Part shown: positions 1 through 53,144 of the stretch, one piece after another | Layout: each line of letters begins with the position of its first letter | How positions within the stretch are numbered: position 1 is the stretch's first letter | IMG/VR virus record: IMGVR_UViG_3300012920_000053 | Span: 1 to 53,144 of that record | Direction: 5' to 3' (one strand) | Source: a virus | DNA length: 53,144 nt | The notes under the pieces: model-generated | What the model was told of the DNA's origin: nothing | The model's input: the letters and a program-made list of their open reading frames with translations, nothing else | Databases searched by the model: none | Made by a program: the position numbers and the translations under genes

Positions 1-285
1 AAAACAGTTCTCATCGAGAGATACGCGAGCGGTTTGGAAAGTTTTGATAAAAGCCTTTAGTTTATTTCTGATACGCTCCCAGCGGTGAATTAAGAACTCT
101 GGACACATCTCATCAAGCGTCTTGCCATTGCAATAAAGCTTTGCATATTCTATTTCTCTACCTTTCAAGAAAGAGGAGTAAGACCACGTATGGGTCAGCT
201 CGGCTGGCAACTCTTCTCCGAAGATCAAATCTTTATAGAAGAATCCTACACAATCTTTTTTGTCATCAAGTGTTTGAAAAATCAA
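1..285 (-). CDS. Uncharacterised protein, N-terminal part (runs off the window)
   Basis: An open frame of at least 95 codons runs from a TTG at 283-285 off the left edge. An in-frame TAA lies just upstream, so the gene must start near this TTG; the SD is weak. The visible part is mixed charged and aromatic, with no signal peptide or membrane segment, and includes a KTLDEMCPEF stretch followed by a basic WERIRNKLK helix. It follows the 435-residue gene after 13 bases and so belongs to the same transcript as the tail genes. I do not recognise a family. The open frame is certain, the start and function are not. Confidence 0.5.
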   Translation of the reverse strand, partial: MIFQTLDDKKDCVGFFYKDLIFGEELPAELTHTWSYSSFLKGREIEYAKLYCNGKTLDEMCPEFLIHRWERIRNKLKAFIKTFQTARVSLDENCF

Positions 286-298
286 TTTTTACTCTATA

Positions 299-1606
299 CT
301 AGAAAATAGTTTTTTTCTTTATTCTGGTTGTTCTCTTTAGTTCTTCGCTCAACGAAGATTCGAGAGTTGTTCCAGATTCCAAAATATATTTTTTGGCTTC
401 TCTGTAATTTGTGGACCCTTCGCTAAAAGGTATTTGCGGAAACCTATTTCTAATATATAACATATAGGGCCGGCTGTCAAGTTTTTTTCTCAAATCTGCT
501 ACATTTCTTGCCATGACTTTCAATTCTTCCTCTGTATAGCCTATTTTAGTTTCATAATTTTTTATTTTCAAATACAGCTCTGCCCACTCTACTTCTGCAA
601 GGCTTGTAAATATTTGGCCGGCCAATTTTTGAGGCCGGCGCCGTAATGTAATTTCAAAACAATTTCTAGCATTTAGTTCTATTTTTCTATCTATTTTATT
701 TACAGATATGGCGGATTGGTATAAGTTGGAAATAATGTTTTTTATATCTGATATGGGATCTGGATCCGGAGACAAGAAATAAGTTGCAAAAAATAATTTT
801 CTATCAAAACCAGAACTCAACATTTCTTGATTGATATAATTTTGCATTACTGGATTATCTATGTCTGCAATTAGTCTCCATGGGGCATTCTTATCAATAA
901 GAAACCCGTGACTAATGGCGGCTTGCTTATATGCGGGCAAGTTGACGCTATTATAGAAGTTTTTTATTTTTTCCTCGTCAGAAGAATAATCATAATCAGC
1001 GATAGTCACCATCATTCCAGAACATTGATTGGATATCATGTTTGTCATCATGAATCCTGTCCTTGTGAGGGGGAAAGAAGTGGAAAAAAATTCATAAAAT
1101 TCTAAAAAAATATCACTAAACACATGAATATCGTCTAAATTTCTTTTCTTATCTGTAGGTAGCCTCTGTAAATATTTCATAAAGAACGACTTTAGGCTGT
1201 TGATATATATTCCGTACCCGATATTGGCATCAACCCATCCAGTTTTTGCTACAAATTTTTCAAAATGCTCGTCTGAAGAAGAAATATTGCCCGAGCGCAC
1301 TGCGGTGGCTATTGCGCGCTTCATATCCTCAAAGGCTTGGGCGACGAAATCAAAAACTAAAACGTCTTCTTTTTGATCTAACCTAGCTAAACGTTGAGGA
1401 TTTGAGATTATAACATTTCCTGTAGGGTTTATTTTTCCATGCAAGCCTATTTCCGAGAAAAATAAATTTTTTGCTTCATCTATGGACTGTTTAGGTTTTC
1501 CGTTTTCAGATAATGCAAAACCCTTGAAGAACGTGCGCTCCAAAAAAATTTCGAAAGATCCAAGATCGTTTTTCCCTCTAAAATATTTTGGATCAAAAGG
1601 ATTCAT
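299..1606 (-). CDS. Uncharacterised tail-region protein (435 aa)
   Basis: The start is taken at the ATG at 1606 because it overlaps the stop of the 1161-residue gene as ATGA, a translational-coupling arrangement; the longer frame would overlap by 34 bases without a better ribosome site. The protein begins MNPFDPKYFRGK, is soluble, and is rich in aromatic and charged residues with a Lys-rich C-terminus (RTTRIKKKTIF). There is no signal peptide or recognisable enzymatic motif. Coupling to the hub candidate suggests a baseplate or tail role, but that is only inferred from position. Family unknown. Confidence 0.7.
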   Translation of the reverse strand: MNPFDPKYFRGKNDLGSFEIFLERTFFKGFALSENGKPKQSIDEAKNLFFSEIGLHGKINPTGNVIISNPQRLARLDQKEDVLVFDFVAQAFEDMKRAIATAVRSGNISSSDEHFEKFVAKTGWVDANIGYGIYINSLKSFFMKYLQRLPTDKKRNLDDIHVFSDIFLEFYEFFSTSFPLTRTGFMMTNMISNQCSGMMVTIADYDYSSDEEKIKNFYNSVNLPAYKQAAISHGFLIDKNAPWRLIADIDNPVMQNYINQEMLSSGFDRKLFFATYFLSPDPDPISDIKNIISNLYQSAISVNKIDRKIELNARNCFEITLRRRPQKLAGQIFTSLAEVEWAELYLKIKNYETKIGYTEEELKVMARNVADLRKKLDSRPYMLYIRNRFPQIPFSEGSTNYREAKKYILESGTTLESSLSEELKRTTRIKKKTIF

Positions 1607-4600
1607 TTTATCTCTGTTGCCTCCACATTTGAGCAATTAGGAGTTTCCGCGTCTGTTCTGCTATCTTTCTTAGCTCTTCCATCGCCACTATATTCAAATC
1701 TTGCTGTGATATTAGTCGAAAAGCCATCTTCATCCATGACCGAATTGACTCCTGTCACAAGATGATAGCCGCCTAGGCCCATTATGTTGGACATAGAATT
1801 ACAATCCCAAGGAAGGCCAATAGACTTTCCTAGTCCAAATGGATTGATAAACAAATATTGTCCTGGATAAAATATGGTATTTCCAAACATTTCAATATCA
1901 ACATCATAAACGTTTGCCAGAGTAGACAGAGGATTATAAGACTCCTCTACAAACCTAGCTTCTCGCAAGTACGGCGCGTCTGTTTTTTTGAAATTGGCTC
2001 TCTTGAATATGGAGCGGTTCTCTCCAATATGAAAGTGATATATTCCCGCTTGTTTGTCAAACTCCTGTATTCCCCTCAAATGAAGAGGGCTTTTGTTTTC
2101 AACATATATTGTCAGGTAGTGGTAGGCCCGATTTGCCGAATTTGATTCTGGATTGGTATAAGGGACGATTGTATTTTCCTCTGTTATAGTATCTAAATCT
2201 ATTGTCAAGCCAGCAATTGAGCCGCCCGCTTGAGCTTCTGGCGATAGATTTATATTATTTGCTTGGTTTTCTAAAATCTTTGATGCGATTGGATCGATGG
2301 TTTCTTTCGACCCTACACCAACTGGTTTTCCTGGCATTGTCAGAACTGTAGACTTAACTTCAAGATCCATCTTTATTGACGCGTCTTCTTCAGAATTGGC
2401 ACCCAGAATTTCATCTAACATGTATCTCATAAAGTCCCTAATGAAATCCAAAAGACTGTATACGTCTCTCTTTTTTGCCAACACTCTTCGGATCATAAAA
2501 TTATTGAAAACCATCAGAGATATAGGTAGGGCGCCTAAATTTACCCTATATGGTGCTTGTGCTGACCCCTTAGCTCTAGGGAACCATTCCATTGTCCCCA
2601 ATATTACCTTGATATTATCCAAAGCTTCTTGAGGTAATGTTGCGTCATTCTTAGTAAGTTCGTTCTGCCTTGTTGGGTTTAGAACTCTTTGGGCCAACAA
2701 TTCTACTAAATCTCCGAAAAAGAAATAATGTATATTATAAACCCCGTCTTGAATATCCACTGTGGTTCTCAAAAACTTATTTATATCTTCGGGTATTTCT
2801 CCAGTTTCCTCAAAACTTGCTATTTCTGAATTTGTTTGATAATCTGAATATAATTGAGCAACACTTTGATACGAGGAATAGGCGGATAAGGCTGCTCCAA
2901 TTGGAGTCAGGGCAAGAGGAGACGCAAGAATAGCTTCGCCTGGAGTATCGATCCCTGTCGTCGTGGAGATTGTTTGGATTGTATCATTTACAGTGTTTAC
3001 TTGATTCTGAACCATTTGCTTTTCGGAGATTGATTTGGGTCCGATTTGTGCTGAATTGGATATTTTCTCGGCTAGAGATTTTTGAATCTTTTCGGTGCCT
3101 ACTGTTATTCCCGCAGTGTCTTTATCATAAAGGTATTCTTCTGCATCATCGAGTTTGTATCCCGCTTCGACGAATTTTGCAACATCGATACCGACATGAA
3201 AAAGTCTTGGATATGTCTTCACTTCTCCATTTCCAGAAAGATCATCTACAATACTTTGATAGCTTTCTTGTCTAAATTTCTTTTTTCTTTCTTCATACTC
3301 ATCTTTTAGTTTTTTTAGAGATTCCCTTGTTTGTTCGCTTTTTTCACACTCTTTTTGTAGCTTCTTTATCTGATTCTCAAATTTTGCCCTTCTTGAAATA
3401 ATATTTGTAGTTGCCAGAATGTCCGCTCTCTTATCTTGTAAGAGAGCATCCAGCCTTGCTCGATAGGTTATAGAAAGGGTAAGCGTTCCATCTTCCTCTA
3501 TTCCAAACTCATGATCGATAAGAGTCATAAACAACACTTCATTGAAATAACTCAAATCACTAATGTGTTCATTATCGCCTCTTACCTTGTTTTCCAAATC
3601 TGTACCTTTGAAATTCCATCCAACAATAATTTTTGTTTCAAATTTCTCTATCTTTTTTTGCTCGGAAGTTTGGTCACTATCTGCTGACACAGAACATGAT
3701 CTTTGCTCATCTTCTGCTTCATTTTCTGGATTTCTCAATATTAAATCCACATACCTATAATTATAGGACTTGCCATTTCTATCTATACTTGTTCTTTTTT
3801 CAAAAAGATCATCAAAAGATTGAAAATATATTTCCAACTTTGCTTTAAGGTCATTTCTGGCCGTAACTGGATTTGTGCCTACATATTCCCATTCGAAAGA
3901 TTTTACACCTACTGCTTCTCTGCCACGAGATTCCAGTATTGAAGCCTGTGTTAGGTCTCCAGAGGTAATATTATTCTTGTTAGCAAACTTGTGCTCAACT
4001 TCTCGAACGAATTTGTTATTTTCATTATAAACAATCTGATATAATCTAAATTTTGGTGCCAATTGGGATATCTCATGCGTTCTAAAATTCAAGAAAGTTG
4101 ACATTCCCGGCTTCAAGGTTAGCTTATTCACCATCTCCGAGGGCTTCCCATACATCAAATACGTTTTTTCATATTTCTTTTCTCTCTTTTTTACCAAGGC
4201 TGTGTAATTTTCCGCTAGTGATTTCAGGTTCCTCATTAATATTGTTTGCTCGGAAAATCTAAGGGACTTGTCCACATCCTCTATAGAATCTATATCCTCT
4301 ATATTGGTGAAGTCGCCGGCTTCGGCGGCTTCGCGAAGTTGTTTTAGGCGTAAAGCTTCGTCTAGAGTTAGGGCTTCTCCCCTCTCTTGCTTCTCAAGCA
4401 ATTCTTTGTATTCGGAACGATTTGCGATGGCATCTGGAATGTCTGTAATTCCATCTCCTTCCTCGTTGTACCATGAAATCGATAAGACTGCCCTCTCATA
4501 GTACATAAAATGGATTAGCCACCTAACAGCACTTTCTTTATTGGGCTTATCTAGCCAAGTATTGCTACTCAAAAGACTATTTACTTTTCCGGTTTGCCAC

Positions 4601-5088
4601 GAGTAATACAGCTGATTTGTAAAATCCATGGAAGTGGCGAAAACCGTAAAATTGTCCCAAATTGTTTTTCGAAATTCTTGTCTAGTGAAATATGTCTTTT
4701 CATATGGATTATCAGGTATGATCGGGTCGATTATTGAATCCCATGAAGTATATAAATCATCCAAGGCTTTTTCATCATCGGGATTGCTAAGATAATATAT
4801 CATTTTTGTGGCAGCTTTTTCTACTAGACCAGCAGCGATATATTTTTGGTACCTCACAAAAGAGTCTCTTAGTTGTTTTAAACCTACTTCTGACGCTCCA
4901 GCTGCTGTTGGATTTTCTTTTTTTATATTATCTTCTTCATAGCTAGACTCGATCTGCTGGTTTAGCTTTCGAATATAGTCAGTAAGAGCTATCGAAAGAA
5001 ACGACAGATCTATGGGCGTAATAGTTTTTTCGAACATCAATGCTAGATTCATTAGCGTTGTTGGTCTAGGTCCTGCTTGTCTTCCCAT
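1603..5088 (-). CDS. Large baseplate protein, candidate hub component (1161 aa)
   Basis: Starts at ATG 5088 with AGAGG six bases upstream, ten bases after the gp53-like gene. The N-terminal half is charged and helical; a strong Lys/Glu coiled coil lies around residues 540-590 (KKLQKECEKSEQTRESLKKL). An Ala/Ser-rich hydrophobic stretch follows near residues 690-720. The C-terminal 150 residues are beta-rich and contain GNTIFYPGQYLFINP and a following GLGGYHLVTGV segment, a pattern seen in phage hub and late-control proteins, where a loop precedes a polar beta barrel. Position after tape measure, tube initiator and LysM protein is where T4-like phages encode hub and wedge proteins. The structural role is likely; the exact T4 equivalent is not certain. 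Confidence 0.6.
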   Translation of the reverse strand: MGRQAGPRPTTLMNLALMFEKTITPIDLSFLSIALTDYIRKLNQQIESSYEEDNIKKENPTAAGASEVGLKQLRDSFVRYQKYIAAGLVEKAATKMIYYLSNPDDEKALDDLYTSWDSIIDPIIPDNPYEKTYFTRQEFRKTIWDNFTVFATSMDFTNQLYYSWQTGKVNSLLSSNTWLDKPNKESAVRWLIHFMYYERAVLSISWYNEEGDGITDIPDAIANRSEYKELLEKQERGEALTLDEALRLKQLREAAEAGDFTNIEDIDSIEDVDKSLRFSEQTILMRNLKSLAENYTALVKKREKKYEKTYLMYGKPSEMVNKLTLKPGMSTFLNFRTHEISQLAPKFRLYQIVYNENNKFVREVEHKFANKNNITSGDLTQASILESRGREAVGVKSFEWEYVGTNPVTARNDLKAKLEIYFQSFDDLFEKRTSIDRNGKSYNYRYVDLILRNPENEAEDEQRSCSVSADSDQTSEQKKIEKFETKIIVGWNFKGTDLENKVRGDNEHISDLSYFNEVLFMTLIDHEFGIEEDGTLTLSITYRARLDALLQDKRADILATTNIISRRAKFENQIKKLQKECEKSEQTRESLKKLKDEYEERKKKFRQESYQSIVDDLSGNGEVKTYPRLFHVGIDVAKFVEAGYKLDDAEEYLYDKDTAGITVGTEKIQKSLAEKISNSAQIGPKSISEKQMVQNQVNTVNDTIQTISTTTGIDTPGEAILASPLALTPIGAALSAYSSYQSVAQLYSDYQTNSEIASFEETGEIPEDINKFLRTTVDIQDGVYNIHYFFFGDLVELLAQRVLNPTRQNELTKNDATLPQEALDNIKVILGTMEWFPRAKGSAQAPYRVNLGALPISLMVFNNFMIRRVLAKKRDVYSLLDFIRDFMRYMLDEILGANSEEDASIKMDLEVKSTVLTMPGKPVGVGSKETIDPIASKILENQANNINLSPEAQAGGSIAGLTIDLDTITEENTIVPYTNPESNSANRAYHYLTIYVENKSPLHLRGIQEFDKQAGIYHFHIGENRSIFKRANFKKTDAPYLREARFVEESYNPLSTLANVYDVDIEMFGNTIFYPGQYLFINPFGLGKSIGLPWDCNSMSNIMGLGGYHLVTGVNSVMDEDGFSTNITARFEYSGDGRAKKDSRTDAETPNCSNVEATEIK

Positions 5089-5097
5089 CTCTAACCT

Positions 5098-5439
5098 CTA
5101 CTCTTTATCATAATATCTCATCACTTTTTCAAGAGGAAAAGGAATAGATAAAATGTCACCAATTTTAACATGACTTTCTGTCGGCTTCATATTATACCAA
5201 GCAATCACCCACCAAAATCTAGAATCTCCGTAGTATTCATATGATAGCTTATAAAATCTATCCCCTATTTTCCAGATATGATTCACGCTGTCAATAGATA
5301 ATTTTTGAGCTGTAGTTGGGTATCCAATTTCGTTGGTCATAAATTGTCTTATTTGTTTGACCTTCCTTTCCTCAAAAAACTCATCATACATCTCGTTATC
5401 ATTTATTCTTATTACTCTTTTATTATCTCTAGTTGGCAT
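5098..5439 (-). CDS. LysM-type baseplate wedge protein, T4 gp53-like
   Basis: This 113-residue protein begins directly after the stop of the preceding gene (TAG then ATG) with GGAG eight bases upstream. Residues about 50-105 form a LysM-like fold: HIWKIGDRFYKLSYEYYGDSRFWWVIAWYN, then a KIGDILSIPFP ending, the usual spacing of the gp53 family in which LysM links baseplate wedges rather than binding cell wall. The first 45 residues are charged and helical. The neighbours (tube initiator upstream, hub candidate downstream) fit a baseplate assembly block. Family assignment is fairly secure, and a general LysM tail protein is the main alternative. Confidence 0.75.
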   Translation of the reverse strand: MPTRDNKRVIRINDNEMYDEFFEERKVKQIRQFMTNEIGYPTTAQKLSIDSVNHIWKIGDRFYKLSYEYYGDSRFWWVIAWYNMKPTESHVKIGDILSIPFPLEKVMRYYDKE

Positions 5440-6291
5440 CTATTCATCTCCGGTATCTGGAAGTATCATCGAAAACTCAGAGTCCGGAGACACAAAATCA
5501 GGATTCGTTACATAATCTACCTGCGCAGTTTCGACTGAATTTCCAGATGTTGATCCAAGTTGCTTTGCGACCGCAGCTGCTTTCGAGACTGGGGCGGCTG
5601 GATTTTGGAAAGCTTCTTGTGGCGAAGTAGAAAAAGGGAGGCCCGTGGCGACGAAGGGGAAATTACTTCCTCCTTGTCCCTTGTTTTCTCCAACAGCTCC
5701 AAGCCAGTTTCCATCTTGTGTCCAGCCCAAGTCATGCTCGTGAAGTATATTCAGAGTACAAGAAACATTGATTGTCTTCGGAACAAGGTTATTGTGATAA
5801 TCAAAAACACCCTCATCGTTCCAATCTGGAGTATATTCAAAGCCACTGACGGCGGCAATAAGCCCCTTGTTGGGCGCTGACTGAATCCAGTTTACAAACC
5901 TCACCCTCATCAGGGGAGGCTTGGCCATCGTGAGAGCATTACCAATTTGAGTTTTTCCAGTAGCCACCTTTATGTCTGGTATATCGTATGTGGGATACAG
6001 CATTCTTGTCAATAGATTTATTTTTTTCAGGTTTTCAGCGGCCTCTTCTGCGTTTACAGAGGTCGTCTTGAAAGATAGGTTTATTGTTCTTTGGGTGTTT
6101 TGAAAAGTTTGAATAGGATCCATTCTACCGAATACAGTTTGAGTATTCCAATTTGAAGAAAAGGATTGGGTAAAATTATCTATAAAAGCTTTGAATTTTA
6201 CTTTAGCACCCGGAGTATGTAAGCTCTGAAAGTGGATATATAATCCTTTATTTTCAGCATAGCTAGTTGTCGAGCTTGGTATTTCCGCCAT
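5440..6291 (-). CDS. Baseplate/tail-tube initiator-like protein
   Basis: The 283-residue protein starts at ATG 6291 with AGGAG 11 bases upstream. Residues 30-80 contain FKAFIDNFTQSFSSNWN..VFGRMDPI..F.NTQRTINLSF, a pattern found in phage proteins that cap the tube at the baseplate (the role of T4 gp48/gp54), where an Asn-Trp and a GRxDPI strand open a tube-like beta fold. A second beta block covers residues 130-190 (MRVRFVNWIQ, VSGFEYTPDW). The C-terminal third is low-complexity (Ser, Ala, Pro), probably flexible. It lies between tape measure and gp53-like gene. The family match is by motif only, and the T4 number is not assigned. Confidence 0.6.
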   Translation of the reverse strand: MAEIPSSTTSYAENKGLYIHFQSLHTPGAKVKFKAFIDNFTQSFSSNWNTQTVFGRMDPIQTFQNTQRTINLSFKTTSVNAEEAAENLKKINLLTRMLYPTYDIPDIKVATGKTQIGNALTMAKPPLMRVRFVNWIQSAPNKGLIAAVSGFEYTPDWNDEGVFDYHNNLVPKTINVSCTLNILHEHDLGWTQDGNWLGAVGENKGQGGSNFPFVATGLPFSTSPQEAFQNPAAPVSKAAAVAKQLGSTSGNSVETAQVDYVTNPDFVSPDSEFSMILPDTGDE

Positions 6292-6333
6292 AGTAATAGC
6301 TTCTCCTGTAAAACTAATTAGTTAGAAGATGAA

Positions 6334-9009
6334 TTATGTTGCAAAAGATAAGTCGGTATCTGTTGAAAACATTCCATTTACAATCTTTCCTGTCTGTTTT
6401 GCCAAGACTCTTTCCTTCAGTTTTAGGACAATTGTTACTGGCTGGCCTGATTGTGCTGTTGCTGCGGCTGGCGAAGTTCCAGCGTTACCCGTTGCAACAA
6501 CCTTTGTTATAGCTGTGACCGAATCCATAGTTGTTGACAGTTGAATTGCTTTTTCGGTATCTAACTTATTGACTTCTGCAACAATCTTCTTGATGCCTTC
6601 AGATACTCCATCCATGTCTTGTTGCGTCTGCTGCATCAAAGAAGATAGGGACCCGAAGAAGGTGCCCAATATTTCAATATTTGTTAGATCTAAGCTATTG
6701 ATAAATTTATTCATGCCCCACATAGCAAATCCTACAGCAACAAGTCCGAGAGCGATGAGGGGCAAAAAGTTAAGAAGAGGTACCATCAAAAAGAGCGTGG
6801 CAACAAACCCAGAGAAAGCGATAGAGAAACCAAGCATCTTTTCGGGAGTTGCTGTTTTCAACAATTCTGCAAATGATTTTACTAAGTATCCCATCCCAAC
6901 AGCAATCAGGGCAACACCCGCGCCAGCCATGAGTGCGGCGGCGCCAACAGCCAAAAGAACCCCCGCTGCGCCAGCAACTAGTGCTGCCTGTGGCCCTGCG
7001 ACCAATGCTGAAAGGGCACTAATCACCGCTATTACTCCTATTCCGAATGCAACAATCGCAACAGTTGCACCAATCATTTGGGCAATATCAAGCTGGCTAA
7101 ATGCCAAGGCTATCGCCGCAATGCCTAGGGCGGCTAAAAACACCCCTCCACCAATCAAAAGAAGAGCAAAACCAAAAGCGATCAATTGGCCCGCGCTGGC
7201 GCCAGCCGCTCGACCACTTTGAGACATCTGCCTCTGCTGCCTTTGCATTCCCTGTGTACCTTCATCAATAACTTGATTTTGAGCAGTTTGTGCAGTTGTT
7301 TGAACTCCAGTGGCCCAAGCATCTTTTATTTTTGCGGCTGTGTTGGAAACAAGAGCGGCAGTGTTTTTGAATATCCCACTAGTGAGAAAGTTTTTGACTG
7401 TAGTCAAGGCTGCAACGGAGGCCCTATAAGCATCTCCGGCAGCGCCAACCAAAAACAAAGTTTTCTTCAATGTGACAAAAGCACCAGTAACTAAGATTAC
7501 CCCAGGGATAAAATATCCGTCAAAATATGCATTTACATCCTGTATTAGCTGAAGGAATCCTTTGAATACTTTGATTACGGGGCGCATACTAACTGCAAAT
7601 TGTCGGACCGTCTGAATCAATTCTTCTTTGATTGTTTGAAATTCTCTGGCGGCCTCTGCTTGGGCGGCCAATTCTTCTTGGCTTTGTTGCTGTGCAGGTA
7701 CTGCTGCATCGAATCCGTCCCTCATAAGGAGAGCCAATTCAGAAACATCTGAAAGGCCCATGGCATCTGCAAGAGCTTTTCTTTGGTAATAACTCATTTC
7801 GTCGAAACTCTTACCAGACTGATTTACCGCTTGAGACAACATTCTCATTCTTTCTGTAGGGTCGGTTGTGGTGACCATGTCTAACGAACTCAAGAAAGGA
7901 CCACCTAAAATGGCGTTTAGTCTACCAACAGATTCTGCGGCTCCATCGAAAGTATCAAACTTTTCAACAATTGACAGCATCTGATCCACTGCCATGCCGC
8001 TCTGCTTTGCAGCTGCCTGAAGACGTTTGAAAGTGTCAACTCCCTGCTCTCCAAAGGCGGCCATCTTTGGCATTGCTGTTGCAAAATTAGATGCCACCTC
8101 TTCGGGGGCCATGCCAATATTTTGAGCGAATGTAAATAATTCTCTTGAAGTCTCAGCGGCTTGAATGCCGGACATACCAAACACCTTTGTTAGTGACTGT
8201 ATATTTCTTGCAGTAACCTCTGCTGAAACTCCCATTTCGTTCAATACCGCTGTTGTGTCGGCAACCTGCTTTTGTGTAGCAGGACCCATTCTATTATAAT
8301 CTGTAACTGTGTTGAATAAAGTACTCAAGGCATGACCAGCCTCATCGGCTGTGACTCCTACGCCAGAAAACTCATGCTCCAAAGCGATCATTTGGCTTTC
8401 TAGCCCAGGGGCTGCACCTGTTAGCTTGTTCATTTGCGCTATAGCTTCATCTTGTGCGTAAGCCAGAGCCATTGTGGCTTCTTGGACTTTCATCAAAGAA
8501 GATCCAAGAATATTCATGGGCGTAAATGTTTCCTTAAGTCCCATAGATAAGGCTGCCCAACCTTCTGGCTCTAGGAGCATTCCCCAAGTTGTTTTTTTCC
8601 AAGCGTCAGAAATTCCCGTTATACCAGTCAATATTGTGTTGAATTGATCTCTGTTGGCCTTTTTGAGCTTGATTGAGGCCTCTATTTGCTTATAGTTAAG
8701 TTCCAAATCTCGAAGATTAGCTTGATATTTTTCTTCGGTCAGCTGACCGGTTTTTTTAAGATACTTTTGCTCTTCTTTGGCATTTTCTAGATTGGCCTTT
8801 TGAGATGCGATTTCGCTATCCATCTGTGCATCATGGACAGCTTTGAGGTCAGAAAGCGCTTCGCGTTGCTCATGTAGCATCTCGATAAGGACGCGTCTGC
8901 GCTTTATTGCATCAGGATCACCTTTGGATAATTCTTCTTCAGCTATCCTATCTCTTTTTCGCAGTTCTTTTATAAGCTCTTCATTAGTCATTTCTGTGTA
9001 TTCAGCCAT
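6334..9009 (-). CDS. Tail tape measure protein
   Basis: This 891-residue protein starts at ATG 9009 with GGAG seven bases upstream. Residues 1-115 are a Lys/Glu coiled coil (MTNEELIKELRKRDRIAEE). Residues 200-450 resemble the conserved central tape measure domain, with GVTADEAGHALSTLFN and MGVSAEVTARNIQSLTK segments. Long hydrophobic Ala/Gly/Val segments follow around residues 480-520, 605-720 and 735-775; these are thought to enter the host membrane on ejection. In phage tails length scales at about 0.15 nm per residue, which would give a tail near 130 nm if the whole chain is used. It sits between the gp26-like genes and the tube initiator, as expected. Confidence 0.9.
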   Translation of the reverse strand: MAEYTEMTNEELIKELRKRDRIAEEELSKGDPDAIKRRRVLIEMLHEQREALSDLKAVHDAQMDSEIASQKANLENAKEEQKYLKKTGQLTEEKYQANLRDLELNYKQIEASIKLKKANRDQFNTILTGITGISDAWKKTTWGMLLEPEGWAALSMGLKETFTPMNILGSSLMKVQEATMALAYAQDEAIAQMNKLTGAAPGLESQMIALEHEFSGVGVTADEAGHALSTLFNTVTDYNRMGPATQKQVADTTAVLNEMGVSAEVTARNIQSLTKVFGMSGIQAAETSRELFTFAQNIGMAPEEVASNFATAMPKMAAFGEQGVDTFKRLQAAAKQSGMAVDQMLSIVEKFDTFDGAAESVGRLNAILGGPFLSSLDMVTTTDPTERMRMLSQAVNQSGKSFDEMSYYQRKALADAMGLSDVSELALLMRDGFDAAVPAQQQSQEELAAQAEAAREFQTIKEELIQTVRQFAVSMRPVIKVFKGFLQLIQDVNAYFDGYFIPGVILVTGAFVTLKKTLFLVGAAGDAYRASVAALTTVKNFLTSGIFKNTAALVSNTAAKIKDAWATGVQTTAQTAQNQVIDEGTQGMQRQQRQMSQSGRAAGASAGQLIAFGFALLLIGGGVFLAALGIAAIALAFSQLDIAQMIGATVAIVAFGIGVIAVISALSALVAGPQAALVAGAAGVLLAVGAAALMAGAGVALIAVGMGYLVKSFAELLKTATPEKMLGFSIAFSGFVATLFLMVPLLNFLPLIALGLVAVGFAMWGMNKFINSLDLTNIEILGTFFGSLSSLMQQTQQDMDGVSEGIKKIVAEVNKLDTEKAIQLSTTMDSVTAITKVVATGNAGTSPAAATAQSGQPVTIVLKLKERVLAKQTGKIVNGMFSTDTDLSFAT

Positions 9010-9023
9010 TTAAAATCTCCAAA

Positions 9024-9371
9024 TTATTTAAATGGCCACTTCAGACCAGTATCTTTCTCGAACCCCTTGATTGCTTTTTCTAATTTTTTCTTATCTTGAA
9101 AAGTTCTAGGATTATCTAAACCATATTTTTTGGAAGATTCAAGATATCTTTTTTCCCTACCTAACGTTCTAGCAAATGAATTGACATCTCCTCGACTTCC
9201 ACTGATTGACCAACCTGCTGGGGATCCTACACGGCCGCCGAACATTCTATCCAAAATCAGCTTTACAGAGGAACCAAACATTGCAAGAAAGCTTTCATTT
9301 AGTTCGTTCTTTTTCAACTCTTCTAAATCAATGTGAATTGATACAATCTCTTCTTCGTTCAATAAATTCAT
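9024..9371 (-). CDS. Small uncharacterised tail-region protein (115 aa)
   Basis: Starts at ATG 9371 with AGGAG nine bases upstream, directly downstream of a terminator and of the ACTATTTATA element, so it opens the transcription unit that contains the tape measure. The protein is basic and soluble: an acidic N-terminal helix, a Gly-rich centre (RMFGGRVGSPAGWSISGSRG), and a Lys-rich C-terminus ending in GLKWPFK. No family is recognised. Its place just before the tape measure suggests a tail assembly factor, but nothing in the sequence proves it. Confidence 0.7.
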   Translation of the reverse strand: MNLLNEEEIVSIHIDLEELKKNELNESFLAMFGSSVKLILDRMFGGRVGSPAGWSISGSRGDVNSFARTLGREKRYLESSKKYGLDNPRTFQDKKKLEKAIKGFEKDTGLKWPFK

Positions 9372-9390
9372 TAAAAGAATCTCCTAACAT

Positions 9391-9400
9391 TATAAATAGT
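9391..9400 (-). promoter_or_regulatory. ACTATTTATA element before the 115-aa gene and tape measure
   Basis: On the coding strand the element reads AAGACTATTTATAATG and lies about 20 bases before the start codon and immediately after the terminator hairpin at 9413-9445. A new transcript must begin here if that terminator works, which supports a promoter role. The exact T4 late octamer TATAAATA is present only on the opposite strand. Confidence 0.5.
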
Positions 9401-9445
9401 CTTGTAAAAAGAAAAATGGAGACGGTTTTGCACTATCTCCATTTT
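9401..9445 (-). terminator. Hairpin terminator after the gp26-like region
   Basis: A perfect 10-base stem, AAAATGGAGA (9413-9422) with TCTCCATTTT (9436-9445), encloses a 13-base loop. Read on the minus strand it is followed by TTCTTTTTAC, a U-rich tract. It lies four bases after the 78-residue frame. Confidence 0.7.
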
Positions 9446-9448
9446 CAT

Positions 9449-9685
9449 TTATTTTTTATTTTGGGCGCGCTTTGCTTCTTCGTGTTCTTGTTTTTTCTGT
9501 TCTACGAGCCTCTGCAAAAACCACTTTCTTAGCCCAACGGGCAAACTATATGCTTCTGTGAAGCTCCACGTTCCATGGTACATCAAGATGTGCAATTCTT
9601 CGTAAACGCCCTTTTCTAAATATTCATCACTTAGGCCAAAAAAAGTCCGTTGTAAACGGAACCTCCATCTCACCCTCATACTCAC
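9449..9685 (-). CDS. Overlapping frame after gp26-like gene, probable frameshift extension (tail assembly chaperone type)
   Basis: This frame overlaps the end of the gp26-like gene by 59 bases in the +1 frame. Its own first start would be a GTG at 9685 with no clear SD, and residues 1-14 are a basic read of the gp26 sequence, not a natural N-terminus. The useful part begins at the T7 run (9638-9644) and reads GLSDEYLEKGVYEEL, then a YHGTWSFTEAYSLPVGLRKW segment and a Lys/Glu helix. That segment resembles the short protein after gp26 in T4-like marine phages. I infer expression mainly as a 345-residue fusion through +1 (or -2) slippage. Independent translation is the alternative. Confidence 0.6.
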   Translation of the reverse strand: MSMRVRWRFRLQRTFFGLSDEYLEKGVYEELHILMYHGTWSFTEAYSLPVGLRKWFLQRLVEQKKQEHEEAKRAQNKK

Positions 9686-10487
9686 AACCAGAACATTGGA
9701 AGCGGTGAGTTAGGTCAACTGTAGGGACCAATTTTTCATAAGCTTTTCGCATATATCTAGCGTCTAGTGCTGGCATATTATCAATTAGTGTTCTTTTGAA
9801 TTCATTACTATCGTTTCCTTCTACGGATACGATCATCATCCCCAATTGATCTGTTAGCACAGTTTCTGGAAGCTTTTTCTTTCTTTTGTTTTCCATTAGG
9901 TTAGCCAGTCGTCTTTCATCACGGCCGTTCATAAGTCTAACTTCTACTGTAATTTCTGAAATAGGAAGGGTGATATTGAATGTTCCATTTCCTGTTTCTG
10001 AAATTTGGTACTCCCCCCAATCGTCCCCTTGGTAAGTAGGCCTATCTTCTAGATCGAAAGAAAATTGTTGAGTTGTAGAACACGCGGGACATGTTACTTG
10101 CGTCTCATATTCACTTCCGTACCCAGAAATCCTGGCGGCGATAAGAAGTGCATTTCTATCTCCAACCAACAAGCTCTCTACTTGAATATTTTTATCCGTC
10201 ACAATATTCTTCAATAGTCTATCGATAGCTACACCTTTTTTAAGGAGTGACTTAGAAGTTAGAATGTCTTCGTCTTTTGCTGTCATGTGGCGGATTTCCA
10301 CATGTTCTTTGTCTTTCAGCGGGTGACCTTCTGGATAAAACTTACCTTTTGATGGTAAATCCACCAACTCGACCGGCTTCGGAAAGCTAAGTAACTTTTC
10401 CTGAAGGGCCTCCAAGGTTAGTGCTCCAGAAGTAGAGGAGCCAGAAGTTGCTTCTGTCCCCGTTCTTTCTGAATTTTTTCGTGCCAA
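9627..10487 (-). CDS. T4 gp26-family baseplate assembly protein
   Basis: The 286-residue protein uses a TTG start at 10487 with GAGAGGTG four bases upstream; no ATG fits the N-terminus. The first 25 residues are Ser/Thr/Gly-rich. The family core starts with LPSKGKFYPEGHPL, followed by the IRHMTAKDEDILTSKSLLKKG helix. Two CxxC pairs (CPAC near residue 137 and CSGC near 269) probably bind zinc. T4 gp26 acts in baseplate hub assembly. The 3' end holds a T7 run where the next frame can be entered. Position two genes upstream of the tape measure is the classic place for tail assembly chaperones. Confidence 0.75.
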   Translation of the reverse strand: MARKNSERTGTEATSGSSTSGALTLEALQEKLLSFPKPVELVDLPSKGKFYPEGHPLKDKEHVEIRHMTAKDEDILTSKSLLKKGVAIDRLLKNIVTDKNIQVESLLVGDRNALLIAARISGYGSEYETQVTCPACSTTQQFSFDLEDRPTYQGDDWGEYQISETGNGTFNITLPISEITVEVRLMNGRDERRLANLMENKRKKKLPETVLTDQLGMMIVSVEGNDSNEFKRTLIDNMPALDARYMRKAYEKLVPTVDLTHRFQCSGCEYEGEMEVPFTTDFFWPK

Positions 10488-10522
10488 TTTTCACCTCTCG
10501 TTTGTTATTATGGCTATTTTAT

Positions 10523-11179
10523 TTATGAATTGTTATCTGGTACTCTTGTCGTGCCCGTACCACCAAAGCCAGTGGAAGGTGCCGCTGCGTTTGGAGCATC
10601 CTTTGAAACGTCCGTTGGCTTGATTGCAGGAGTCGAAGGAGAGTACTGTATGTCTCCTTCTTCTACCATCAGATCGGCCCAGTCGTATCTAAATTTGATC
10701 GTTGTATCAGCAAGATCATCTGCTCCGTATTCCAAGTTAGAATTTTCAACACCAGAAATCCAAGCCCCGTTTAGTCTCCAAGTTTCAATAGGGTGACCAT
10801 CAGAGTCGATCATTGCGATTGTCACTTCGCCAAGAGCAGTAGCTGCTTTTGCTTTTGAGATTGTTGTTGTGTTTTTGGTTCCTTGGGCAGAATTTGTTGG
10901 TACATAATAGCCAGATCCTCTGATAATATCAGCAATTGCCCACTGCATATCTGGGTCTACTGGATCTACTAGGTTTACAGAAACTTCGTTCCATGTCACT
11001 GAACCGGGATAATAAAACGTATGATTCAGAAATTTGTGTTCTGTTGAGGCGACCTCAAAAGACGGTCTATCTGAAGTTTTTACAAACCACTGTCCCCCTC
11101 CCGGAAGTGATGCAATAGTTAGTAAAAATCTAAATTTTCTTTTGGGATCTCTCCCCGCTGCTGTTGTCCAAAATGCCAT
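10523..11179 (-). CDS. Tail tube protein, T4 gp19-like
   Basis: The 218-residue protein starts at ATG 11179 with AGGGAG about 13 bases upstream. The N-terminus (MAFWTTAAGRDPKRKFRFLLTI) and the core TFYYPGSVTWNEVSVNLVDPVDPD are characteristic of the gp19 tube family, whose subunits stack as hexamers inside the sheath. The RLNGAWISGVENSNLEYGADDLA strand near residue 140 matches the usual outer loop. The last 30 residues are Pro/Ala/Gly-rich and longer than in T4 gp19 (163 residues). It is directly downstream of the sheath gene, as in T4. Confidence 0.9.
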   Translation of the reverse strand: MAFWTTAAGRDPKRKFRFLLTIASLPGGGQWFVKTSDRPSFEVASTEHKFLNHTFYYPGSVTWNEVSVNLVDPVDPDMQWAIADIIRGSGYYVPTNSAQGTKNTTTISKAKAATALGEVTIAMIDSDGHPIETWRLNGAWISGVENSNLEYGADDLADTTIKFRYDWADLMVEEGDIQYSPSTPAIKPTDVSKDAPNAAAPSTGFGGTGTTRVPDNNS

Positions 11180-11210
11180 TTAATTAGGTCTCCCTTGTAC
11201 TTTACTCATT

Positions 11211-11220
11211 TCTAAATAGT
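11211..11220 (-). promoter_or_regulatory. ACTATTTAGA variant of the late element before the tube gene
   Basis: Coding strand reads AAAGACTATTTAGAAATG, 31 bases before the tube start codon, in the gap after the sheath stop. It would allow extra expression of the abundant tube protein. One base differs from the common form. Confidence 0.4.
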
Positions 11221-11243
11221 CTTTGAAAATATTATGAACTTTT

Positions 11244-14183
11244 TTAATCATCGAATGATGCCCCTGTTCTCGTAATATTGAAATCAATTGCAATGTATTC
11301 GATTGCTCTGGCTGGCTTCAAGAAGATTTTTGCGTAAACAATATTTCTATCAACCAAATCTGGGGTTGTTGTTGTTTCGTCTAAAACAACTTTGAATTCT
11401 GTCAGTCCACCACCAGATTGAACAGCAGACAAGAATCTATTAGTAGGGCCTGTAAATCTAGCCCAAGTAACATTTGTGTTTTGATCGAACAAGATATTGT
11501 TTGCAATTTTTGAAATCTCTCTCTTGACATAAATCAACATTCTTCTAACATTAATTCTGTCCAAGGCAGAAGGAGTTACTTGCAAAGTTTTCTGTCCGAA
11601 AATTACAATACCTTCTGATGGGAATGTAGCAATAGGGTTGATGTTTGCTTCGTACAGCGTGTCTCTATCCTTCGAGCGAACCCTTTCAGAGACTCCAACA
11701 ACCGGCATACCCGCAGAACCTTCTGTAAGTCCGCCGCGATTGAATCCCGCAGGGGCAAACCATACTTGAGATTTTGCTTCAGATGAAGCGAAGGTTCCCA
11801 AAGCTACCACTGAAGGTGGTACCCAAACTAGCTGGCCAGAGATGTTATCCCTTATTTGAACCCATGGATAATAAGCACAGGCGTAAGAACTATCAATTCC
11901 CCTTACAGTCAAGCTATTTACTGCCTCACGGACCGATCCAAGTCTATCTTGGAAAGAAAGATATGTCTTACCTTCAGCTGGAGGAAAATAAACATTTTGC
12001 AAGTCGATAACAGCAAGTGAATCTGCTCTATCCTCACACGTATCAATAATATGTTGTGTTAGAGAAGAATTTGTGAGACCAGGCATGGTGATCAGGTTAG
12101 ATTGTACCATTTCAGGATCTGCAACAGTATCAATTGCTCTTTTGATTGTGTTATAAACAGAGTTTGATGTATCTAAATCGCCCGTTTCCATTAGAGAGTT
12201 TCTAACTGGGTCAGCTTCTGTTACATCGAAACCATCAACTCCTCCATAAAATGCTGTAGTAAGTCTATTAAATCCAGCATCCAGAATTGATTTCCAAGAA
12301 CTTCCAGTTGCCGTTGTTGAAATTCCTTCTGCTCTAGATCCAGACATCCAATATACTTCTGCACCAGTCGACCCGGTGACAACAACATCATCTAGGGAGA
12401 CAATATATTGCCAACTAAGATGCTTGGTGGTTGCACCACTAGTCCAAGATGATCTAGAGATTTGTTCTGACGTGTCTACACGAGCTACCCCATCTGGGTT
12501 CGCTCTTAGGTAATCACCATAGCCAGAGTCGAATCTTGATGCGCCGGCTGAAATAGCATTATCTAGACCAAAGTATGCATCTCTAATATCTGCCAAACCT
12601 CCGTCTGAAGCTGAAATTCTCGTTGCGAGAGAAGGCGCGGACATTCTTAGTTCTGCACCATCAGGAATCCACAAGTTTCCATCATTTGGCTCGACTACTT
12701 GAGGCATATCTGATGCCCCTTCAAAGAATGCCTCGGACGCAATAGATGATCCACTAGTATATGTAACACCACCTAGTGGCTCCAGTTTTAGAGGACCAAA
12801 CGTTCCGAAAGGCAAATACCTTGGATCAGTTTGCGCGCTGTCCACTAGTTGGCTCATAATTACTCTAATATATTTAGATTGGTTATTGTATTCTCCATAT
12901 GTTCTTAGTCTGGCCTGGTTGTAGTCAAACTCTTGCCATTTTGTTCCAATTCTTCTGGCAATATAATTTTCTGAATTAGGATCAAGATTTACATTACTAA
13001 ATCTTTCTACAACCTGTACAACGTTATCTCTGTCCGACGCTCTCCTGATTAAGACTGTGAAAGAACCATACTTATTTGACTTGTTCGTCGATGCCTTGAT
13101 ATCTGAAATTGAAACTTTTAAGTTTTCCTGTACCCAAGTTCCCTCATGAAGAGATACAAACTTGAAAAGTCTCTGCATGTCGAGAGGACTGTAAGAGCCG
13201 GTTATTGTACCCAAATCTTGCGAGAAGAACCATCCAGTTTCTGGAGCTTCTGCACTAATTTGCATATCATCTCTCTGGATATTTGGCGTGCCGGTGCTTT
13301 CTTGGGCCACCAACATAGCTAAAACAGATTGGCCAGAGGCCGTTGATAGGTTTTGGATAACTTCTGCCACATCTCTTTCGAATGTCTCACCTAGCCAATA
13401 ATACTGCTCACCTTTTTTCAAGTTCGCGGTATCTGTCAGGTCTCTATTTGTCAAGATTGGGTTAGTATTCAATACATTTCTAATATATTTATCAGAGTCC
13501 CTATCCAAATTGAAGGCTGTAGTATAAACTACATTATTTGAAGTGTCGTGTATCTGTAGAGTGCTTTCCCCGTAAGTTCCGATTGTCTCAAAAAGAGCTG
13601 CTGAACCAGAGGCTGTCCGATCTGGAGATGGGAGTGTTGACGCTGCACCATTTGAGGGTGCCACTGTACCAGTAAGCGTAAGGGCGCCCTGGTCGCAATA
13701 AATCGTCGCTGCCAAAGAGCCTGTATGCTTACCATTACTGGAAGAAGCAAAAAGGTAGAGAGCATAGGAGCCTCCATTATCCGCCACACTAGTGTTGAAT
13801 CGATTAGAACATTTCCAACCAGCAAGAGCTTCATCAGTTGTATCTGCTCCCGGATGTGCCTCTCCCAAGAGCCTCATTACTGTCACTGGGCCTACTCCGG
13901 CATTCAGGTGTGCCATAGCTGCATAGGATGCATAAGTTGGGCCGATTAGGTTGCCTTCTCTCCATACATCACCATCAGGTCCGCCGCCACCGGGGATTGG
14001 ATTACCAAATACTTCCACAAATTCTGCTTGCGACCTGACTGTAACAGGTCTCATGCCTGGACCCATTCTGGTCCTTCCGATTACAACTGGGCCTACACCC
14101 AATTCATCTGCCGGTAATTGAGAATTATCAATTTCGTTTAAGAAAACGCCCGGTGAAACAAATTTAAACTTCTTAACTGACAT
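11244..14183 (-). CDS. Tail sheath protein, T4 gp18-like (979 aa)
   Basis: Starts at ATG 14183 with AAGGAG nine bases upstream. The N-terminus (KFVSPGVFLNEIDNSQLP, then VVIGRTRMGPGMRPV) and the C-terminal domain (DRINVRRMLIYVKREISKIANN, ending RAIEYIAIDFNITRTGASF) are the conserved contractile-sheath handshake regions. The protein is about 320 residues longer than T4 gp18 (659 residues); the extra sequence lies in the centre, roughly residues 130-560, and includes beta-rich, Ser/Thr-rich blocks likely to form surface domains. It is preceded by its own late element and leader hairpin and followed by the tube gene. Confidence 0.92.
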   Translation of the reverse strand: MSVKKFKFVSPGVFLNEIDNSQLPADELGVGPVVIGRTRMGPGMRPVTVRSQAEFVEVFGNPIPGGGGPDGDVWREGNLIGPTYASYAAMAHLNAGVGPVTVMRLLGEAHPGADTTDEALAGWKCSNRFNTSVADNGGSYALYLFASSSNGKHTGSLAATIYCDQGALTLTGTVAPSNGAASTLPSPDRTASGSAALFETIGTYGESTLQIHDTSNNVVYTTAFNLDRDSDKYIRNVLNTNPILTNRDLTDTANLKKGEQYYWLGETFERDVAEVIQNLSTASGQSVLAMLVAQESTGTPNIQRDDMQISAEAPETGWFFSQDLGTITGSYSPLDMQRLFKFVSLHEGTWVQENLKVSISDIKASTNKSNKYGSFTVLIRRASDRDNVVQVVERFSNVNLDPNSENYIARRIGTKWQEFDYNQARLRTYGEYNNQSKYIRVIMSQLVDSAQTDPRYLPFGTFGPLKLEPLGGVTYTSGSSIASEAFFEGASDMPQVVEPNDGNLWIPDGAELRMSAPSLATRISASDGGLADIRDAYFGLDNAISAGASRFDSGYGDYLRANPDGVARVDTSEQISRSSWTSGATTKHLSWQYIVSLDDVVVTGSTGAEVYWMSGSRAEGISTTATGSSWKSILDAGFNRLTTAFYGGVDGFDVTEADPVRNSLMETGDLDTSNSVYNTIKRAIDTVADPEMVQSNLITMPGLTNSSLTQHIIDTCEDRADSLAVIDLQNVYFPPAEGKTYLSFQDRLGSVREAVNSLTVRGIDSSYACAYYPWVQIRDNISGQLVWVPPSVVALGTFASSEAKSQVWFAPAGFNRGGLTEGSAGMPVVGVSERVRSKDRDTLYEANINPIATFPSEGIVIFGQKTLQVTPSALDRINVRRMLIYVKREISKIANNILFDQNTNVTWARFTGPTNRFLSAVQSGGGLTEFKVVLDETTTTPDLVDRNIVYAKIFLKPARAIEYIAIDFNITRTGASFDD

Positions 14184-14197
14184 CTAAGAGATCTCCT

Positions 14198-14217
14198 TCT
14201 AATTGACTCAAATTAGA
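14198..14217 (-). promoter_or_regulatory. Leader hairpin abutting the sheath ribosome site
   Basis: On the coding strand TCTAATT and AATTAGA form a perfect 7-base stem around a 6-base loop, ending at the base that begins AGGAG. It lies inside the 48-base leader between the late element and the sheath start. It may protect the mRNA 5' end or tune translation; no T-tract follows, so it is not a terminator. Confidence 0.45.
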
Positions 14218-14231
14218 TTGCTTTATCACAT

Positions 14232-14241
14232 TATAAATAGT
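14232..14241 (-). promoter_or_regulatory. ACTATTTATA element before the sheath gene
   Basis: Coding strand reads ACAAACTATTTATAATGTG, 48 bases before the sheath start, the longest spacing of the set. Here a T4-type start site would leave a full leader with its SD intact. Confidence 0.5.
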
Positions 14242-14267
14242 TTGTGAAATTTCTAAAATCAAAATAA

Positions 14268-14648
14268 TTATGATTGTTGAGATATATTCTTCTTTTTTAG
14301 AATCCCAGGCTTCCCAGTACCTTTGGGATATTCGAACTCGTAGTCATCTTTTTTGTCTCCTAAGAATTTTTCTTTTATTTCTTCGATCCTATCTTCTTTC
14401 ACTTTTTTCAACTTTTCGACGACTTCGAAGTATTTCCTCTCTTTCATTTTCGATTCAAATAAGAATTCCTTATAATCTTTGAAAGTTTTTTCTACAGCAA
14501 GATCTAAGTTTACTGGAATAATGGCTATTTCTTTCGGAACCTCTATTTGATCCGGAAGTTGGATTTCCTGAACTTCTTGTTGAACTTCTTCTTCTTCTTC
14601 AATTTGTTCATCTTTTGTAGAAAAAAGGCTAACTATTTTTTTGAACAT
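14268..14648 (-). CDS. Uncharacterised acidic/basic helical protein (126 aa)
   Basis: Starts at ATG 14648 with GAGGGG ten bases upstream, right after a terminator and late element, so it heads its own transcript with the sheath. Residues 14-45 are strongly acidic (EEEEEVQQEVQEI); residues 55-105 form a Lys/Glu helix (KMKERKYFEVVEKLKKVKEDR); the C-terminus is basic and Gly/Pro-containing. There is no membrane segment. No family is recognised. Position between fibre and sheath suggests a late role, possibly fibre assembly, but that is not shown. Confidence 0.65.
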   Translation of the reverse strand: MFKKIVSLFSTKDEQIEEEEEVQQEVQEIQLPDQIEVPKEIAIIPVNLDLAVEKTFKDYKEFLFESKMKERKYFEVVEKLKKVKEDRIEEIKEKFLGDKKDDYEFEYPKGTGKPGILKKKNISQQS

Positions 14649-14667
14649 TTCTTTTGTCCCCTCAAAA

Positions 14668-14677
14668 CATAAATAGT
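14668..14677 (-). promoter_or_regulatory. ACTATTTATG late element after the fibre terminator
   Basis: Coding strand reads TTTTAAGACTATTTATG. It begins within a few bases of the U-tract of the terminator at 14682-14713 and is 19 bases before the ATG of the 126-residue gene. Only this short interval is available to restart transcription. Confidence 0.5.
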
Positions 14678-14681
14678 CTTA

Positions 14682-14713
14682 AAAAAATAGCCCCCCTGTA
14701 AAAACAGGGGGGC
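14682..14713 (-). terminator. Strong terminator after the fibre gene
   Basis: A 9-base GC-rich stem, GCCCCCCTG (14690-14698) with CAGGGGGGC (14705-14713), has a 6-base loop. On the minus strand it is followed by TATTTTTTT. It lies 34 bases after the fibre stop codon and is the strongest terminator in the window. Confidence 0.9.
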
Positions 14714-14747
14714 AAGTAAATTATTTCTAAAATACTTTTACTCTATA

Positions 14748-17700
14748 TTAGCTTAGTGGGAAAGTTGGGATTGCTGCACCCCATTCTTCCTCGGTCGCGA
14801 TATCGTTAGAAGCGTCAGAAACCTTGGTAGCAAAGCTTGAAGGATCAGTCATTGTGCCAGTAAGGAAATCACTGCTATTTACGATAACACTAGAAGAAAG
14901 AGAAATGTCTTTCTTATAGACAACCACCATTCTATCGCCAGTAAGAAGGCCGAAGGTCATCGTAATGGCTTGTGGTGATGCTACATCGAAGTTGTAATCA
15001 AACCCTTCTGTCAGAATTTGTCCATTCAAGGAAACAAGCTGAATTTCAGATGCGTTATATTGAATGGCGTGTGTTCCGCCAGCAGCGATATCAGATGTCA
15101 GAACTTCCGTTTCTTGACAAATCATATCTCTAACTAGGGCAATATCACCTCTGACGTCTGCAACAACAGCATTAGTACCCGAAACTACAGTTTCAACAAG
15201 GCCTTCAACTTCATCTTGCATTGCCTGAACTTCAGACTGGAGAGTTTCCACATCACTCATCATCTCTAGAGCAACATCATGTGTTACCTGAAGACCATAT
15301 TCAGATGCCTGAAGTCTCTCGTCCATTTTCTTCAGAGCGTCACCGAAATCAACAGCGAGATGAAGATCTGAACTCTGAAGTGGCCACATTTGATCTTCTG
15401 TGTGAGCAACAAAGGAGATTCCTCCGACTGCACCAGAAACATAATTGTCACCAAACATATCCTTCATTTCTTGATCGTGCTGCAATTCATTAGCATCTAC
15501 ATCAGCTTGAAGATTTGAGATAGCCAAATCAGCATCTGCCTCGTTCTGATCAACGTCAGACTGAAGAGCTACCAAATCAGCTGCGACTGCGCCAGAAAGA
15601 CTAGTCACATCGCCTTGCAAGTTTGTAATTGATGTAATGATGTTAGTATCAGCAAGCTCGTAAGCAGCAACCAACTCAACTAATTGGTCTAGGTCGACAC
15701 CCGAACCAGAGAGGATTGCGTCAATACGGCCTCTTTCAACAGCAATTGCTGCATCAGCGTCGGCTTCGTTCTGATCGACGTCAGATTGAAGAGCTGCCAA
15801 ATCAGCTGCCACAGCACCCGAGAGTGAAGTAATGGCCGCATCGGCATCCGCCTCATTTTGATCTACGTCAGACTGAAGTGCTGCTAAGTCAGCCGCGAAT
15901 GCACCCGAGAGTGAAGTAATGGCTGCATCTGCATCTGCCTCGTTCTGATCGACATCCGCTTGGAGCGCTGCCAAATCAGCTGCCACAGCACCCGAGAGTG
16001 AAGTTATTGCTGCATCAGCGTCAGCTTCATTCTGATCGACATCCGCTTGGAGTGCTGCTAAGTCTGCTGCTACTGCGCCCGAAAGCGAAGTGATTGCTGC
16101 ATCAGCGTCAGCCTCATTTTGGTCTACGTCAGACTGAAGTGCTGCCAAGTCTGCTGCTACTGCGCCCGAAAGCGAAGTGATTGCTGCATCTGCATCTGCT
16201 TCATTTTGATCAACGTCAGATTGTAGCGCGGTGATGGTAGCCATCAATGCACCTGACAACGCTGTATCAGCGGCAATATAATCGGAAACAATTTGATTAT
16301 CTCTTGAGATATAGTCCGTTTCCATTGCCAACAGGTCTGCTGCTACTGCACCCGAGAGTGAAGTAATCGCGGCATCGGCATCTGCTTCGTTTTGGTCAAC
16401 GTCCGACTGAAGTGCTGCTAAGTCTGCTGCCACTGCACCCGAGAGTGAAGTAATGGCCGCATCGGCATCAGCTTCATTTTGGTCGACATCAGACTGAAGA
16501 GCTGCTAAATCAGCTGCCACAGCACCCGAGAGTGAAGTGATTGCTGCATCAGCGTCGGCTTCATTTTGATCGACATCAGATTGAAGAGCTGCAAGATCAG
16601 CTGCGACTGCTCCGGAGAGCGATGTGATAGCTGCGTCTGCATCTGCTTCATTTTGATCAACATCAGATTGAAGTGCTGCCAAGTCAGATGCTACCGCTCC
16701 GGAGAGACTAGTTACATCACCTTGGAGGTTTGTGATAGAGGTAATAATATTGGTATCTGCCAACTCGTAAGCGGCAACCAATTCTACCAACTGATCAAGA
16801 TCAACACCCGAGCCAGAGAGGATTGCGTCAATACGACCTCTTTCAACTGCGATTGCTGCGTCTGCATCTGCTTCATTTTGGTCTACGTCAGACTGAAGTG
16901 CTGCTAAGTCAGCTGCCACTGCACCAGAGAGTGAGGTGATTGCTGCATCAGCGTCAGCTTCATTTTGGTCGACATCCGACTGAAGAGCTGCAAGGTCTGC
17001 GGCAACTGCACCAGAGAGTGAAGTAATTGCTGCATCAGCGTCAGCTTCGTTCTGATCAACGTCAGATTGAAGAGCTGCAAGGTCTGCGGCAACTGCACCC
17101 GAGAGTGAAGTAATGGCAGCGTCAGCGTCCGCTTCATTTTGATCAACGTCAGATTGAAGAGCTGCAAGGTCTGCGGCAACTGCACCCGAGAGTGAAGTAA
17201 TCGCTGCATCAGCGTCAGCTTCATTTTGGTCAACGTCAGATTGTAACGCACTAATTGTAGCCATCAAAGCACCAGAAAGTGCTGTATCGGCATTGGCAAA
17301 TTCCGTTCTGATCGAAGCGCGATCGGCAGCAGCCGAAGAAGAGAGATTAGTGATGTCACCACTCAATTCAAGATCTAGTGCCGCTAGACTGCTAGAAACA
17401 GATGAAGAAAGAGACAAAATATCTGCCGCGTTGTCATCAACGTTATCCTGAACACCAGAGATAGCTGTGTCTAACAATAGATCTGCATTGTGCAAGCTAG
17501 TTGCAGCAGTAATATATCTTGCTGAAGCGTGAGCTGCATAGGATCCCGTAAGGCCGATTGCATCGATAGCTTCATCAATTTCCGTGTTAGCATCAGCAAT
17601 TTCTTGATCAACGTATGCTTTGTTTACAATCTGATCACCACTGATGAACTGAGAGTGTGCAAGTGAATACTTGATAACTCTAGGGTCGAATGCTGGAGTG

Positions 17701-20700
17701 GTATATCTCGCGAGTTGCGCAGTATTGAGGCCTTCAGCAGCAATCATGTCTTCCATGGTTTCATATGTGACACCAAATGCGTCTACGAAGCCAAAGTCGA
17801 CTTGAATTGCTGCATCAATTCTAGTTCTGGTAGGCACAACACCGCCGCTTCCGCCAGAGGTTGAAAGATTGACTTCATCAGACAAAAGTTCGCCAACTGT
17901 CATTACTTCAGACTCACAATCGAAATCAAAGTATACACCAGGCTTACCGTCAGTGTCAAGATAAGAAGCTGCGGCAGTAGTTACAGAAACTGAAGCTAAA
18001 ACTGCTGAATCTACATCACTTTCGTCACGCAAATACAGTTCAATTACTCCAGAACCATCACCAACAAGTGTACCAATACCGTCTCCATAAGAGTCTCTAA
18101 TTAGGATCTTGTGACCAACTAGGTCAGATCCTTCTGTAGCATGGAAGTTAGGATTAGGAATCGAAACTGTACCAAATACAAATTCGATTGGGTCCCCTTG
18201 AACCGAATTGGTGGAAGTAGCCGATGCGATAATGTTGTCCGAGCCATCAAGAATAAATGCTTGAAGCTCTGAATGGTACTCGTCCAAAACAAGAGTAGGC
18301 ATCTTCATTACTAGTCTTTTAGCGACTACTGTTGCAACAGTAGGTACTCCTGTTAATCCATCCCAACTTTCAGGGTTATAGGAGGCATTCGTGACACCCA
18401 ACATGAAAGGAAAGAGTACCGAAGATGGGGCGGGCGCAAAACCTTGATTGTAATAATCTTCAGTCCATGGAATCAAACTTCCTGGGTTTGAAGGGTCGTC
18501 CATAAACAGACCTACCTCCATAGTCGTTGAGCCAGGTGTATAATTGGCAAGAATCGCATAACCAAGCAAGATGGCATCATCTACCGCAGCCATTGTGGTA
18601 TTATCTGCTGGATTAGCATGGAATCCGCCGAATTCTGGATTGGTATCTCTGTAAAAGATAGGCAACATCTCTCCGCCGTTTGCGTTGGCTGCATCAAATA
18701 CACTCTTGAGGTACAGAATTTTCTGCTCACTTTCGGCGGGAGATCCTAGGAATTGAATCTGTGGGTTGGCAAAAGTGCTTCCAAACGCAAATCCGATACC
18801 AGAAATTGGTGTACCAACAGATGGAAGTCCTGGAATTCCCATAACGCTGTAGGTGATATTTGAGTCTGCTAACCAGTGAGGATTTGGAAAGACTCCGGCG
18901 TCAGTGTCGATATCGGCCATTTCAGCTTCCGAAATATCACCGATGAAGAACATCGAATCAGCTTCGAAGTCACCGCTGGCCACATACGAACCGGCGCCAA
19001 ATGGGTGATTTCCGAAGTTCAAGCTGTAGTCTGAATTGAAATCCAGAAAAGCCATATCAGAAACACCACCAGCTGCATCTGGATCTGTCATGAAGATGAC
19101 TGTATTCTCACCATTAGCGTGAGTAATGACCAATTTATAATCTGCCCAATCATATGTAGGCGAATCAACTAAAGTTGGAGTTTCAACTACAGCAGAAAAA
19201 ACTGGCAATTGTGTCCAGTCATTCGGTGCTTTGTCAAAATAAGATTCCCAATCCGGAATATTGTTTCCAGAAGGGGAGACATGTGCGAATTTAACATTCA
19301 TGGTTGCGCCGGTGTCTGCGATTGACGCATCCCAGCTTTCAAGGCCTAAAACCATGTTCACTTCCATAGTATGGATGTGCGGACCGCGTTTTCTGGCCAA
19401 GACGTGATATTTATAACTCATATTGTTTTCTCCTTGGGTTATTTGCCCGTTATTGTTATATAAGTTTGTCTCATTGTAAAGAGAAGTAATTTCTCCCGCT
19501 GCTAGGGCGCGATTCCAGATTCTGGTATCGTCCTGTGACAAAGCAGCTTGCCCGGGGGCATTTCCGGGTAGAGTCAACTCTGGAATTACATGGTAATTCA
19601 TGGTAATTGGCTGTCCCGGGAACTGGACAATTTGCCCAGTTTGCGGATATTCTCCTGCGAGAACACCGTCTACATATATTCTGACCATTGAGCCATCATA
19701 GGTACCAACTACGTGGTACCATACTTCCGTATCTATTGAGCCAGCGCTCAAATCGTCTCCTTGATGGTCTACAGCAGAAATATAGCCATTTTGTGTTTGT
19801 ATTTGGAAATAAAACTTTCCAGAATTATTTATCGGCGAGTTAGCAGGAACTACTCCTTCATTCTGGCGAACACGTCCGAGGACCCATGACATGTGATCAG
19901 ACGATGGTGTAGCATTGTGGCCATTGGCTGTAATGAAGTAATCATAATGATTACCTAAAGCACTATACTTAATCCAAGTTGATACAGTCATTGCGTCTGT
20001 TGGGACAAGATCTTCGCTGTAAGGAACGCTTACATAATCTGTACCGTTTCCAGGGTATTCAAACCACTCATTACCGCTATTGGCGACATAAGTTTCCGCT
20101 CCAGTTGGAGATGTAGCATTGTGATTTCCTGTTTCATCTTGAAGATTTCCGTCAAATAACCACTTCGCTACCAAGCCATCTTCGAGCGAGAGAACGCCGT
20201 TGTTATTATAGGAATCAGCAATTTGCTGACTCGTCGCGACACCCTCATACACTCTCAAATCTCTAACTTCTGCTGCGAATTCTTGATTCGCAGGTCCATT
20301 AAGGACATCGATAGCTGTAGGTGGTGTCGCGTTTGCGGTTGGATCAACAGTGCCAATGGAAACTCCATTAGCAAAATATTCCATAGTCGATCCGTCATAA
20401 GTGACAGTGACTAAATGCCATGTGTCTGCCACCTTTAGGGGATCTCCTGCCGCGAGGCTTAGGCGCGAAGAGTCTGGTGTCAAATTGCTCGTCCAGTTAC
20501 CCGCGCCGATTCTGCCATAATGTGCGTCCAAGACATATCTATATCCCGAATTCTGCAAATATAGATTGGCCCACTGCTGTGTTCCATCTAAATTAACATT
20601 TTTAACCCAGATATTTATCGTATATGTCGCTGGAAGCGAAATAGAACTAGAAAGACCTGACAGGGTGCCTAAATGTTCTTCTTGTAAAGATATCATATAA

Positions 20701-20801
20701 GATTTCTCCGTGGGATTTTTACTTTCCCTATTATCCTTAAATGTTTTTGTTGAATTTTTATAACGTATAAACTCCTCAAAAACGCCAATAAAAGAAGGCA
20801 T
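14748..20801 (-). CDS. Giant tail fibre/adhesin with LamG domains and coiled-coil repeats
   Basis: The frame opens at a TTG (20843), but ATG 20801 has GAGGAG just upstream and is preferred, giving 2017 residues; a later ATG near 20699 is also possible. Residues about 30-215 and 230-450 are two LamG/concanavalin-like domains (WHLVTVTYDGSTMEYFANGVSIG; WYHVVGTYDGSMVRIYVDGVLAG), typical of glycan binding. Residues 461-1010 are beta-rich and preceded by an internal SD-ATG at 19421. Residues about 1183-1764 carry 17 copies of a DVDQNEADAD unit, mostly at a 29-residue period, predicted to be a trimeric coiled-coil shaft. The C-terminal 250 residues are helical then beta-rich. It probably binds the host surface; it sits between the PrkA cassette and the sheath. 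Confidence 0.8.
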   Translation of the reverse strand: MPSFIGVFEEFIRYKNSTKTFKDNRESKNPTEKSYMISLQEEHLGTLSGLSSSISLPATYTINIWVKNVNLDGTQQWANLYLQNSGYRYVLDAHYGRIGAGNWTSNLTPDSSRLSLAAGDPLKVADTWHLVTVTYDGSTMEYFANGVSIGTVDPTANATPPTAIDVLNGPANQEFAAEVRDLRVYEGVATSQQIADSYNNNGVLSLEDGLVAKWLFDGNLQDETGNHNATSPTGAETYVANSGNEWFEYPGNGTDYVSVPYSEDLVPTDAMTVSTWIKYSALGNHYDYFITANGHNATPSSDHMSWVLGRVRQNEGVVPANSPINNSGKFYFQIQTQNGYISAVDHQGDDLSAGSIDTEVWYHVVGTYDGSMVRIYVDGVLAGEYPQTGQIVQFPGQPITMNYHVIPELTLPGNAPGQAALSQDDTRIWNRALAAGEITSLYNETNLYNNNGQITQGENNMSYKYHVLARKRGPHIHTMEVNMVLGLESWDASIADTGATMNVKFAHVSPSGNNIPDWESYFDKAPNDWTQLPVFSAVVETPTLVDSPTYDWADYKLVITHANGENTVIFMTDPDAAGGVSDMAFLDFNSDYSLNFGNHPFGAGSYVASGDFEADSMFFIGDISEAEMADIDTDAGVFPNPHWLADSNITYSVMGIPGLPSVGTPISGIGFAFGSTFANPQIQFLGSPAESEQKILYLKSVFDAANANGGEMLPIFYRDTNPEFGGFHANPADNTTMAAVDDAILLGYAILANYTPGSTTMEVGLFMDDPSNPGSLIPWTEDYYNQGFAPAPSSVLFPFMLGVTNASYNPESWDGLTGVPTVATVVAKRLVMKMPTLVLDEYHSELQAFILDGSDNIIASATSTNSVQGDPIEFVFGTVSIPNPNFHATEGSDLVGHKILIRDSYGDGIGTLVGDGSGVIELYLRDESDVDSAVLASVSVTTAAASYLDTDGKPGVYFDFDCESEVMTVGELLSDEVNLSTSGGSGGVVPTRTRIDAAIQVDFGFVDAFGVTYETMEDMIAAEGLNTAQLARYTTPAFDPRVIKYSLAHSQFISGDQIVNKAYVDQEIADANTEIDEAIDAIGLTGSYAAHASARYITAATSLHNADLLLDTAISGVQDNVDDNAADILSLSSSVSSSLAALDLELSGDITNLSSSAAADRASIRTEFANADTALSGALMATISALQSDVDQNEADADAAITSLSGAVAADLAALQSDVDQNEADADAAITSLSGAVAADLAALQSDVDQNEADADAAITSLSGAVAADLAALQSDVDQNEADADAAITSLSGAVAADLAALQSDVDQNEADADAAIAVERGRIDAILSGSGVDLDQLVELVAAYELADTNIITSITNLQGDVTSLSGAVASDLAALQSDVDQNEADADAAITSLSGAVAADLAALQSDVDQNEADADAAITSLSGAVAADLAALQSDVDQNEADADAAITSLSGAVAADLAALQSDVDQNEADADAAITSLSGAVAADLLAMETDYISRDNQIVSDYIAADTALSGALMATITALQSDVDQNEADADAAITSLSGAVAADLAALQSDVDQNEADADAAITSLSGAVAADLAALQADVDQNEADADAAITSLSGAVAADLAALQADVDQNEADADAAITSLSGAFAADLAALQSDVDQNEADADAAITSLSGAVAADLAALQSDVDQNEADADAAIAVERGRIDAILSGSGVDLDQLVELVAAYELADTNIITSITNLQGDVTSLSGAVAADLVALQSDVDQNEADADLAISNLQADVDANELQHDQEMKDMFGDNYVSGAVGGISFVAHTEDQMWPLQSSDLHLAVDFGDALKKMDERLQASEYGLQVTHDVALEMMSDVETLQSEVQAMQDEVEGLVETVVSGTNAVVADVRGDIALVRDMICQETEVLTSDIAAGGTHAIQYNASEIQLVSLNGQILTEGFDYNFDVASPQAITMTFGLLTGDRMVVVYKKDISLSSSVIVNSSDFLTGTMTDPSSFATKVSDASNDIATEEEWGAAIPTFPLS
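15510..17253 (-). repeat. Coding tandem repeats of the fibre shaft (87-base unit)
   Basis: Seventeen copies of a DVDQNEADAD-containing unit, mostly spaced 29 residues (87 bases), are arranged in blocks. A longer module (IAVERGRIDAILSGSGVDLD and onward through VELVAAYELADTN) occurs twice, at about 15600-15750 and 16690-16850. Protein copies are almost identical, but synonymous positions differ between copies. The repeats are inside one open frame, so they are a structural shaft, not an intergenic array. Confidence 0.9.
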
Positions 20802-20868
20802 ATCTCCTCTATTGGAATTGTATGTATTTCGGCGGAAACCCAAAAGACCAAAAAAATAAATATTTTTT

Positions 20869-20904
20869 TTAAAAAAATAATCCTCACAAAATTTATTGTG
20901 AGGA
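20869..20904 (-). terminator. Terminator after prkA
   Basis: An 11-base perfect stem, AATCCTCACAA (20877-20887) with TTGTGAGGATT (20894-20904), has loop AATTTA. On the minus strand it is followed by A then seven T. It closes the transcript that carries neck genes and the YeaH-SpoVR-PrkA cassette. Confidence 0.85.
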
Positions 20905-20935
20905 TTTGAATATATGATCGATTTATTTATCTTGT

Positions 20936-22879
20936 TTAGCTATCACGCCACAAATTATTAGATGCATACTTTATAATTTCGTTGGCTGAGTCTTCGCTAT
21001 AACCGTAATTGTCAATCAAGGTTTGCACCATTTCATTATATTTCTTCTGCTGTTTCTTATCTCTGGACTTGGACTTCGTAACAATCCTTGAAATCTCACG
21101 AACAGATGTCAACAGTTTATTTTCAATAGCTTCCTTGAGGGGTCCATAAGAGGTCCAGTCAATCTTCTCCTTTTTTCTCAATTTGGAGAACATGTAGGCT
21201 GTTATGTCTGCTCTAAAGTTTTCTCTTGCCGACCCAACGATTCCAATCTGCTCTTCGATTGAGGTCAAGAAACTTTCGTCTGCATTCATTTCTTCTTTGG
21301 TCGTCTTATCCTTAACTTTTGTTCCGTTCACATATGCCTCTGCGTGATCGAGGTAATTGTCGAACAAAGATTCTGCTTGCTCTTGATAAGCGGAAACGAA
21401 TGCCTTTGTGATTTCTTTCTCAAGGATTTTCAAATATTCATCATGAAGCTCTTTCTGGAGAAAAGAAAGATATTTTTCTCTTAGATCCTCGACAACCACT
21501 TGCTCTTTTACTTGCTTGATTAGTGCATCTCGGATAGAGATTGGCGTAACCATGTTATTATCAGAGTCTGCCAAAGCTGCGTCAATTGCTTTCATAATAA
21601 ATCTAGTTGAAATTCCTGTCATTCCTTCGTCGCGGACTTCGTCGCGCAAGTCATTGATATCAATTTTCTTGATATAGCCCTTCTCTACAATATTTTGGCC
21701 ATTGTAGATCTTCATCTTAGTCATTGGATCAACTTTATTTGATGTCTTTAGTCTAGATAGTACGGCAAACATGGCCGCGATTTCCAGAGTGTGGGGAGCA
21801 ATATGTGCGTCAAAATCTGATTCTTCTAACATTTTATTATAAATTTTCTGTTCTTCGTCAACTTCCAGGCAGTAGGGAACGTTTACTCTAACAATTCTGT
21901 CAAGAATAGCTTCGTTTGTATTTTCAGACTTGAATTTATTCCATTCCGCTTCGTTACAATGAGCTAAAATAACTCCGTCAAAATAAATCATGGCGCCCTT
22001 TCCTGGGCTTGGAACGGCCTTCTCCTGCGTTGCAGTAATCATTGTGTGTAAGAACTCGATTTCATTCTTGAACACCTCCACAAACTCAACTATGCCCCTA
22101 TTTCCAACGTTAAACGCACCATTCAAACTCAAGGCTCGTGGGTCATCTTCTGGATATAAATCTAGTTTGGAGATGTCTTCCGAGCCAATCAAAATACTTG
22201 TATCTTGGGTGTTAGCATCCATCGGAGGAACCACTCCAACGCCTCGCCTACCTCTTATGGAAAAAGAAGTTTCCTTTACCTTGAAGGACATATAGTCTCC
22301 ATCAAGTTCTTCCAGGAGTTTGTGTCTACAAACTGGACATAGGTCTCCTTCGATTTTTACACCATATAGCTCTTTAAATCTATCTCGAAGCCCACGAGGA
22401 ATTAGGTGTAAGGGATTTTCGTTGATCGGACAGCCATCTAAAGCATACAGCGGGCCTGCACCCTCTAGCGCGCGCTTAATGTGTTCAACAAGGGCCGACT
22501 TACCGGCACCTACCGGACCCAGTAATAATAAAACCTGACGGCTTTCTTCGCCTTTCATGGCTGCCGAGTGTAGATATCTCATGACTTTAACAAGAGATCT
22601 TTCCATTCCAAAAAATTTATTTTGAAAGTAGTCGTATGTTCTTATCTCGTCACCATTGAATAGGTTGTTACATCTAGTATCCTCTTCGGACATTCTAGTG
22701 ATTCCGTGTTTAGTGATTGCCTCGTAAAGTCTCTTATGAGCCAAAACAGCCACTTCTGGCCTGCCCTCAAACAACTCTAAGAATTCAGAAAAAGTTCCAT
22801 GGAATTTCTCTTTCTTGCTTCCTTTTTTGTGTTCTTCGGCAATTTGTAAAAATTTATTTGTTTTTGATTCGTGTGTCAT
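20936..22879 (-). CDS. prkA: PrkA/YeaG-family AAA+ protein (serine kinase or ATP-dependent protease family)
   Basis: The 647-residue length matches E. coli YeaG (644). Walker A is GPVGAGKS at residues 121-128. Family signatures follow: GCPINENPLHLIPRG (149-163), CPVC (181-184), RGIVEFVEVFK, ATQE, an AHCNEAEWNKF block, DRIVRVNVPYCLEV, and GISTRFIMKAIDAAL in the C-terminal domain. All expected landmarks are present, so the protein is probably active. PrkA proteins are reported as stress/sporulation Ser kinases and, in Bacillus, as AAA+ proteases. It starts one base after spoVR ends and is followed by a terminator. In bacteria it is encoded with YeaH/YhbH and SpoVR, as here. Substrate in infection unknown. 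Confidence 0.95.
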   Translation of the reverse strand: MTHESKTNKFLQIAEEHKKGSKKEKFHGTFSEFLELFEGRPEVAVLAHKRLYEAITKHGITRMSEEDTRCNNLFNGDEIRTYDYFQNKFFGMERSLVKVMRYLHSAAMKGEESRQVLLLLGPVGAGKSALVEHIKRALEGAGPLYALDGCPINENPLHLIPRGLRDRFKELYGVKIEGDLCPVCRHKLLEELDGDYMSFKVKETSFSIRGRRGVGVVPPMDANTQDTSILIGSEDISKLDLYPEDDPRALSLNGAFNVGNRGIVEFVEVFKNEIEFLHTMITATQEKAVPSPGKGAMIYFDGVILAHCNEAEWNKFKSENTNEAILDRIVRVNVPYCLEVDEEQKIYNKMLEESDFDAHIAPHTLEIAAMFAVLSRLKTSNKVDPMTKMKIYNGQNIVEKGYIKKIDINDLRDEVRDEGMTGISTRFIMKAIDAALADSDNNMVTPISIRDALIKQVKEQVVVEDLREKYLSFLQKELHDEYLKILEKEITKAFVSAYQEQAESLFDNYLDHAEAYVNGTKVKDKTTKEEMNADESFLTSIEEQIGIVGSARENFRADITAYMFSKLRKKEKIDWTSYGPLKEAIENKLLTSVREISRIVTKSKSRDKKQQKKYNEMVQTLIDNYGYSEDSANEIIKYASNNLWRDS

Positions 22880-22880
22880 G

Positions 22881-24182
22881 TTAAAATTCCCAAGGTTCCC
22901 CTTCTATAATAGTTGTAAAGCAGACTTCGTCGTCCCACAGAGAGCATATTTGTTCATATACTCTGTTTGCATATGATAATTCAAGATCACGCCCATCATG
23001 TTCGTGCTCGATATAAAGTGTATTTGTCTTTTTATCAAAATCGCTAACATAAACGACAGGAACTCCTTTAAGTCCTGTATTCCTAATTAGATTGTCCCTT
23101 ACGCTTTTCCACCCTTCTTCGTCAGAAATTTCAGAAATAGTGTAATTATCTGTCATATTCTCATATGAGTAACTGAATAAGTTTAAGTCTCTACAAATTT
23201 CTTCTGTCAAATATTTTCTTATGAAAGATTCATCGTTGTGTATCTCTCGAACAGACTTACATTCTTCAAATCCGTGCTTTTCTTCTATGTCTTTGAAAAT
23301 TGTGTAACCTAGGTGATAAGGATTTACCCTCCCGAGTATTGGGCGTACAACCTGATTGTGAGTTTTCAAAAAAGATAAATGATACTTGTCTGGCAATTCT
23401 AGATCCTTCATTATCTTTTCATGAATCATCACTGCCCATCCCTCATTCATAATCTTAGTTTGTGCCTGTGGCATAAAATATAGTGATCTTTTTTCTACCA
23501 TTTCCATCAAATCTTGTTTCCAATCTTCAATTCCTCTGGCGTTTTTTCTAATAAAACCGATCAAATTATAATCTTTTTGAACCAAGCCGTTTTCAACATT
23601 TAGCAAGCCATTTGTCTTCTTGAAAAGATCTTTTTTTGCCTGATCCTCTGTTCTTCTTTTGATCCCCGGAGTTCTTGGAAGTTGATATTGGATGGAGTGA
23701 CATGCATCGATAACTTGCTCCACCTTATCGATTCCAATATTTGGATCTTCAATATACGCTTGTACTCGTTTTGCAGCAGACTTGAATCTAGATATGATAT
23801 TGGCAGGATCAGTCTCTTTGAACATTCTATTATTTTTGAAAAAATCAGAATGGCCGACACAATGAGACATGGTCAAGAGGTGGGTGCTCATTGGATTTTC
23901 AAGCATCAGATATGCAATACTGGGGTCACTATTAATAATCATTTCGTAAGGTAGACCTTCCATTCCTAAATTATATCTTGTTATTGTTCTTTCAAAATTC
24001 TTACCATATGACCAATGTCTATAATGCGTTGGTAAGCCAGTGTAGGCCATGGCGCCAATCATTTCATGATAATTCAAAATTTCATATTCTATGAGAAACC
24101 AGTCTAGGTCATATTTTTCTTTAGCTATTTTACAAATTTTATCATCCCACTCTTGCAATTCTTTGATACTCCAATCTTTCAT
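22881..24182 (-). CDS. spoVR: SpoVR/YcgB-family protein
   Basis: The start is ATG 24182, preceded by GGAGGAG three bases upstream and overlapping the yeaH stop as ATGA, giving 433 residues (Bacillus SpoVR 468, E. coli YcgB 510). The N-terminal family block is clear: DLDWFLIEYEILNYHEMIGA, LPTHYRHWSYGKNFER, YEMIINSDPSIAYLMLENP, and the hallmark CVGHSDFFKNN at residues 108-118. GRVNPYHLGYTIFKDIEEK lies in the centre. The C-terminal part (residues 300-433) is shorter than in bacterial homologues but includes the YVSDFDKKTNTLYIEHEHDGR beta segment. SpoVR is needed for spore cortex in Bacillus and linked to stress in other bacteria; biochemistry is unknown. Coupled to both neighbours. Confidence 0.95.
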   Translation of the reverse strand: MKDWSIKELQEWDDKICKIAKEKYDLDWFLIEYEILNYHEMIGAMAYTGLPTHYRHWSYGKNFERTITRYNLGMEGLPYEMIINSDPSIAYLMLENPMSTHLLTMSHCVGHSDFFKNNRMFKETDPANIISRFKSAAKRVQAYIEDPNIGIDKVEQVIDACHSIQYQLPRTPGIKRRTEDQAKKDLFKKTNGLLNVENGLVQKDYNLIGFIRKNARGIEDWKQDLMEMVEKRSLYFMPQAQTKIMNEGWAVMIHEKIMKDLELPDKYHLSFLKTHNQVVRPILGRVNPYHLGYTIFKDIEEKHGFEECKSVREIHNDESFIRKYLTEEICRDLNLFSYSYENMTDNYTISEISDEEGWKSVRDNLIRNTGLKGVPVVYVSDFDKKTNTLYIEHEHDGRDLELSYANRVYEQICSLWDDEVCFTTIIEGEPWEF

Positions 24183-25387
24183 GATTCTCCTCCAAAAAGC
24201 TCTCTGAAAGAAAGCCATATGTGATCGGGTTTGGTGATCTTTATTTTTTTGAATTTCTCGTCAACAATATGATTCAGTTTTCTCCACAAATTGGAAGCTT
24301 CTGAATTATTGTAACTATAGGATCTGTTCAAAAGGGTGTCTAATTCGGACTCTCTGTGTCCAAAAGGATCTATCTCCGCATAGCACATCATTTGATTTAT
24401 TTGCTTCAGTTCTGTAAACAGATCGATTACTTTTTCATCGTCAAACGACCAGTTTTCTCCATCTCCGGAATAAAAAGTATAAATGTTCCAACTAGAAGGG
24501 TGGTATCTTTTTGATATGATCTCCTTTTCTAGCTCTAAAGCAGTTGACATAACGGTACCTCCTGTTGAAGCTTTTTTGAAAAAATCGTCTTCAGTTACTT
24601 CTTTGGCATCAGTGGAGTGAGAAATAAAAACCACTTCTATGTTATTATATTTGTAATTCAAAAATTGATATAAAAGAAAATAAAAACTTCTTGCCATATA
24701 CTTCTTATCCTTACCCATGGAACCAGAAACGTCCATTAGAAAAAATATAACAGCAGAATTATTTTCTTCATGCTTTATTTTCATATGCTTATATTTTAGA
24801 TCATCTTTATGGAAAGGAAATCTCTCATCACCGCCCTCTTGATAGGCTCCAGAGGCAATTGCCATTTTTTTCCTGCGGATTTTTCTTTTTATAGTCTCTT
24901 TTTTAGAAAGCCTGGATCTCATGCCCTTTTTCCTGAATCCAGATCTTTTCAATTTTTTATGTTCTATAAACTTGAACTTTTTTCGTTCAAGATCTGGTAA
25001 CTCTAGATCCTGAAATAAATACTCTGCCAACTCTTCCAATGAAATTTCAACTTCGTAATATTCTTCGCCAGGATCCTTTGAACCTTTTTTGCCCTGGGCT
25101 TTTCCTTTTTTAGAGCCGCGACGGACAACCTGTCCTTTGGTAACATTCTTGTCACCAGCAGAACTAACTTTTTTATTGTCGCTGTTTTCTCCATATACAA
25201 GCTGATATTCTTTAATTCCTTTTACTGGAATTTTTACTTTCTTTTTGCCATCTTGGCCGATGATCGATTCATCCGCAACAACGTCTCTAATTCCCTCTCT
25301 CAAAGCTTTATCTATTTTTTGCTTATGTCTTTTTCTGTCAGCTGCTGACCTGTCTGCTATTGATTTATGTTCTCTAAAAATACTCAT
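24179..25387 (-). CDS. yeaH: YeaH/YhbH-family (DUF444) protein with VWA domain
   Basis: The ATG at 25387 with AGGAT eight bases upstream is chosen over a longer frame because MSIFREHKSIADRSAADRKR is the usual DUF444 N-terminus; this gives 402 residues (E. coli YeaH 427). Residues 1-110 are basic with a Lys/Gly-rich linker. A VWA fold begins near 210 with a complete MIDAS motif DVSGSMG (D219, S221, S223), followed by FISHSTDAKEV, a GGTVMSTAL metal-site loop and YTFYSGDGENW. In bacteria YeaH/YhbH is encoded with PrkA and SpoVR; VWA proteins often act as adaptors for AAA+ ATPases, so an adaptor role for PrkA is a fair inference. It follows the gp14-like gene by ten bases. Confidence 0.95.
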   Translation of the reverse strand: MSIFREHKSIADRSAADRKRHKQKIDKALREGIRDVVADESIIGQDGKKKVKIPVKGIKEYQLVYGENSDNKKVSSAGDKNVTKGQVVRRGSKKGKAQGKKGSKDPGEEYYEVEISLEELAEYLFQDLELPDLERKKFKFIEHKKLKRSGFRKKGMRSRLSKKETIKRKIRRKKMAIASGAYQEGGDERFPFHKDDLKYKHMKIKHEENNSAVIFFLMDVSGSMGKDKKYMARSFYFLLYQFLNYKYNNIEVVFISHSTDAKEVTEDDFFKKASTGGTVMSTALELEKEIISKRYHPSSWNIYTFYSGDGENWSFDDEKVIDLFTELKQINQMMCYAEIDPFGHRESELDTLLNRSYSYNNSEASNLWRKLNHIVDEKFKKIKITKPDHIWLSFRELFGGES

Positions 25388-25397
25388 TTGTTTTATC

Positions 25398-26327
25398 CTA
25401 AAAAATTTCTGCCAATGCAGTAAGAAATACAACTGTTAAATTTGAACCCGCCGTGATGGGAAAGTTTGATATTATTTCCCCATCTTTTACGTAAAAGTCT
25501 GTTACTCCGGGACTATCAGAGACACTCTGCAATATACCGTTGACAAATATCATAATTGTTGTGTAATCTATATCTCCCGAAATATCGAAAGAGTCATTGA
25601 TTGACGAACCTCCCGTGATAGTAGTAGCTAAAATTCCTGGCGCGGGGGCACCAAATTGCTGTGCCGAAAAGACAACTTTTGCAGCCGTCCCTGATCCACC
25701 TCCAGAGCCTCCAGAACCCCCAGAACCTCCAGAACCCCCAGAACCTCCAGAACCACCGGTTCCAGAACTCCCTTCTTCGGAAACCAACATAGAACCAGCA
25801 GAAAGTGCTGAAGAATAAGCTGCTGGAGAGAGCGTCTGTAAATCTATAAGCCCTTTTCTTGTTTTTATACATTTTGCCTGAATCTCGAACAAGTGGTCAA
25901 CTTGTCCAAACAGTTGTCTGCCATCCGTCAATGAGACTATTTCATAAAATCTATCTCCGTATTGGACATAATCACCTTCTCGGACATAGGTATCTTGATC
26001 CTGTAGAAGCCTTCTCTTATGAAATTTTACAGTTATGGTATTATCTTTGTCTAAGCCGTAATTTTTAGTTTGTGTGGTGATAGCTTCGAATTCTACGAGT
26101 CCATAAATTCTTATAGGTGGTAAAAAACACTTTTCTATAGCCTCTCCATACAACGGATGATAATTTGTAAACTCCCTAGAGACTGGAATATAGGCGATTT
26201 GCTGCCCTACAACCCTTTCCAAAAGCTCATCATTAACTTGCTTTACTAAGTTTCTTTCCTTCTCGCCCAAGAAAAGAGGAGGAGGGGGGTTCGATGGTCT
26301 TGTCCACTTGTTTTCATCATCTGACAT
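25398..26327 (-). CDS. Neck protein, T4 gp14-like, with Gly-Ser linker and extra C-terminal domain
   Basis: The 309-residue protein starts one base after the gp15-like gene. Residues 35-165 carry the gp14-type pattern: IAYIPVSREF, PLYGEAIEKCFLPPIRIYGLVEF, then TVKFHKRRL, REGDYVQYGDRFYEIVSL and FGQVDHLFEIQAKCIKTRKG. After about residue 185 comes a pure Gly-Gly-Ser linker, then a beta-rich domain of about 95 residues (GDIDYTTIMIFVNGILQSVS). T4 gp14 (256 residues) joins the filled head to the tail and has no such extension. The added domain could be a surface decoration or collar element. Neck assignment is by pattern and by its gp13 and gp15 neighbours. Confidence 0.65.
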   Translation of the reverse strand: MSDDENKWTRPSNPPPPLFLGEKERNLVKQVNDELLERVVGQQIAYIPVSREFTNYHPLYGEAIEKCFLPPIRIYGLVEFEAITTQTKNYGLDKDNTITVKFHKRRLLQDQDTYVREGDYVQYGDRFYEIVSLTDGRQLFGQVDHLFEIQAKCIKTRKGLIDLQTLSPAAYSSALSAGSMLVSEEGSSGTGGSGGSGGSGGSGGSGGSGGGSGTAAKVVFSAQQFGAPAPGILATTITGGSSINDSFDISGDIDYTTIMIFVNGILQSVSDSPGVTDFYVKDGEIISNFPITAGSNLTVVFLTALAEIF

Positions 26328-26328
26328 A

Positions 26329-27156
26329 TTATTTGAGGTCCTTTTTATCTCCCACGATCACTCTTTCGGGCGCAAACTTAAATTCTACAGCATTCTCTCT
26401 TACAGTTATCTTTGGTTGATTGTCATTTTTTCCAGAACCAACTAAATATCCTAAAATTTTCAAATTAATAACCGTAGTGAAGGATCTTTCTTCCTCTTGG
26501 AGATTTGAAATATTATTATCTAAAGAAAAATCATTTTCTATGAACCCCTCAAACTTATGGCCATCGCGGGTGATGAAAAAATTATTTATTTGACCTGGAT
26601 ACGTTATAAAGGGATTGAATATTTCGTTCATTTGCTGTTGATATTCTGTATTGATTGTTAGTTTATAATTTGCTACAACATATGTCGGCACTGGTGTTGT
26701 CATTGTTGTATATACAACTTTATTATTTTCAAAGGGAAAGGTTTGTTGTTTGAATTTCTTTTTAGCGTCGGCATTTGCAAAATTAGAGGTTTTTTCTTGC
26801 TTTATGACCCTTGCGGCAGTGATGGCGCCGCCTTTAGCATCGGGCCTACGTGGAATGTGTGACCAAGCAACACCCTTAAAGGAAGGGTCTTTAGTCAAAG
26901 ATACTCTTTCGACACTTATAGCCGGAAGTATAAATGTATCTTTTTTTCTCAAATCTTTATTATCCTTTATTTGGTAAGCTCGTTCTGGCATTGACCAAAT
27001 AAGTGGCACTTTTTTCCAACCTTCATTGGTTGTGCAAAAAATATCCAATTCTTCATTTAACCAATCATACAGAGCAAGATCAATAGTCTCAATTGTAGAC
27101 GGCATAAACTTTATTTCTTGAATAATTTCATCATTTTTTCTACTTTTGTCACTCAT
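26329..27156 (-). CDS. Tail terminator/sheath stabiliser, T4 gp15-like
   Basis: The 275-residue length is close to T4 gp15 (272). Starts at ATG 27156 with AGGAAA upstream. Features of the family are GWKKVPLIWSMPERAYQIKDN near residue 45, AISVERVSLTKDPSFKG near 80, a central beta strand pair (YVVANYKLTINTEYQQQMNEIFNPF), and ERSFTTVINLKILGYLVG near 230. gp15 forms the hexameric ring at the top of the contractile tail and binds the neck. The order here is gp13, gp15, gp14, not T4's 13-14-15. Confidence rests on motif resemblance and position. Confidence 0.65.
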   Translation of the reverse strand: MSDKSRKNDEIIQEIKFMPSTIETIDLALYDWLNEELDIFCTTNEGWKKVPLIWSMPERAYQIKDNKDLRKKDTFILPAISVERVSLTKDPSFKGVAWSHIPRRPDAKGGAITAARVIKQEKTSNFANADAKKKFKQQTFPFENNKVVYTTMTTPVPTYVVANYKLTINTEYQQQMNEIFNPFITYPGQINNFFITRDGHKFEGFIENDFSLDNNISNLQEEERSFTTVINLKILGYLVGSGKNDNQPKITVRENAVEFKFAPERVIVGDKKDLK

Positions 27157-27167
27157 TTATGTATTTC

Positions 27168-28436
27168 CTATCCTTGAAAAATCAAATTTGGAACTCTTTT
27201 TTGTACTGTATTGACTGCTTCTGATTTTTCGGAATCTTGTTTTGCCATTTCGACATAAGTTAGCTGGTCCATAATCTCTTTCAGCTCTGTTCTTAGTGCT
27301 TCTTGCTCGGATTGGGCTTGAGAGAGGAGAGCATCGGCATTCAAATTTACCGACTCACCAGGAATCGGTATTGTTTGGAATTTTCCCCTAATTTGACCCA
27401 GAGTTTCTTTTGAAAGAGCTAAAGCGAATCTTCGTATCCACTGCTTACCGATTGCGTTGATATTTTCATAAGGGATATTATCAAAAGGAATGGTATTCAT
27501 ATTATTGATTCCATCAACTCCGTCCTTATAGCCCGAAGGATTGTCCCAACTGTTTGGAATGACTGAAAATTCTACCCACATATACTGATATGTTCCTAGC
27601 AAATCTGGCTGTGGAAAGATTCTCAATTTATTATTTTTCATCTCGAAAGAATAATGCGAAAGCCGAGTCCATAAATGATCCTCAAAGGCCTTTGCTTGTA
27701 ATTTATTGTGCCAAGACGGAATCAATTCAAAGGAAGAGTCGTCAGTATATTGTCCATAATAGTTCATATTACCAACAACATTCAGGCCGCCGAAATATCC
27801 AAAAAATCTCCACATTGCGTTTGGAGTTTTGAAAAATACTTTTTTAATAATGACTCTTTTGTCTTCTACAACTCCATCGAACTCAACTGGATTTCCGTCT
27901 GGCCCAATACCTGTGGCAGAGGATCCTGAAATGATTGCTTGCAGGTCATAATCTTGTTTTCCCTGTTCTAGCTTGAAAGAAGCAGAATAAATAGGAATTG
28001 TTCCCCCCATTCCAGCTTCATAAGAGAAGCCATCCGACACCCTTCTAGCATATTCGAACATTACACGAGGATATTTGAGATTTACACCCTCTGGTCCGTC
28101 TATGATATTACCGTCCTGATCAAAAGTGCCGGTTGCTTGACCAAGAACATCTGAAAGCATATTTTTTGATTGATGAAGATTTACTAAGTAACTGTACTCT
28201 AGTACGGCTTCTTCATAATTTGCATAAACATTGCTTGCCTTAAGTTCAATGTCTAGCACGTCTCCTCCTAACTTCTTGTAGGTATATGCGACTTGGTCAG
28301 CTGCACCAGAAAGAAAAGATTTAGAAGAATCATAAATTCCAAGAGGCAACGACGTTGCAACGTCAGCAACTGTTCCAGTTGCGGGCAAAATTGATTTGCT
28401 CATTTGGCTCTCGGGCGATAAATTAGGCAATGCCAT
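27168..28436 (-). CDS. Neck/head-completion protein, T4 gp13-like
   Basis: The 422-residue protein starts at ATG 28436 with CAGGAGGG upstream, shortly after the capsid-gene terminator. The C-terminal third holds the most telling block: INAIGKQWIRRFALALSKET, then RGKFQTIPIPGESVNLNADAL and LRTELKEIMDQL, a pattern found in gp13 proteins of T4-like marine phages. The centre has aromatic beta segments (MWRFFGYFGGLNVVG). It is longer than T4 gp13 (309 residues), mainly by a Ser/Gly-rich N-terminal region. gp13 with gp14 closes the portal after packaging. It heads the transcript that runs through the PrkA cassette. Confidence 0.75.
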   Translation of the reverse strand: MALPNLSPESQMSKSILPATGTVADVATSLPLGIYDSSKSFLSGAADQVAYTYKKLGGDVLDIELKASNVYANYEEAVLEYSYLVNLHQSKNMLSDVLGQATGTFDQDGNIIDGPEGVNLKYPRVMFEYARRVSDGFSYEAGMGGTIPIYSASFKLEQGKQDYDLQAIISGSSATGIGPDGNPVEFDGVVEDKRVIIKKVFFKTPNAMWRFFGYFGGLNVVGNMNYYGQYTDDSSFELIPSWHNKLQAKAFEDHLWTRLSHYSFEMKNNKLRIFPQPDLLGTYQYMWVEFSVIPNSWDNPSGYKDGVDGINNMNTIPFDNIPYENINAIGKQWIRRFALALSKETLGQIRGKFQTIPIPGESVNLNADALLSQAQSEQEALRTELKEIMDQLTYVEMAKQDSEKSEAVNTVQKRVPNLIFQG

Positions 28437-28470
28437 CGATTGTGCCCTCCTGGTTTAATTAGTTTCTATA

Positions 28471-28506
28471 TAAACAAACCCCCCTCCGAAAGTCGGAAAG
28501 GGGGGT
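28471..28506 (-). terminator. Terminator after the major capsid gene
   Basis: ACCCCCCT (28478-28485) pairs with AGGGGGGT (28499-28506), with an inner CCGA/TCGG stem and loop AAG. On the minus strand TTTGTTTATATAG follows, giving a U-rich tail. It separates the capsid gene from the neck genes. Confidence 0.8.
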
Positions 28507-28537
28507 ATTTATCTATAACAATTAGGAAAAACTAATT

Positions 28538-30271
28538 TTAGACTAAATCTTGAACAACGACAAGGCCATACATATCTGGACGAACCATTTTCTTCGCATA
28601 GCGAGTCATCACGCCCTTACGTGGCACGAAGTCCTCGGTACCGAAGATTGTAGGTGTCATCTGGAGTGGTACGTATGGTGCGTAAACGTATCCGCTTTCA
28701 AGGAAAGAAGAACCTTTACGTCCACAAAGTACTACGTTTCTTGGGAAGTAAGGATCAACATAAACGTCGAACTTCTTGCTCAAGGAACCAACTTTGACTG
28801 CGCCAGCTTGACCACGGTCGTCATCATGGGTAACTGCACCACGGAATCCAGCGGTAAACTCAAGGAGGTTAGCAACTTCTGGTGAACACACGATGAAGTT
28901 TGCTCCGCCGCGAAGAGTCTTGCGGTGAATTTGTGCAGAAACGTCATTGATTGTCTCAATCAAGGTTTCATACCATTCTGAAACATTACCAGTGAAGTCT
29001 GGGAAAGAACGCGTTGCTTCAGCGTTTAGAGCTGCGCCGGTGGAACGATTTACAAACTTACCTGGCAAGCGTGACCAGTACAAGGTTTGAGCAGTTGCAC
29101 CTTTCACGAGGTCTTCCAAGATTTCTTGGTCAATCTCAAGAGCGATGTGCTCTGAAAGGATAGAAGTCAACTCAACTTCTGCATCTAAGTTATGGTATGC
29201 GTTCAAGTCTTGAGCCAATTCTGGTGTCCACTTAGCCTTGAGCTTCTTGGTCTTCGCAGTCACAGCGATAGAATCAACCTTGATGTCGATTTCTGGAATG
29301 CGTGTTTCGTTTTCAAGACCCCAAGTCTCATCAGCTAAAACAGAACCAAGCGCGCCGCCTTCATCGAAGTTATCGTCGATAACGAAAGTAGCTTGATCAT
29401 TAGCTGTCATGGTGCCCGAAAGAGTGGCAGTATCTGTGCCGCCGGCACAAACAAGCAAAACTCTCTTTTCTGCGGTTGGGTCATCAGCTGTCAAGCGACG
29501 TACCTGAGTATCGTCAACTGTTCCGCCATTTTCAAGAGTAACAGTGACATAATCTTTGATATTGAATTGGTCGCCTGTCAAAGTTGATAAAGGAACTGAG
29601 ATAACAGCACAAGCTGTACCAGAAGCGATATCTGGGTCAAAGCGAATCAACTTATCGCCGAGAGCTGCCAAAGCGTCACCAGCGGCGCCGCCGAGACCAG
29701 TCCATTCTGTATCACCAATGCCGCCAGCAGTACCGAGAGCCATTGGAAGACCAGTAAGTGTGAGGCCGCCGTCAACGGAACCGGTTGGGCTTGAGTAGCC
29801 GTTGTTTAGAGCGTAGAAGCTTTGTTCTGCGCTGTCTCCAGACAAAAGAACACCGCCAGTGATCTGGGATGCAATTCTTCCACCACCATACACGGAGGCG
29901 CCTTCTTCGTAATCAAGACGAGCTGCGTCCGGACCACCATAAGTGAAGTCAAGGAAGAAAATGAGGCCTGATGGGAGGCTCATAGGTTGAACCGAAACGA
30001 GATCGTTTGCGATCAATCCACCGAATACACGGCGAACAATTGGGAATGCTACAGAAGAGAAACCTTCTACATCCTGACCAGCCATAGAACTGGCCTCACG
30101 AAGAAGTTCCTTCGCTTGGTTTTCAAGCAGGGAAGCCATTCCGTGCTTTTGGCGCTCATCCGCGAGTCCTTCAAGAAGACCAGTCTTTTCCCACTTGGAG
30201 AGAAGAGCAGCACCTTCTTTGGAGAGGTCTCTACGAACAATGCCTTCTGTTAATTTATTTAGAATAGACAT
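28538..30271 (-). CDS. Major capsid protein, T4 gp23-like
   Basis: The 577-residue protein (T4 gp23: 521) starts at ATG 30271 with AGGAG 12 bases upstream. The N-terminus is a charged helical propeptide; a fitting gp21-type cleavage site is LRE|A after residue 59 (pattern I/L-x-E), just before the conserved DVEGFSSVAFPIVRRVFGGL. Further landmarks are VQPMSLPSGLIFFLDFTYG, the AKTKKLKAKWTPELAQDLNAYHN block, an ILSEHIALEIDQEILEDL helix, and a GGANFIVCSPEVANLLE strand. The extra length lies around residues 130-300 (Gly/Ala/Thr-rich insertion). Its codon use looks more GC-rich than its neighbours, as expected for a highly expressed gene. Confidence 0.92.
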   Translation of the reverse strand: MSILNKLTEGIVRRDLSKEGAALLSKWEKTGLLEGLADERQKHGMASLLENQAKELLREASSMAGQDVEGFSSVAFPIVRRVFGGLIANDLVSVQPMSLPSGLIFFLDFTYGGPDAARLDYEEGASVYGGGRIASQITGGVLLSGDSAEQSFYALNNGYSSPTGSVDGGLTLTGLPMALGTAGGIGDTEWTGLGGAAGDALAALGDKLIRFDPDIASGTACAVISVPLSTLTGDQFNIKDYVTVTLENGGTVDDTQVRRLTADDPTAEKRVLLVCAGGTDTATLSGTMTANDQATFVIDDNFDEGGALGSVLADETWGLENETRIPEIDIKVDSIAVTAKTKKLKAKWTPELAQDLNAYHNLDAEVELTSILSEHIALEIDQEILEDLVKGATAQTLYWSRLPGKFVNRSTGAALNAEATRSFPDFTGNVSEWYETLIETINDVSAQIHRKTLRGGANFIVCSPEVANLLEFTAGFRGAVTHDDDRGQAGAVKVGSLSKKFDVYVDPYFPRNVVLCGRKGSSFLESGYVYAPYVPLQMTPTIFGTEDFVPRKGVMTRYAKKMVRPDMYGLVVVQDLV

Positions 30272-30287
30272 GATTTTAAAAATCTCC

Positions 30288-31274
30288 TTATTTATGCGTC
30301 TTAATACCAGCTAAAATCTGCATCCTGTCCGTTACCGGAGAGGCTTCAGTTCTAACTTCTCTTCTAGGTAAAGTGGCAGAAGGTCTTTCGATGGTCTCAC
30401 GAAGTGATTGTGGATGCGCTTTACCTGATACACTTCCCACTGCGTTTTTAAGAGTTTCGAATATTACCTTTGCTTCCTCAATAGAATCTGATTTTGACAG
30501 CGCTTCGACAATTTTATTTTTTTGTCGCTCATTCAGGGAGTTGTCTGTCAACACCTTATTCGTGTAAACTAATCTAGCGTTAGAAAGATTAGTTTTATTG
30601 AAATTTTCTTTCAAGATCTGAAGTGCTTCCAGCATTTTGGCATTTTTTGCCTTGAGTTTATCATTTTGCTCGGAAAGCCTTTCTCCAGCTTGTGTTAATG
30701 CTTTTACTTGCTCTTGAGCTTCTGTAGCGGAGCGTCTTGCAAGTTCTAATTCTTCTTTGTAATCCATAATTGTGTCAGGAGTTCCTACCCAGCCACTTTT
30801 TTGAGGCGCGATATCAACAACCAATTCTTCAATTAGTTCGTCAAGATTATCGATAGTCACATCAGTGTCTTCCTCTTGGCCTTCTTGGAGTGCAACTTCG
30901 ATGGATGCATCTTCGATTTCTGCTGGCGGCTCAAGGCCTTCCGGAGAAGCGGTAGAGTGAGATGAAGGTTGACCTTCCTCTTCTTCTGTTAGCTTTTCCG
31001 CCAAAGAAATGAGAGAATCCAAATCTAATTCGATTTTCTCATCCTCTTCTAAGGACTCTTGCGGAGTAGGATCAGCTGCCAATGGTAAGCTATCCTGCAA
31101 ATTCGACGAAGATGCTAAATCTTCGGAGTTATCATCCTCCTGTTCCAACAAAGTTTCAACTGCTTCGCGGATATCGGTAGAATATTTATCTAAAATGGCA
31201 GATTCAGCGTTTTTGACTGCTGCCTCTCGTAATGCATTTGCATCAATAATTGCTTGTTCTAGTAGTGAAGACAT
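30288..31274 (-). CDS. Prohead scaffold/core protein, T4 gp22-like
   Basis: The 328-residue acidic, helical protein ends 17 bases before the capsid gene, the position of gp22 in T4. Starts at ATG 31274 with AAGGGAA upstream. Residues 1-150 are Glu/Asp-rich with many L-x-E and I-x-E sequences suited to cleavage by a gp21-type protease. Residues 170-250 form a coiled coil (KEELELARRSATEAQEQVKA). The C-terminus is basic (RRE, ending ILAGIKTHK), as expected for a scaffold that contacts capsid protein. Sequence similarity to gp22 is weak, so the call rests on composition, order and neighbours. Confidence 0.75.
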   Translation of the reverse strand: MSSLLEQAIIDANALREAAVKNAESAILDKYSTDIREAVETLLEQEDDNSEDLASSSNLQDSLPLAADPTPQESLEEDEKIELDLDSLISLAEKLTEEEEGQPSSHSTASPEGLEPPAEIEDASIEVALQEGQEEDTDVTIDNLDELIEELVVDIAPQKSGWVGTPDTIMDYKEELELARRSATEAQEQVKALTQAGERLSEQNDKLKAKNAKMLEALQILKENFNKTNLSNARLVYTNKVLTDNSLNERQKNKIVEALSKSDSIEEAKVIFETLKNAVGSVSGKAHPQSLRETIERPSATLPRREVRTEASPVTDRMQILAGIKTHK

Positions 31275-31303
31275 GAAAAAATTCCCTTATAGATTTCATC
31301 ATA

Positions 31304-31313
31304 AATAAATAGT
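31304..31313 (-). promoter_or_regulatory. ACTATTTATT element before the scaffold gene
   Basis: Coding strand reads TTAAACTATTTATTTATG, 29 bases before the scaffold ATG. It could drive scaffold and major capsid expression as one unit ending at the terminator near 28471. Confidence 0.45.
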
Positions 31314-31368
31314 TTAATGAATTCTAAAAAGACAAATTTTATAATTTAGACATAAAAATGGGCATTTT

Positions 31369-31788
31369 TTAGCCAACTCCGGCCGATCCGGACCAATTAT
31401 TCTCAATTTGATCAACAGAAATTCCAGTTAAACCTGCAATAACGTCTGTTTCGGCGGAGGTACCCTCTAGCCACAATTCAGTTACTTTAAGTTCCAGTCT
31501 AAAATCTGGAGAGTTTGGGGTTGTAGCCCCAGCATCTGGAATTTTGAAATAATTTGTTCCGCCCTGCGATGGCAACCCTTTTCTAGAAAATGCCACGAAA
31601 ACATTGTGATCAGTGGCAGCATCATGATTTCTTATATTCACCCAGCGAGTGACAGACGGAAAAGAAATTACAAACGGATCAGTACCACTAGCTGATTCTG
31701 TATCAATATTGACACTACCTGTAGCGAATGGCTTTCCTGACACCTGATATGACGCTGCATTGCCGAGTCCTGCTCTATAATATGACAT
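31369..31788 (-). CDS. Small beta-rich head protein, possible capsid decoration protein
   Basis: The 139-residue protein starts at ATG 31788 with GAAGGAAGG upstream. It is beta-rich, without cysteine or membrane segments: VISFPSVTRWVNIRNHD, NVFVAFSRKGL, NYFKIPDAG and DFRLELKVTELWLEG strands, then LTGISVDQI near the end. This FPxVTRW-then-LELK pattern occurs in small virion proteins of marine T4-like phages, and the position among head genes fits a capsid surface protein. It has its own late element, consistent with high expression. Function is inferred. Confidence 0.7.
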   Translation of the reverse strand: MSYYRAGLGNAASYQVSGKPFATGSVNIDTESASGTDPFVISFPSVTRWVNIRNHDAATDHNVFVAFSRKGLPSQGGTNYFKIPDAGATTPNSPDFRLELKVTELWLEGTSAETDVIAGLTGISVDQIENNWSGSAGVG

Positions 31789-31809
31789 GTTTTTTTCCTT
31801 CCTTCAGAC

Positions 31810-31819
31810 TATAAATAGT
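31810..31819 (-). promoter_or_regulatory. ACTATTTATA element before the decoration-like gene
   Basis: Coding strand reads AAAGAACTATTTATAGTCTG, 21 bases before the ATG, with GAAGGAAGG between. Exact match to the ten-base form. Confidence 0.5.
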
Positions 31820-31831
31820 TCTTTGTTTGAA

Positions 31832-32104
31832 CTATCTTCTTCTTTTTTTCTTTGGTTTTGGAAGAGAATCAAAATCTGCTTCCATAATTCTTTTTTCTTC
31901 GGCCTTCAATTTGTCCAAAACTTTTTGACGCTTTTTTTCAGCCTTATTTCTCTTCTCTGAAGGTTTTTGATATCGCAAAGTTTCTCGGTACTTTTCTAAT
32001 ACCCTGTATTTCTTTACCTTCTTCATAAATCTTTTGATCATTCTCTGATCGTTATCGTGTTTACCTCTAGGCCTAACCGATACATTAGCTGGACGTTTTG
32101 ACAT
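31832..32104 (-). CDS. rpsU: Ribosomal protein bS21-like
   Basis: The 90-residue, highly basic protein starts at ATG 32104 with GTGGAG upstream. Residues 10-60 follow the bS21 pattern: an RPRGKHDND start, then RMIKRFMKKVKKYRVLEKYRETLRYQKPSEKRNKAEKK, aligning with the E. coli S21 run of RRFKR, VL, RRxxxYEKPTxERKR. The C-terminal 30 residues (ending KPKKKRRR) are an extra basic tail. bS21 helps mRNA engage the 30S platform near the anti-SD; phage bS21 genes are known from other large phages. Being among head genes suggests late expression. A basic DNA-binding head protein is the alternative, but the YQKP block favours S21. Confidence 0.8.
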   Translation of the reverse strand: MSKRPANVSVRPRGKHDNDQRMIKRFMKKVKKYRVLEKYRETLRYQKPSEKRNKAEKKRQKVLDKLKAEEKRIMEADFDSLPKPKKKRRR

Positions 32105-32123
32105 CTTTTCTCCACTTGTCTTC

Positions 32124-32133
32124 TATAAGTAGA
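32124..32133 (-). promoter_or_regulatory. TACTTATA variant of the late element before the bS21 gene
   Basis: Coding strand reads AATCTACTTATAGAAG, 19 bases before the ATG. It lacks the full ACTATTTATA core, so it is a weaker candidate. Confidence 0.3.
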
Positions 32134-32153
32134 TTATTTTTGATTTTATTACA

Positions 32154-32576
32154 TTAAATCATGTTTTTCCAATTTTTTCCGCCACCGAGGGCCATAATCG
32201 CACTAATATCTACACCTGGATCGTTAGGGGCGTAGTTTGATAATGGGCCACTAGATGATTTATCGCTCACGGATCCGCCGGACGAAATTGGATCAACGCC
32301 TTCGAAGATTCCTTCGAACCCTCCTCCGAGAGACTTTTCTAGTTTTCTTCTTTTTTCTGTCATCAGTTGTTTAGCTTCCGCTTGAAGCTCGGCGCGTTGT
32401 CGAGAGAAGTCTGGCGCCGGGGTTTCTACTTTTGTCTCAACGATTGTTTGTTGAGGACCGATACCAACTGCCACTTCTTTGATTAAACTTGACAAAACTC
32501 CCTCTTCAAAGATTACTTCTTTGATGCATTCTTTGATAAGGGGCTTTAGGATTTTTTGTAGTTCTTGTTTTTTCAT
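32154..32576 (-). CDS. Small helical prohead-region protein (140 aa)
   Basis: Starts at ATG 32576, overlapping the protease stop as ATGA, so it is translationally coupled to gp21. Residues 1-40 are an amphipathic helix (KKQELQKILKPLIKECIKEV), residues 55-85 are Gln/Glu/Lys-rich, and the C-terminal half is Gly/Ser-rich. T4 places small prohead-core proteins gp67 and gp68 next to gp21, so a core role is possible. No direct similarity is visible. Confidence 0.65.
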   Translation of the reverse strand: MKKQELQKILKPLIKECIKEVIFEEGVLSSLIKEVAVGIGPQQTIVETKVETPAPDFSRQRAELQAEAKQLMTEKRRKLEKSLGGGFEGIFEGVDPISSGGSVSDKSSSGPLSNYAPNDPGVDISAIMALGGGKNWKNMI

Positions 32577-33190
32577 TTATCACCCAAAATATCGTTTAAA
32601 GCGCGATTAATTCTATCGGCTTTGGTAAAAATGTTTGGCTCTTTATATTGCTTGCCTTCTTGCAAGTTCATAAATGCATTTGGCGTACTTGGCTCTGAAA
32701 CGAAATCAAAGCAAATAAGCTGGAAATCATCTTCGACAACAACTCCTCCCTGTACATTCTCCCTCACAGAACCCAAACCTCGTGAAGAAATACCAAGCTG
32801 GACTCCAGATTCCACCAGAGAGCGTAGAATTTGTCCGGACGGAGTACCCAAGACTTTAACGGTTCCCATGACTTTTGGGCCATCAGCCCAAATATTTGTC
32901 ACCATGTGGCTTGCATTTCTCAAATTAATAACAGAATCATCTGGATGATCAAGTTCACCCAGCGCTCTCTTTTCTTTTACGAGTTTTTGATAGGTTCTCA
33001 TTTCTCTCATAAGAGTTTTTTCTGGATATACTCTTCCATTGCCATTTTGAATATCTGCTTGTTGCATCAAACCAGTCAAATACATGGCATTGTTTTCTTT
33101 TATATCTATTTTTTCTGCCTCGGTAAGTAAATCTTGGCAAACGCCACCTTCACACAAGGCATAATATTCTCTCAATAAGACTTTATTCAT
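32573..33190 (-). CDS. Prohead maturation protease, T4 gp21-like
   Basis: The 205-residue length is close to T4 gp21 (212). Starts at ATG 33190 with GGAAGGG upstream. The catalytic landmarks of the herpesvirus-type fold are visible: ALGELDHP with His82 and VQLGISSRGLGSV with Ser135/136, about the spacing in T4 gp21 (His85, Ser140). NGRVYPEKTLMREM near residue 52 is the common opening of the fold. The enzyme cuts scaffold and capsid propeptides after I/L-x-E. Neighbouring scaffold, capsid and portal genes confirm the context. Confidence 0.9.
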   Translation of the reverse strand: MNKVLLREYYALCEGGVCQDLLTEAEKIDIKENNAMYLTGLMQQADIQNGNGRVYPEKTLMREMRTYQKLVKEKRALGELDHPDDSVINLRNASHMVTNIWADGPKVMGTVKVLGTPSGQILRSLVESGVQLGISSRGLGSVRENVQGGVVVEDDFQLICFDFVSEPSTPNAFMNLQEGKQYKEPNIFTKADRINRALNDILGDK

Positions 33191-33211
33191 TTCCCTTCCT
33201 CTCTAAAGTAG

Positions 33212-33265
33212 TCAACAACCGCTTTTGCAGCGGCGGACATTACGAAGCATATATCTTTTAAGCAT
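33212..33265 (-). CDS. Possible 17-codon micro-ORF before the protease
   Basis: An ATG at 33265 follows an almost ideal ribosome site (AGGGGGTGAT, five bases spacing) and encodes MLKRYMLRNVRRCKSGC. A second 17-codon frame (33240-33187, MSAAAKAVVDYFREEGK) overlaps the protease start as ATGA. Either could be a coupling leader. Without comparison neither can be confirmed. Confidence 0.25.
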   Translation of the reverse strand: MLKRYMLRNVRRCKSGC

Positions 33266-33269
33266 TAGA

Positions 33270-33560
33270 TCACCCCCTTTCTTTATGGATTTTGATGCCA
33301 TAGTCTCCGAAGACCATGTTTATTATATATGATGTCCCTGAACTGATCCATCCACAAATTAGAAAATTAGCAATGTTCAGTTCATATATAAATAGTTCAG
33401 TCAAAGGGCTAATACCGCACAAAAATACACCAACCCAGAACCCCACACACATAGGGCATGTCCAGAAATAGCCTTTCGGCCTTATTCTGTCAAAAATTTT
33501 ACCGTAACAAAGGAGTTGTGTTAACCCATAAGCTGCTAAGACGAAATAAAGGAGTGACAC
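33270..33560 (-). CDS. DUF1360-like small membrane protein
   Basis: The 96-residue protein uses a GTG start at 33560 with GTAGG upstream. It shows an N-terminal hydrophobic helix (SLLYFVLAAYGLTQLLCYG), then FDRIRPKGYFWTCPMCVGFWVGVFLCG, the Cys-Pro-x-Cys-x-Gly-Phe-Trp core of the DUF1360 family, and a third hydrophobic segment (NFLICGWISSGTSYIINMVF). The family is found in phages and bacteria with unknown function. Three membrane helices are likely. It sits between a possible internal head protein and the protease. Confidence 0.7.
   Translation of the reverse strand: MSLLYFVLAAYGLTQLLCYGKIFDRIRPKGYFWTCPMCVGFWVGVFLCGISPLTELFIYELNIANFLICGWISSGTSYIINMVFGDYGIKIHKERG
33387..33396 (-). promoter_or_regulatory. 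ACTATTTATA copy inside the DUF1360-like gene
   Basis: An exact ten-base match on the coding strand (CTGAACTATTTATATATG) lies inside the gene, about 200 bases before the protease start. It could be an internal promoter for the protease and S21 genes, or chance in AT-rich DNA. Confidence 0.2.
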
Positions 33561-33565
33561 ATTAC

Positions 33566-33865
33566 CTACTTATTTACCAAAGTATAGGCATTTGCGATGG
33601 CGATTACAGCAAGAGGGCCTAAATCTCCAAATTCGTTATCGCCAGACTTAAACAAATCAATGTATTTTCTTTGAATATCGTGCATCAGGCCTGTTTCATC
33701 TAATCTCGCCAACTTTTCGAATCCGTTAGCGGCGGCTGACGCTTGCTCGTGAGCAGCAACAAAATGATCATGCTTAGCATTCTCTAGATCGCTCTGATTA
33801 GATAAAGAAGCTTCATTGATTTCTTCTTTGATAATTTTTATCAGTTGAGATTTAGTTATTTTCAT
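33566..33865 (-). CDS. Small protein with MKITKSQLIKIIKEE N-terminus
   Basis: This 99-residue protein starts at ATG 33865, overlapping the upstream stop as ATGA. Its first 16 residues match those of the 160-residue protein at 39338-39820 in all but one position, while the remainder is unrelated. The rest is helical and Ala-rich (DHFVAAHEQASAAANGFEKL) with a GDLGPLAVIAIANAY segment near the C-terminus. The tag contains I-K-E, a possible gp21 cleavage site. By analogy with T4 internal proteins it may be carried into the prohead; this is inference. Confidence 0.7.
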   Translation of the reverse strand: MKITKSQLIKIIKEEINEASLSNQSDLENAKHDHFVAAHEQASAAANGFEKLARLDETGLMHDIQRKYIDLFKSGDNEFGDLGPLAVIAIANAYTLVNK

Positions 33866-34401
33866 TTTTCTTTTCCTTCAAGCATGTAACTCATCCAATA
33901 TGGTGAATTATTATACCCAGGCCTAATTGATCCTTTTTCTGTTGCTTGGGGGACTTCTCCCAGTTCTGTCGAATCTTGATCTGTTGGCTGCGTATAATAG
34001 TCGTCTAGCATTTGCTCGTAATCATCGATGTAATCATATCGAGGCTTCTCTTCTTTGAGGAAAGTATATACATTGTAGATTGCGTAATCCAAAACATTTA
34101 TTTCCGGATCCTTTGATTCTGCGATTATGCCTTCGATGGATCCATAAACGTTGCCACCCCTGACTGAATCATAGGTGATAATTCCCTTTCTTTTCAAATA
34201 TTCGAAAAATCTGTCTTGAACATGATAAATTGTTTCCGAATAATCATCCTTTGCAAACGTAACGACTTTTCTTTTATCGGGCATAATAACGATATCAATC
34301 TCTTTGTGGTCAAAAATCAAAATATTTCCATCAAGAGTTTTTCTTGCTTTCATTTCTAGTTGAATAAGTTTTTTTTGTTTGCTAATTTTGACCGAAATCA
34401 T
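33862..34401 (-). CDS. Uncharacterised head-region protein (179 aa)
   Basis: Starts at ATG 34401 in an ATGA overlap with the 274-residue gene and ends in an ATGA overlap with the 99-residue gene, so all three are coupled. Residues 1-110 are a mixed alpha/beta region (GNILIFDHKEIDIVIMPDKRKVVTF); the centre has tyrosine-rich acidic stretches (RYDYIDDYEQMLDDYY). The C-terminus is Pro/Ser/Tyr-rich. No family is recognised. Context suggests a role in head assembly or packaging. Confidence 0.75.
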   Translation of the reverse strand: MISVKISKQKKLIQLEMKARKTLDGNILIFDHKEIDIVIMPDKRKVVTFAKDDYSETIYHVQDRFFEYLKRKGIITYDSVRGGNVYGSIEGIIAESKDPEINVLDYAIYNVYTFLKEEKPRYDYIDDYEQMLDDYYTQPTDQDSTELGEVPQATEKGSIRPGYNNSPYWMSYMLEGKEK

Positions 34402-35222
34402 GGCGCTTCAATCTCCTTCACTAGATTTTGAATTTTCAAGATTTCTTGTACCATGTCTTTGTCGATCTTTCTTTCAGAAAATGATTCTAAAGTCTCTACA
34501 ACCCTCTTTATCCCATCGATCATATCTGAATCTCTAGAAATATCTGACATATTTAGAGATCTTTTCATAGTTTCTGTCAATCTACTTATTTCTTCATTTA
34601 GGAACACTTTTAATTCAACTCCGTTATCTGTAAAAGACTGAATATAATGTCCCAATAAGCTTTTTTGTTCCGAAATAAGCTCTGAACCATATTTTTCATT
34701 GAATTTCTTAACAAATGTTTTATAAGTCAGGTTATCAACGGGCTTCATAGCGGGAGACTTGCTTTCTTGAGAAGAAGTCATACTATTTACTACTTGGTTT
34801 TCCAACAAAACTCTCTGTTTTGTTTTAGTTCGGTAATCAAAAATCTGATATAAGGTAGCAATATCTCTATAATTTGGGATGAAATTAGAAAAAACACTAG
34901 GAGATACAAGTTTATTGATTTTATCAATTACTTCCGTCTGTTCCCTAAAGAGTTCTTTTTCGTTGATAGATTTTTTGCCCATCCTAGCTTCAAAAATAAT
35001 TTTTTCTGCGGTTACTCTATCAATATTTTTGGTATCCAAAATGGCTTTATAGAAATCCAAATCTTTTGCCATCAAAGAAGATCCTTTGAAATTTTCTTTT
35101 ACCAATTTGATAATAGTTTTTTTCTTTTTATCATCTTTTGCAACGATAGCCCTCGTTAGTTCTCTAATAAGAGCCTCAAAAATAAACGCTGTGTTACGCT
35201 TTTTGTTGTGTTTCATTCTCAT
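34398..35222 (-). CDS. Uncharacterised helical protein next to the portal (274 aa)
   Basis: The ATG at 35222 has GGAG ten bases upstream and lies within the end of the portal gene (29-base overlap). The N-terminus is basic (MRMKHNKKRNTAFIFEALIREL), the remainder is helical and charged, with KPVDNLTYKTFVKKFNEKYG in the middle and a Glu/Lys helix at the end. Proteins beginning KKRNTAFIxEAL are common next to portal genes in T4-like marine phages, but I know no function. A prohead core or assembly role is plausible. Confidence 0.75.
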   Translation of the reverse strand: MRMKHNKKRNTAFIFEALIRELTRAIVAKDDKKKKTIIKLVKENFKGSSLMAKDLDFYKAILDTKNIDRVTAEKIIFEARMGKKSINEKELFREQTEVIDKINKLVSPSVFSNFIPNYRDIATLYQIFDYRTKTKQRVLLENQVVNSMTSSQESKSPAMKPVDNLTYKTFVKKFNEKYGSELISEQKSLLGHYIQSFTDNGVELKVFLNEEISRLTETMKRSLNMSDISRDSDMIDGIKRVVETLESFSERKIDKDMVQEILKIQNLVKEIEAP

Positions 35223-37209
35223 CTAAACTAATCTCCGAATTTTCTAATTCTGTAATCAAATCACGAATTTCTGACTTTGTCTCAAATAAAAGTGATTCCT
35301 CTTTTCCATAAATAGGTTCTTTGACCTCGTAAATACCTCTAGAAAGTCCCATCAAATTTGACATTCCAGGAGTAATATCTTTTGGCTTTGGAAAAGCCAT
35401 GGCAGAATAATTGTGTTGTCTACCTGAACGGCTATCTCCTCCGCGATGGGTCTTGGAAACATATTTTTTTCCTTTTGCCTTATCAGAAAGTGATTTTTCT
35501 GTATGTTTTCTGCCCCTATCGTCTCTTTTGGCTGGGGCTGAAAGTAACGGACCTTCGTCTCCGGCCGATGTGTCAGTTGTGGCTGCGGGATCCGTATCAG
35601 TACCCAAGTCTCCGGTGCCAGTGTCGGTGCCCAAATCTCCGGCGCCTAGGTCTCCACCGCCTAGGTCTCCGCCACCCAAATTAGCTCCGAGGTCTCCGCC
35701 ACCCAAATCACCCCCAAGGTCTCCTAGTCCACCGCCAGCTGCTTCTTCGCCAGCTGCTTCTGCGGCTGCATTAAGTTCTGCTTCGAACTTTCTGTCGTGG
35801 AACATTTCTCTCTGATTTCTTACAAATTCTTCTTCTGATAAATTGAATAAATTTTGAGCAATCCAGCGTCTACTGAAGAAATTTTCTGTAGCTCCACCAG
35901 CAATATCAAACTTGATTTTCCAATGCTCTAGTTCTTGCATTTCTGCAATTTTAGAAGGATTATTTAGTTTAAGCTTGAAGCTGACTAAGTCGTCTCCTCG
36001 AAATCCGAGTGTATATAGGTGCACAATACCGATCTTTTCAAGTTCCGTAATAACTGCTCTTTGAAGGCGCTGGATTGTCCTTGCAAATCGCACATCTTTT
36101 TGGGCCAAAGTTGTCTTATCTTCATTGGCGCCACCTTCGGAGTCACTTGAGAGGTAAGCAGAAGGGATCTTCAGGGCCGCAAACATCTTATCTCTTAGGT
36201 ATTTTACATCGTCAATGTCGCCAGTAAATTGGCCGCCCTGTAAAGTTTCAATCTTTGAAGATTCGCCACCTCTAACTGGGATAAAATAGTCTTCTTCAAC
36301 AGAAAGGGGGTTGTATCTCAAATCTACGCGGCCAGTGTTGGCATCAACAACTTGATTTCTCTTCATTGAAGTGATAGTTTTCTGAACAAACTGCTCGACA
36401 TCATTGGGGGCAATATTTCCGACATCAATGTAAAACACTCGGCGTTCTGCCGAACGAACAATCCGGTAAGCCATCATTGCATCTTCCATAAGAACTAGTT
36501 GTCTCCAGATTCTTCGGCCAGATTCAAGCACAGCAGTTCCATATGGTGCATATTTATCGTTACCAAGCACTCTAAAATGAGCAATTTGCCAATTTTCAAA
36601 AGTCATCCCACCAGAATTCCACTGATATTGTACATAATTCGGGTTTGATGGATCTTCGCCTTCTAATCTTTCCACTTCTTTGAGGGGAAGTGGGATCACG
36701 GATTTCACTCCAAGCCTTTCATCAAGGTCCATATATAAAATAAAGTCTCCAAACTTACACATAGACCGACACCAACCAAAGAGATTGTGATCAATATTTA
36801 AAATGTTTGTATATAGAGATTGTAAGATTGCCTTTATCTCTTCATTTGGGCAATCAATTGTCAACATGGGGGTCAATGCCGTATGCGTTGTCATTTCGTC
36901 GGCATAAATATCCAAAGCAGATGCGATTTCCGGCATATATTCCATTTGTTCATAGTCAATATAGCGCTCTGCCCTATTCTGTTGAGCCATAATTTTAGAA
37001 TGCATGACATCAAAAGGACTATATTCGGATCGTTTGAATTGTTGGCCAGATGCAGATCTAAAATCAGTAGCATACTTATCTAATGCTGTTCTTCTGATTT
37101 TTCGATTCATCTGGGTGCGCCAATTTACAATTGGTCCCGAAAATAATCGAGTCAATCTTCTAAATAATTCAGATTGTGGATTATTGGGGTTTTTCTTCTG
37201 GTCAGCCAT
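35194..37209 (-). CDS. Portal protein, T4 gp20-like
   Basis: The 671-residue protein (T4 gp20: 524) starts at ATG 37209 with AGGAT upstream. Landmarks include AQQNRAERYIDYEQMEYMPEIASALDIYADEMTTH near residues 75-110, GWCRSMCKFGDFILYMDL, IAHFRVLGNDKYAPYGTAVLE, EDAMMAYRIVRSAERRVFYIDVGN, and the crown region KLNNPSKIAEMQELEHWKIK. After about residue 490 there is a Gly/Asp/Leu repeat region (GGDLGGGDLG-type) of some 60 residues, then a basic tail, absent from T4. The portal is the head vertex channel for packaging. It lies four bases after the terminase. Confidence 0.92.
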   Translation of the reverse strand: MADQKKNPNNPQSELFRRLTRLFSGPIVNWRTQMNRKIRRTALDKYATDFRSASGQQFKRSEYSPFDVMHSKIMAQQNRAERYIDYEQMEYMPEIASALDIYADEMTTHTALTPMLTIDCPNEEIKAILQSLYTNILNIDHNLFGWCRSMCKFGDFILYMDLDERLGVKSVIPLPLKEVERLEGEDPSNPNYVQYQWNSGGMTFENWQIAHFRVLGNDKYAPYGTAVLESGRRIWRQLVLMEDAMMAYRIVRSAERRVFYIDVGNIAPNDVEQFVQKTITSMKRNQVVDANTGRVDLRYNPLSVEEDYFIPVRGGESSKIETLQGGQFTGDIDDVKYLRDKMFAALKIPSAYLSSDSEGGANEDKTTLAQKDVRFARTIQRLQRAVITELEKIGIVHLYTLGFRGDDLVSFKLKLNNPSKIAEMQELEHWKIKFDIAGGATENFFSRRWIAQNLFNLSEEEFVRNQREMFHDRKFEAELNAAAEAAGEEAAGGGLGDLGGDLGGGDLGANLGGGDLGGGDLGAGDLGTDTGTGDLGTDTDPAATTDTSAGDEGPLLSAPAKRDDRGRKHTEKSLSDKAKGKKYVSKTHRGGDSRSGRQHNYSAMAFPKPKDITPGMSNLMGLSRGIYEVKEPIYGKEESLLFETKSEIRDLITELENSEISLDENETQQKA

Positions 37210-37212
37210 TCT

Positions 37213-38802
37213 TTATCCTTTTATTAGCCACGAATATTTTCTATATTCTTCTTTTGCTTTGAACATTTTATCGTCCAAACTTTCTTTTTTACTGTATCCT
37301 TCCATTCCCGGAATTGTTGTATTTATTTTTGTATTTACACTCACCATTGAGTTTAGGCATGCCCTTTTGTATTCTGTTTCTCTCTTGTTTACTGTTAGTG
37401 CTGTATCCCTTACCCAACAAGCGATTGCTAGAGCCATAATCAGGTCATCATTGTAGCCCCTCATTGCCTGGGGTTTGCCATTATTCCAAATAAAAGTCCT
37501 CAATTCGTTAGAAAAGCGAAGGGAATATACTTTAATTAGTTTGTTTCTTACGAATTCTTCCAATTTTGCTACAATTAGTGGTCTTGTTTTTAGAGAGGTG
37601 GTAAAACCGGGCACTGCGCCCTGCATCGTTTGGCCTTGATGACTTTCTACAAACTCGTGGGTACCTTTTACGGAATAGTATAAGTTTGGATATTCTAAGT
37701 CAATGAGTTTTTCTAATACCGATATTCCAATACCGACATTTTCAACGACCAACAGGCAGTTTCCATACTCTTTTCCAGCCTGAAAGAGAACATTGGCATA
37801 CATATCCAAGTTTGGCTTTCCTTGGTATTCAGCAACAACTTCCATTGTTTCTAATTTTACAATATTAAAGACAGAATAATCAGCTCCGTCGCCTCTTGCA
37901 ACGTCTGCGACTAGCAAGTAAGAGTTTTGTGCATTGTACTCTTCCCAGATCCACATATTTCGGTCAAAACCTGTTCTATATTTTGGATCTTTTACAATTC
38001 CTTCAAGCCACGCGATGTCATCTGGATGAATAACACTCTCTCCTGATGTATTGAAATTGCACTCAAGTTCTTGCGCGATTTCGCGGCGCGACATATTCCT
38101 TGTCTCTTTTTCGAACCAAGATTGATCTCTATCTGGGTGTACATCCCATGGTAATAAAATGGGGTGAAAGTCGTTTGATCCTTCGGCGGCCTCAGTATAT
38201 GTTTTGTGGAACCAGTTACCCACACCATTTGGTGTTGAAAGGGCAATCACTCGTCCACCAGTCGAAATTGTAGGATACAAACCTGCCCAGAGTTCATCCA
38301 AATTCTCAACGTGGGCGGCCTCATCAATAACCAGAAGAGAAAGAGCCTCTGAACGGCCGGCATCGCCAGAAGTCGAAGCTGCTTGAATTTGAGAACCATT
38401 GGAAAGCTCAAAAGAAGCTCTATTGTCTATCGAAATTTCCGAAATAAGAAGAAAGTCTGGCACATTTTTCATAATAGATTTAACTTTCTTGACAAGATTG
38501 GCTGCTGTCTTGAATTTGGTTGCCATAACAAGAATATTCTTGTCTCTGTGAAATAGCATAAGCCAAACAATATAGCCAGCTGCGATCGTAGAAATACCTA
38601 ACTGGCGCGCCTTCAGGATAACATTGAATCGATAATCATTGAAATCAGTTAGAAGATCAGCCTGATAATCATAGGTCTTAAATGGGATCAGACCTTTGAT
38701 TGGGTGAGAAATTCTTGCGTAATTATTTACGAAGTATACCGGGTCTTTTCCACACTTAAGAATTTCTGCTACGATTTCCTTTTTAGATAGTGTGTATGAC
38801 AT
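37213..38802 (-). CDS. Terminase large subunit, T4 gp17-like
   Basis: The 529-residue protein carries the packaging ATPase with Walker A-like KARQLGIST (residues 64-72), Walker B LLVIDEAAH (about 155-163) with the catalytic Glu, and coupling motif VIALSTPNG. The C-terminal RNase H-like nuclease shows LLVADVARGDGADYSV, then CLLVVENVGIG and YNDDLIMALAIACW, giving the expected acidic triad. T4 gp17 is 610 residues. No small terminase gene is recognised beside it. It starts three bases after the 171-residue gene ends and lies directly before the portal. Confidence 0.95.
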   Translation of the reverse strand: MSYTLSKKEIVAEILKCGKDPVYFVNNYARISHPIKGLIPFKTYDYQADLLTDFNDYRFNVILKARQLGISTIAAGYIVWLMLFHRDKNILVMATKFKTAANLVKKVKSIMKNVPDFLLISEISIDNRASFELSNGSQIQAASTSGDAGRSEALSLLVIDEAAHVENLDELWAGLYPTISTGGRVIALSTPNGVGNWFHKTYTEAAEGSNDFHPILLPWDVHPDRDQSWFEKETRNMSRREIAQELECNFNTSGESVIHPDDIAWLEGIVKDPKYRTGFDRNMWIWEEYNAQNSYLLVADVARGDGADYSVFNIVKLETMEVVAEYQGKPNLDMYANVLFQAGKEYGNCLLVVENVGIGISVLEKLIDLEYPNLYYSVKGTHEFVESHQGQTMQGAVPGFTTSLKTRPLIVAKLEEFVRNKLIKVYSLRFSNELRTFIWNNGKPQAMRGYNDDLIMALAIACWVRDTALTVNKRETEYKRACLNSMVSVNTKINTTIPGMEGYSKKESLDDKMFKAKEEYRKYSWLIKG

Positions 38803-38805
38803 TAT

Positions 38806-39321
38806 TTATTCTTTGGCGAATCCGCCTTCTTTCAAAAATTTATTATAATTAATCACCATAGTATCAGCAACTGCTTCCCCTAGAGTTGTAACTTGCTTCA
38901 TGCCGCCGATTTTGAACATTCTATGTGCTGTGACAAACGTTCTAACTCTAGAGGTATTTTGAACCAAGCACTTTGCCTCTCCTTGGGGAGTTAGCGAAAT
39001 TGACTTCCCTGTAATCTGATTATATTCTTTTTTTAGAAAGTCAGCAATTGCTTGAATTTTTCTTTCACACTCTTCTTCAAATCCGTTAGCGTAAACAGAT
39101 GATAAAGATACATTACATTCATAATTGATTTGTAACATATCTGCAACAATTTTTACGCCAAAGCCATCTGCGACCCTGCTATCAACAATGGGACATCCTT
39201 CTTCGCGGGAAAGACCTACTGCCTTTACATCACCTGATGCAAACCTCTGATCGTGAGATCCATCGTAAGCATTTGCTGCCGCTTGATTAATTCCTTGTAT
39301 AATTTCTAATGTTGTAGCCAT
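38806..39321 (-). CDS. Uncharacterised protein upstream of the terminase (171 aa)
   Basis: Starts at ATG 39321 with GGAAT upstream, and ends just before the terminase start. The protein is compact with a mixed alpha/beta pattern: KIVADMLQINYECNVSLSSVYANGF, ERKIQAIADFLKKEYNQITG, LVQNTSRVRTFVTAHRMFKIG. No signal peptide or enzyme motif is present. Its place next to gp17 raises the possibility of a packaging factor such as the small terminase, but there is no helix-turn-helix or coiled-coil signature to support that. Confidence 0.75.
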   Translation of the reverse strand: MATTLEIIQGINQAAANAYDGSHDQRFASGDVKAVGLSREEGCPIVDSRVADGFGVKIVADMLQINYECNVSLSSVYANGFEEECERKIQAIADFLKKEYNQITGKSISLTPQGEAKCLVQNTSRVRTFVTAHRMFKIGGMKQVTTLGEAVADTMVINYNKFLKEGGFAKE

Positions 39322-39337
39322 GTTTTTATTCCTTTAG

Positions 39338-39820
39338 TTATTCACCGTATGCCATATCATCTCTTTTCTTTCGAGACCAAAATTTGTACCCACTTGGTGT
39401 GCCTTCTTGATTTGGGCCTGCCCAGTATACTTCTCTATCTCCTATTAAACCAATAAACGTATTTGGTGGCAACAAATTGAAGAGGTCCATAGCATCTTTC
39501 ACTCCCATCGCATCAAAAAGATCTTCTAGCGTCATATTCATATCTTTTGCCATTTCAACTGCATTGAATTCTCTATAGGGATTGCCTTTTACTTGCCTTT
39601 TTCTGCCATAGATGCCAAAGTCGCCGCCCATATCAGAGCCGGTACCTGCTTTATCGGGAATACCACCGATACCGGGCTTTGTGGTTGCAACACCATCAAC
39701 ATAAATAACGTCGTCGTCTTCTTCTCTATCTGGTCTATTATCATCCGTTTTAGCTTCTGTAGTTATTTTAGAGATTTCCTCTTTAATAATTTTTACTAAT
39801 TGTGATTTAGTGATTTTCAT
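39338..39820 (-). CDS. Small acidic protein with MKITKSQLVKIIKEE N-terminus
   Basis: The 160-residue protein starts at ATG 39820 with GGAG upstream. Its first 16 residues are shared, with one I/V change, with the 99-residue protein at 33566-33865; codons differ at several synonymous sites, so the peptide itself is conserved. Residues 20-70 are acidic and disordered (Asp, Gly, Thr), followed by a folded segment (KDMNMTLEDLFDAMGVKDAMDLF) and a Tyr/Trp/Lys-rich end. The tag has an I-K-E site for a gp21-type protease. A role as a packaged internal protein is inferred. Confidence 0.7.
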   Translation of the reverse strand: MKITKSQLVKIIKEEISKITTEAKTDDNRPDREEDDDVIYVDGVATTKPGIGGIPDKAGTGSDMGGDFGIYGRKRQVKGNPYREFNAVEMAKDMNMTLEDLFDAMGVKDAMDLFNLLPPNTFIGLIGDREVYWAGPNQEGTPSGYKFWSRKKRDDMAYGE

Positions 39821-40199
39821 TTTCTTTCTCCGGTCGCCAGCCTGATGACCATCTGTCTTCCCTGCCTTCGACCCATTGTATATAACATTTGTGGCAACAA
39901 TCGAATTTTGTCATATAAACATCATCCCTCAAATCAAAAGAATATGCGGAACATATAGGACAATTTCGATCTTCGTCCTTATTAAATAGTTTTTTAGAAA
40001 TTAAAATGCCATCAACTTCTACTTTTTCATTTTTTTCTCTGTATTTGACTTCTTTTTGGTGCAAATCTCGAATTTGGCGCTGGTATTCTTCTTCCTTCTT
40101 GTCTGTCCATCCAGACTTAGGATGCTGAATTGCCTCTTTACCATACTTTTTAGAAATTGCTATTTCATATTTAGCTATTTGGTTTAGGTCATTTTTCAT
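39807..40199 (-). CDS. Zinc-ribbon-like small protein (130 aa)
   Basis: The start at ATG 40199 overlaps the upstream stop as ATGA and is preceded by GGTGAG; the longer open frame begins within the neighbouring gene and is unlikely. Residues 1-75 are charged and helical (YQRQIRDLHQKEVKYREKNEK). The C-terminal part has CPIC, about 18 residues, then CCHKC, a plausible zinc site, followed by a Trp-rich segment (QWVEGREDRWSSGW). No function is known. It is coupled to the signal-peptide protein. Confidence 0.7.
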   Translation of the reverse strand: MKNDLNQIAKYEIAISKKYGKEAIQHPKSGWTDKKEEEYQRQIRDLHQKEVKYREKNEKVEVDGILISKKLFNKDEDRNCPICSAYSFDLRDDVYMTKFDCCHKCYIQWVEGREDRWSSGWRPEKENENH

Positions 40200-40627
40200 T
40201 TGCTCACCACATGTACTATCCCAACCGTAGTTCCTACTCCCACCACAAAGCCTCCTACGATGCCCCATAGAAGAGCATTTTTTCCAGGCTTTTTGGCAAT
40301 TATTTTATTTAGTTGATCAATTTCAGTATTTTTTAGATTCAAGGTTGTTTCATATCTTTCTCTATCTGTGTTCATTGTAATATTTAGTTGATCAATGTTT
40401 AGCTCATAATGTGCTTTTTGTTTTTCAAGTTCAAATCCAAGTTTTAGGTCGTACTCTTCTTTTAAAAATTTATAGTTTGATAAAATTTTGGCTGTTGCGA
40501 CTGGATCAAAAAGAGTTCCTGTGAATGGTGCTGGTTGATTATCCTGTATAAAAGTAAACTTTCCCTCTGATGCTTCAGAGGTGCCAGCAAACATCAAAAA
40601 AAACATCATCACTAGTTTATTCAACAT
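40196..40627 (-). CDS. Secreted/membrane coiled-coil protein, possible lysis-cassette member
   Basis: ATG 40627 is chosen over a TTG six bases upstream, giving 143 residues. The N-terminus is a signal peptide (LNKLVMMFFLMFAGTSEA, cleavage near SEA|SEG). A short FTGTLFDP segment and a coiled coil of about 75 residues follow, then a C-terminal hydrophobic helix with Gly repeats (LWGIVGGFVVGVGTTVGIVHVV). Proteins of this layout occur next to holin-like genes in marine T4-like phages. It may span the envelope together with the neighbouring spanin-like protein. The membrane topology is clear, the function inferred. Confidence 0.65.
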   Translation of the reverse strand: MLNKLVMMFFLMFAGTSEASEGKFTFIQDNQPAPFTGTLFDPVATAKILSNYKFLKEEYDLKLGFELEKQKAHYELNIDQLNITMNTDRERYETTLNLKNTEIDQLNKIIAKKPGKNALLWGIVGGFVVGVGTTVGIVHVVSK

Positions 40628-41018
40628 ATTCAAATCCGAAAATTTCTTCTATTTCAATCGCGATCACTTCGGGCTGCTTTTCAAAATCACGAATAAAATT
40701 TTCAATATCTTTTTCTCTAGCTTGTTGAAGATCTATCAAGGCATCTTTATATTTATCGGAGATCTCTATCAGTTCTTTTTCGTATTCTAAGATAGCAGCT
40801 TCTCGTTCTGCAATTTCTTTTTTGTGAAGCTCCTCAAGAGCAGAAATTTGAGCTTCATAGCTCTGACCCATAACATCCATAGATTTTTTGAGTGATGCAT
40901 AATCATTCTTGGTAACAAAAAATAAAACAAGCACGACAACCAGACCTACACCTTGCCAATTTTTTACCAAAAATGACCCAAAGGACTTGAAAACATCCTC
41001 AATATTGATATTGATCAC
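40617..41018 (-). CDS. Inner-membrane spanin-like coiled-coil protein
   Basis: The 133-residue protein starts with GTG at 41018, sharing a base with the stop of the holin-like gene, with GAAGGG upstream. One N-terminal transmembrane helix (GVGLVVVLVLFFVT, about residues 23-36) is followed by a long Glu/Lys coiled coil (residues 45-115). This is the plan of Rz-type inner-membrane spanins, which link inner and outer membranes in the last step of lysis. No outer-membrane lipoprotein with a lipobox is seen nearby. A structural role is the alternative. Confidence 0.55.
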   Translation of the reverse strand: MININIEDVFKSFGSFLVKNWQGVGLVVVLVLFFVTKNDYASLKKSMDVMGQSYEAQISALEELHKKEIAEREAAILEYEKELIEISDKYKDALIDLQQAREKDIENFIRDFEKQPEVIAIEIEEIFGFEYVE

Positions 41019-41218
41019 TATGCACCCTTCAGTTTTACGATTGCATCAATGACGGATTGGCCGCCAATGTACAGTGCGCTTAAGTACAGCCAGTGTTCGC
41101 TCTCTAAATTTCCAGAAAATAAAAGCCCCGTCGCCATACCCCATACAAGGAGTTTTCTAGAGACTGCCTTTTCTAGTGCTTTATCAATTGCGCCCTTTGC
41201 CATTTGTGTCATTGTCAT
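41018..41218 (-). CDS. Holin-like small membrane protein (66 aa)
   Basis: ATG 41218 is the start because CAGGAGGG lies directly upstream; the longer frame would begin upstream of the late element. Hydrophobic segments are LLVWGMATGLLFSG (about residues 23-36) and HWLYLSALYIGGQSVIDAIV (43-62), after a Lys-containing N-terminal helix. Size and topology suit a small two-helix holin. It is expressed from its own late element and coupled to the spanin-like gene. No endolysin is in the window, so the lysis role is inferred. Confidence 0.55.
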   Translation of the reverse strand: MTMTQMAKGAIDKALEKAVSRKLLVWGMATGLLFSGNLESEHWLYLSALYIGGQSVIDAIVKLKGA

Positions 41219-41235
41219 AAACCCTCCTGTTTCAT

Positions 41236-41245
41236 TATAAATAGT
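41236..41245 (-). promoter_or_regulatory. ACTATTTATA element before the holin-like gene
   Basis: Coding strand reads AATACTATTTATAATGAAAC, 17 bases before the ATG, with CAGGAGGG between. Exact match. It falls between the Mre11-Rad50 fusion and the lysis-like genes, where a switch from early to late expression would be needed. Confidence 0.5.
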
Positions 41246-41246
41246 A

Positions 41247-44200
41247 TTATTGTTGTATAAAGGCAAAGCCTTCTTTTTTATCTATAGTTATTTGCATATC
41301 AACACAATCCTTCAAGCTATCTAAGTGAGAGATAAGTAGGACTGTCTTGAAGTAAGATCGAATAAGGTCTAGAATATCAATAAATCCTTGCATGTTTTCC
41401 TCATCTAAAGCTGTTCCCGGTTCGTCGAGAATAAAGATATCGGATTTTGGAAGCGAAGATACGCTTAACAAAGAAAGCCGAATAGCCATCGCGGCGATTG
41501 TCTTTTCTGCACCAGAACCCATTTCTAATGGTCGTGGGGCGTGCTTAGGGTGTTTGATAAAAATATCTAACCTTTTTCCGTCATCCTCAAAGAACACCTC
41601 GAATTCAACAATATTTGCTAAAATTTTTGCAATTTCCTCGTTGATAACTGGAAGCTTTCTTCTAATAACATCATAAGCTATACCATTTGGGTGCATGCAG
41701 CGCATATAGAGGTCATAAGCAGAAAATTCTTCCTGCAAATCATGAAATTCCTCTTTCTTGAGAATTAAATTACTTAGCTTTTCCTCCAAAGATCCAACTG
41801 ATTTATAAAGAGCCAATATTGAGTTGTTGCATGATTCTAAACTATTTTGTAAATTTTGAGATTTTATTTTTAGAGTTCTATCGCTTTTTGTCAAATTTTC
41901 TAAATTCTCAATAGCGTCTTTGTTTAGTTCGTATTCAGATACCTTGTCTTCCAAAATAGAGATTTCTGACATCAAGGTATTTATTAGTGAATTATTTTTT
42001 TCAATTTTTAAATCATAGTTTGTTATCTTGTTTGATAATTCATTTCGACGATCCACAAGGCTATTATATTTACTAATATGATCATCGACCTGATCAGGAT
42101 CAATTTCTTGAATATCTTCGTTTAGATCTCCGATTTGCTCTGAAAGATTTTCTACTTCTTTTTCGTTTAGTGGAATTGTTGCTTTAGCTACATATGCATC
42201 CTTGATAAATTTACATTTTGGATAAGAAGTTCCACAAGGGATTCCGCTCAAAAGCTTTTCCTTGATTTTATTTCTTTTTAGCTCCTCCTCCTCTGTACTC
42301 AACATATTTTCCAGTGTGGCCATTTGATCTAGTAATTCATTTGCCTTCTCTTGTTTGTTGAAGAGAGACTTTACGTCAAATACTTCCAGAAACTCAACAA
42401 CCTTTTTATAAGTGTCTTTATCCTCACTTCTGTTTAATTTGAACTCTTCGCTTTGATCTGAAACGGAGATTAGTTGATTTCTCTTGTCTGACAATTCTTG
42501 CTGGACTTTCATCACATCAATGATTTCAGCAGGGATTGATTTTATTTTTTCATTGATTTCTAAAATTTCTTTATTATATTTTTCTAGATTTTTCTTTAGA
42601 TTTTCATAAGAAGTTTTTTTGCTCTCTAATTTGTTGTTGGCCTCTTCTAAGTCATCTTGAGCAGCTAAGATTTCGCTATTGAAGTCACGGCCTTCAGATT
42701 TCTTTAAGGCACCTCTTGTATCTGATGCATCTTCTTTTGATAGTCTGAATTTTCTTTCAAAAAATTCTAAATCTAGAAACTTTGCAAGAATTTCTTTTCT
42801 CTTTGTAGACCCCTCTTTGATGAAAGTTAAAGAATCTAGCTGTGATGCCATCGAAGAATAAAGAAAATCGTCTAGAGTTCCAAATACTTTTCGAATATTT
42901 TTATCTGTTTGATTTCTTGTTAGGCCATTTAGGCTTTCTTTATCTCCGAAAGACGGATCGTACATAGAGAAATCAGCATTAGTTTTCGCCTCAAGAGTTG
43001 TTTGCCCCTTTAGCTTCCTGGTATATTTTTCAGAATTTCTATCGACATAATAATCTGTATCACCTATAGAGATTTTTACTTTTCCCCTTCCATAATCTCG
43101 ATTCTGATTGATTATGTTTAGGTTTTTTCTATCATTTTTAGAAGTAGAGTTGAAGATGGTGTATAAAATGGAGTCAATAATACTAGATTTTCCGGAAAAG
43201 TTTTTCCCAAAGATTCCAACTATCCCCTCTAAATTGTCAAAATTTATACTATTTCCTTCTCCATAGTTGAAAAGGTTATCCCACTCAATTGAGCGCAATC
43301 TCCAATTTATATTTCTAGAAACCTCTTCGTTTTCTTCTGCGATCTTGTTGTATTTTAGATTCAGATCTAAAACCCTTTTCATCAAATCATTGTCTACTTC
43401 AAAATCTTTTAGATATTCTTTGATGAGTTCTTCTTGAATCTGAATATTTCTCAAGTCTTCTGTTTCTAGACCGTCCGTGATGTCTTGAACGTTTCCTCTT
43501 TGGCCAGACGCTCTATTCAAAAAAGTGATACTTTCTGGCCGAAAGCGACGTTTGGCTACTTCTATAGCCTTTCTCATTACATCTAGTGGTAAGTTATTGT
43601 TTGATACTAGGCGCAATCGAGCGTCCGAAGGTACTACCTTGGAAGCATTCTTGGGCATCTTTCCAGTAGACGTAAGTTCAATTGTTACAAAAGGCCTCGG
43701 ATTTTTAAGCTCAACATGGCGACAAGTAAAGTTTTCTTTACCTTGGATGTCCCATAATAGAAATCCCTTGTCGTTTGTTTCTCCATGGTTCTGTTGAATT
43801 GTCGATCCACAGTATCTAATCCTCCCCTCTTTGTCTAGACGCTGGTTTGTTTTGTGGATGTCGCCTAAGAAGCCATAATCATGACCTTCAAAAATCTCAA
43901 TTGGATGCTCTCCGTGAGTCATTACCCAGCCAGTATCTGTAACTACGCCTGAAACCGAGCCGTGATAAAGAGCAATATTGATATTATCTGGATTGCTTGG
44001 CTCTACCCACCCCTCTTCGTCAAAAACAGATAAAACATTGAGAGTTATCCCGGCTTTTAGGGGAACTTCTCCAGATTTTTTCAACAAATGTAAATTAGGG
44101 TGAGACAAAGCTTCGACAATCGGAGTAAGTGCATCTTGACGATTTGAATTTTTTAGGTTTCCATCATGATTCCCCAAAATAACATAAGTGGGCGAAATAT

Positions 44201-44405
44201 CCGCCAAAGAACTTAAAAAGTCAGAACACATCTCTACAAATTCTGGACTAATCTGTGTCTTGGTGTGTGCAATATCTCCACAATGAATAATATAGTCAGG
44301 TTTTTCTTTGCGTAAGATATCATACAATTTTTCAAATACAATCTTGTATTCGTAGTGATATTTCAGATTTTTAATATGCGTATCCGCTATGTGAGCAAAC
44401 TTCAA
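41247..44405 (-). CDS. Single-chain Mre11-Rad50 (T4 gp47-gp46, SbcD-SbcC) fusion
   Basis: The 1052-residue protein starts with TTG at 44405 with TAGGAG eight bases upstream. Residues 1-330 are an Mre11-type nuclease: IADTH (6-10), HCGDIAH (41-47), LGNHDG (77-82), YHGS (His148), GDIH (181-184). Residues 370-1052 are a Rad50-type ATPase: Walker A GKNFSGKS (400-407), a long coiled coil, a Cys-x6-Cys hook (CGTSYPKC, about residue 725), signature MGSGAEKT, Walker B IFILDEPG (990-997) and a final LISH. In T4 these are separate genes 47 and 46, acting together to resect DNA ends for recombination-dependent replication. No stop or start separates the halves here. Confidence 0.92.
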   Translation of the reverse strand: MKFAHIADTHIKNLKYHYEYKIVFEKLYDILRKEKPDYIIHCGDIAHTKTQISPEFVEMCSDFLSSLADISPTYVILGNHDGNLKNSNRQDALTPIVEALSHPNLHLLKKSGEVPLKAGITLNVLSVFDEEGWVEPSNPDNINIALYHGSVSGVVTDTGWVMTHGEHPIEIFEGHDYGFLGDIHKTNQRLDKEGRIRYCGSTIQQNHGETNDKGFLLWDIQGKENFTCRHVELKNPRPFVTIELTSTGKMPKNASKVVPSDARLRLVSNNNLPLDVMRKAIEVAKRRFRPESITFLNRASGQRGNVQDITDGLETEDLRNIQIQEELIKEYLKDFEVDNDLMKRVLDLNLKYNKIAEENEEVSRNINWRLRSIEWDNLFNYGEGNSINFDNLEGIVGIFGKNFSGKSSIIDSILYTIFNSTSKNDRKNLNIINQNRDYGRGKVKISIGDTDYYVDRNSEKYTRKLKGQTTLEAKTNADFSMYDPSFGDKESLNGLTRNQTDKNIRKVFGTLDDFLYSSMASQLDSLTFIKEGSTKRKEILAKFLDLEFFERKFRLSKEDASDTRGALKKSEGRDFNSEILAAQDDLEEANNKLESKKTSYENLKKNLEKYNKEILEINEKIKSIPAEIIDVMKVQQELSDKRNQLISVSDQSEEFKLNRSEDKDTYKKVVEFLEVFDVKSLFNKQEKANELLDQMATLENMLSTEEEELKRNKIKEKLLSGIPCGTSYPKCKFIKDAYVAKATIPLNEKEVENLSEQIGDLNEDIQEIDPDQVDDHISKYNSLVDRRNELSNKITNYDLKIEKNNSLINTLMSEISILEDKVSEYELNKDAIENLENLTKSDRTLKIKSQNLQNSLESCNNSILALYKSVGSLEEKLSNLILKKEEFHDLQEEFSAYDLYMRCMHPNGIAYDVIRRKLPVINEEIAKILANIVEFEVFFEDDGKRLDIFIKHPKHAPRPLEMGSGAEKTIAAMAIRLSLLSVSSLPKSDIFILDEPGTALDEENMQGFIDILDLIRSYFKTVLLISHLDSLKDCVDMQITIDKKEGFAFIQQ

Positions 44406-44416
44406 ACTTCTATCTC

Positions 44417-45340
44417 CTATAAGTCAAAAATAGCTGAAATTAAGGTATCCTCTTCATTTATGAAGGGGGCATCTTTACTTAGCTTTTTTACTTCCTCTTT
44501 TGACATATCACCTATGTCCCTTTCGTCATCATATTTCAACTCTCGAACATCAATTCCATAATTGAAAAATAATTTTTTTATGTTTTGTGCCTTGTATTTT
44601 GCATCTGGATCCAATGCCAGCAAGACAGGCGTGCTGTTTTCTACTATTTTTTTAAATAGTTGAGATGTTTCTCTGATTGTTGAACCCAGGATGGGGATTG
44701 CATTATCTGCTTTGATGGCATCAAATACACCCTCAACAATCATAACCTCTCGGTCAAAATCTACATACAATTCGTTATATACGATGTCTCGACTGACTGG
44801 GGGGTTTATGTATCTTTTATAATTATCTGTAAATGTTCTTGCTATAAAATAATTTAGATCTCCATTACTATCAAAAGATGGAACTATAATCCTGTTTTTG
44901 AAAGGGCCATCCGAACAAAATCCAATTTTCCACTTTAGGATATCTCTTTTTGTTATTCCTCGGCTTGCTAAATATTTTAGTGGCGCTTTAAACTTACAGT
45001 TTCCAGTAAGAGTGTGAAAATTGGGCGGCATTTCAATAATCTGCTGAACTTCCTCTTTTTCAATTTCCTCAAAAAGACTTTCAAAATCACTCAAGTTTGT
45101 TTTTTCGTCAGAAAACTCTTTCCATTTTTCTCGGTCTTTGTGAGATCCGAACTTCTTCACTAATCTATGTAAGTTTCTCCCTTTTGCATCACAAATCCAA
45201 CACTTGTAAACACCCCTTTCAATGTTGACAGAGAATTTTCTTTTATGGTGCTTACAGAATGGGCATCTAAATAAATGCTCATGACTTGACTTGTAACTTT
45301 TGCCAAGAAAATTACTTAGAATTGTAAGTTTTTCGCTCAT
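44417..45340 (-). CDS. DNA primase, T4 gp61-like
   Basis: The 307-residue protein has an N-terminal zinc ribbon: CPFC (residues 26-29) and CWIC (47-50). The catalytic part shows ASRGITKRDILKWKIGFC, RIIVPSFDSNGDLNYFIART and a TOPRIM signature with EGVFDAIKAD and ALDPDAKYKAQN. T4 gp61 is 342 residues. It makes RNA primers for lagging-strand synthesis with the gp41 helicase, which is not in the window. The start codon lies six bases from a near-consensus sigma70 -10 box and there is no clear SD, so the mRNA may be leaderless. It is followed by the Mre11-Rad50 fusion after 11 bases. Confidence 0.88.
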   Translation of the reverse strand: MSEKLTILSNFLGKSYKSSHEHLFRCPFCKHHKRKFSVNIERGVYKCWICDAKGRNLHRLVKKFGSHKDREKWKEFSDEKTNLSDFESLFEEIEKEEVQQIIEMPPNFHTLTGNCKFKAPLKYLASRGITKRDILKWKIGFCSDGPFKNRIIVPSFDSNGDLNYFIARTFTDNYKRYINPPVSRDIVYNELYVDFDREVMIVEGVFDAIKADNAIPILGSTIRETSQLFKKIVENSTPVLLALDPDAKYKAQNIKKLFFNYGIDVRELKYDDERDIGDMSKEEVKKLSKDAPFINEEDTLISAIFDL

Positions 45341-45346
45341 GTTACT

Positions 45347-45375
45347 AATATAGCACGTTATGTTCCTTGTGTCAA
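45347..45375 (-). promoter_or_regulatory. Near-consensus sigma70 promoter for primase and Mre11-Rad50
   Basis: On the minus strand TTGACA (45375-45370) and TATATT (45352-45347) are separated by exactly 17 bases. The -35 box overlaps the stop codon of the 210-residue gene. The expected start point is at or next to the primase ATG. It is the only such match I noticed on the coding strand and is likely an early, host-polymerase promoter. Confidence 0.75.
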
Positions 45376-46004
45376 GGATTATTTTTCAATTTTAGTTTAG
45401 AATCCCAGTTGGGGCCGTGCTGATTATAGAGGTCCAGTAAGCGCTTTTCATCTGGACTTAAGTCCAAGCCCTGGGCTTTTTTTACCATTATATGCAGTAT
45501 TATAGTGTCCTCAATGCCCAAATCGTCCAAATCTGACATCTCATCTTGGCTCTTGGCGATTTTCGAGAATAGTTTTCCTATTGGCCCGTCTTTTTGAAAA
45601 GGTTTTCCTATTGTTCCGTCTTTTTTGAAAGAATCTCCGACATCTTTGAGGGCCTTTTTTAAAGCCTGTCCAATTGGTTTTTTAGTTTTTTCTTCAGAAT
45701 CTTTTTCGGAAAAATCACTAGATACTTCCATAGCCTGTTCAACATTTACCCCACTATTATCCACATATTTTTCGGCGGCGGCTGCCACATCAGGGGACAA
45801 AGCACCTGCGCCGATCATCCCAGTTAGAATCAAAGGGAGCGCCTTCTTTCCTCCAGGAATCTTTTGGGCCAAGTCATCAAAAAAACCTTCCTGAATGATG
45901 GAATGAATCTCAAGGTGTTGTTTGATCTCTCTCAAGATGAGCGTTGAGTTATCTTCTTTTTTATATCTTCTCCAACTCTCCATAATCAATTTCATTTCAG
46001 ACAT
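45372..46004 (-). CDS. Uncharacterised protein with KLIMESWRR N-terminus (210 aa)
   Basis: Starts at ATG 46004 with CAGGAG ten bases upstream and a late element just before that, inside the end of the RuvC gene. The N-terminus MSEMKLIMESWRRYKKE resembles the opening of many small proteins of T4-like marine phages; it contains I-M-E, a possible gp21-type cleavage site. Residues 45-80 are hydrophobic (ALPLILTGMIGAGALSPDVAAAA), residues 100-150 Lys/Gly-rich with near-repeats (KDGTIGKPFQKDGPIGKLF). The rest is helical (DIEDT-like acidic, then SPDEKRLLDLYNQHG). A packaged or membrane-acting protein is possible. Function unknown. Confidence 0.7.
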   Translation of the reverse strand: MSEMKLIMESWRRYKKEDNSTLILREIKQHLEIHSIIQEGFFDDLAQKIPGGKKALPLILTGMIGAGALSPDVAAAAEKYVDNSGVNVEQAMEVSSDFSEKDSEEKTKKPIGQALKKALKDVGDSFKKDGTIGKPFQKDGPIGKLFSKIAKSQDEMSDLDDLGIEDTIILHIMVKKAQGLDLSPDEKRLLDLYNQHGPNWDSKLKLKNNP

Positions 46005-46521
46005 TTTTTATATTCTCCTGTAATAAATAGTATCCTGCACGTGCTACGATCACAGCATCTACTATATCATAACAGTACTTTTGAATATTTCCGTACCGCG
46101 TATAATCCATTTCGATCTCACCACTTTCGACAAAATGATCCATCACTACGTCTTTTGCTTTTTTTCCTTTGGGAACTTTGATTCCGCATTTAGATCTTGC
46201 CGAGATGGGGGTTACATAATTTGGCTCCATGCTAAAAATTTGATAACATTGCCAAGAAATAATTCCATTGAATCTTTGAAGTATTGACATTGTTTTTGCT
46301 GTGGATCCTCCTCTGCGGAAAAACATGAGAGCTTGTTCAATAAAAATATTCTCTATATTATAGCTACTGCTTATTTCTTTGAGGCGGCCTTCAACAACTT
46401 GAGCTTTCTCGAAGAATTCGCTAGTTTTTCTCAAGTCGATATAATCAGCTTTGATAATCTTGTTATTGTCAAGAACACATACGCCAATTATACTAGTACT
46501 TATATCTAATCCTAATATCAT
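45997..46521 (-). CDS. RuvC-like Holliday junction resolvase
   Basis: The 174-residue protein starts at ATG 46521. It opens with MILGLDISTSIIGVCVLD, the first RuvC strand with catalytic Asp6, has the second acidic residue in IENIFIEQAL (about residue 61) and the C-terminal pair in YDIVDAVIVARAGY (about 148-156). The length equals RuvC (about 173). T4 uses a different enzyme, endonuclease VII, so this phage resolves or debranches its DNA with a RuvC-type nuclease. It overlaps the following gene by eight bases. Confidence 0.8.
   Translation of the reverse strand: MILGLDISTSIIGVCVLDNNKIIKADYIDLRKTSEFFEKAQVVEGRLKEISSSYNIENIFIEQALMFFRRGGSTAKTMSILQRFNGIISWQCYQIFSMEPNYVTPISARSKCGIKVPKGKKAKDVVMDHFVESGEIEMDYTRYGNIQKYCYDIVDAVIVARAGYYLLQENIKNV
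46022..46031 (-). promoter_or_regulatory. ACTATTTATT element before the 210-aa gene
   Basis: Coding strand reads GGATACTATTTATTACAGG, 17 bases before the ATG, and lies inside the last codons of the RuvC-like gene. CAGGAG follows immediately. Confidence 0.4.
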
Positions 46522-46522
46522 T

Positions 46523-47692
46523 TTATAGATCCAATTTTAGTTTGAATGTGTAGTTTCTATCTGCTACTTTCTTTACCGGCTTAGCTACCGAAGCTATGCC
46601 GATTAGGTTTTTATTTTCATCATAAATTCCTATTTTTGTTATGTAGGTGGTCTTTTCAAAAGGAGCGTCTGGATCTGCATAGCTTGAACTCACTACATTT
46701 TTTATTCTCCTGGTCGGCTCTGTTACTGAAAAACTAGATGTAGAGTAGGGCAAGATGGACTCATGGGATAAATATGTTGGGTTATTTGAGTGGTTCATTT
46801 CTCCACGATTTGCATGAGCGAACAAAGTCACCGTTGGTACATGTTGTGTTCCGTTGAATTGCATGCTATAGCTTGAACTAGGAATGATTCCAGATGGAAT
46901 GCCATCATTTGTTCCCACAGCATAATTTAGCCACGAAGAGGTTTGGGGATTTGTAATATCATCCAAATAATTTCTTGAGACTCCGTCTTCCAATCCCCAT
47001 GAGCCTGTCAATAATATAAACCCTTCATTATATAACACAACGCCCGCTACAGAGCCAGAACCATTACTGCCGACAGGGCCGGTTTGGATAAGTTCTCCAT
47101 TTTGATTCTTGTCGGTGAGTTGTCCAATTAGAGATCCAGATATATAAAATCTCAAATCAACAGATCCCTTTTTTATAGAAGATCCGTAGAATATTGAAGG
47201 TATGGAGATAAGATTTACTTCTTGTGCTGCCTTATTACCCAAGATTGAATTGTAGGAATAGTGCTGACTCAAGTTTGTGTAAAAATTTAGAGTGTTCTTT
47301 AACGCACGGATATGAGGCCTATTTAGAAATCCAGAAGGGTAATATTCTCTACTAATACTGGAAGATAAAGGATATGATCCTGTCAGGACATCTCCATAAA
47401 CAAAATCACTATTGAATTCTGATGTAGAAATTGTTTTGAAGCTTGACAGTGTGCCTTGTTTGGTTACAAAAGGATATATCATTCCTGTCTGTGTTTCATT
47501 CCTGTCTACATTCATCTCGTACAAGGACACGAATCCCGTATCAACGTTGGGGGTGCTCCCAGTAAATGAACCACTTATATTGGTTCTATTTTGATAATAA
47601 ACTTTAGCATCATATATATCAAACCTAACCTTTGGGTAGGTTCTTATAATGTTATTGAACTTGTCATTTTCTTCAAATTTCTTATACGGCAT
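46523..47692 (-). CDS. Virion protein with shared C-terminal domain, paralogue A (389 aa)
   Basis: Starts at ATG 47692. The protein is Ser/Thr/Asn/Gly-rich with beta strands and no cysteines, typical of phage structural or adhesive proteins. Its last 90 residues (HANRGEMNHSNNPTYLSHES, then YITKIGIYDENKNLIGIASV and ending FKLKLDL) match the end of the adjacent 323-residue protein. The N-terminal two thirds differ. The shared end suggests a common attachment site, for example to baseplate or head. It precedes the RuvC gene by one base. Confidence 0.75.
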   Translation of the reverse strand: MPYKKFEENDKFNNIIRTYPKVRFDIYDAKVYYQNRTNISGSFTGSTPNVDTGFVSLYEMNVDRNETQTGMIYPFVTKQGTLSSFKTISTSEFNSDFVYGDVLTGSYPLSSSISREYYPSGFLNRPHIRALKNTLNFYTNLSQHYSYNSILGNKAAQEVNLISIPSIFYGSSIKKGSVDLRFYISGSLIGQLTDKNQNGELIQTGPVGSNGSGSVAGVVLYNEGFILLTGSWGLEDGVSRNYLDDITNPQTSSWLNYAVGTNDGIPSGIIPSSSYSMQFNGTQHVPTVTLFAHANRGEMNHSNNPTYLSHESILPYSTSSFSVTEPTRRIKNVVSSSYADPDAPFEKTTYITKIGIYDENKNLIGIASVAKPVKKVADRNYTFKLKLDL

Positions 47693-47716
47693 GATACCAA
47701 CATCTTGTTTACCTAA

Positions 47717-48688
47717 TTAGTAATCCAACCTAACTCTCAAGGTAATTTCATTTGTTGGATCTTTTTTGAGAGGTTCTGACAATTTTGCAACCGCAAGAAG
47801 CTCGTTATCTGCACTATACAAACCAACCGAAGTAACATAGGAAACTGGATTGTCTGTTGTCTCTTGTTTGACTACGATCTGACTTTGAGACAAATAAGTG
47901 GGGTTTGTAGAGTAATTGAATTCATTATGTGCGGCTCGACAGAAATAAATAGTGGAATTCAATTCTGTAGTGTTATTGAAATTATTATCAACCCAAATGC
48001 TTCTAAAATCATCCGCTGCGCCGGTAATTTCAAAATTTTCTTCATAATCCTGAGCGTTGTCTATGATGTCTCCATTTGCCTGAATAACTGCAACGCCAGC
48101 CTGATAATAAATCAACCCAACACCGGTACCCGGTGCTGCGACCGAAGATGTATAGAGAATTCCATATTCTCCTGCCGGAGAATTTACACGATAGTCATTT
48201 TGGGCGCCGTGGTCTGCGAGCACCAAAGGACCAGAGGAGTGGCTCAATTCTAGAGAAAAATTACCTTTTTTGATTTCATCTTTATATAGAAGTCTGGAGT
48301 AATTCACGAATACCGCTCTATTGATCTTTGTTCCACCAGTCAGGTCTCCATCACTATCGAATTTTCTGACATTTCCTTCCTCATCATATCCAACTAAAAC
48401 TTGAGCCATCTGATTATAAATATTCAGTTTCTTACTATTCTGTACATGAGCGGGATTATCAAAAGTAGGGCCAGTGTATCCATATGTGATATCAAAAATG
48501 TGGTTAGCTGAAGAACTTAGATAGGGAAAATCGTAAACACTCTGAAACATTCCATGTGCATAGTTTTTTACGTTTTCGTCACTGTATGTTCCCGAAACAA
48601 TCGATCCCGTAATTGGAATAGCTTCGTGAAGCAATGTTCTTGTTGTTGCAATATCGTTATTTAAAATTGTCTTGAAAACTTGTGCCAT
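47717..48688 (-). CDS. Virion protein with shared C-terminal domain, paralogue B (323 aa)
   Basis: Starts at ATG 48688 with AAGGAAAAG upstream. The final 90 residues (RAAHNEFNYSTNPTYLSQSQ, then YVTSVGLYSADNELLAVAKL and RVRLDY) align with those of the downstream 389-residue protein, including the NPTYLS core, the GxY strand and the LDL/LDY end. The N-terminal part is beta-rich (SGTYSDENVKNYAHGMFQSVYDFPYLS). The pair probably arose by duplication, with different outer domains. Role in tail or baseplate is inferred from composition and neighbours. Confidence 0.75.
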   Translation of the reverse strand: MAQVFKTILNNDIATTRTLLHEAIPITGSIVSGTYSDENVKNYAHGMFQSVYDFPYLSSSANHIFDITYGYTGPTFDNPAHVQNSKKLNIYNQMAQVLVGYDEEGNVRKFDSDGDLTGGTKINRAVFVNYSRLLYKDEIKKGNFSLELSHSSGPLVLADHGAQNDYRVNSPAGEYGILYTSSVAAPGTGVGLIYYQAGVAVIQANGDIIDNAQDYEENFEITGAADDFRSIWVDNNFNNTTELNSTIYFCRAAHNEFNYSTNPTYLSQSQIVVKQETTDNPVSYVTSVGLYSADNELLAVAKLSEPLKKDPTNEITLRVRLDY

Positions 48689-48698
48689 GTTCTTTTCC

Positions 48699-49649
48699 TT
48701 ATACTTCCTTCACAAATCTGACAGGAATATCGATTCTGTAGCCTGTTGTCACTCCAGAAATTCTAATATTCGTATCGATAAAATAAAATGGTGTTGGTGT
48801 GCTGTCAATATCTAGCGAAAATGTTGATCCCAACCTTGTAAATAAGAAATTGCCAGTGTTGTTCAGATCCAAAGAAGCTTTGATAGAGAATTTCAATTGA
48901 GTTCCTGGTGCACCATCAATTACTGTTGTCAAGTTCGTGTTTCCGTTCGTAGATTGATCAATAGAAGAAACATAATCTGCATCGGTACCTAAAGATAAAT
49001 AATATACGGCAATTTGATCGTCGTCGATGAAAGACGGAGAGGCTTGAGAAATATTATTTGCTTTGCTGACATCTGAACCACCAACGATTCCGCCTAGGCG
49101 ATTGTCAATTTCAATCATATACTGTGTCTCTACCAAATCACTATCTAAAGTCTGCCCAAGGGTTGATGTATTATCGAGACCTTGATCGACCCTAATTCCT
49201 CCACCTTTTGCTTCGCCATTATTTCCATTGATATAATCTGCGACTTCGGTGTCAGTGGCATTGCTAAGAGTAGTAGCAGTTGAATTATCCGATGCAATCA
49301 AGATTGTGCCAGTAGATCCTGCTATATAGTTCTTTGTTCCTGTAGAATCATTTCTTTTCAATACTGGCAAATAGAGCAAATTTGATCTTGTGATTGTAAT
49401 AATTTTTGAATTCAAATTTGAAGTGTTGTTTGTAAAAGCTTCTAAAACTGGAGTTTGCATGATCTCTAAATCAAAATAAGCCGAACCACTTGGGTTCTGG
49501 TTATCAAATAGAGTGTAATCAATTTCATCGTCGCCTAGAGCAAACTTGGTAATTCTAAAGCTACCGTCTCCCTGTGCAAGTCTCTTTCTGCCAGTATCTG
49601 TTAAAACTGCATCTAAAATGATGTCGCCTGAATTGTCTAAAAATGCCAT
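48699..49649 (-). CDS. Beta-rich virion structural protein (316 aa)
   Basis: Starts at ATG 49649 with GGAGAGGAAAG upstream, behind an exact late element. The N-terminus MAFLDNSGDIILDAVLTDTGRKRLAQGDGSFRI... is a conserved opening of structural proteins in large marine T4-like phages (DAVLTDTGRKRLA followed by KFALGDDEIDY). The rest is Asn/Ser/Thr/Gly-rich beta structure. No enzyme motif is present. It is followed by the two paralogous virion proteins, so the three may assemble together. The virion role is likely, the location in the particle is unknown. Confidence 0.75.
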   Translation of the reverse strand: MAFLDNSGDIILDAVLTDTGRKRLAQGDGSFRITKFALGDDEIDYTLFDNQNPSGSAYFDLEIMQTPVLEAFTNNTSNLNSKIITITRSNLLYLPVLKRNDSTGTKNYIAGSTGTILIASDNSTATTLSNATDTEVADYINGNNGEAKGGGIRVDQGLDNTSTLGQTLDSDLVETQYMIEIDNRLGGIVGGSDVSKANNISQASPSFIDDDQIAVYYLSLGTDADYVSSIDQSTNGNTNLTTVIDGAPGTQLKFSIKASLDLNNTGNFLFTRLGSTFSLDIDSTPTPFYFIDTNIRISGVTTGYRIDIPVRFVKEV

Positions 49650-49665
49650 TCTTACTTTCCTCTCC

Positions 49666-49675
49666 TATAAATAGT
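49666..49675 (-). promoter_or_regulatory. ACTATTTATA element before the 316-aa virion gene
   Basis: Coding strand reads AGCAAACTATTTATAGGAG, 16 bases before the ATG; the SD begins at the very next base. With T4 late spacing the start point would fall inside the SD, which is a reason for caution about a pure promoter reading. Confidence 0.45.
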
Positions 49676-49696
49676 TTGCTATTTTTTTAAAATATA

Positions 49697-50653
49697 TTAT
49701 TTTATTTCTTCTGATATCATTTCTGTTTGAAAATTTACATTTAGGTCCATTTTCTTTCCTGTTTTCTTAGAAATCAAACGAATCTTGAATTTTTTGCCCC
49801 ACAGAGTTTCTGTCTCAAAGCCAATTGGCGGGACGGAAGATCCCTTGGCTGTCGTATAGTCCTGGATCCCAGAGCCGTTTACGATGCATTGCGACATCCT
49901 GGGGACTATATTGAAAAGTTTTTTCATATCCTTTGTCAGTTGTGTGCTCTCTTTTTTTACAAACTCCACAACATCTACTAATAAATAGATCGTTCCTTCG
50001 TCATCTACTAATTCAATTCTATAAACTGGAGATGGATTAGAAATATTTCCATGTATATCTACCGATCTAAACGTGTAAAAATATTTTGTATTTGGCTCCA
50101 ACATTTCAATAACTGAATTTGAAGAAAAATATTTATAACCTGTGTTCGTACTATTTTGCACCTCTCGAACTAATCGTCCAGAAAAATCAGAATATTTCTC
50201 CGGGTGTCGAGTTATTCTGAAAATTTGAAATTTTGCCGGAGGATCGTCTGATCTATAAGGCAATGGTTCAGTGCGCTCTAAATTTAGTGATTTTCTAATG
50301 TTTTCGTATATAAGTTCGTCATTTGGCTCTATAACTATAGGCTCTAATTTATAATCTCCTATTCCACAATTAAACAGTATCTTTATTCTGTTATTTTTTC
50401 CCAATATTGGCAAAATATTTACCTCTGGAAATATAGGCAAGCTATCATAAATTGTAGCAGATGTAGAGAATAGGGGAATTTCATAAATTTTTGCGACCGG
50501 ACGGACACATGTATCGAAAGTTGCTGTATATTCTTGAGATTCTATCTGTTTTATATCTCCATAGCTACTGTATTTTTCACTTTCCGATGTCTTTTTCGAA
50601 GTATAGTTTGATGTTGGTTGACTGCTATTTTTTGTTGTTTTGATTGTTGCCAT
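49697..50653 (-). CDS. Uncharacterised virion-type protein with fibronectin-like segment (318 aa)
   Basis: Starts at ATG 50653, overlapping the previous stop as TAATG. Residues 1-45 are Ser/Thr/Lys-rich and probably disordered. Beta structure follows; YFYTFRSVDIHGNISNPSPVYRIEL near residue 200 looks like a fibronectin type III strand pair. The C-terminal third is Lys-rich (KLFNIVPRMSQCIVNG, then KKFKIRLISKKTGKKM). No family is identified. Coupling to the two genes upstream indicates one assembly module. Confidence 0.7.
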   Translation of the reverse strand: MATIKTTKNSSQPTSNYTSKKTSESEKYSSYGDIKQIESQEYTATFDTCVRPVAKIYEIPLFSTSATIYDSLPIFPEVNILPILGKNNRIKILFNCGIGDYKLEPIVIEPNDELIYENIRKSLNLERTEPLPYRSDDPPAKFQIFRITRHPEKYSDFSGRLVREVQNSTNTGYKYFSSNSVIEMLEPNTKYFYTFRSVDIHGNISNPSPVYRIELVDDEGTIYLLVDVVEFVKKESTQLTKDMKKLFNIVPRMSQCIVNGSGIQDYTTAKGSSVPPIGFETETLWGKKFKIRLISKKTGKKMDLNVNFQTEMISEEIK

Positions 50654-52239
50654 TATTCGTTTTCTCCCCCTACCTCAAACTCTTCGGAATCAAAATTATC
50701 AATATTGTCAGTATCGGTACCCTCATCTTCTCTCTCTATAACTCCAGGCTCTTGAATGACATAGCCACCGAAGCCAGCAGGTCGGCTACCTCCAGCGCCT
50801 CCTCCTCCGGAGCCTCCACTGGTTGTTGTTCCGGAGTTTGTGTCTTGATCATCTCCTGCATAATTCGAGTTTGAGATGATATTTTGATAATCTTGATAGT
50901 TATTCTTGACACTGGTTTTGAGGTTTTTGTACTTATATTCAGCACCCAGAACTAGTTGGTATGCAAAAGCTGAATATTCATATTTTTGACCATATTTGAC
51001 TTGAGTATCTACAAATCTGTAAACGTCAATTTCGTTAGAATTTGGAAATAGATATGTTGTAACTAAATTTCCAGCAATTCTTTTTTCCACTTTATACGCT
51101 ACTGTTTCAGAATAAGAAGGAATTCCATCTAAAATATCTTTATAATTCCTAAGATAACTGTTTATCATGTCTTGAAATTTTGCTTCAAACTTCAACAAAT
51201 TCAAAAATTTTATAAATTTATTTGATTCTTCTGGGGCCGGCCCAATAATGTTCAAATTTGAATTTTCTTTATTTATTTCTTCTGAAACTTTGTTGACCCA
51301 TTCGAAAAGATCATATGTTCTAAAAATTCCATCGGCTGCGGTGTCTACGAATTCCACTTTACCTTCAGAGTTGACAGAAAGCTCTTCTCGAAACCCAGCG
51401 AATGGCAAAGATTGTTGTGCGGCGCCGCTTATATAGTTTAGCAAACTATTACTAAGATCTGCTTCTCCAATTATTTCTGCTAGTACCGTATTCCTCTGTG
51501 TTGAAAACTCTATTTCGTTATACATTGGAAATATTCCCTTATAATCATTAGCTTCTCTTAGGAAGTTTATGTTTTGGATTGGAAGAATTTCAGTTTCAGG
51601 AGGTAGCGGACCTAAAGTGTCCACTATGTCTTCAAGAAGAGTCCCTATGTTTAGTAACTCTTCGTCGAAATCATTTAGGGCATTTGGAGATTGATCAATA
51701 TCTGATTTAGAGGCATAAATAGAATACAAATTTGGCAATGTTTGTTCTGCTACCGTAATGGTGTCATTTTCATAATTTCGTTGATAAAAATTATAAAAAG
51801 GTTTGACATAATAAGACATAGGCTTGGCAGAATTTTCAATTATTTGCTTTTCTTTTTGAGAGAAAGGAACTTGAATTGATATATTCGTATCCACAAAATA
51901 AGACCCCGTTACAATTGCCGGCGTATCTTCTGAAGTTCCTCTTATATAATCAACAAAGTCAGAATAGTTTTCAAAATAAGAGCTATCAGATTTTAGAGTA
52001 ACGGACTGGGTGATCGAATAATACGGTGAAGCTTCATAATTTTGAAAGATATTACTACTTCCGAATGATATTTTCGAAAACTTTTCATTTGCACCCATTT
52101 TTGGTGGCTGAGGCTTGAACTTTCCATCTGCGTCCCTCATCCAAGCACCTCCAATGTCTACTCGAAATTTATCTGTTTGCGCTTCTCCTTCTTCTAACAT
52201 GCTTTGCAAGAGATATTCGCTTTTTTTGTACGTGCCCAT
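50653..52239 (-). CDS. Uncharacterised virion-type protein with Gly-rich tail (528 aa)
   Basis: Starts at ATG 52239 in a TAATG overlap with the partial gene upstream. Residues 1-440 mix helices and Tyr/Asn-rich beta segments (YYSITQSVTLKSDSSYFENYSDF). A VDTQVKYGQKYEYSAFAYQLV segment near residue 425 resembles a fibronectin III end. The final 80 residues are a Gly/Ser linker (GGSGGGGAGG) and an acidic Asp/Glu tail. It shares this linker style with the portal and gp14-like proteins. A structural role is inferred from neighbours. Confidence 0.7.
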   Translation of the reverse strand: MGTYKKSEYLLQSMLEEGEAQTDKFRVDIGGAWMRDADGKFKPQPPKMGANEKFSKISFGSSNIFQNYEASPYYSITQSVTLKSDSSYFENYSDFVDYIRGTSEDTPAIVTGSYFVDTNISIQVPFSQKEKQIIENSAKPMSYYVKPFYNFYQRNYENDTITVAEQTLPNLYSIYASKSDIDQSPNALNDFDEELLNIGTLLEDIVDTLGPLPPETEILPIQNINFLREANDYKGIFPMYNEIEFSTQRNTVLAEIIGEADLSNSLLNYISGAAQQSLPFAGFREELSVNSEGKVEFVDTAADGIFRTYDLFEWVNKVSEEINKENSNLNIIGPAPEESNKFIKFLNLLKFEAKFQDMINSYLRNYKDILDGIPSYSETVAYKVEKRIAGNLVTTYLFPNSNEIDVYRFVDTQVKYGQKYEYSAFAYQLVLGAEYKYKNLKTSVKNNYQDYQNIISNSNYAGDDQDTNSGTTTSGGSGGGGAGGSRPAGFGGYVIQEPGVIEREDEGTDTDNIDNFDSEEFEVGGENE

Positions 52240-53144
52240 TATTTATCTCTCCTAATAATTCCTCGTGAAAAAATAGAAACTTCATAATCAGCTGGTGAGT
52301 TTGCCCTTCTTAGTGCAGACTGGTATGGCTTCATTGTTTTTTTCTTTATTTGCGGTGGTTTTTTAGCCTTGTTAAGTGTGGTCTTGTTCTTTGCTAAGAA
52401 AAAATGTTGATCAAATATTGGCAAATCTAACAATTCAGGAAATTTTACTCCCACCTCAAGATTATTGTACTTCTGTATTCTACAAAGAAGTATTTCTGAA
52501 TTTTCTACTCTCTCCAGTTGTTTTTGTGTTAGCTCTTTCCAGATTTGTTGATTTAGTAGCGGCTTTCCATCTTTGCTTTTTTCATATCCATCGCAATATT
52601 CCACTTTGAATAGAGTAGAGTAATTATAGAGGAACATCAAATCTGTTTGATTATTGGAAATAAAATCAATTCCCTGTTTTTTATAATTTTTCCAATTATT
52701 CTTGACAGCTGGAGAATCCGAAATAAAGAGAGAGGTTATCTGGTTAGGGATGCTCTCCAACTGCCCTTTAGAGATCGGAGATTTTCTTACTGAATTGTCA
52801 ATAAAATTATTATTTTTTGTCAGATCATAATTTGAAATAGTGGGCTTTAGTTCTGTTTTTTTATTTGAGCTGCTGGAATTGCCCAAACCTAGAGAAGTAA
52901 AGGTTCTAGATATATCAGAAATACCATTTATAAGCAATTTGTCTGTAGTCTTGCTCTGTGTCTTTTTAGCAGGAACCTTGCTCGACATAGATGTAGAAGA
53001 GATGCCAGTTTTTTTAGTCTCTTTTGTTGTCTTATTCTCTTCTAGTGTCACCGAAACAGTAACAGAATATTTTGACAACACATCTTGTAGCATACCCAGA
53101 GACGGAGATGGGCTTGTATTATTGCCGACAGCAGAAGTCAATTT
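52239..53144 (-). CDS. Virion-type protein, C-terminal part (runs off the window)
   Basis: The frame is open to the right edge; the TTG at 53141 is only the first possible start inside the window, so the gene probably begins further on. The visible 300 residues start Ser/Thr/Lys-rich and low-complexity (residues 1-130), then a folded part with FISNNQTDLMFLYNYSTLFKVEYCDGYEKSK and LPIFDQHFFLAKNKTTL. The C-terminus is basic (KKPPQIKKKTMKPYQSALRRAN). It is coupled to the 528-residue gene. No family recognised. Confidence 0.65.
   Translation of the reverse strand, partial: KLTSAVGNNTSPSPSLGMLQDVLSKYSVTVSVTLEENKTTKETKKTGISSTSMSSKVPAKKTQSKTTDKLLINGISDISRTFTSLGLGNSSSSNKKTELKPTISNYDLTKNNNFIDNSVRKSPISKGQLESIPNQITSLFISDSPAVKNNWKNYKKQGIDFISNNQTDLMFLYNYSTLFKVEYCDGYEKSKDGKPLLNQQIWKELTQKQLERVENSEILLCRIQKYNNLEVGVKFPELLDLPIFDQHFFLAKNKTTLNKAKKPPQIKKKTMKPYQSALRRANSPADYEVSIFSRGIIRRDK

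Follow-up and report, generated by a model that had tools for sequence, protein, structure and literature searches.

An intact YeaH-SpoVR-PrkA cassette among the virion genes of a marine phage lineage

A complete set of three genes

All assigned genes of the window, i.e., of the whole 53,144-base stretch analysed here, which is one virus record, lie on the minus strand. Three of them are adjacent and co-directional and code for the proteins of the bacterial prkA-yhbH-spoVR (yeaG-yeaH-ycgB) system:

24179..25387, minus strand: YeaH/YhbH (DUF444) VWA protein, 402 aa (PF04285, E = 9.3e-107)
22881..24182, minus strand: SpoVR, 433 aa from the ATG at 24182 (PF04293, E = 1.9e-115)
20936..22879, minus strand: PrkA (YeaG) AAA+ protein, 647 aa (PF08298, E = 1.5e-145; PF06798, E = 4.1e-80)

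Each of the three has a Pfam match below 1e-106, and each carries the hallmarks of its family. PrkA consists of an AAA+ domain with a Walker A motif (GPVGAGKS, residues 121-128, G121-S128) followed by a complete PrkA C-terminal domain, the Pfam models being covered nearly in full, and it matches the solved PrkA structure 9xip with E = 5e-151. YeaH combines a full DUF444 match with the VWA MIDAS signature DxSxS...T...D, i.e., DVSGS at residues 219-223 (D219-x-S221-x-S223) plus T278 and D309, and all five positions are invariant in 14 aligned proteins, those of Thermus phages included. SpoVR/YcgB is matched near full length (model positions 1-404 of 407), with the family-invariant residues and the motif HCVGHSDFFKNN. 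When columns at least 97% conserved among 85-93 bacterial homologues are taken as near-invariant, the window proteins keep 73 of 74 of them in PrkA, 41 of 45 in SpoVR and 35 of 36 in YeaH. The trio thus resembles the bacterial system in having all three proteins at full length, with their motifs and nearly all family-invariant residues.

The longest open reading frame of SpoVR spans 22881-24218 (minus strand, 445 aa). The true start is most likely the ATG at 24182, since in GGAGGAGAATC-ATGA this codon overlaps the YeaH stop TGA and since the alignment has the remaining viral SpoVR proteins beginning at this residue too; the overlap is preceded by GGAGGAGA. A single base separates the SpoVR stop (22881) from the PrkA ATG at 22879. 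The sequence-only reading of this stretch, which had claimed a full set of three intact genes with the motifs given above, coupled by ATGA and one-base junctions, was therefore correct in each of these respects.

In SpoVR, the residues H119-x3-H123, N258-E259-G260-x-A262 and H266 (numbered on the 445-aa open reading frame) are invariant in 60 viral and bacterial sequences, and H119, H123, E259 and H266 are predicted to form a metal site. A metalloprotease was considered and rejected, because the gluzincin-like motif (HExxH plus a downstream Glu) lacks its catalytic Glu, residue 120 being C, V, A or G in 60 of 60 sequences and never Glu, and because the confident predicted model (pLDDT 88.4) has no significant match in the PDB, the top hit being the gluzincin family M61 with E = 0.058. 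Against viral structures the same model gave one significant match, to A0A3Q8HYQ4 (617 aa, E = 3.7e-10).

Genomic context and the insertion site

Upstream of the trio lie the genes of an Ad2 head-tail adaptor, a gp15-like protein and a 309-aa protein, and downstream those of a 2031-aa fibre-like protein, a 126-aa protein and the tail sheath. The features that bear on the position and transcription of the cassette are:

28479..28503, minus strand: intrinsic terminator between the major capsid gene and Ad2
26329..27156, minus strand: gp15-like tail-sheath stabiliser, left flank of the hyperplastic region discussed below (PF16724, E = 4.6e-4, a weak match below the gathering threshold; syntenic in relatives)
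25398..26327, minus strand: unassigned 309-aa protein, adjoining YeaH upstream and conserved at the insertion boundary
20879..20906, minus strand: intrinsic terminator, AATCCTCACAATAAATTTTGTGAGGATT-ATTTTTTT, 30 nt past the PrkA stop
14748..20843, minus strand: 2031-aa fibre-like protein with coiled repeats (a LamG-like N-terminal part is our own reading)
11244..14183, minus strand: tail sheath, gp18-like, right boundary of the hyperplastic region (phrog_23, E = 1.5e-66)

The earlier placement of the trio between neck and fibre/sheath genes holds in part: Ad2 is safe as a neck protein and gp15 plausible, but the gene that abuts YeaH (25398-26327) has no assignment.

A late-promoter-like motif, ACTATTTATA, occurs in 16 copies against 5.2 expected (at most one mismatch), the majority of them preceding virion genes. 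No coding-strand copy lies between the one at 31304, which precedes the gene at 30288-31274, and the one at 14668, which precedes the gene at 14268-14648, and hence none lies inside the cassette. The simplest reading of these signals is that Ad2, gp15, the gene at 25398, YeaH, SpoVR and PrkA would be expressed as a single transcript, with the terminator at 28479..28503 as its upstream boundary.

Relatives whose capsid protein is 60-76% identical to that of the window phage lack the trio, and only 60-120 bp separate their neck genes from the sheath gene. The neck and fibre/sheath genes thus adjoin in relatives; the sequence-only reading had called this block contiguous in T4. The nearest trio-less relatives, one with an empty site (L247, 76% capsid identity) and one with fibre genes at the site (L300), are short contigs, so that their genomes might carry the trio at another place. 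SpoVR was absent from 20 relatives (contigs up to 185 kb) and PrkA from all nine examined among them; the long contigs of 185 kb, 159 kb and 107 kb have neither. In the capsid tree, 15 trio carriers and two empty relatives make up one clade (support 96), which requires at least three changes, e.g., one gain and two losses.

The region between g15 and g18 of cyanomyoviruses is known as hyperplastic and as a site of inserted host-derived genes (PMC2984593), and the position of the trio, from gp15 to gp18 in a T4-like structural module, corresponds to it. The likeness is one of place: the genes inserted in cyanomyoviruses serve photosynthesis or carbon metabolism, in contrast to the three-gene stress machine found here. 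The trio is intact, has cellular homologues and is missing at this locus in near relatives, as is typical of auxiliary modules. It is dispensable in near relatives and independent of context as a unit. Given the empty sites, together with the other positions and inverted copies found elsewhere (see below), it is to be regarded as a portable auxiliary cassette and not as a core part of virion assembly.

Distribution, gene order and origin of the viral copies

Scans of IMG/VR, in line with a family search that the sequence-only reading had proposed, yielded at least 121 SpoVR and at least 143 PrkA relatives on contigs of up to 293 kb. All three genes are full-length in 93 of 105 non-redundant viral loci, and most of the loci without a complete trio are truncated by contig ends. 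In one locus (L023) a broken YeaH reading frame lies beside a broken Ad2, possibly by assembly error.

In every complete marine locus the order is YeaH-SpoVR-PrkA on one strand, and the coupling of the genes is preserved as well, while the surroundings fall into at least four contexts: neck-trio-fibre-sheath in the window lineage (A); jumbo-type contigs with a divergent GroEL relative behind PrkA and a PhoH-PIN gene next to it (B); contigs where the neighbours are a PLP enzyme and a phosphomannomutase-like gene (C); and a trio on the strand opposite to its neighbours (D). In the phages of the other contexts, the trio lies away from any recognised structural operon, often on the opposite strand, and its recurrence in such differing surroundings marks it as a self-contained unit. 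A profile of the GroEL-like neighbours of context B, built with true GroELs left out, matched GroEL structures with E = 4e-37, and a divergent GroEL relative beside PrkA suggests a link to protein remodelling. The idea that the trio replaces a CobS/MoxR-like AAA+ protein was discarded, as such a gene is found in phages with and without the trio.

For each of the three proteins, the tree unites the marine viral copies in a single clade (SH-aLRT 100, 99 and 97). This clade neighbours Bacillota, Chloroflexota and a small number of other bacteria, at a great distance from the proteobacterial YeaG type; the nearest bacterial relatives are Clostridia and other Bacillota, and also Chloroflexi and Pseudomonadota. 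The trees are quick ones, and the exact positions of Thermus phages and of one huge phage, which have long branches, are uncertain. The marine copies therefore co-cluster for each gene instead of being scattered among unrelated hosts. When the window is compared with contigs whose PrkA is 83-94% identical, dS is saturated in nearly every case, and dN of PrkA is 0.04-0.13. The cassette is complete, intact, under purifying selection and co-inherited, and of the two histories offered earlier, recent transfer and long residence in phages, the second is borne out. The virus-borne copies make up a large and old family, so that these viruses must have retained the machine over a long period.

Bacteria differ in gene order. 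PrkA-YeaH-SpoVR is found in all complete bacterial loci of the genome_contigs set and in most of 22 further Bacillota genomes, and the order of the window, YeaH-SpoVR-PrkA, is a circular permutation of this operon, which the sequence-only reading had not remarked on, nor on the g15-g18 position. The permuted order is, however, no hallmark of phages, as two of the 22 Bacillota genomes share it, a few others having the genes apart. The window trio is further unlike the bacterial system in being phage-borne and, as the signals described above suggest, transcribed with virion genes. A contig of viral order from a 'Methylococcaceae' MAG (L160) looked at first like a donor from bacteria but was rejected; one after another, the genes around its trio match families of jumbo phages, which identifies it as a phage contig inside the MAG.

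The Thermus phages phiYS40 (YS40_056/057/059), phiLo, MN1 and Lalka8 are likewise large phages with the three genes in permuted order, but their PrkA is only 34-37% identical to that of the window and forms its own clade near Bacillus-type PrkA, and the genome context is another, the trio of Lalka8 and phiYS40 lying near portal/minor-head and terminase genes; this points to an independent capture. Uncultured phages of 595-642 kb also carry the PrkA, YeaH and SpoVR families, but three of the four fall inside the proteobacterial type, and the order is the bacterial one wherever the three genes are adjacent. From the separate clades and gene orders of marine, Thermus and huge phages and of Bacillota, it can be deduced that phages captured the trio at least three times (marine, Thermus and huge phages) and that the permuted order arose at least three times. 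The yeaG-yeaH pair of Enterobacter phage LAU1 was not counted as a capture: its PrkA and YeaH fall inside the proteobacterial branch, and the two genes, which occupy the extreme end of the record, were treated as host flank. SpoVR/PrkA are also listed for Ralstonia phage RsoM2USA (table of PMC8504454).

Parts of this picture were already known, namely spoVR in viruses of oxygen minimum zones (OMZ) and all three genes in the records of Thermus phages. In ETNP OMZ viruses, spoVR was the most abundant 'sporulation' gene as counted by Pfam in marine viromes (PMC8940887); it is probably the same gene as the one described here, and a term search of the main text of that paper returned neither the names PrkA or YeaG nor an operon, a phylogeny or a genome position. 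In the literature searched here, the full trio is not described for marine phages, and there is no account of a single marine origin, the permuted order, the g15-g18 insertion or repeated capture.

Possible roles in infection

The trio family occurs in proteobacteria, E. coli among them, and in the archaeon Haloferax, and is widespread in non-sporulators; it is a general stress and stationary-phase system, and nothing indicates a sporulating host for the window phage, so that the sporulation theme of the sequence-only reading is not supported. For PrkA itself, the literature disagrees on kinase and protease activity. The B. anthracis protein showed negligible or no detectable activity of either kind in vitro and forms oligomers with ATP (PMC13001217), which fits a role as a remodeller.

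On balance it seems somewhat probable that the trio is an auxiliary cassette for host manipulation, captured once from a Bacillota-type operon, permuted, later moved as a unit, and serving to steady a starved host. An ancestor of the marine lineage would have taken up the PrkA-YeaH-SpoVR machine, and the unit, once permuted to YeaH-SpoVR-PrkA, would have spread among marine T4-like and jumbo phages, entering the g15-g18 hyperplastic region in the lineage of the window. Here transcription would run on from the neck genes into the cassette late in infection and stop at the cassette's own terminator. PrkA might assemble as an AAA+ ring for ATP-driven remodelling, YeaH might bind PrkA or its clients via the MIDAS site, and SpoVR might act as a metal-binding effector, the complex remodelling a limited number of regulatory or metabolic proteins of the host. 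In this way a starved, slow-growing host could stay alive, with its proteostasis intact, during a long late phase, which is the effect of YeaG/YeaH in starved E. coli; yet the identity between the phage PrkA and the E. coli-type protein used in the starvation work is only about 33-35%. The supposed function, holding a starved host productive, would follow from that analogy, and the starved host itself is a guess from family function. A bolder version, which we consider possible though doubtful, holds that phages have repeatedly domesticated the trio to hold the state of the cell in late infection, that the order would be a functional, phage-specific rearrangement, and that jumbo phages would add a dedicated divergent chaperonin.

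A complex of the AAA+, VWA and SpoVR proteins might instead fold or mature fibre, sheath or neck proteins. The location of the trio in the structural operon of the window clade, its presumed co-transcription with virion genes, the portal/minor-head and terminase neighbours in Lalka8 and phiYS40 and the divergent chaperonin beside PrkA in jumbo phages would all suit such a chaperone. However, relatives with the same capsid have neck and sheath genes without the trio; long contigs lack SpoVR and PrkA; L300 retains fibre genes at the site without it; and elsewhere the trio is inverted or remote from recognised structural genes. As near relatives lack it and still make particles of this kind, a role in virion maturation, which had been offered as one possible use, is disfavoured and, in our judgement, unlikely.

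Somewhat less likely still is that the complex dampens toxin-antitoxin or other abortive responses and thereby lets the infection run to completion. A portable cassette kept under selection would fit this idea, and yeaG of E. coli causes mqsRA and dinJ-yafQ to be transcriptionally repressed (PMC4664914), but that effect is indirect and on transcription, and no defence-associated genes were identified among the annotated neighbours. That the phage pushes its host into dormancy or a spore-like state in order to persist, as has been proposed for OMZ viruses with their prominent spoVR (PMC8940887), is very improbable: the closeness to Clostridia and other Bacillota would agree with it, yet Chloroflexi and Pseudomonadota are also among the nearest relatives, the trio is common in bacteria that do not sporulate, and no integrase or sporulation regulator was found in the annotated part of the window. 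Finally, an assembly chimera or host contamination, as genes of bacterial type within a phage contig might suggest, is refuted, and its probability negligible, since both junctions of the cassette recur in many independent contigs (e.g., L005/L085, L025, L024 and L090) and in jumbo phage genomes, and since the viral copies have their own clade and their own gene order.

To our knowledge, few bacterial proteins whose molecular function is not known are as widespread as PrkA/YeaG, YeaH and SpoVR. That these three proteins, and only these, were retained together over long phage evolution shows that they form one minimal working unit, of which the phage trios offer compact natural versions for biochemistry. 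Marine viral spoVR would then be better viewed as a subunit of a stress machine than as a 'sporulation gene', its hosts need not sporulate, and viral control of starved host cells becomes directly testable.

GroEL-like neighbours of the trio

In the jumbo-type phages, divergent GroEL-like proteins of 370-480 aa adjoin the YeaH-SpoVR-PrkA trio, their genes lying directly behind PrkA as in the following viral locus:

L065, 13656-14981: GroEL-like gene behind PrkA

The same family occupies this position in about 45 more loci, and most of its members have no match in Pfam. Full-length GroEL genes are found near the trio in three loci (L062, L064 and L075). Contig L160 (NHDW01000006.1; 305,838 bases), filed within a Methylococcaceae MAG (TMED69), has the appearance of a jumbo phage belonging to the group that carries the trio.

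Fibre-like gene and late-promoter-like motif

Within the window, the trio is adjoined by a gene that contains many copies of near-identical repeats (LQSDVDQNEADADAAITSLSGAVAADLA), which probably form a coiled shaft of variable length:

14748-20843: fibre-like gene adjoining the trio

The motif ACTATTTATA is enriched in the window, with 16 matches at no more than one mismatch versus 5.2 expected, a count reached by none of the shuffles, and is likely to represent a late-promoter motif of this phage.

9391, 14232, 31810, 33387, 41236 and 49666, minus strand: ACTATTTATA motif

Trio order and split prkA in Bacillota

The order YeaH-SpoVR-PrkA is also chromosomal in two Bacillota genomes, G016 and G063 (loci L326 and L327), where SpoVR is short (420 aa). 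In several Bacillota, the AAA domain of prkA is interrupted at about residues 272-276 by inserts of roughly 4-17 kb.

Split prkA loci (G, bacterial genome; C, contig; L, locus)
G046:C15, 27148-32454
G010:C10, 45769-63726
G088, contigs C13 and C113
L184, 323-7095

This splitting resembles that of sporulation genes broken up by prophage or skin-like elements, of which spoVR is a known target (PMC6957869).
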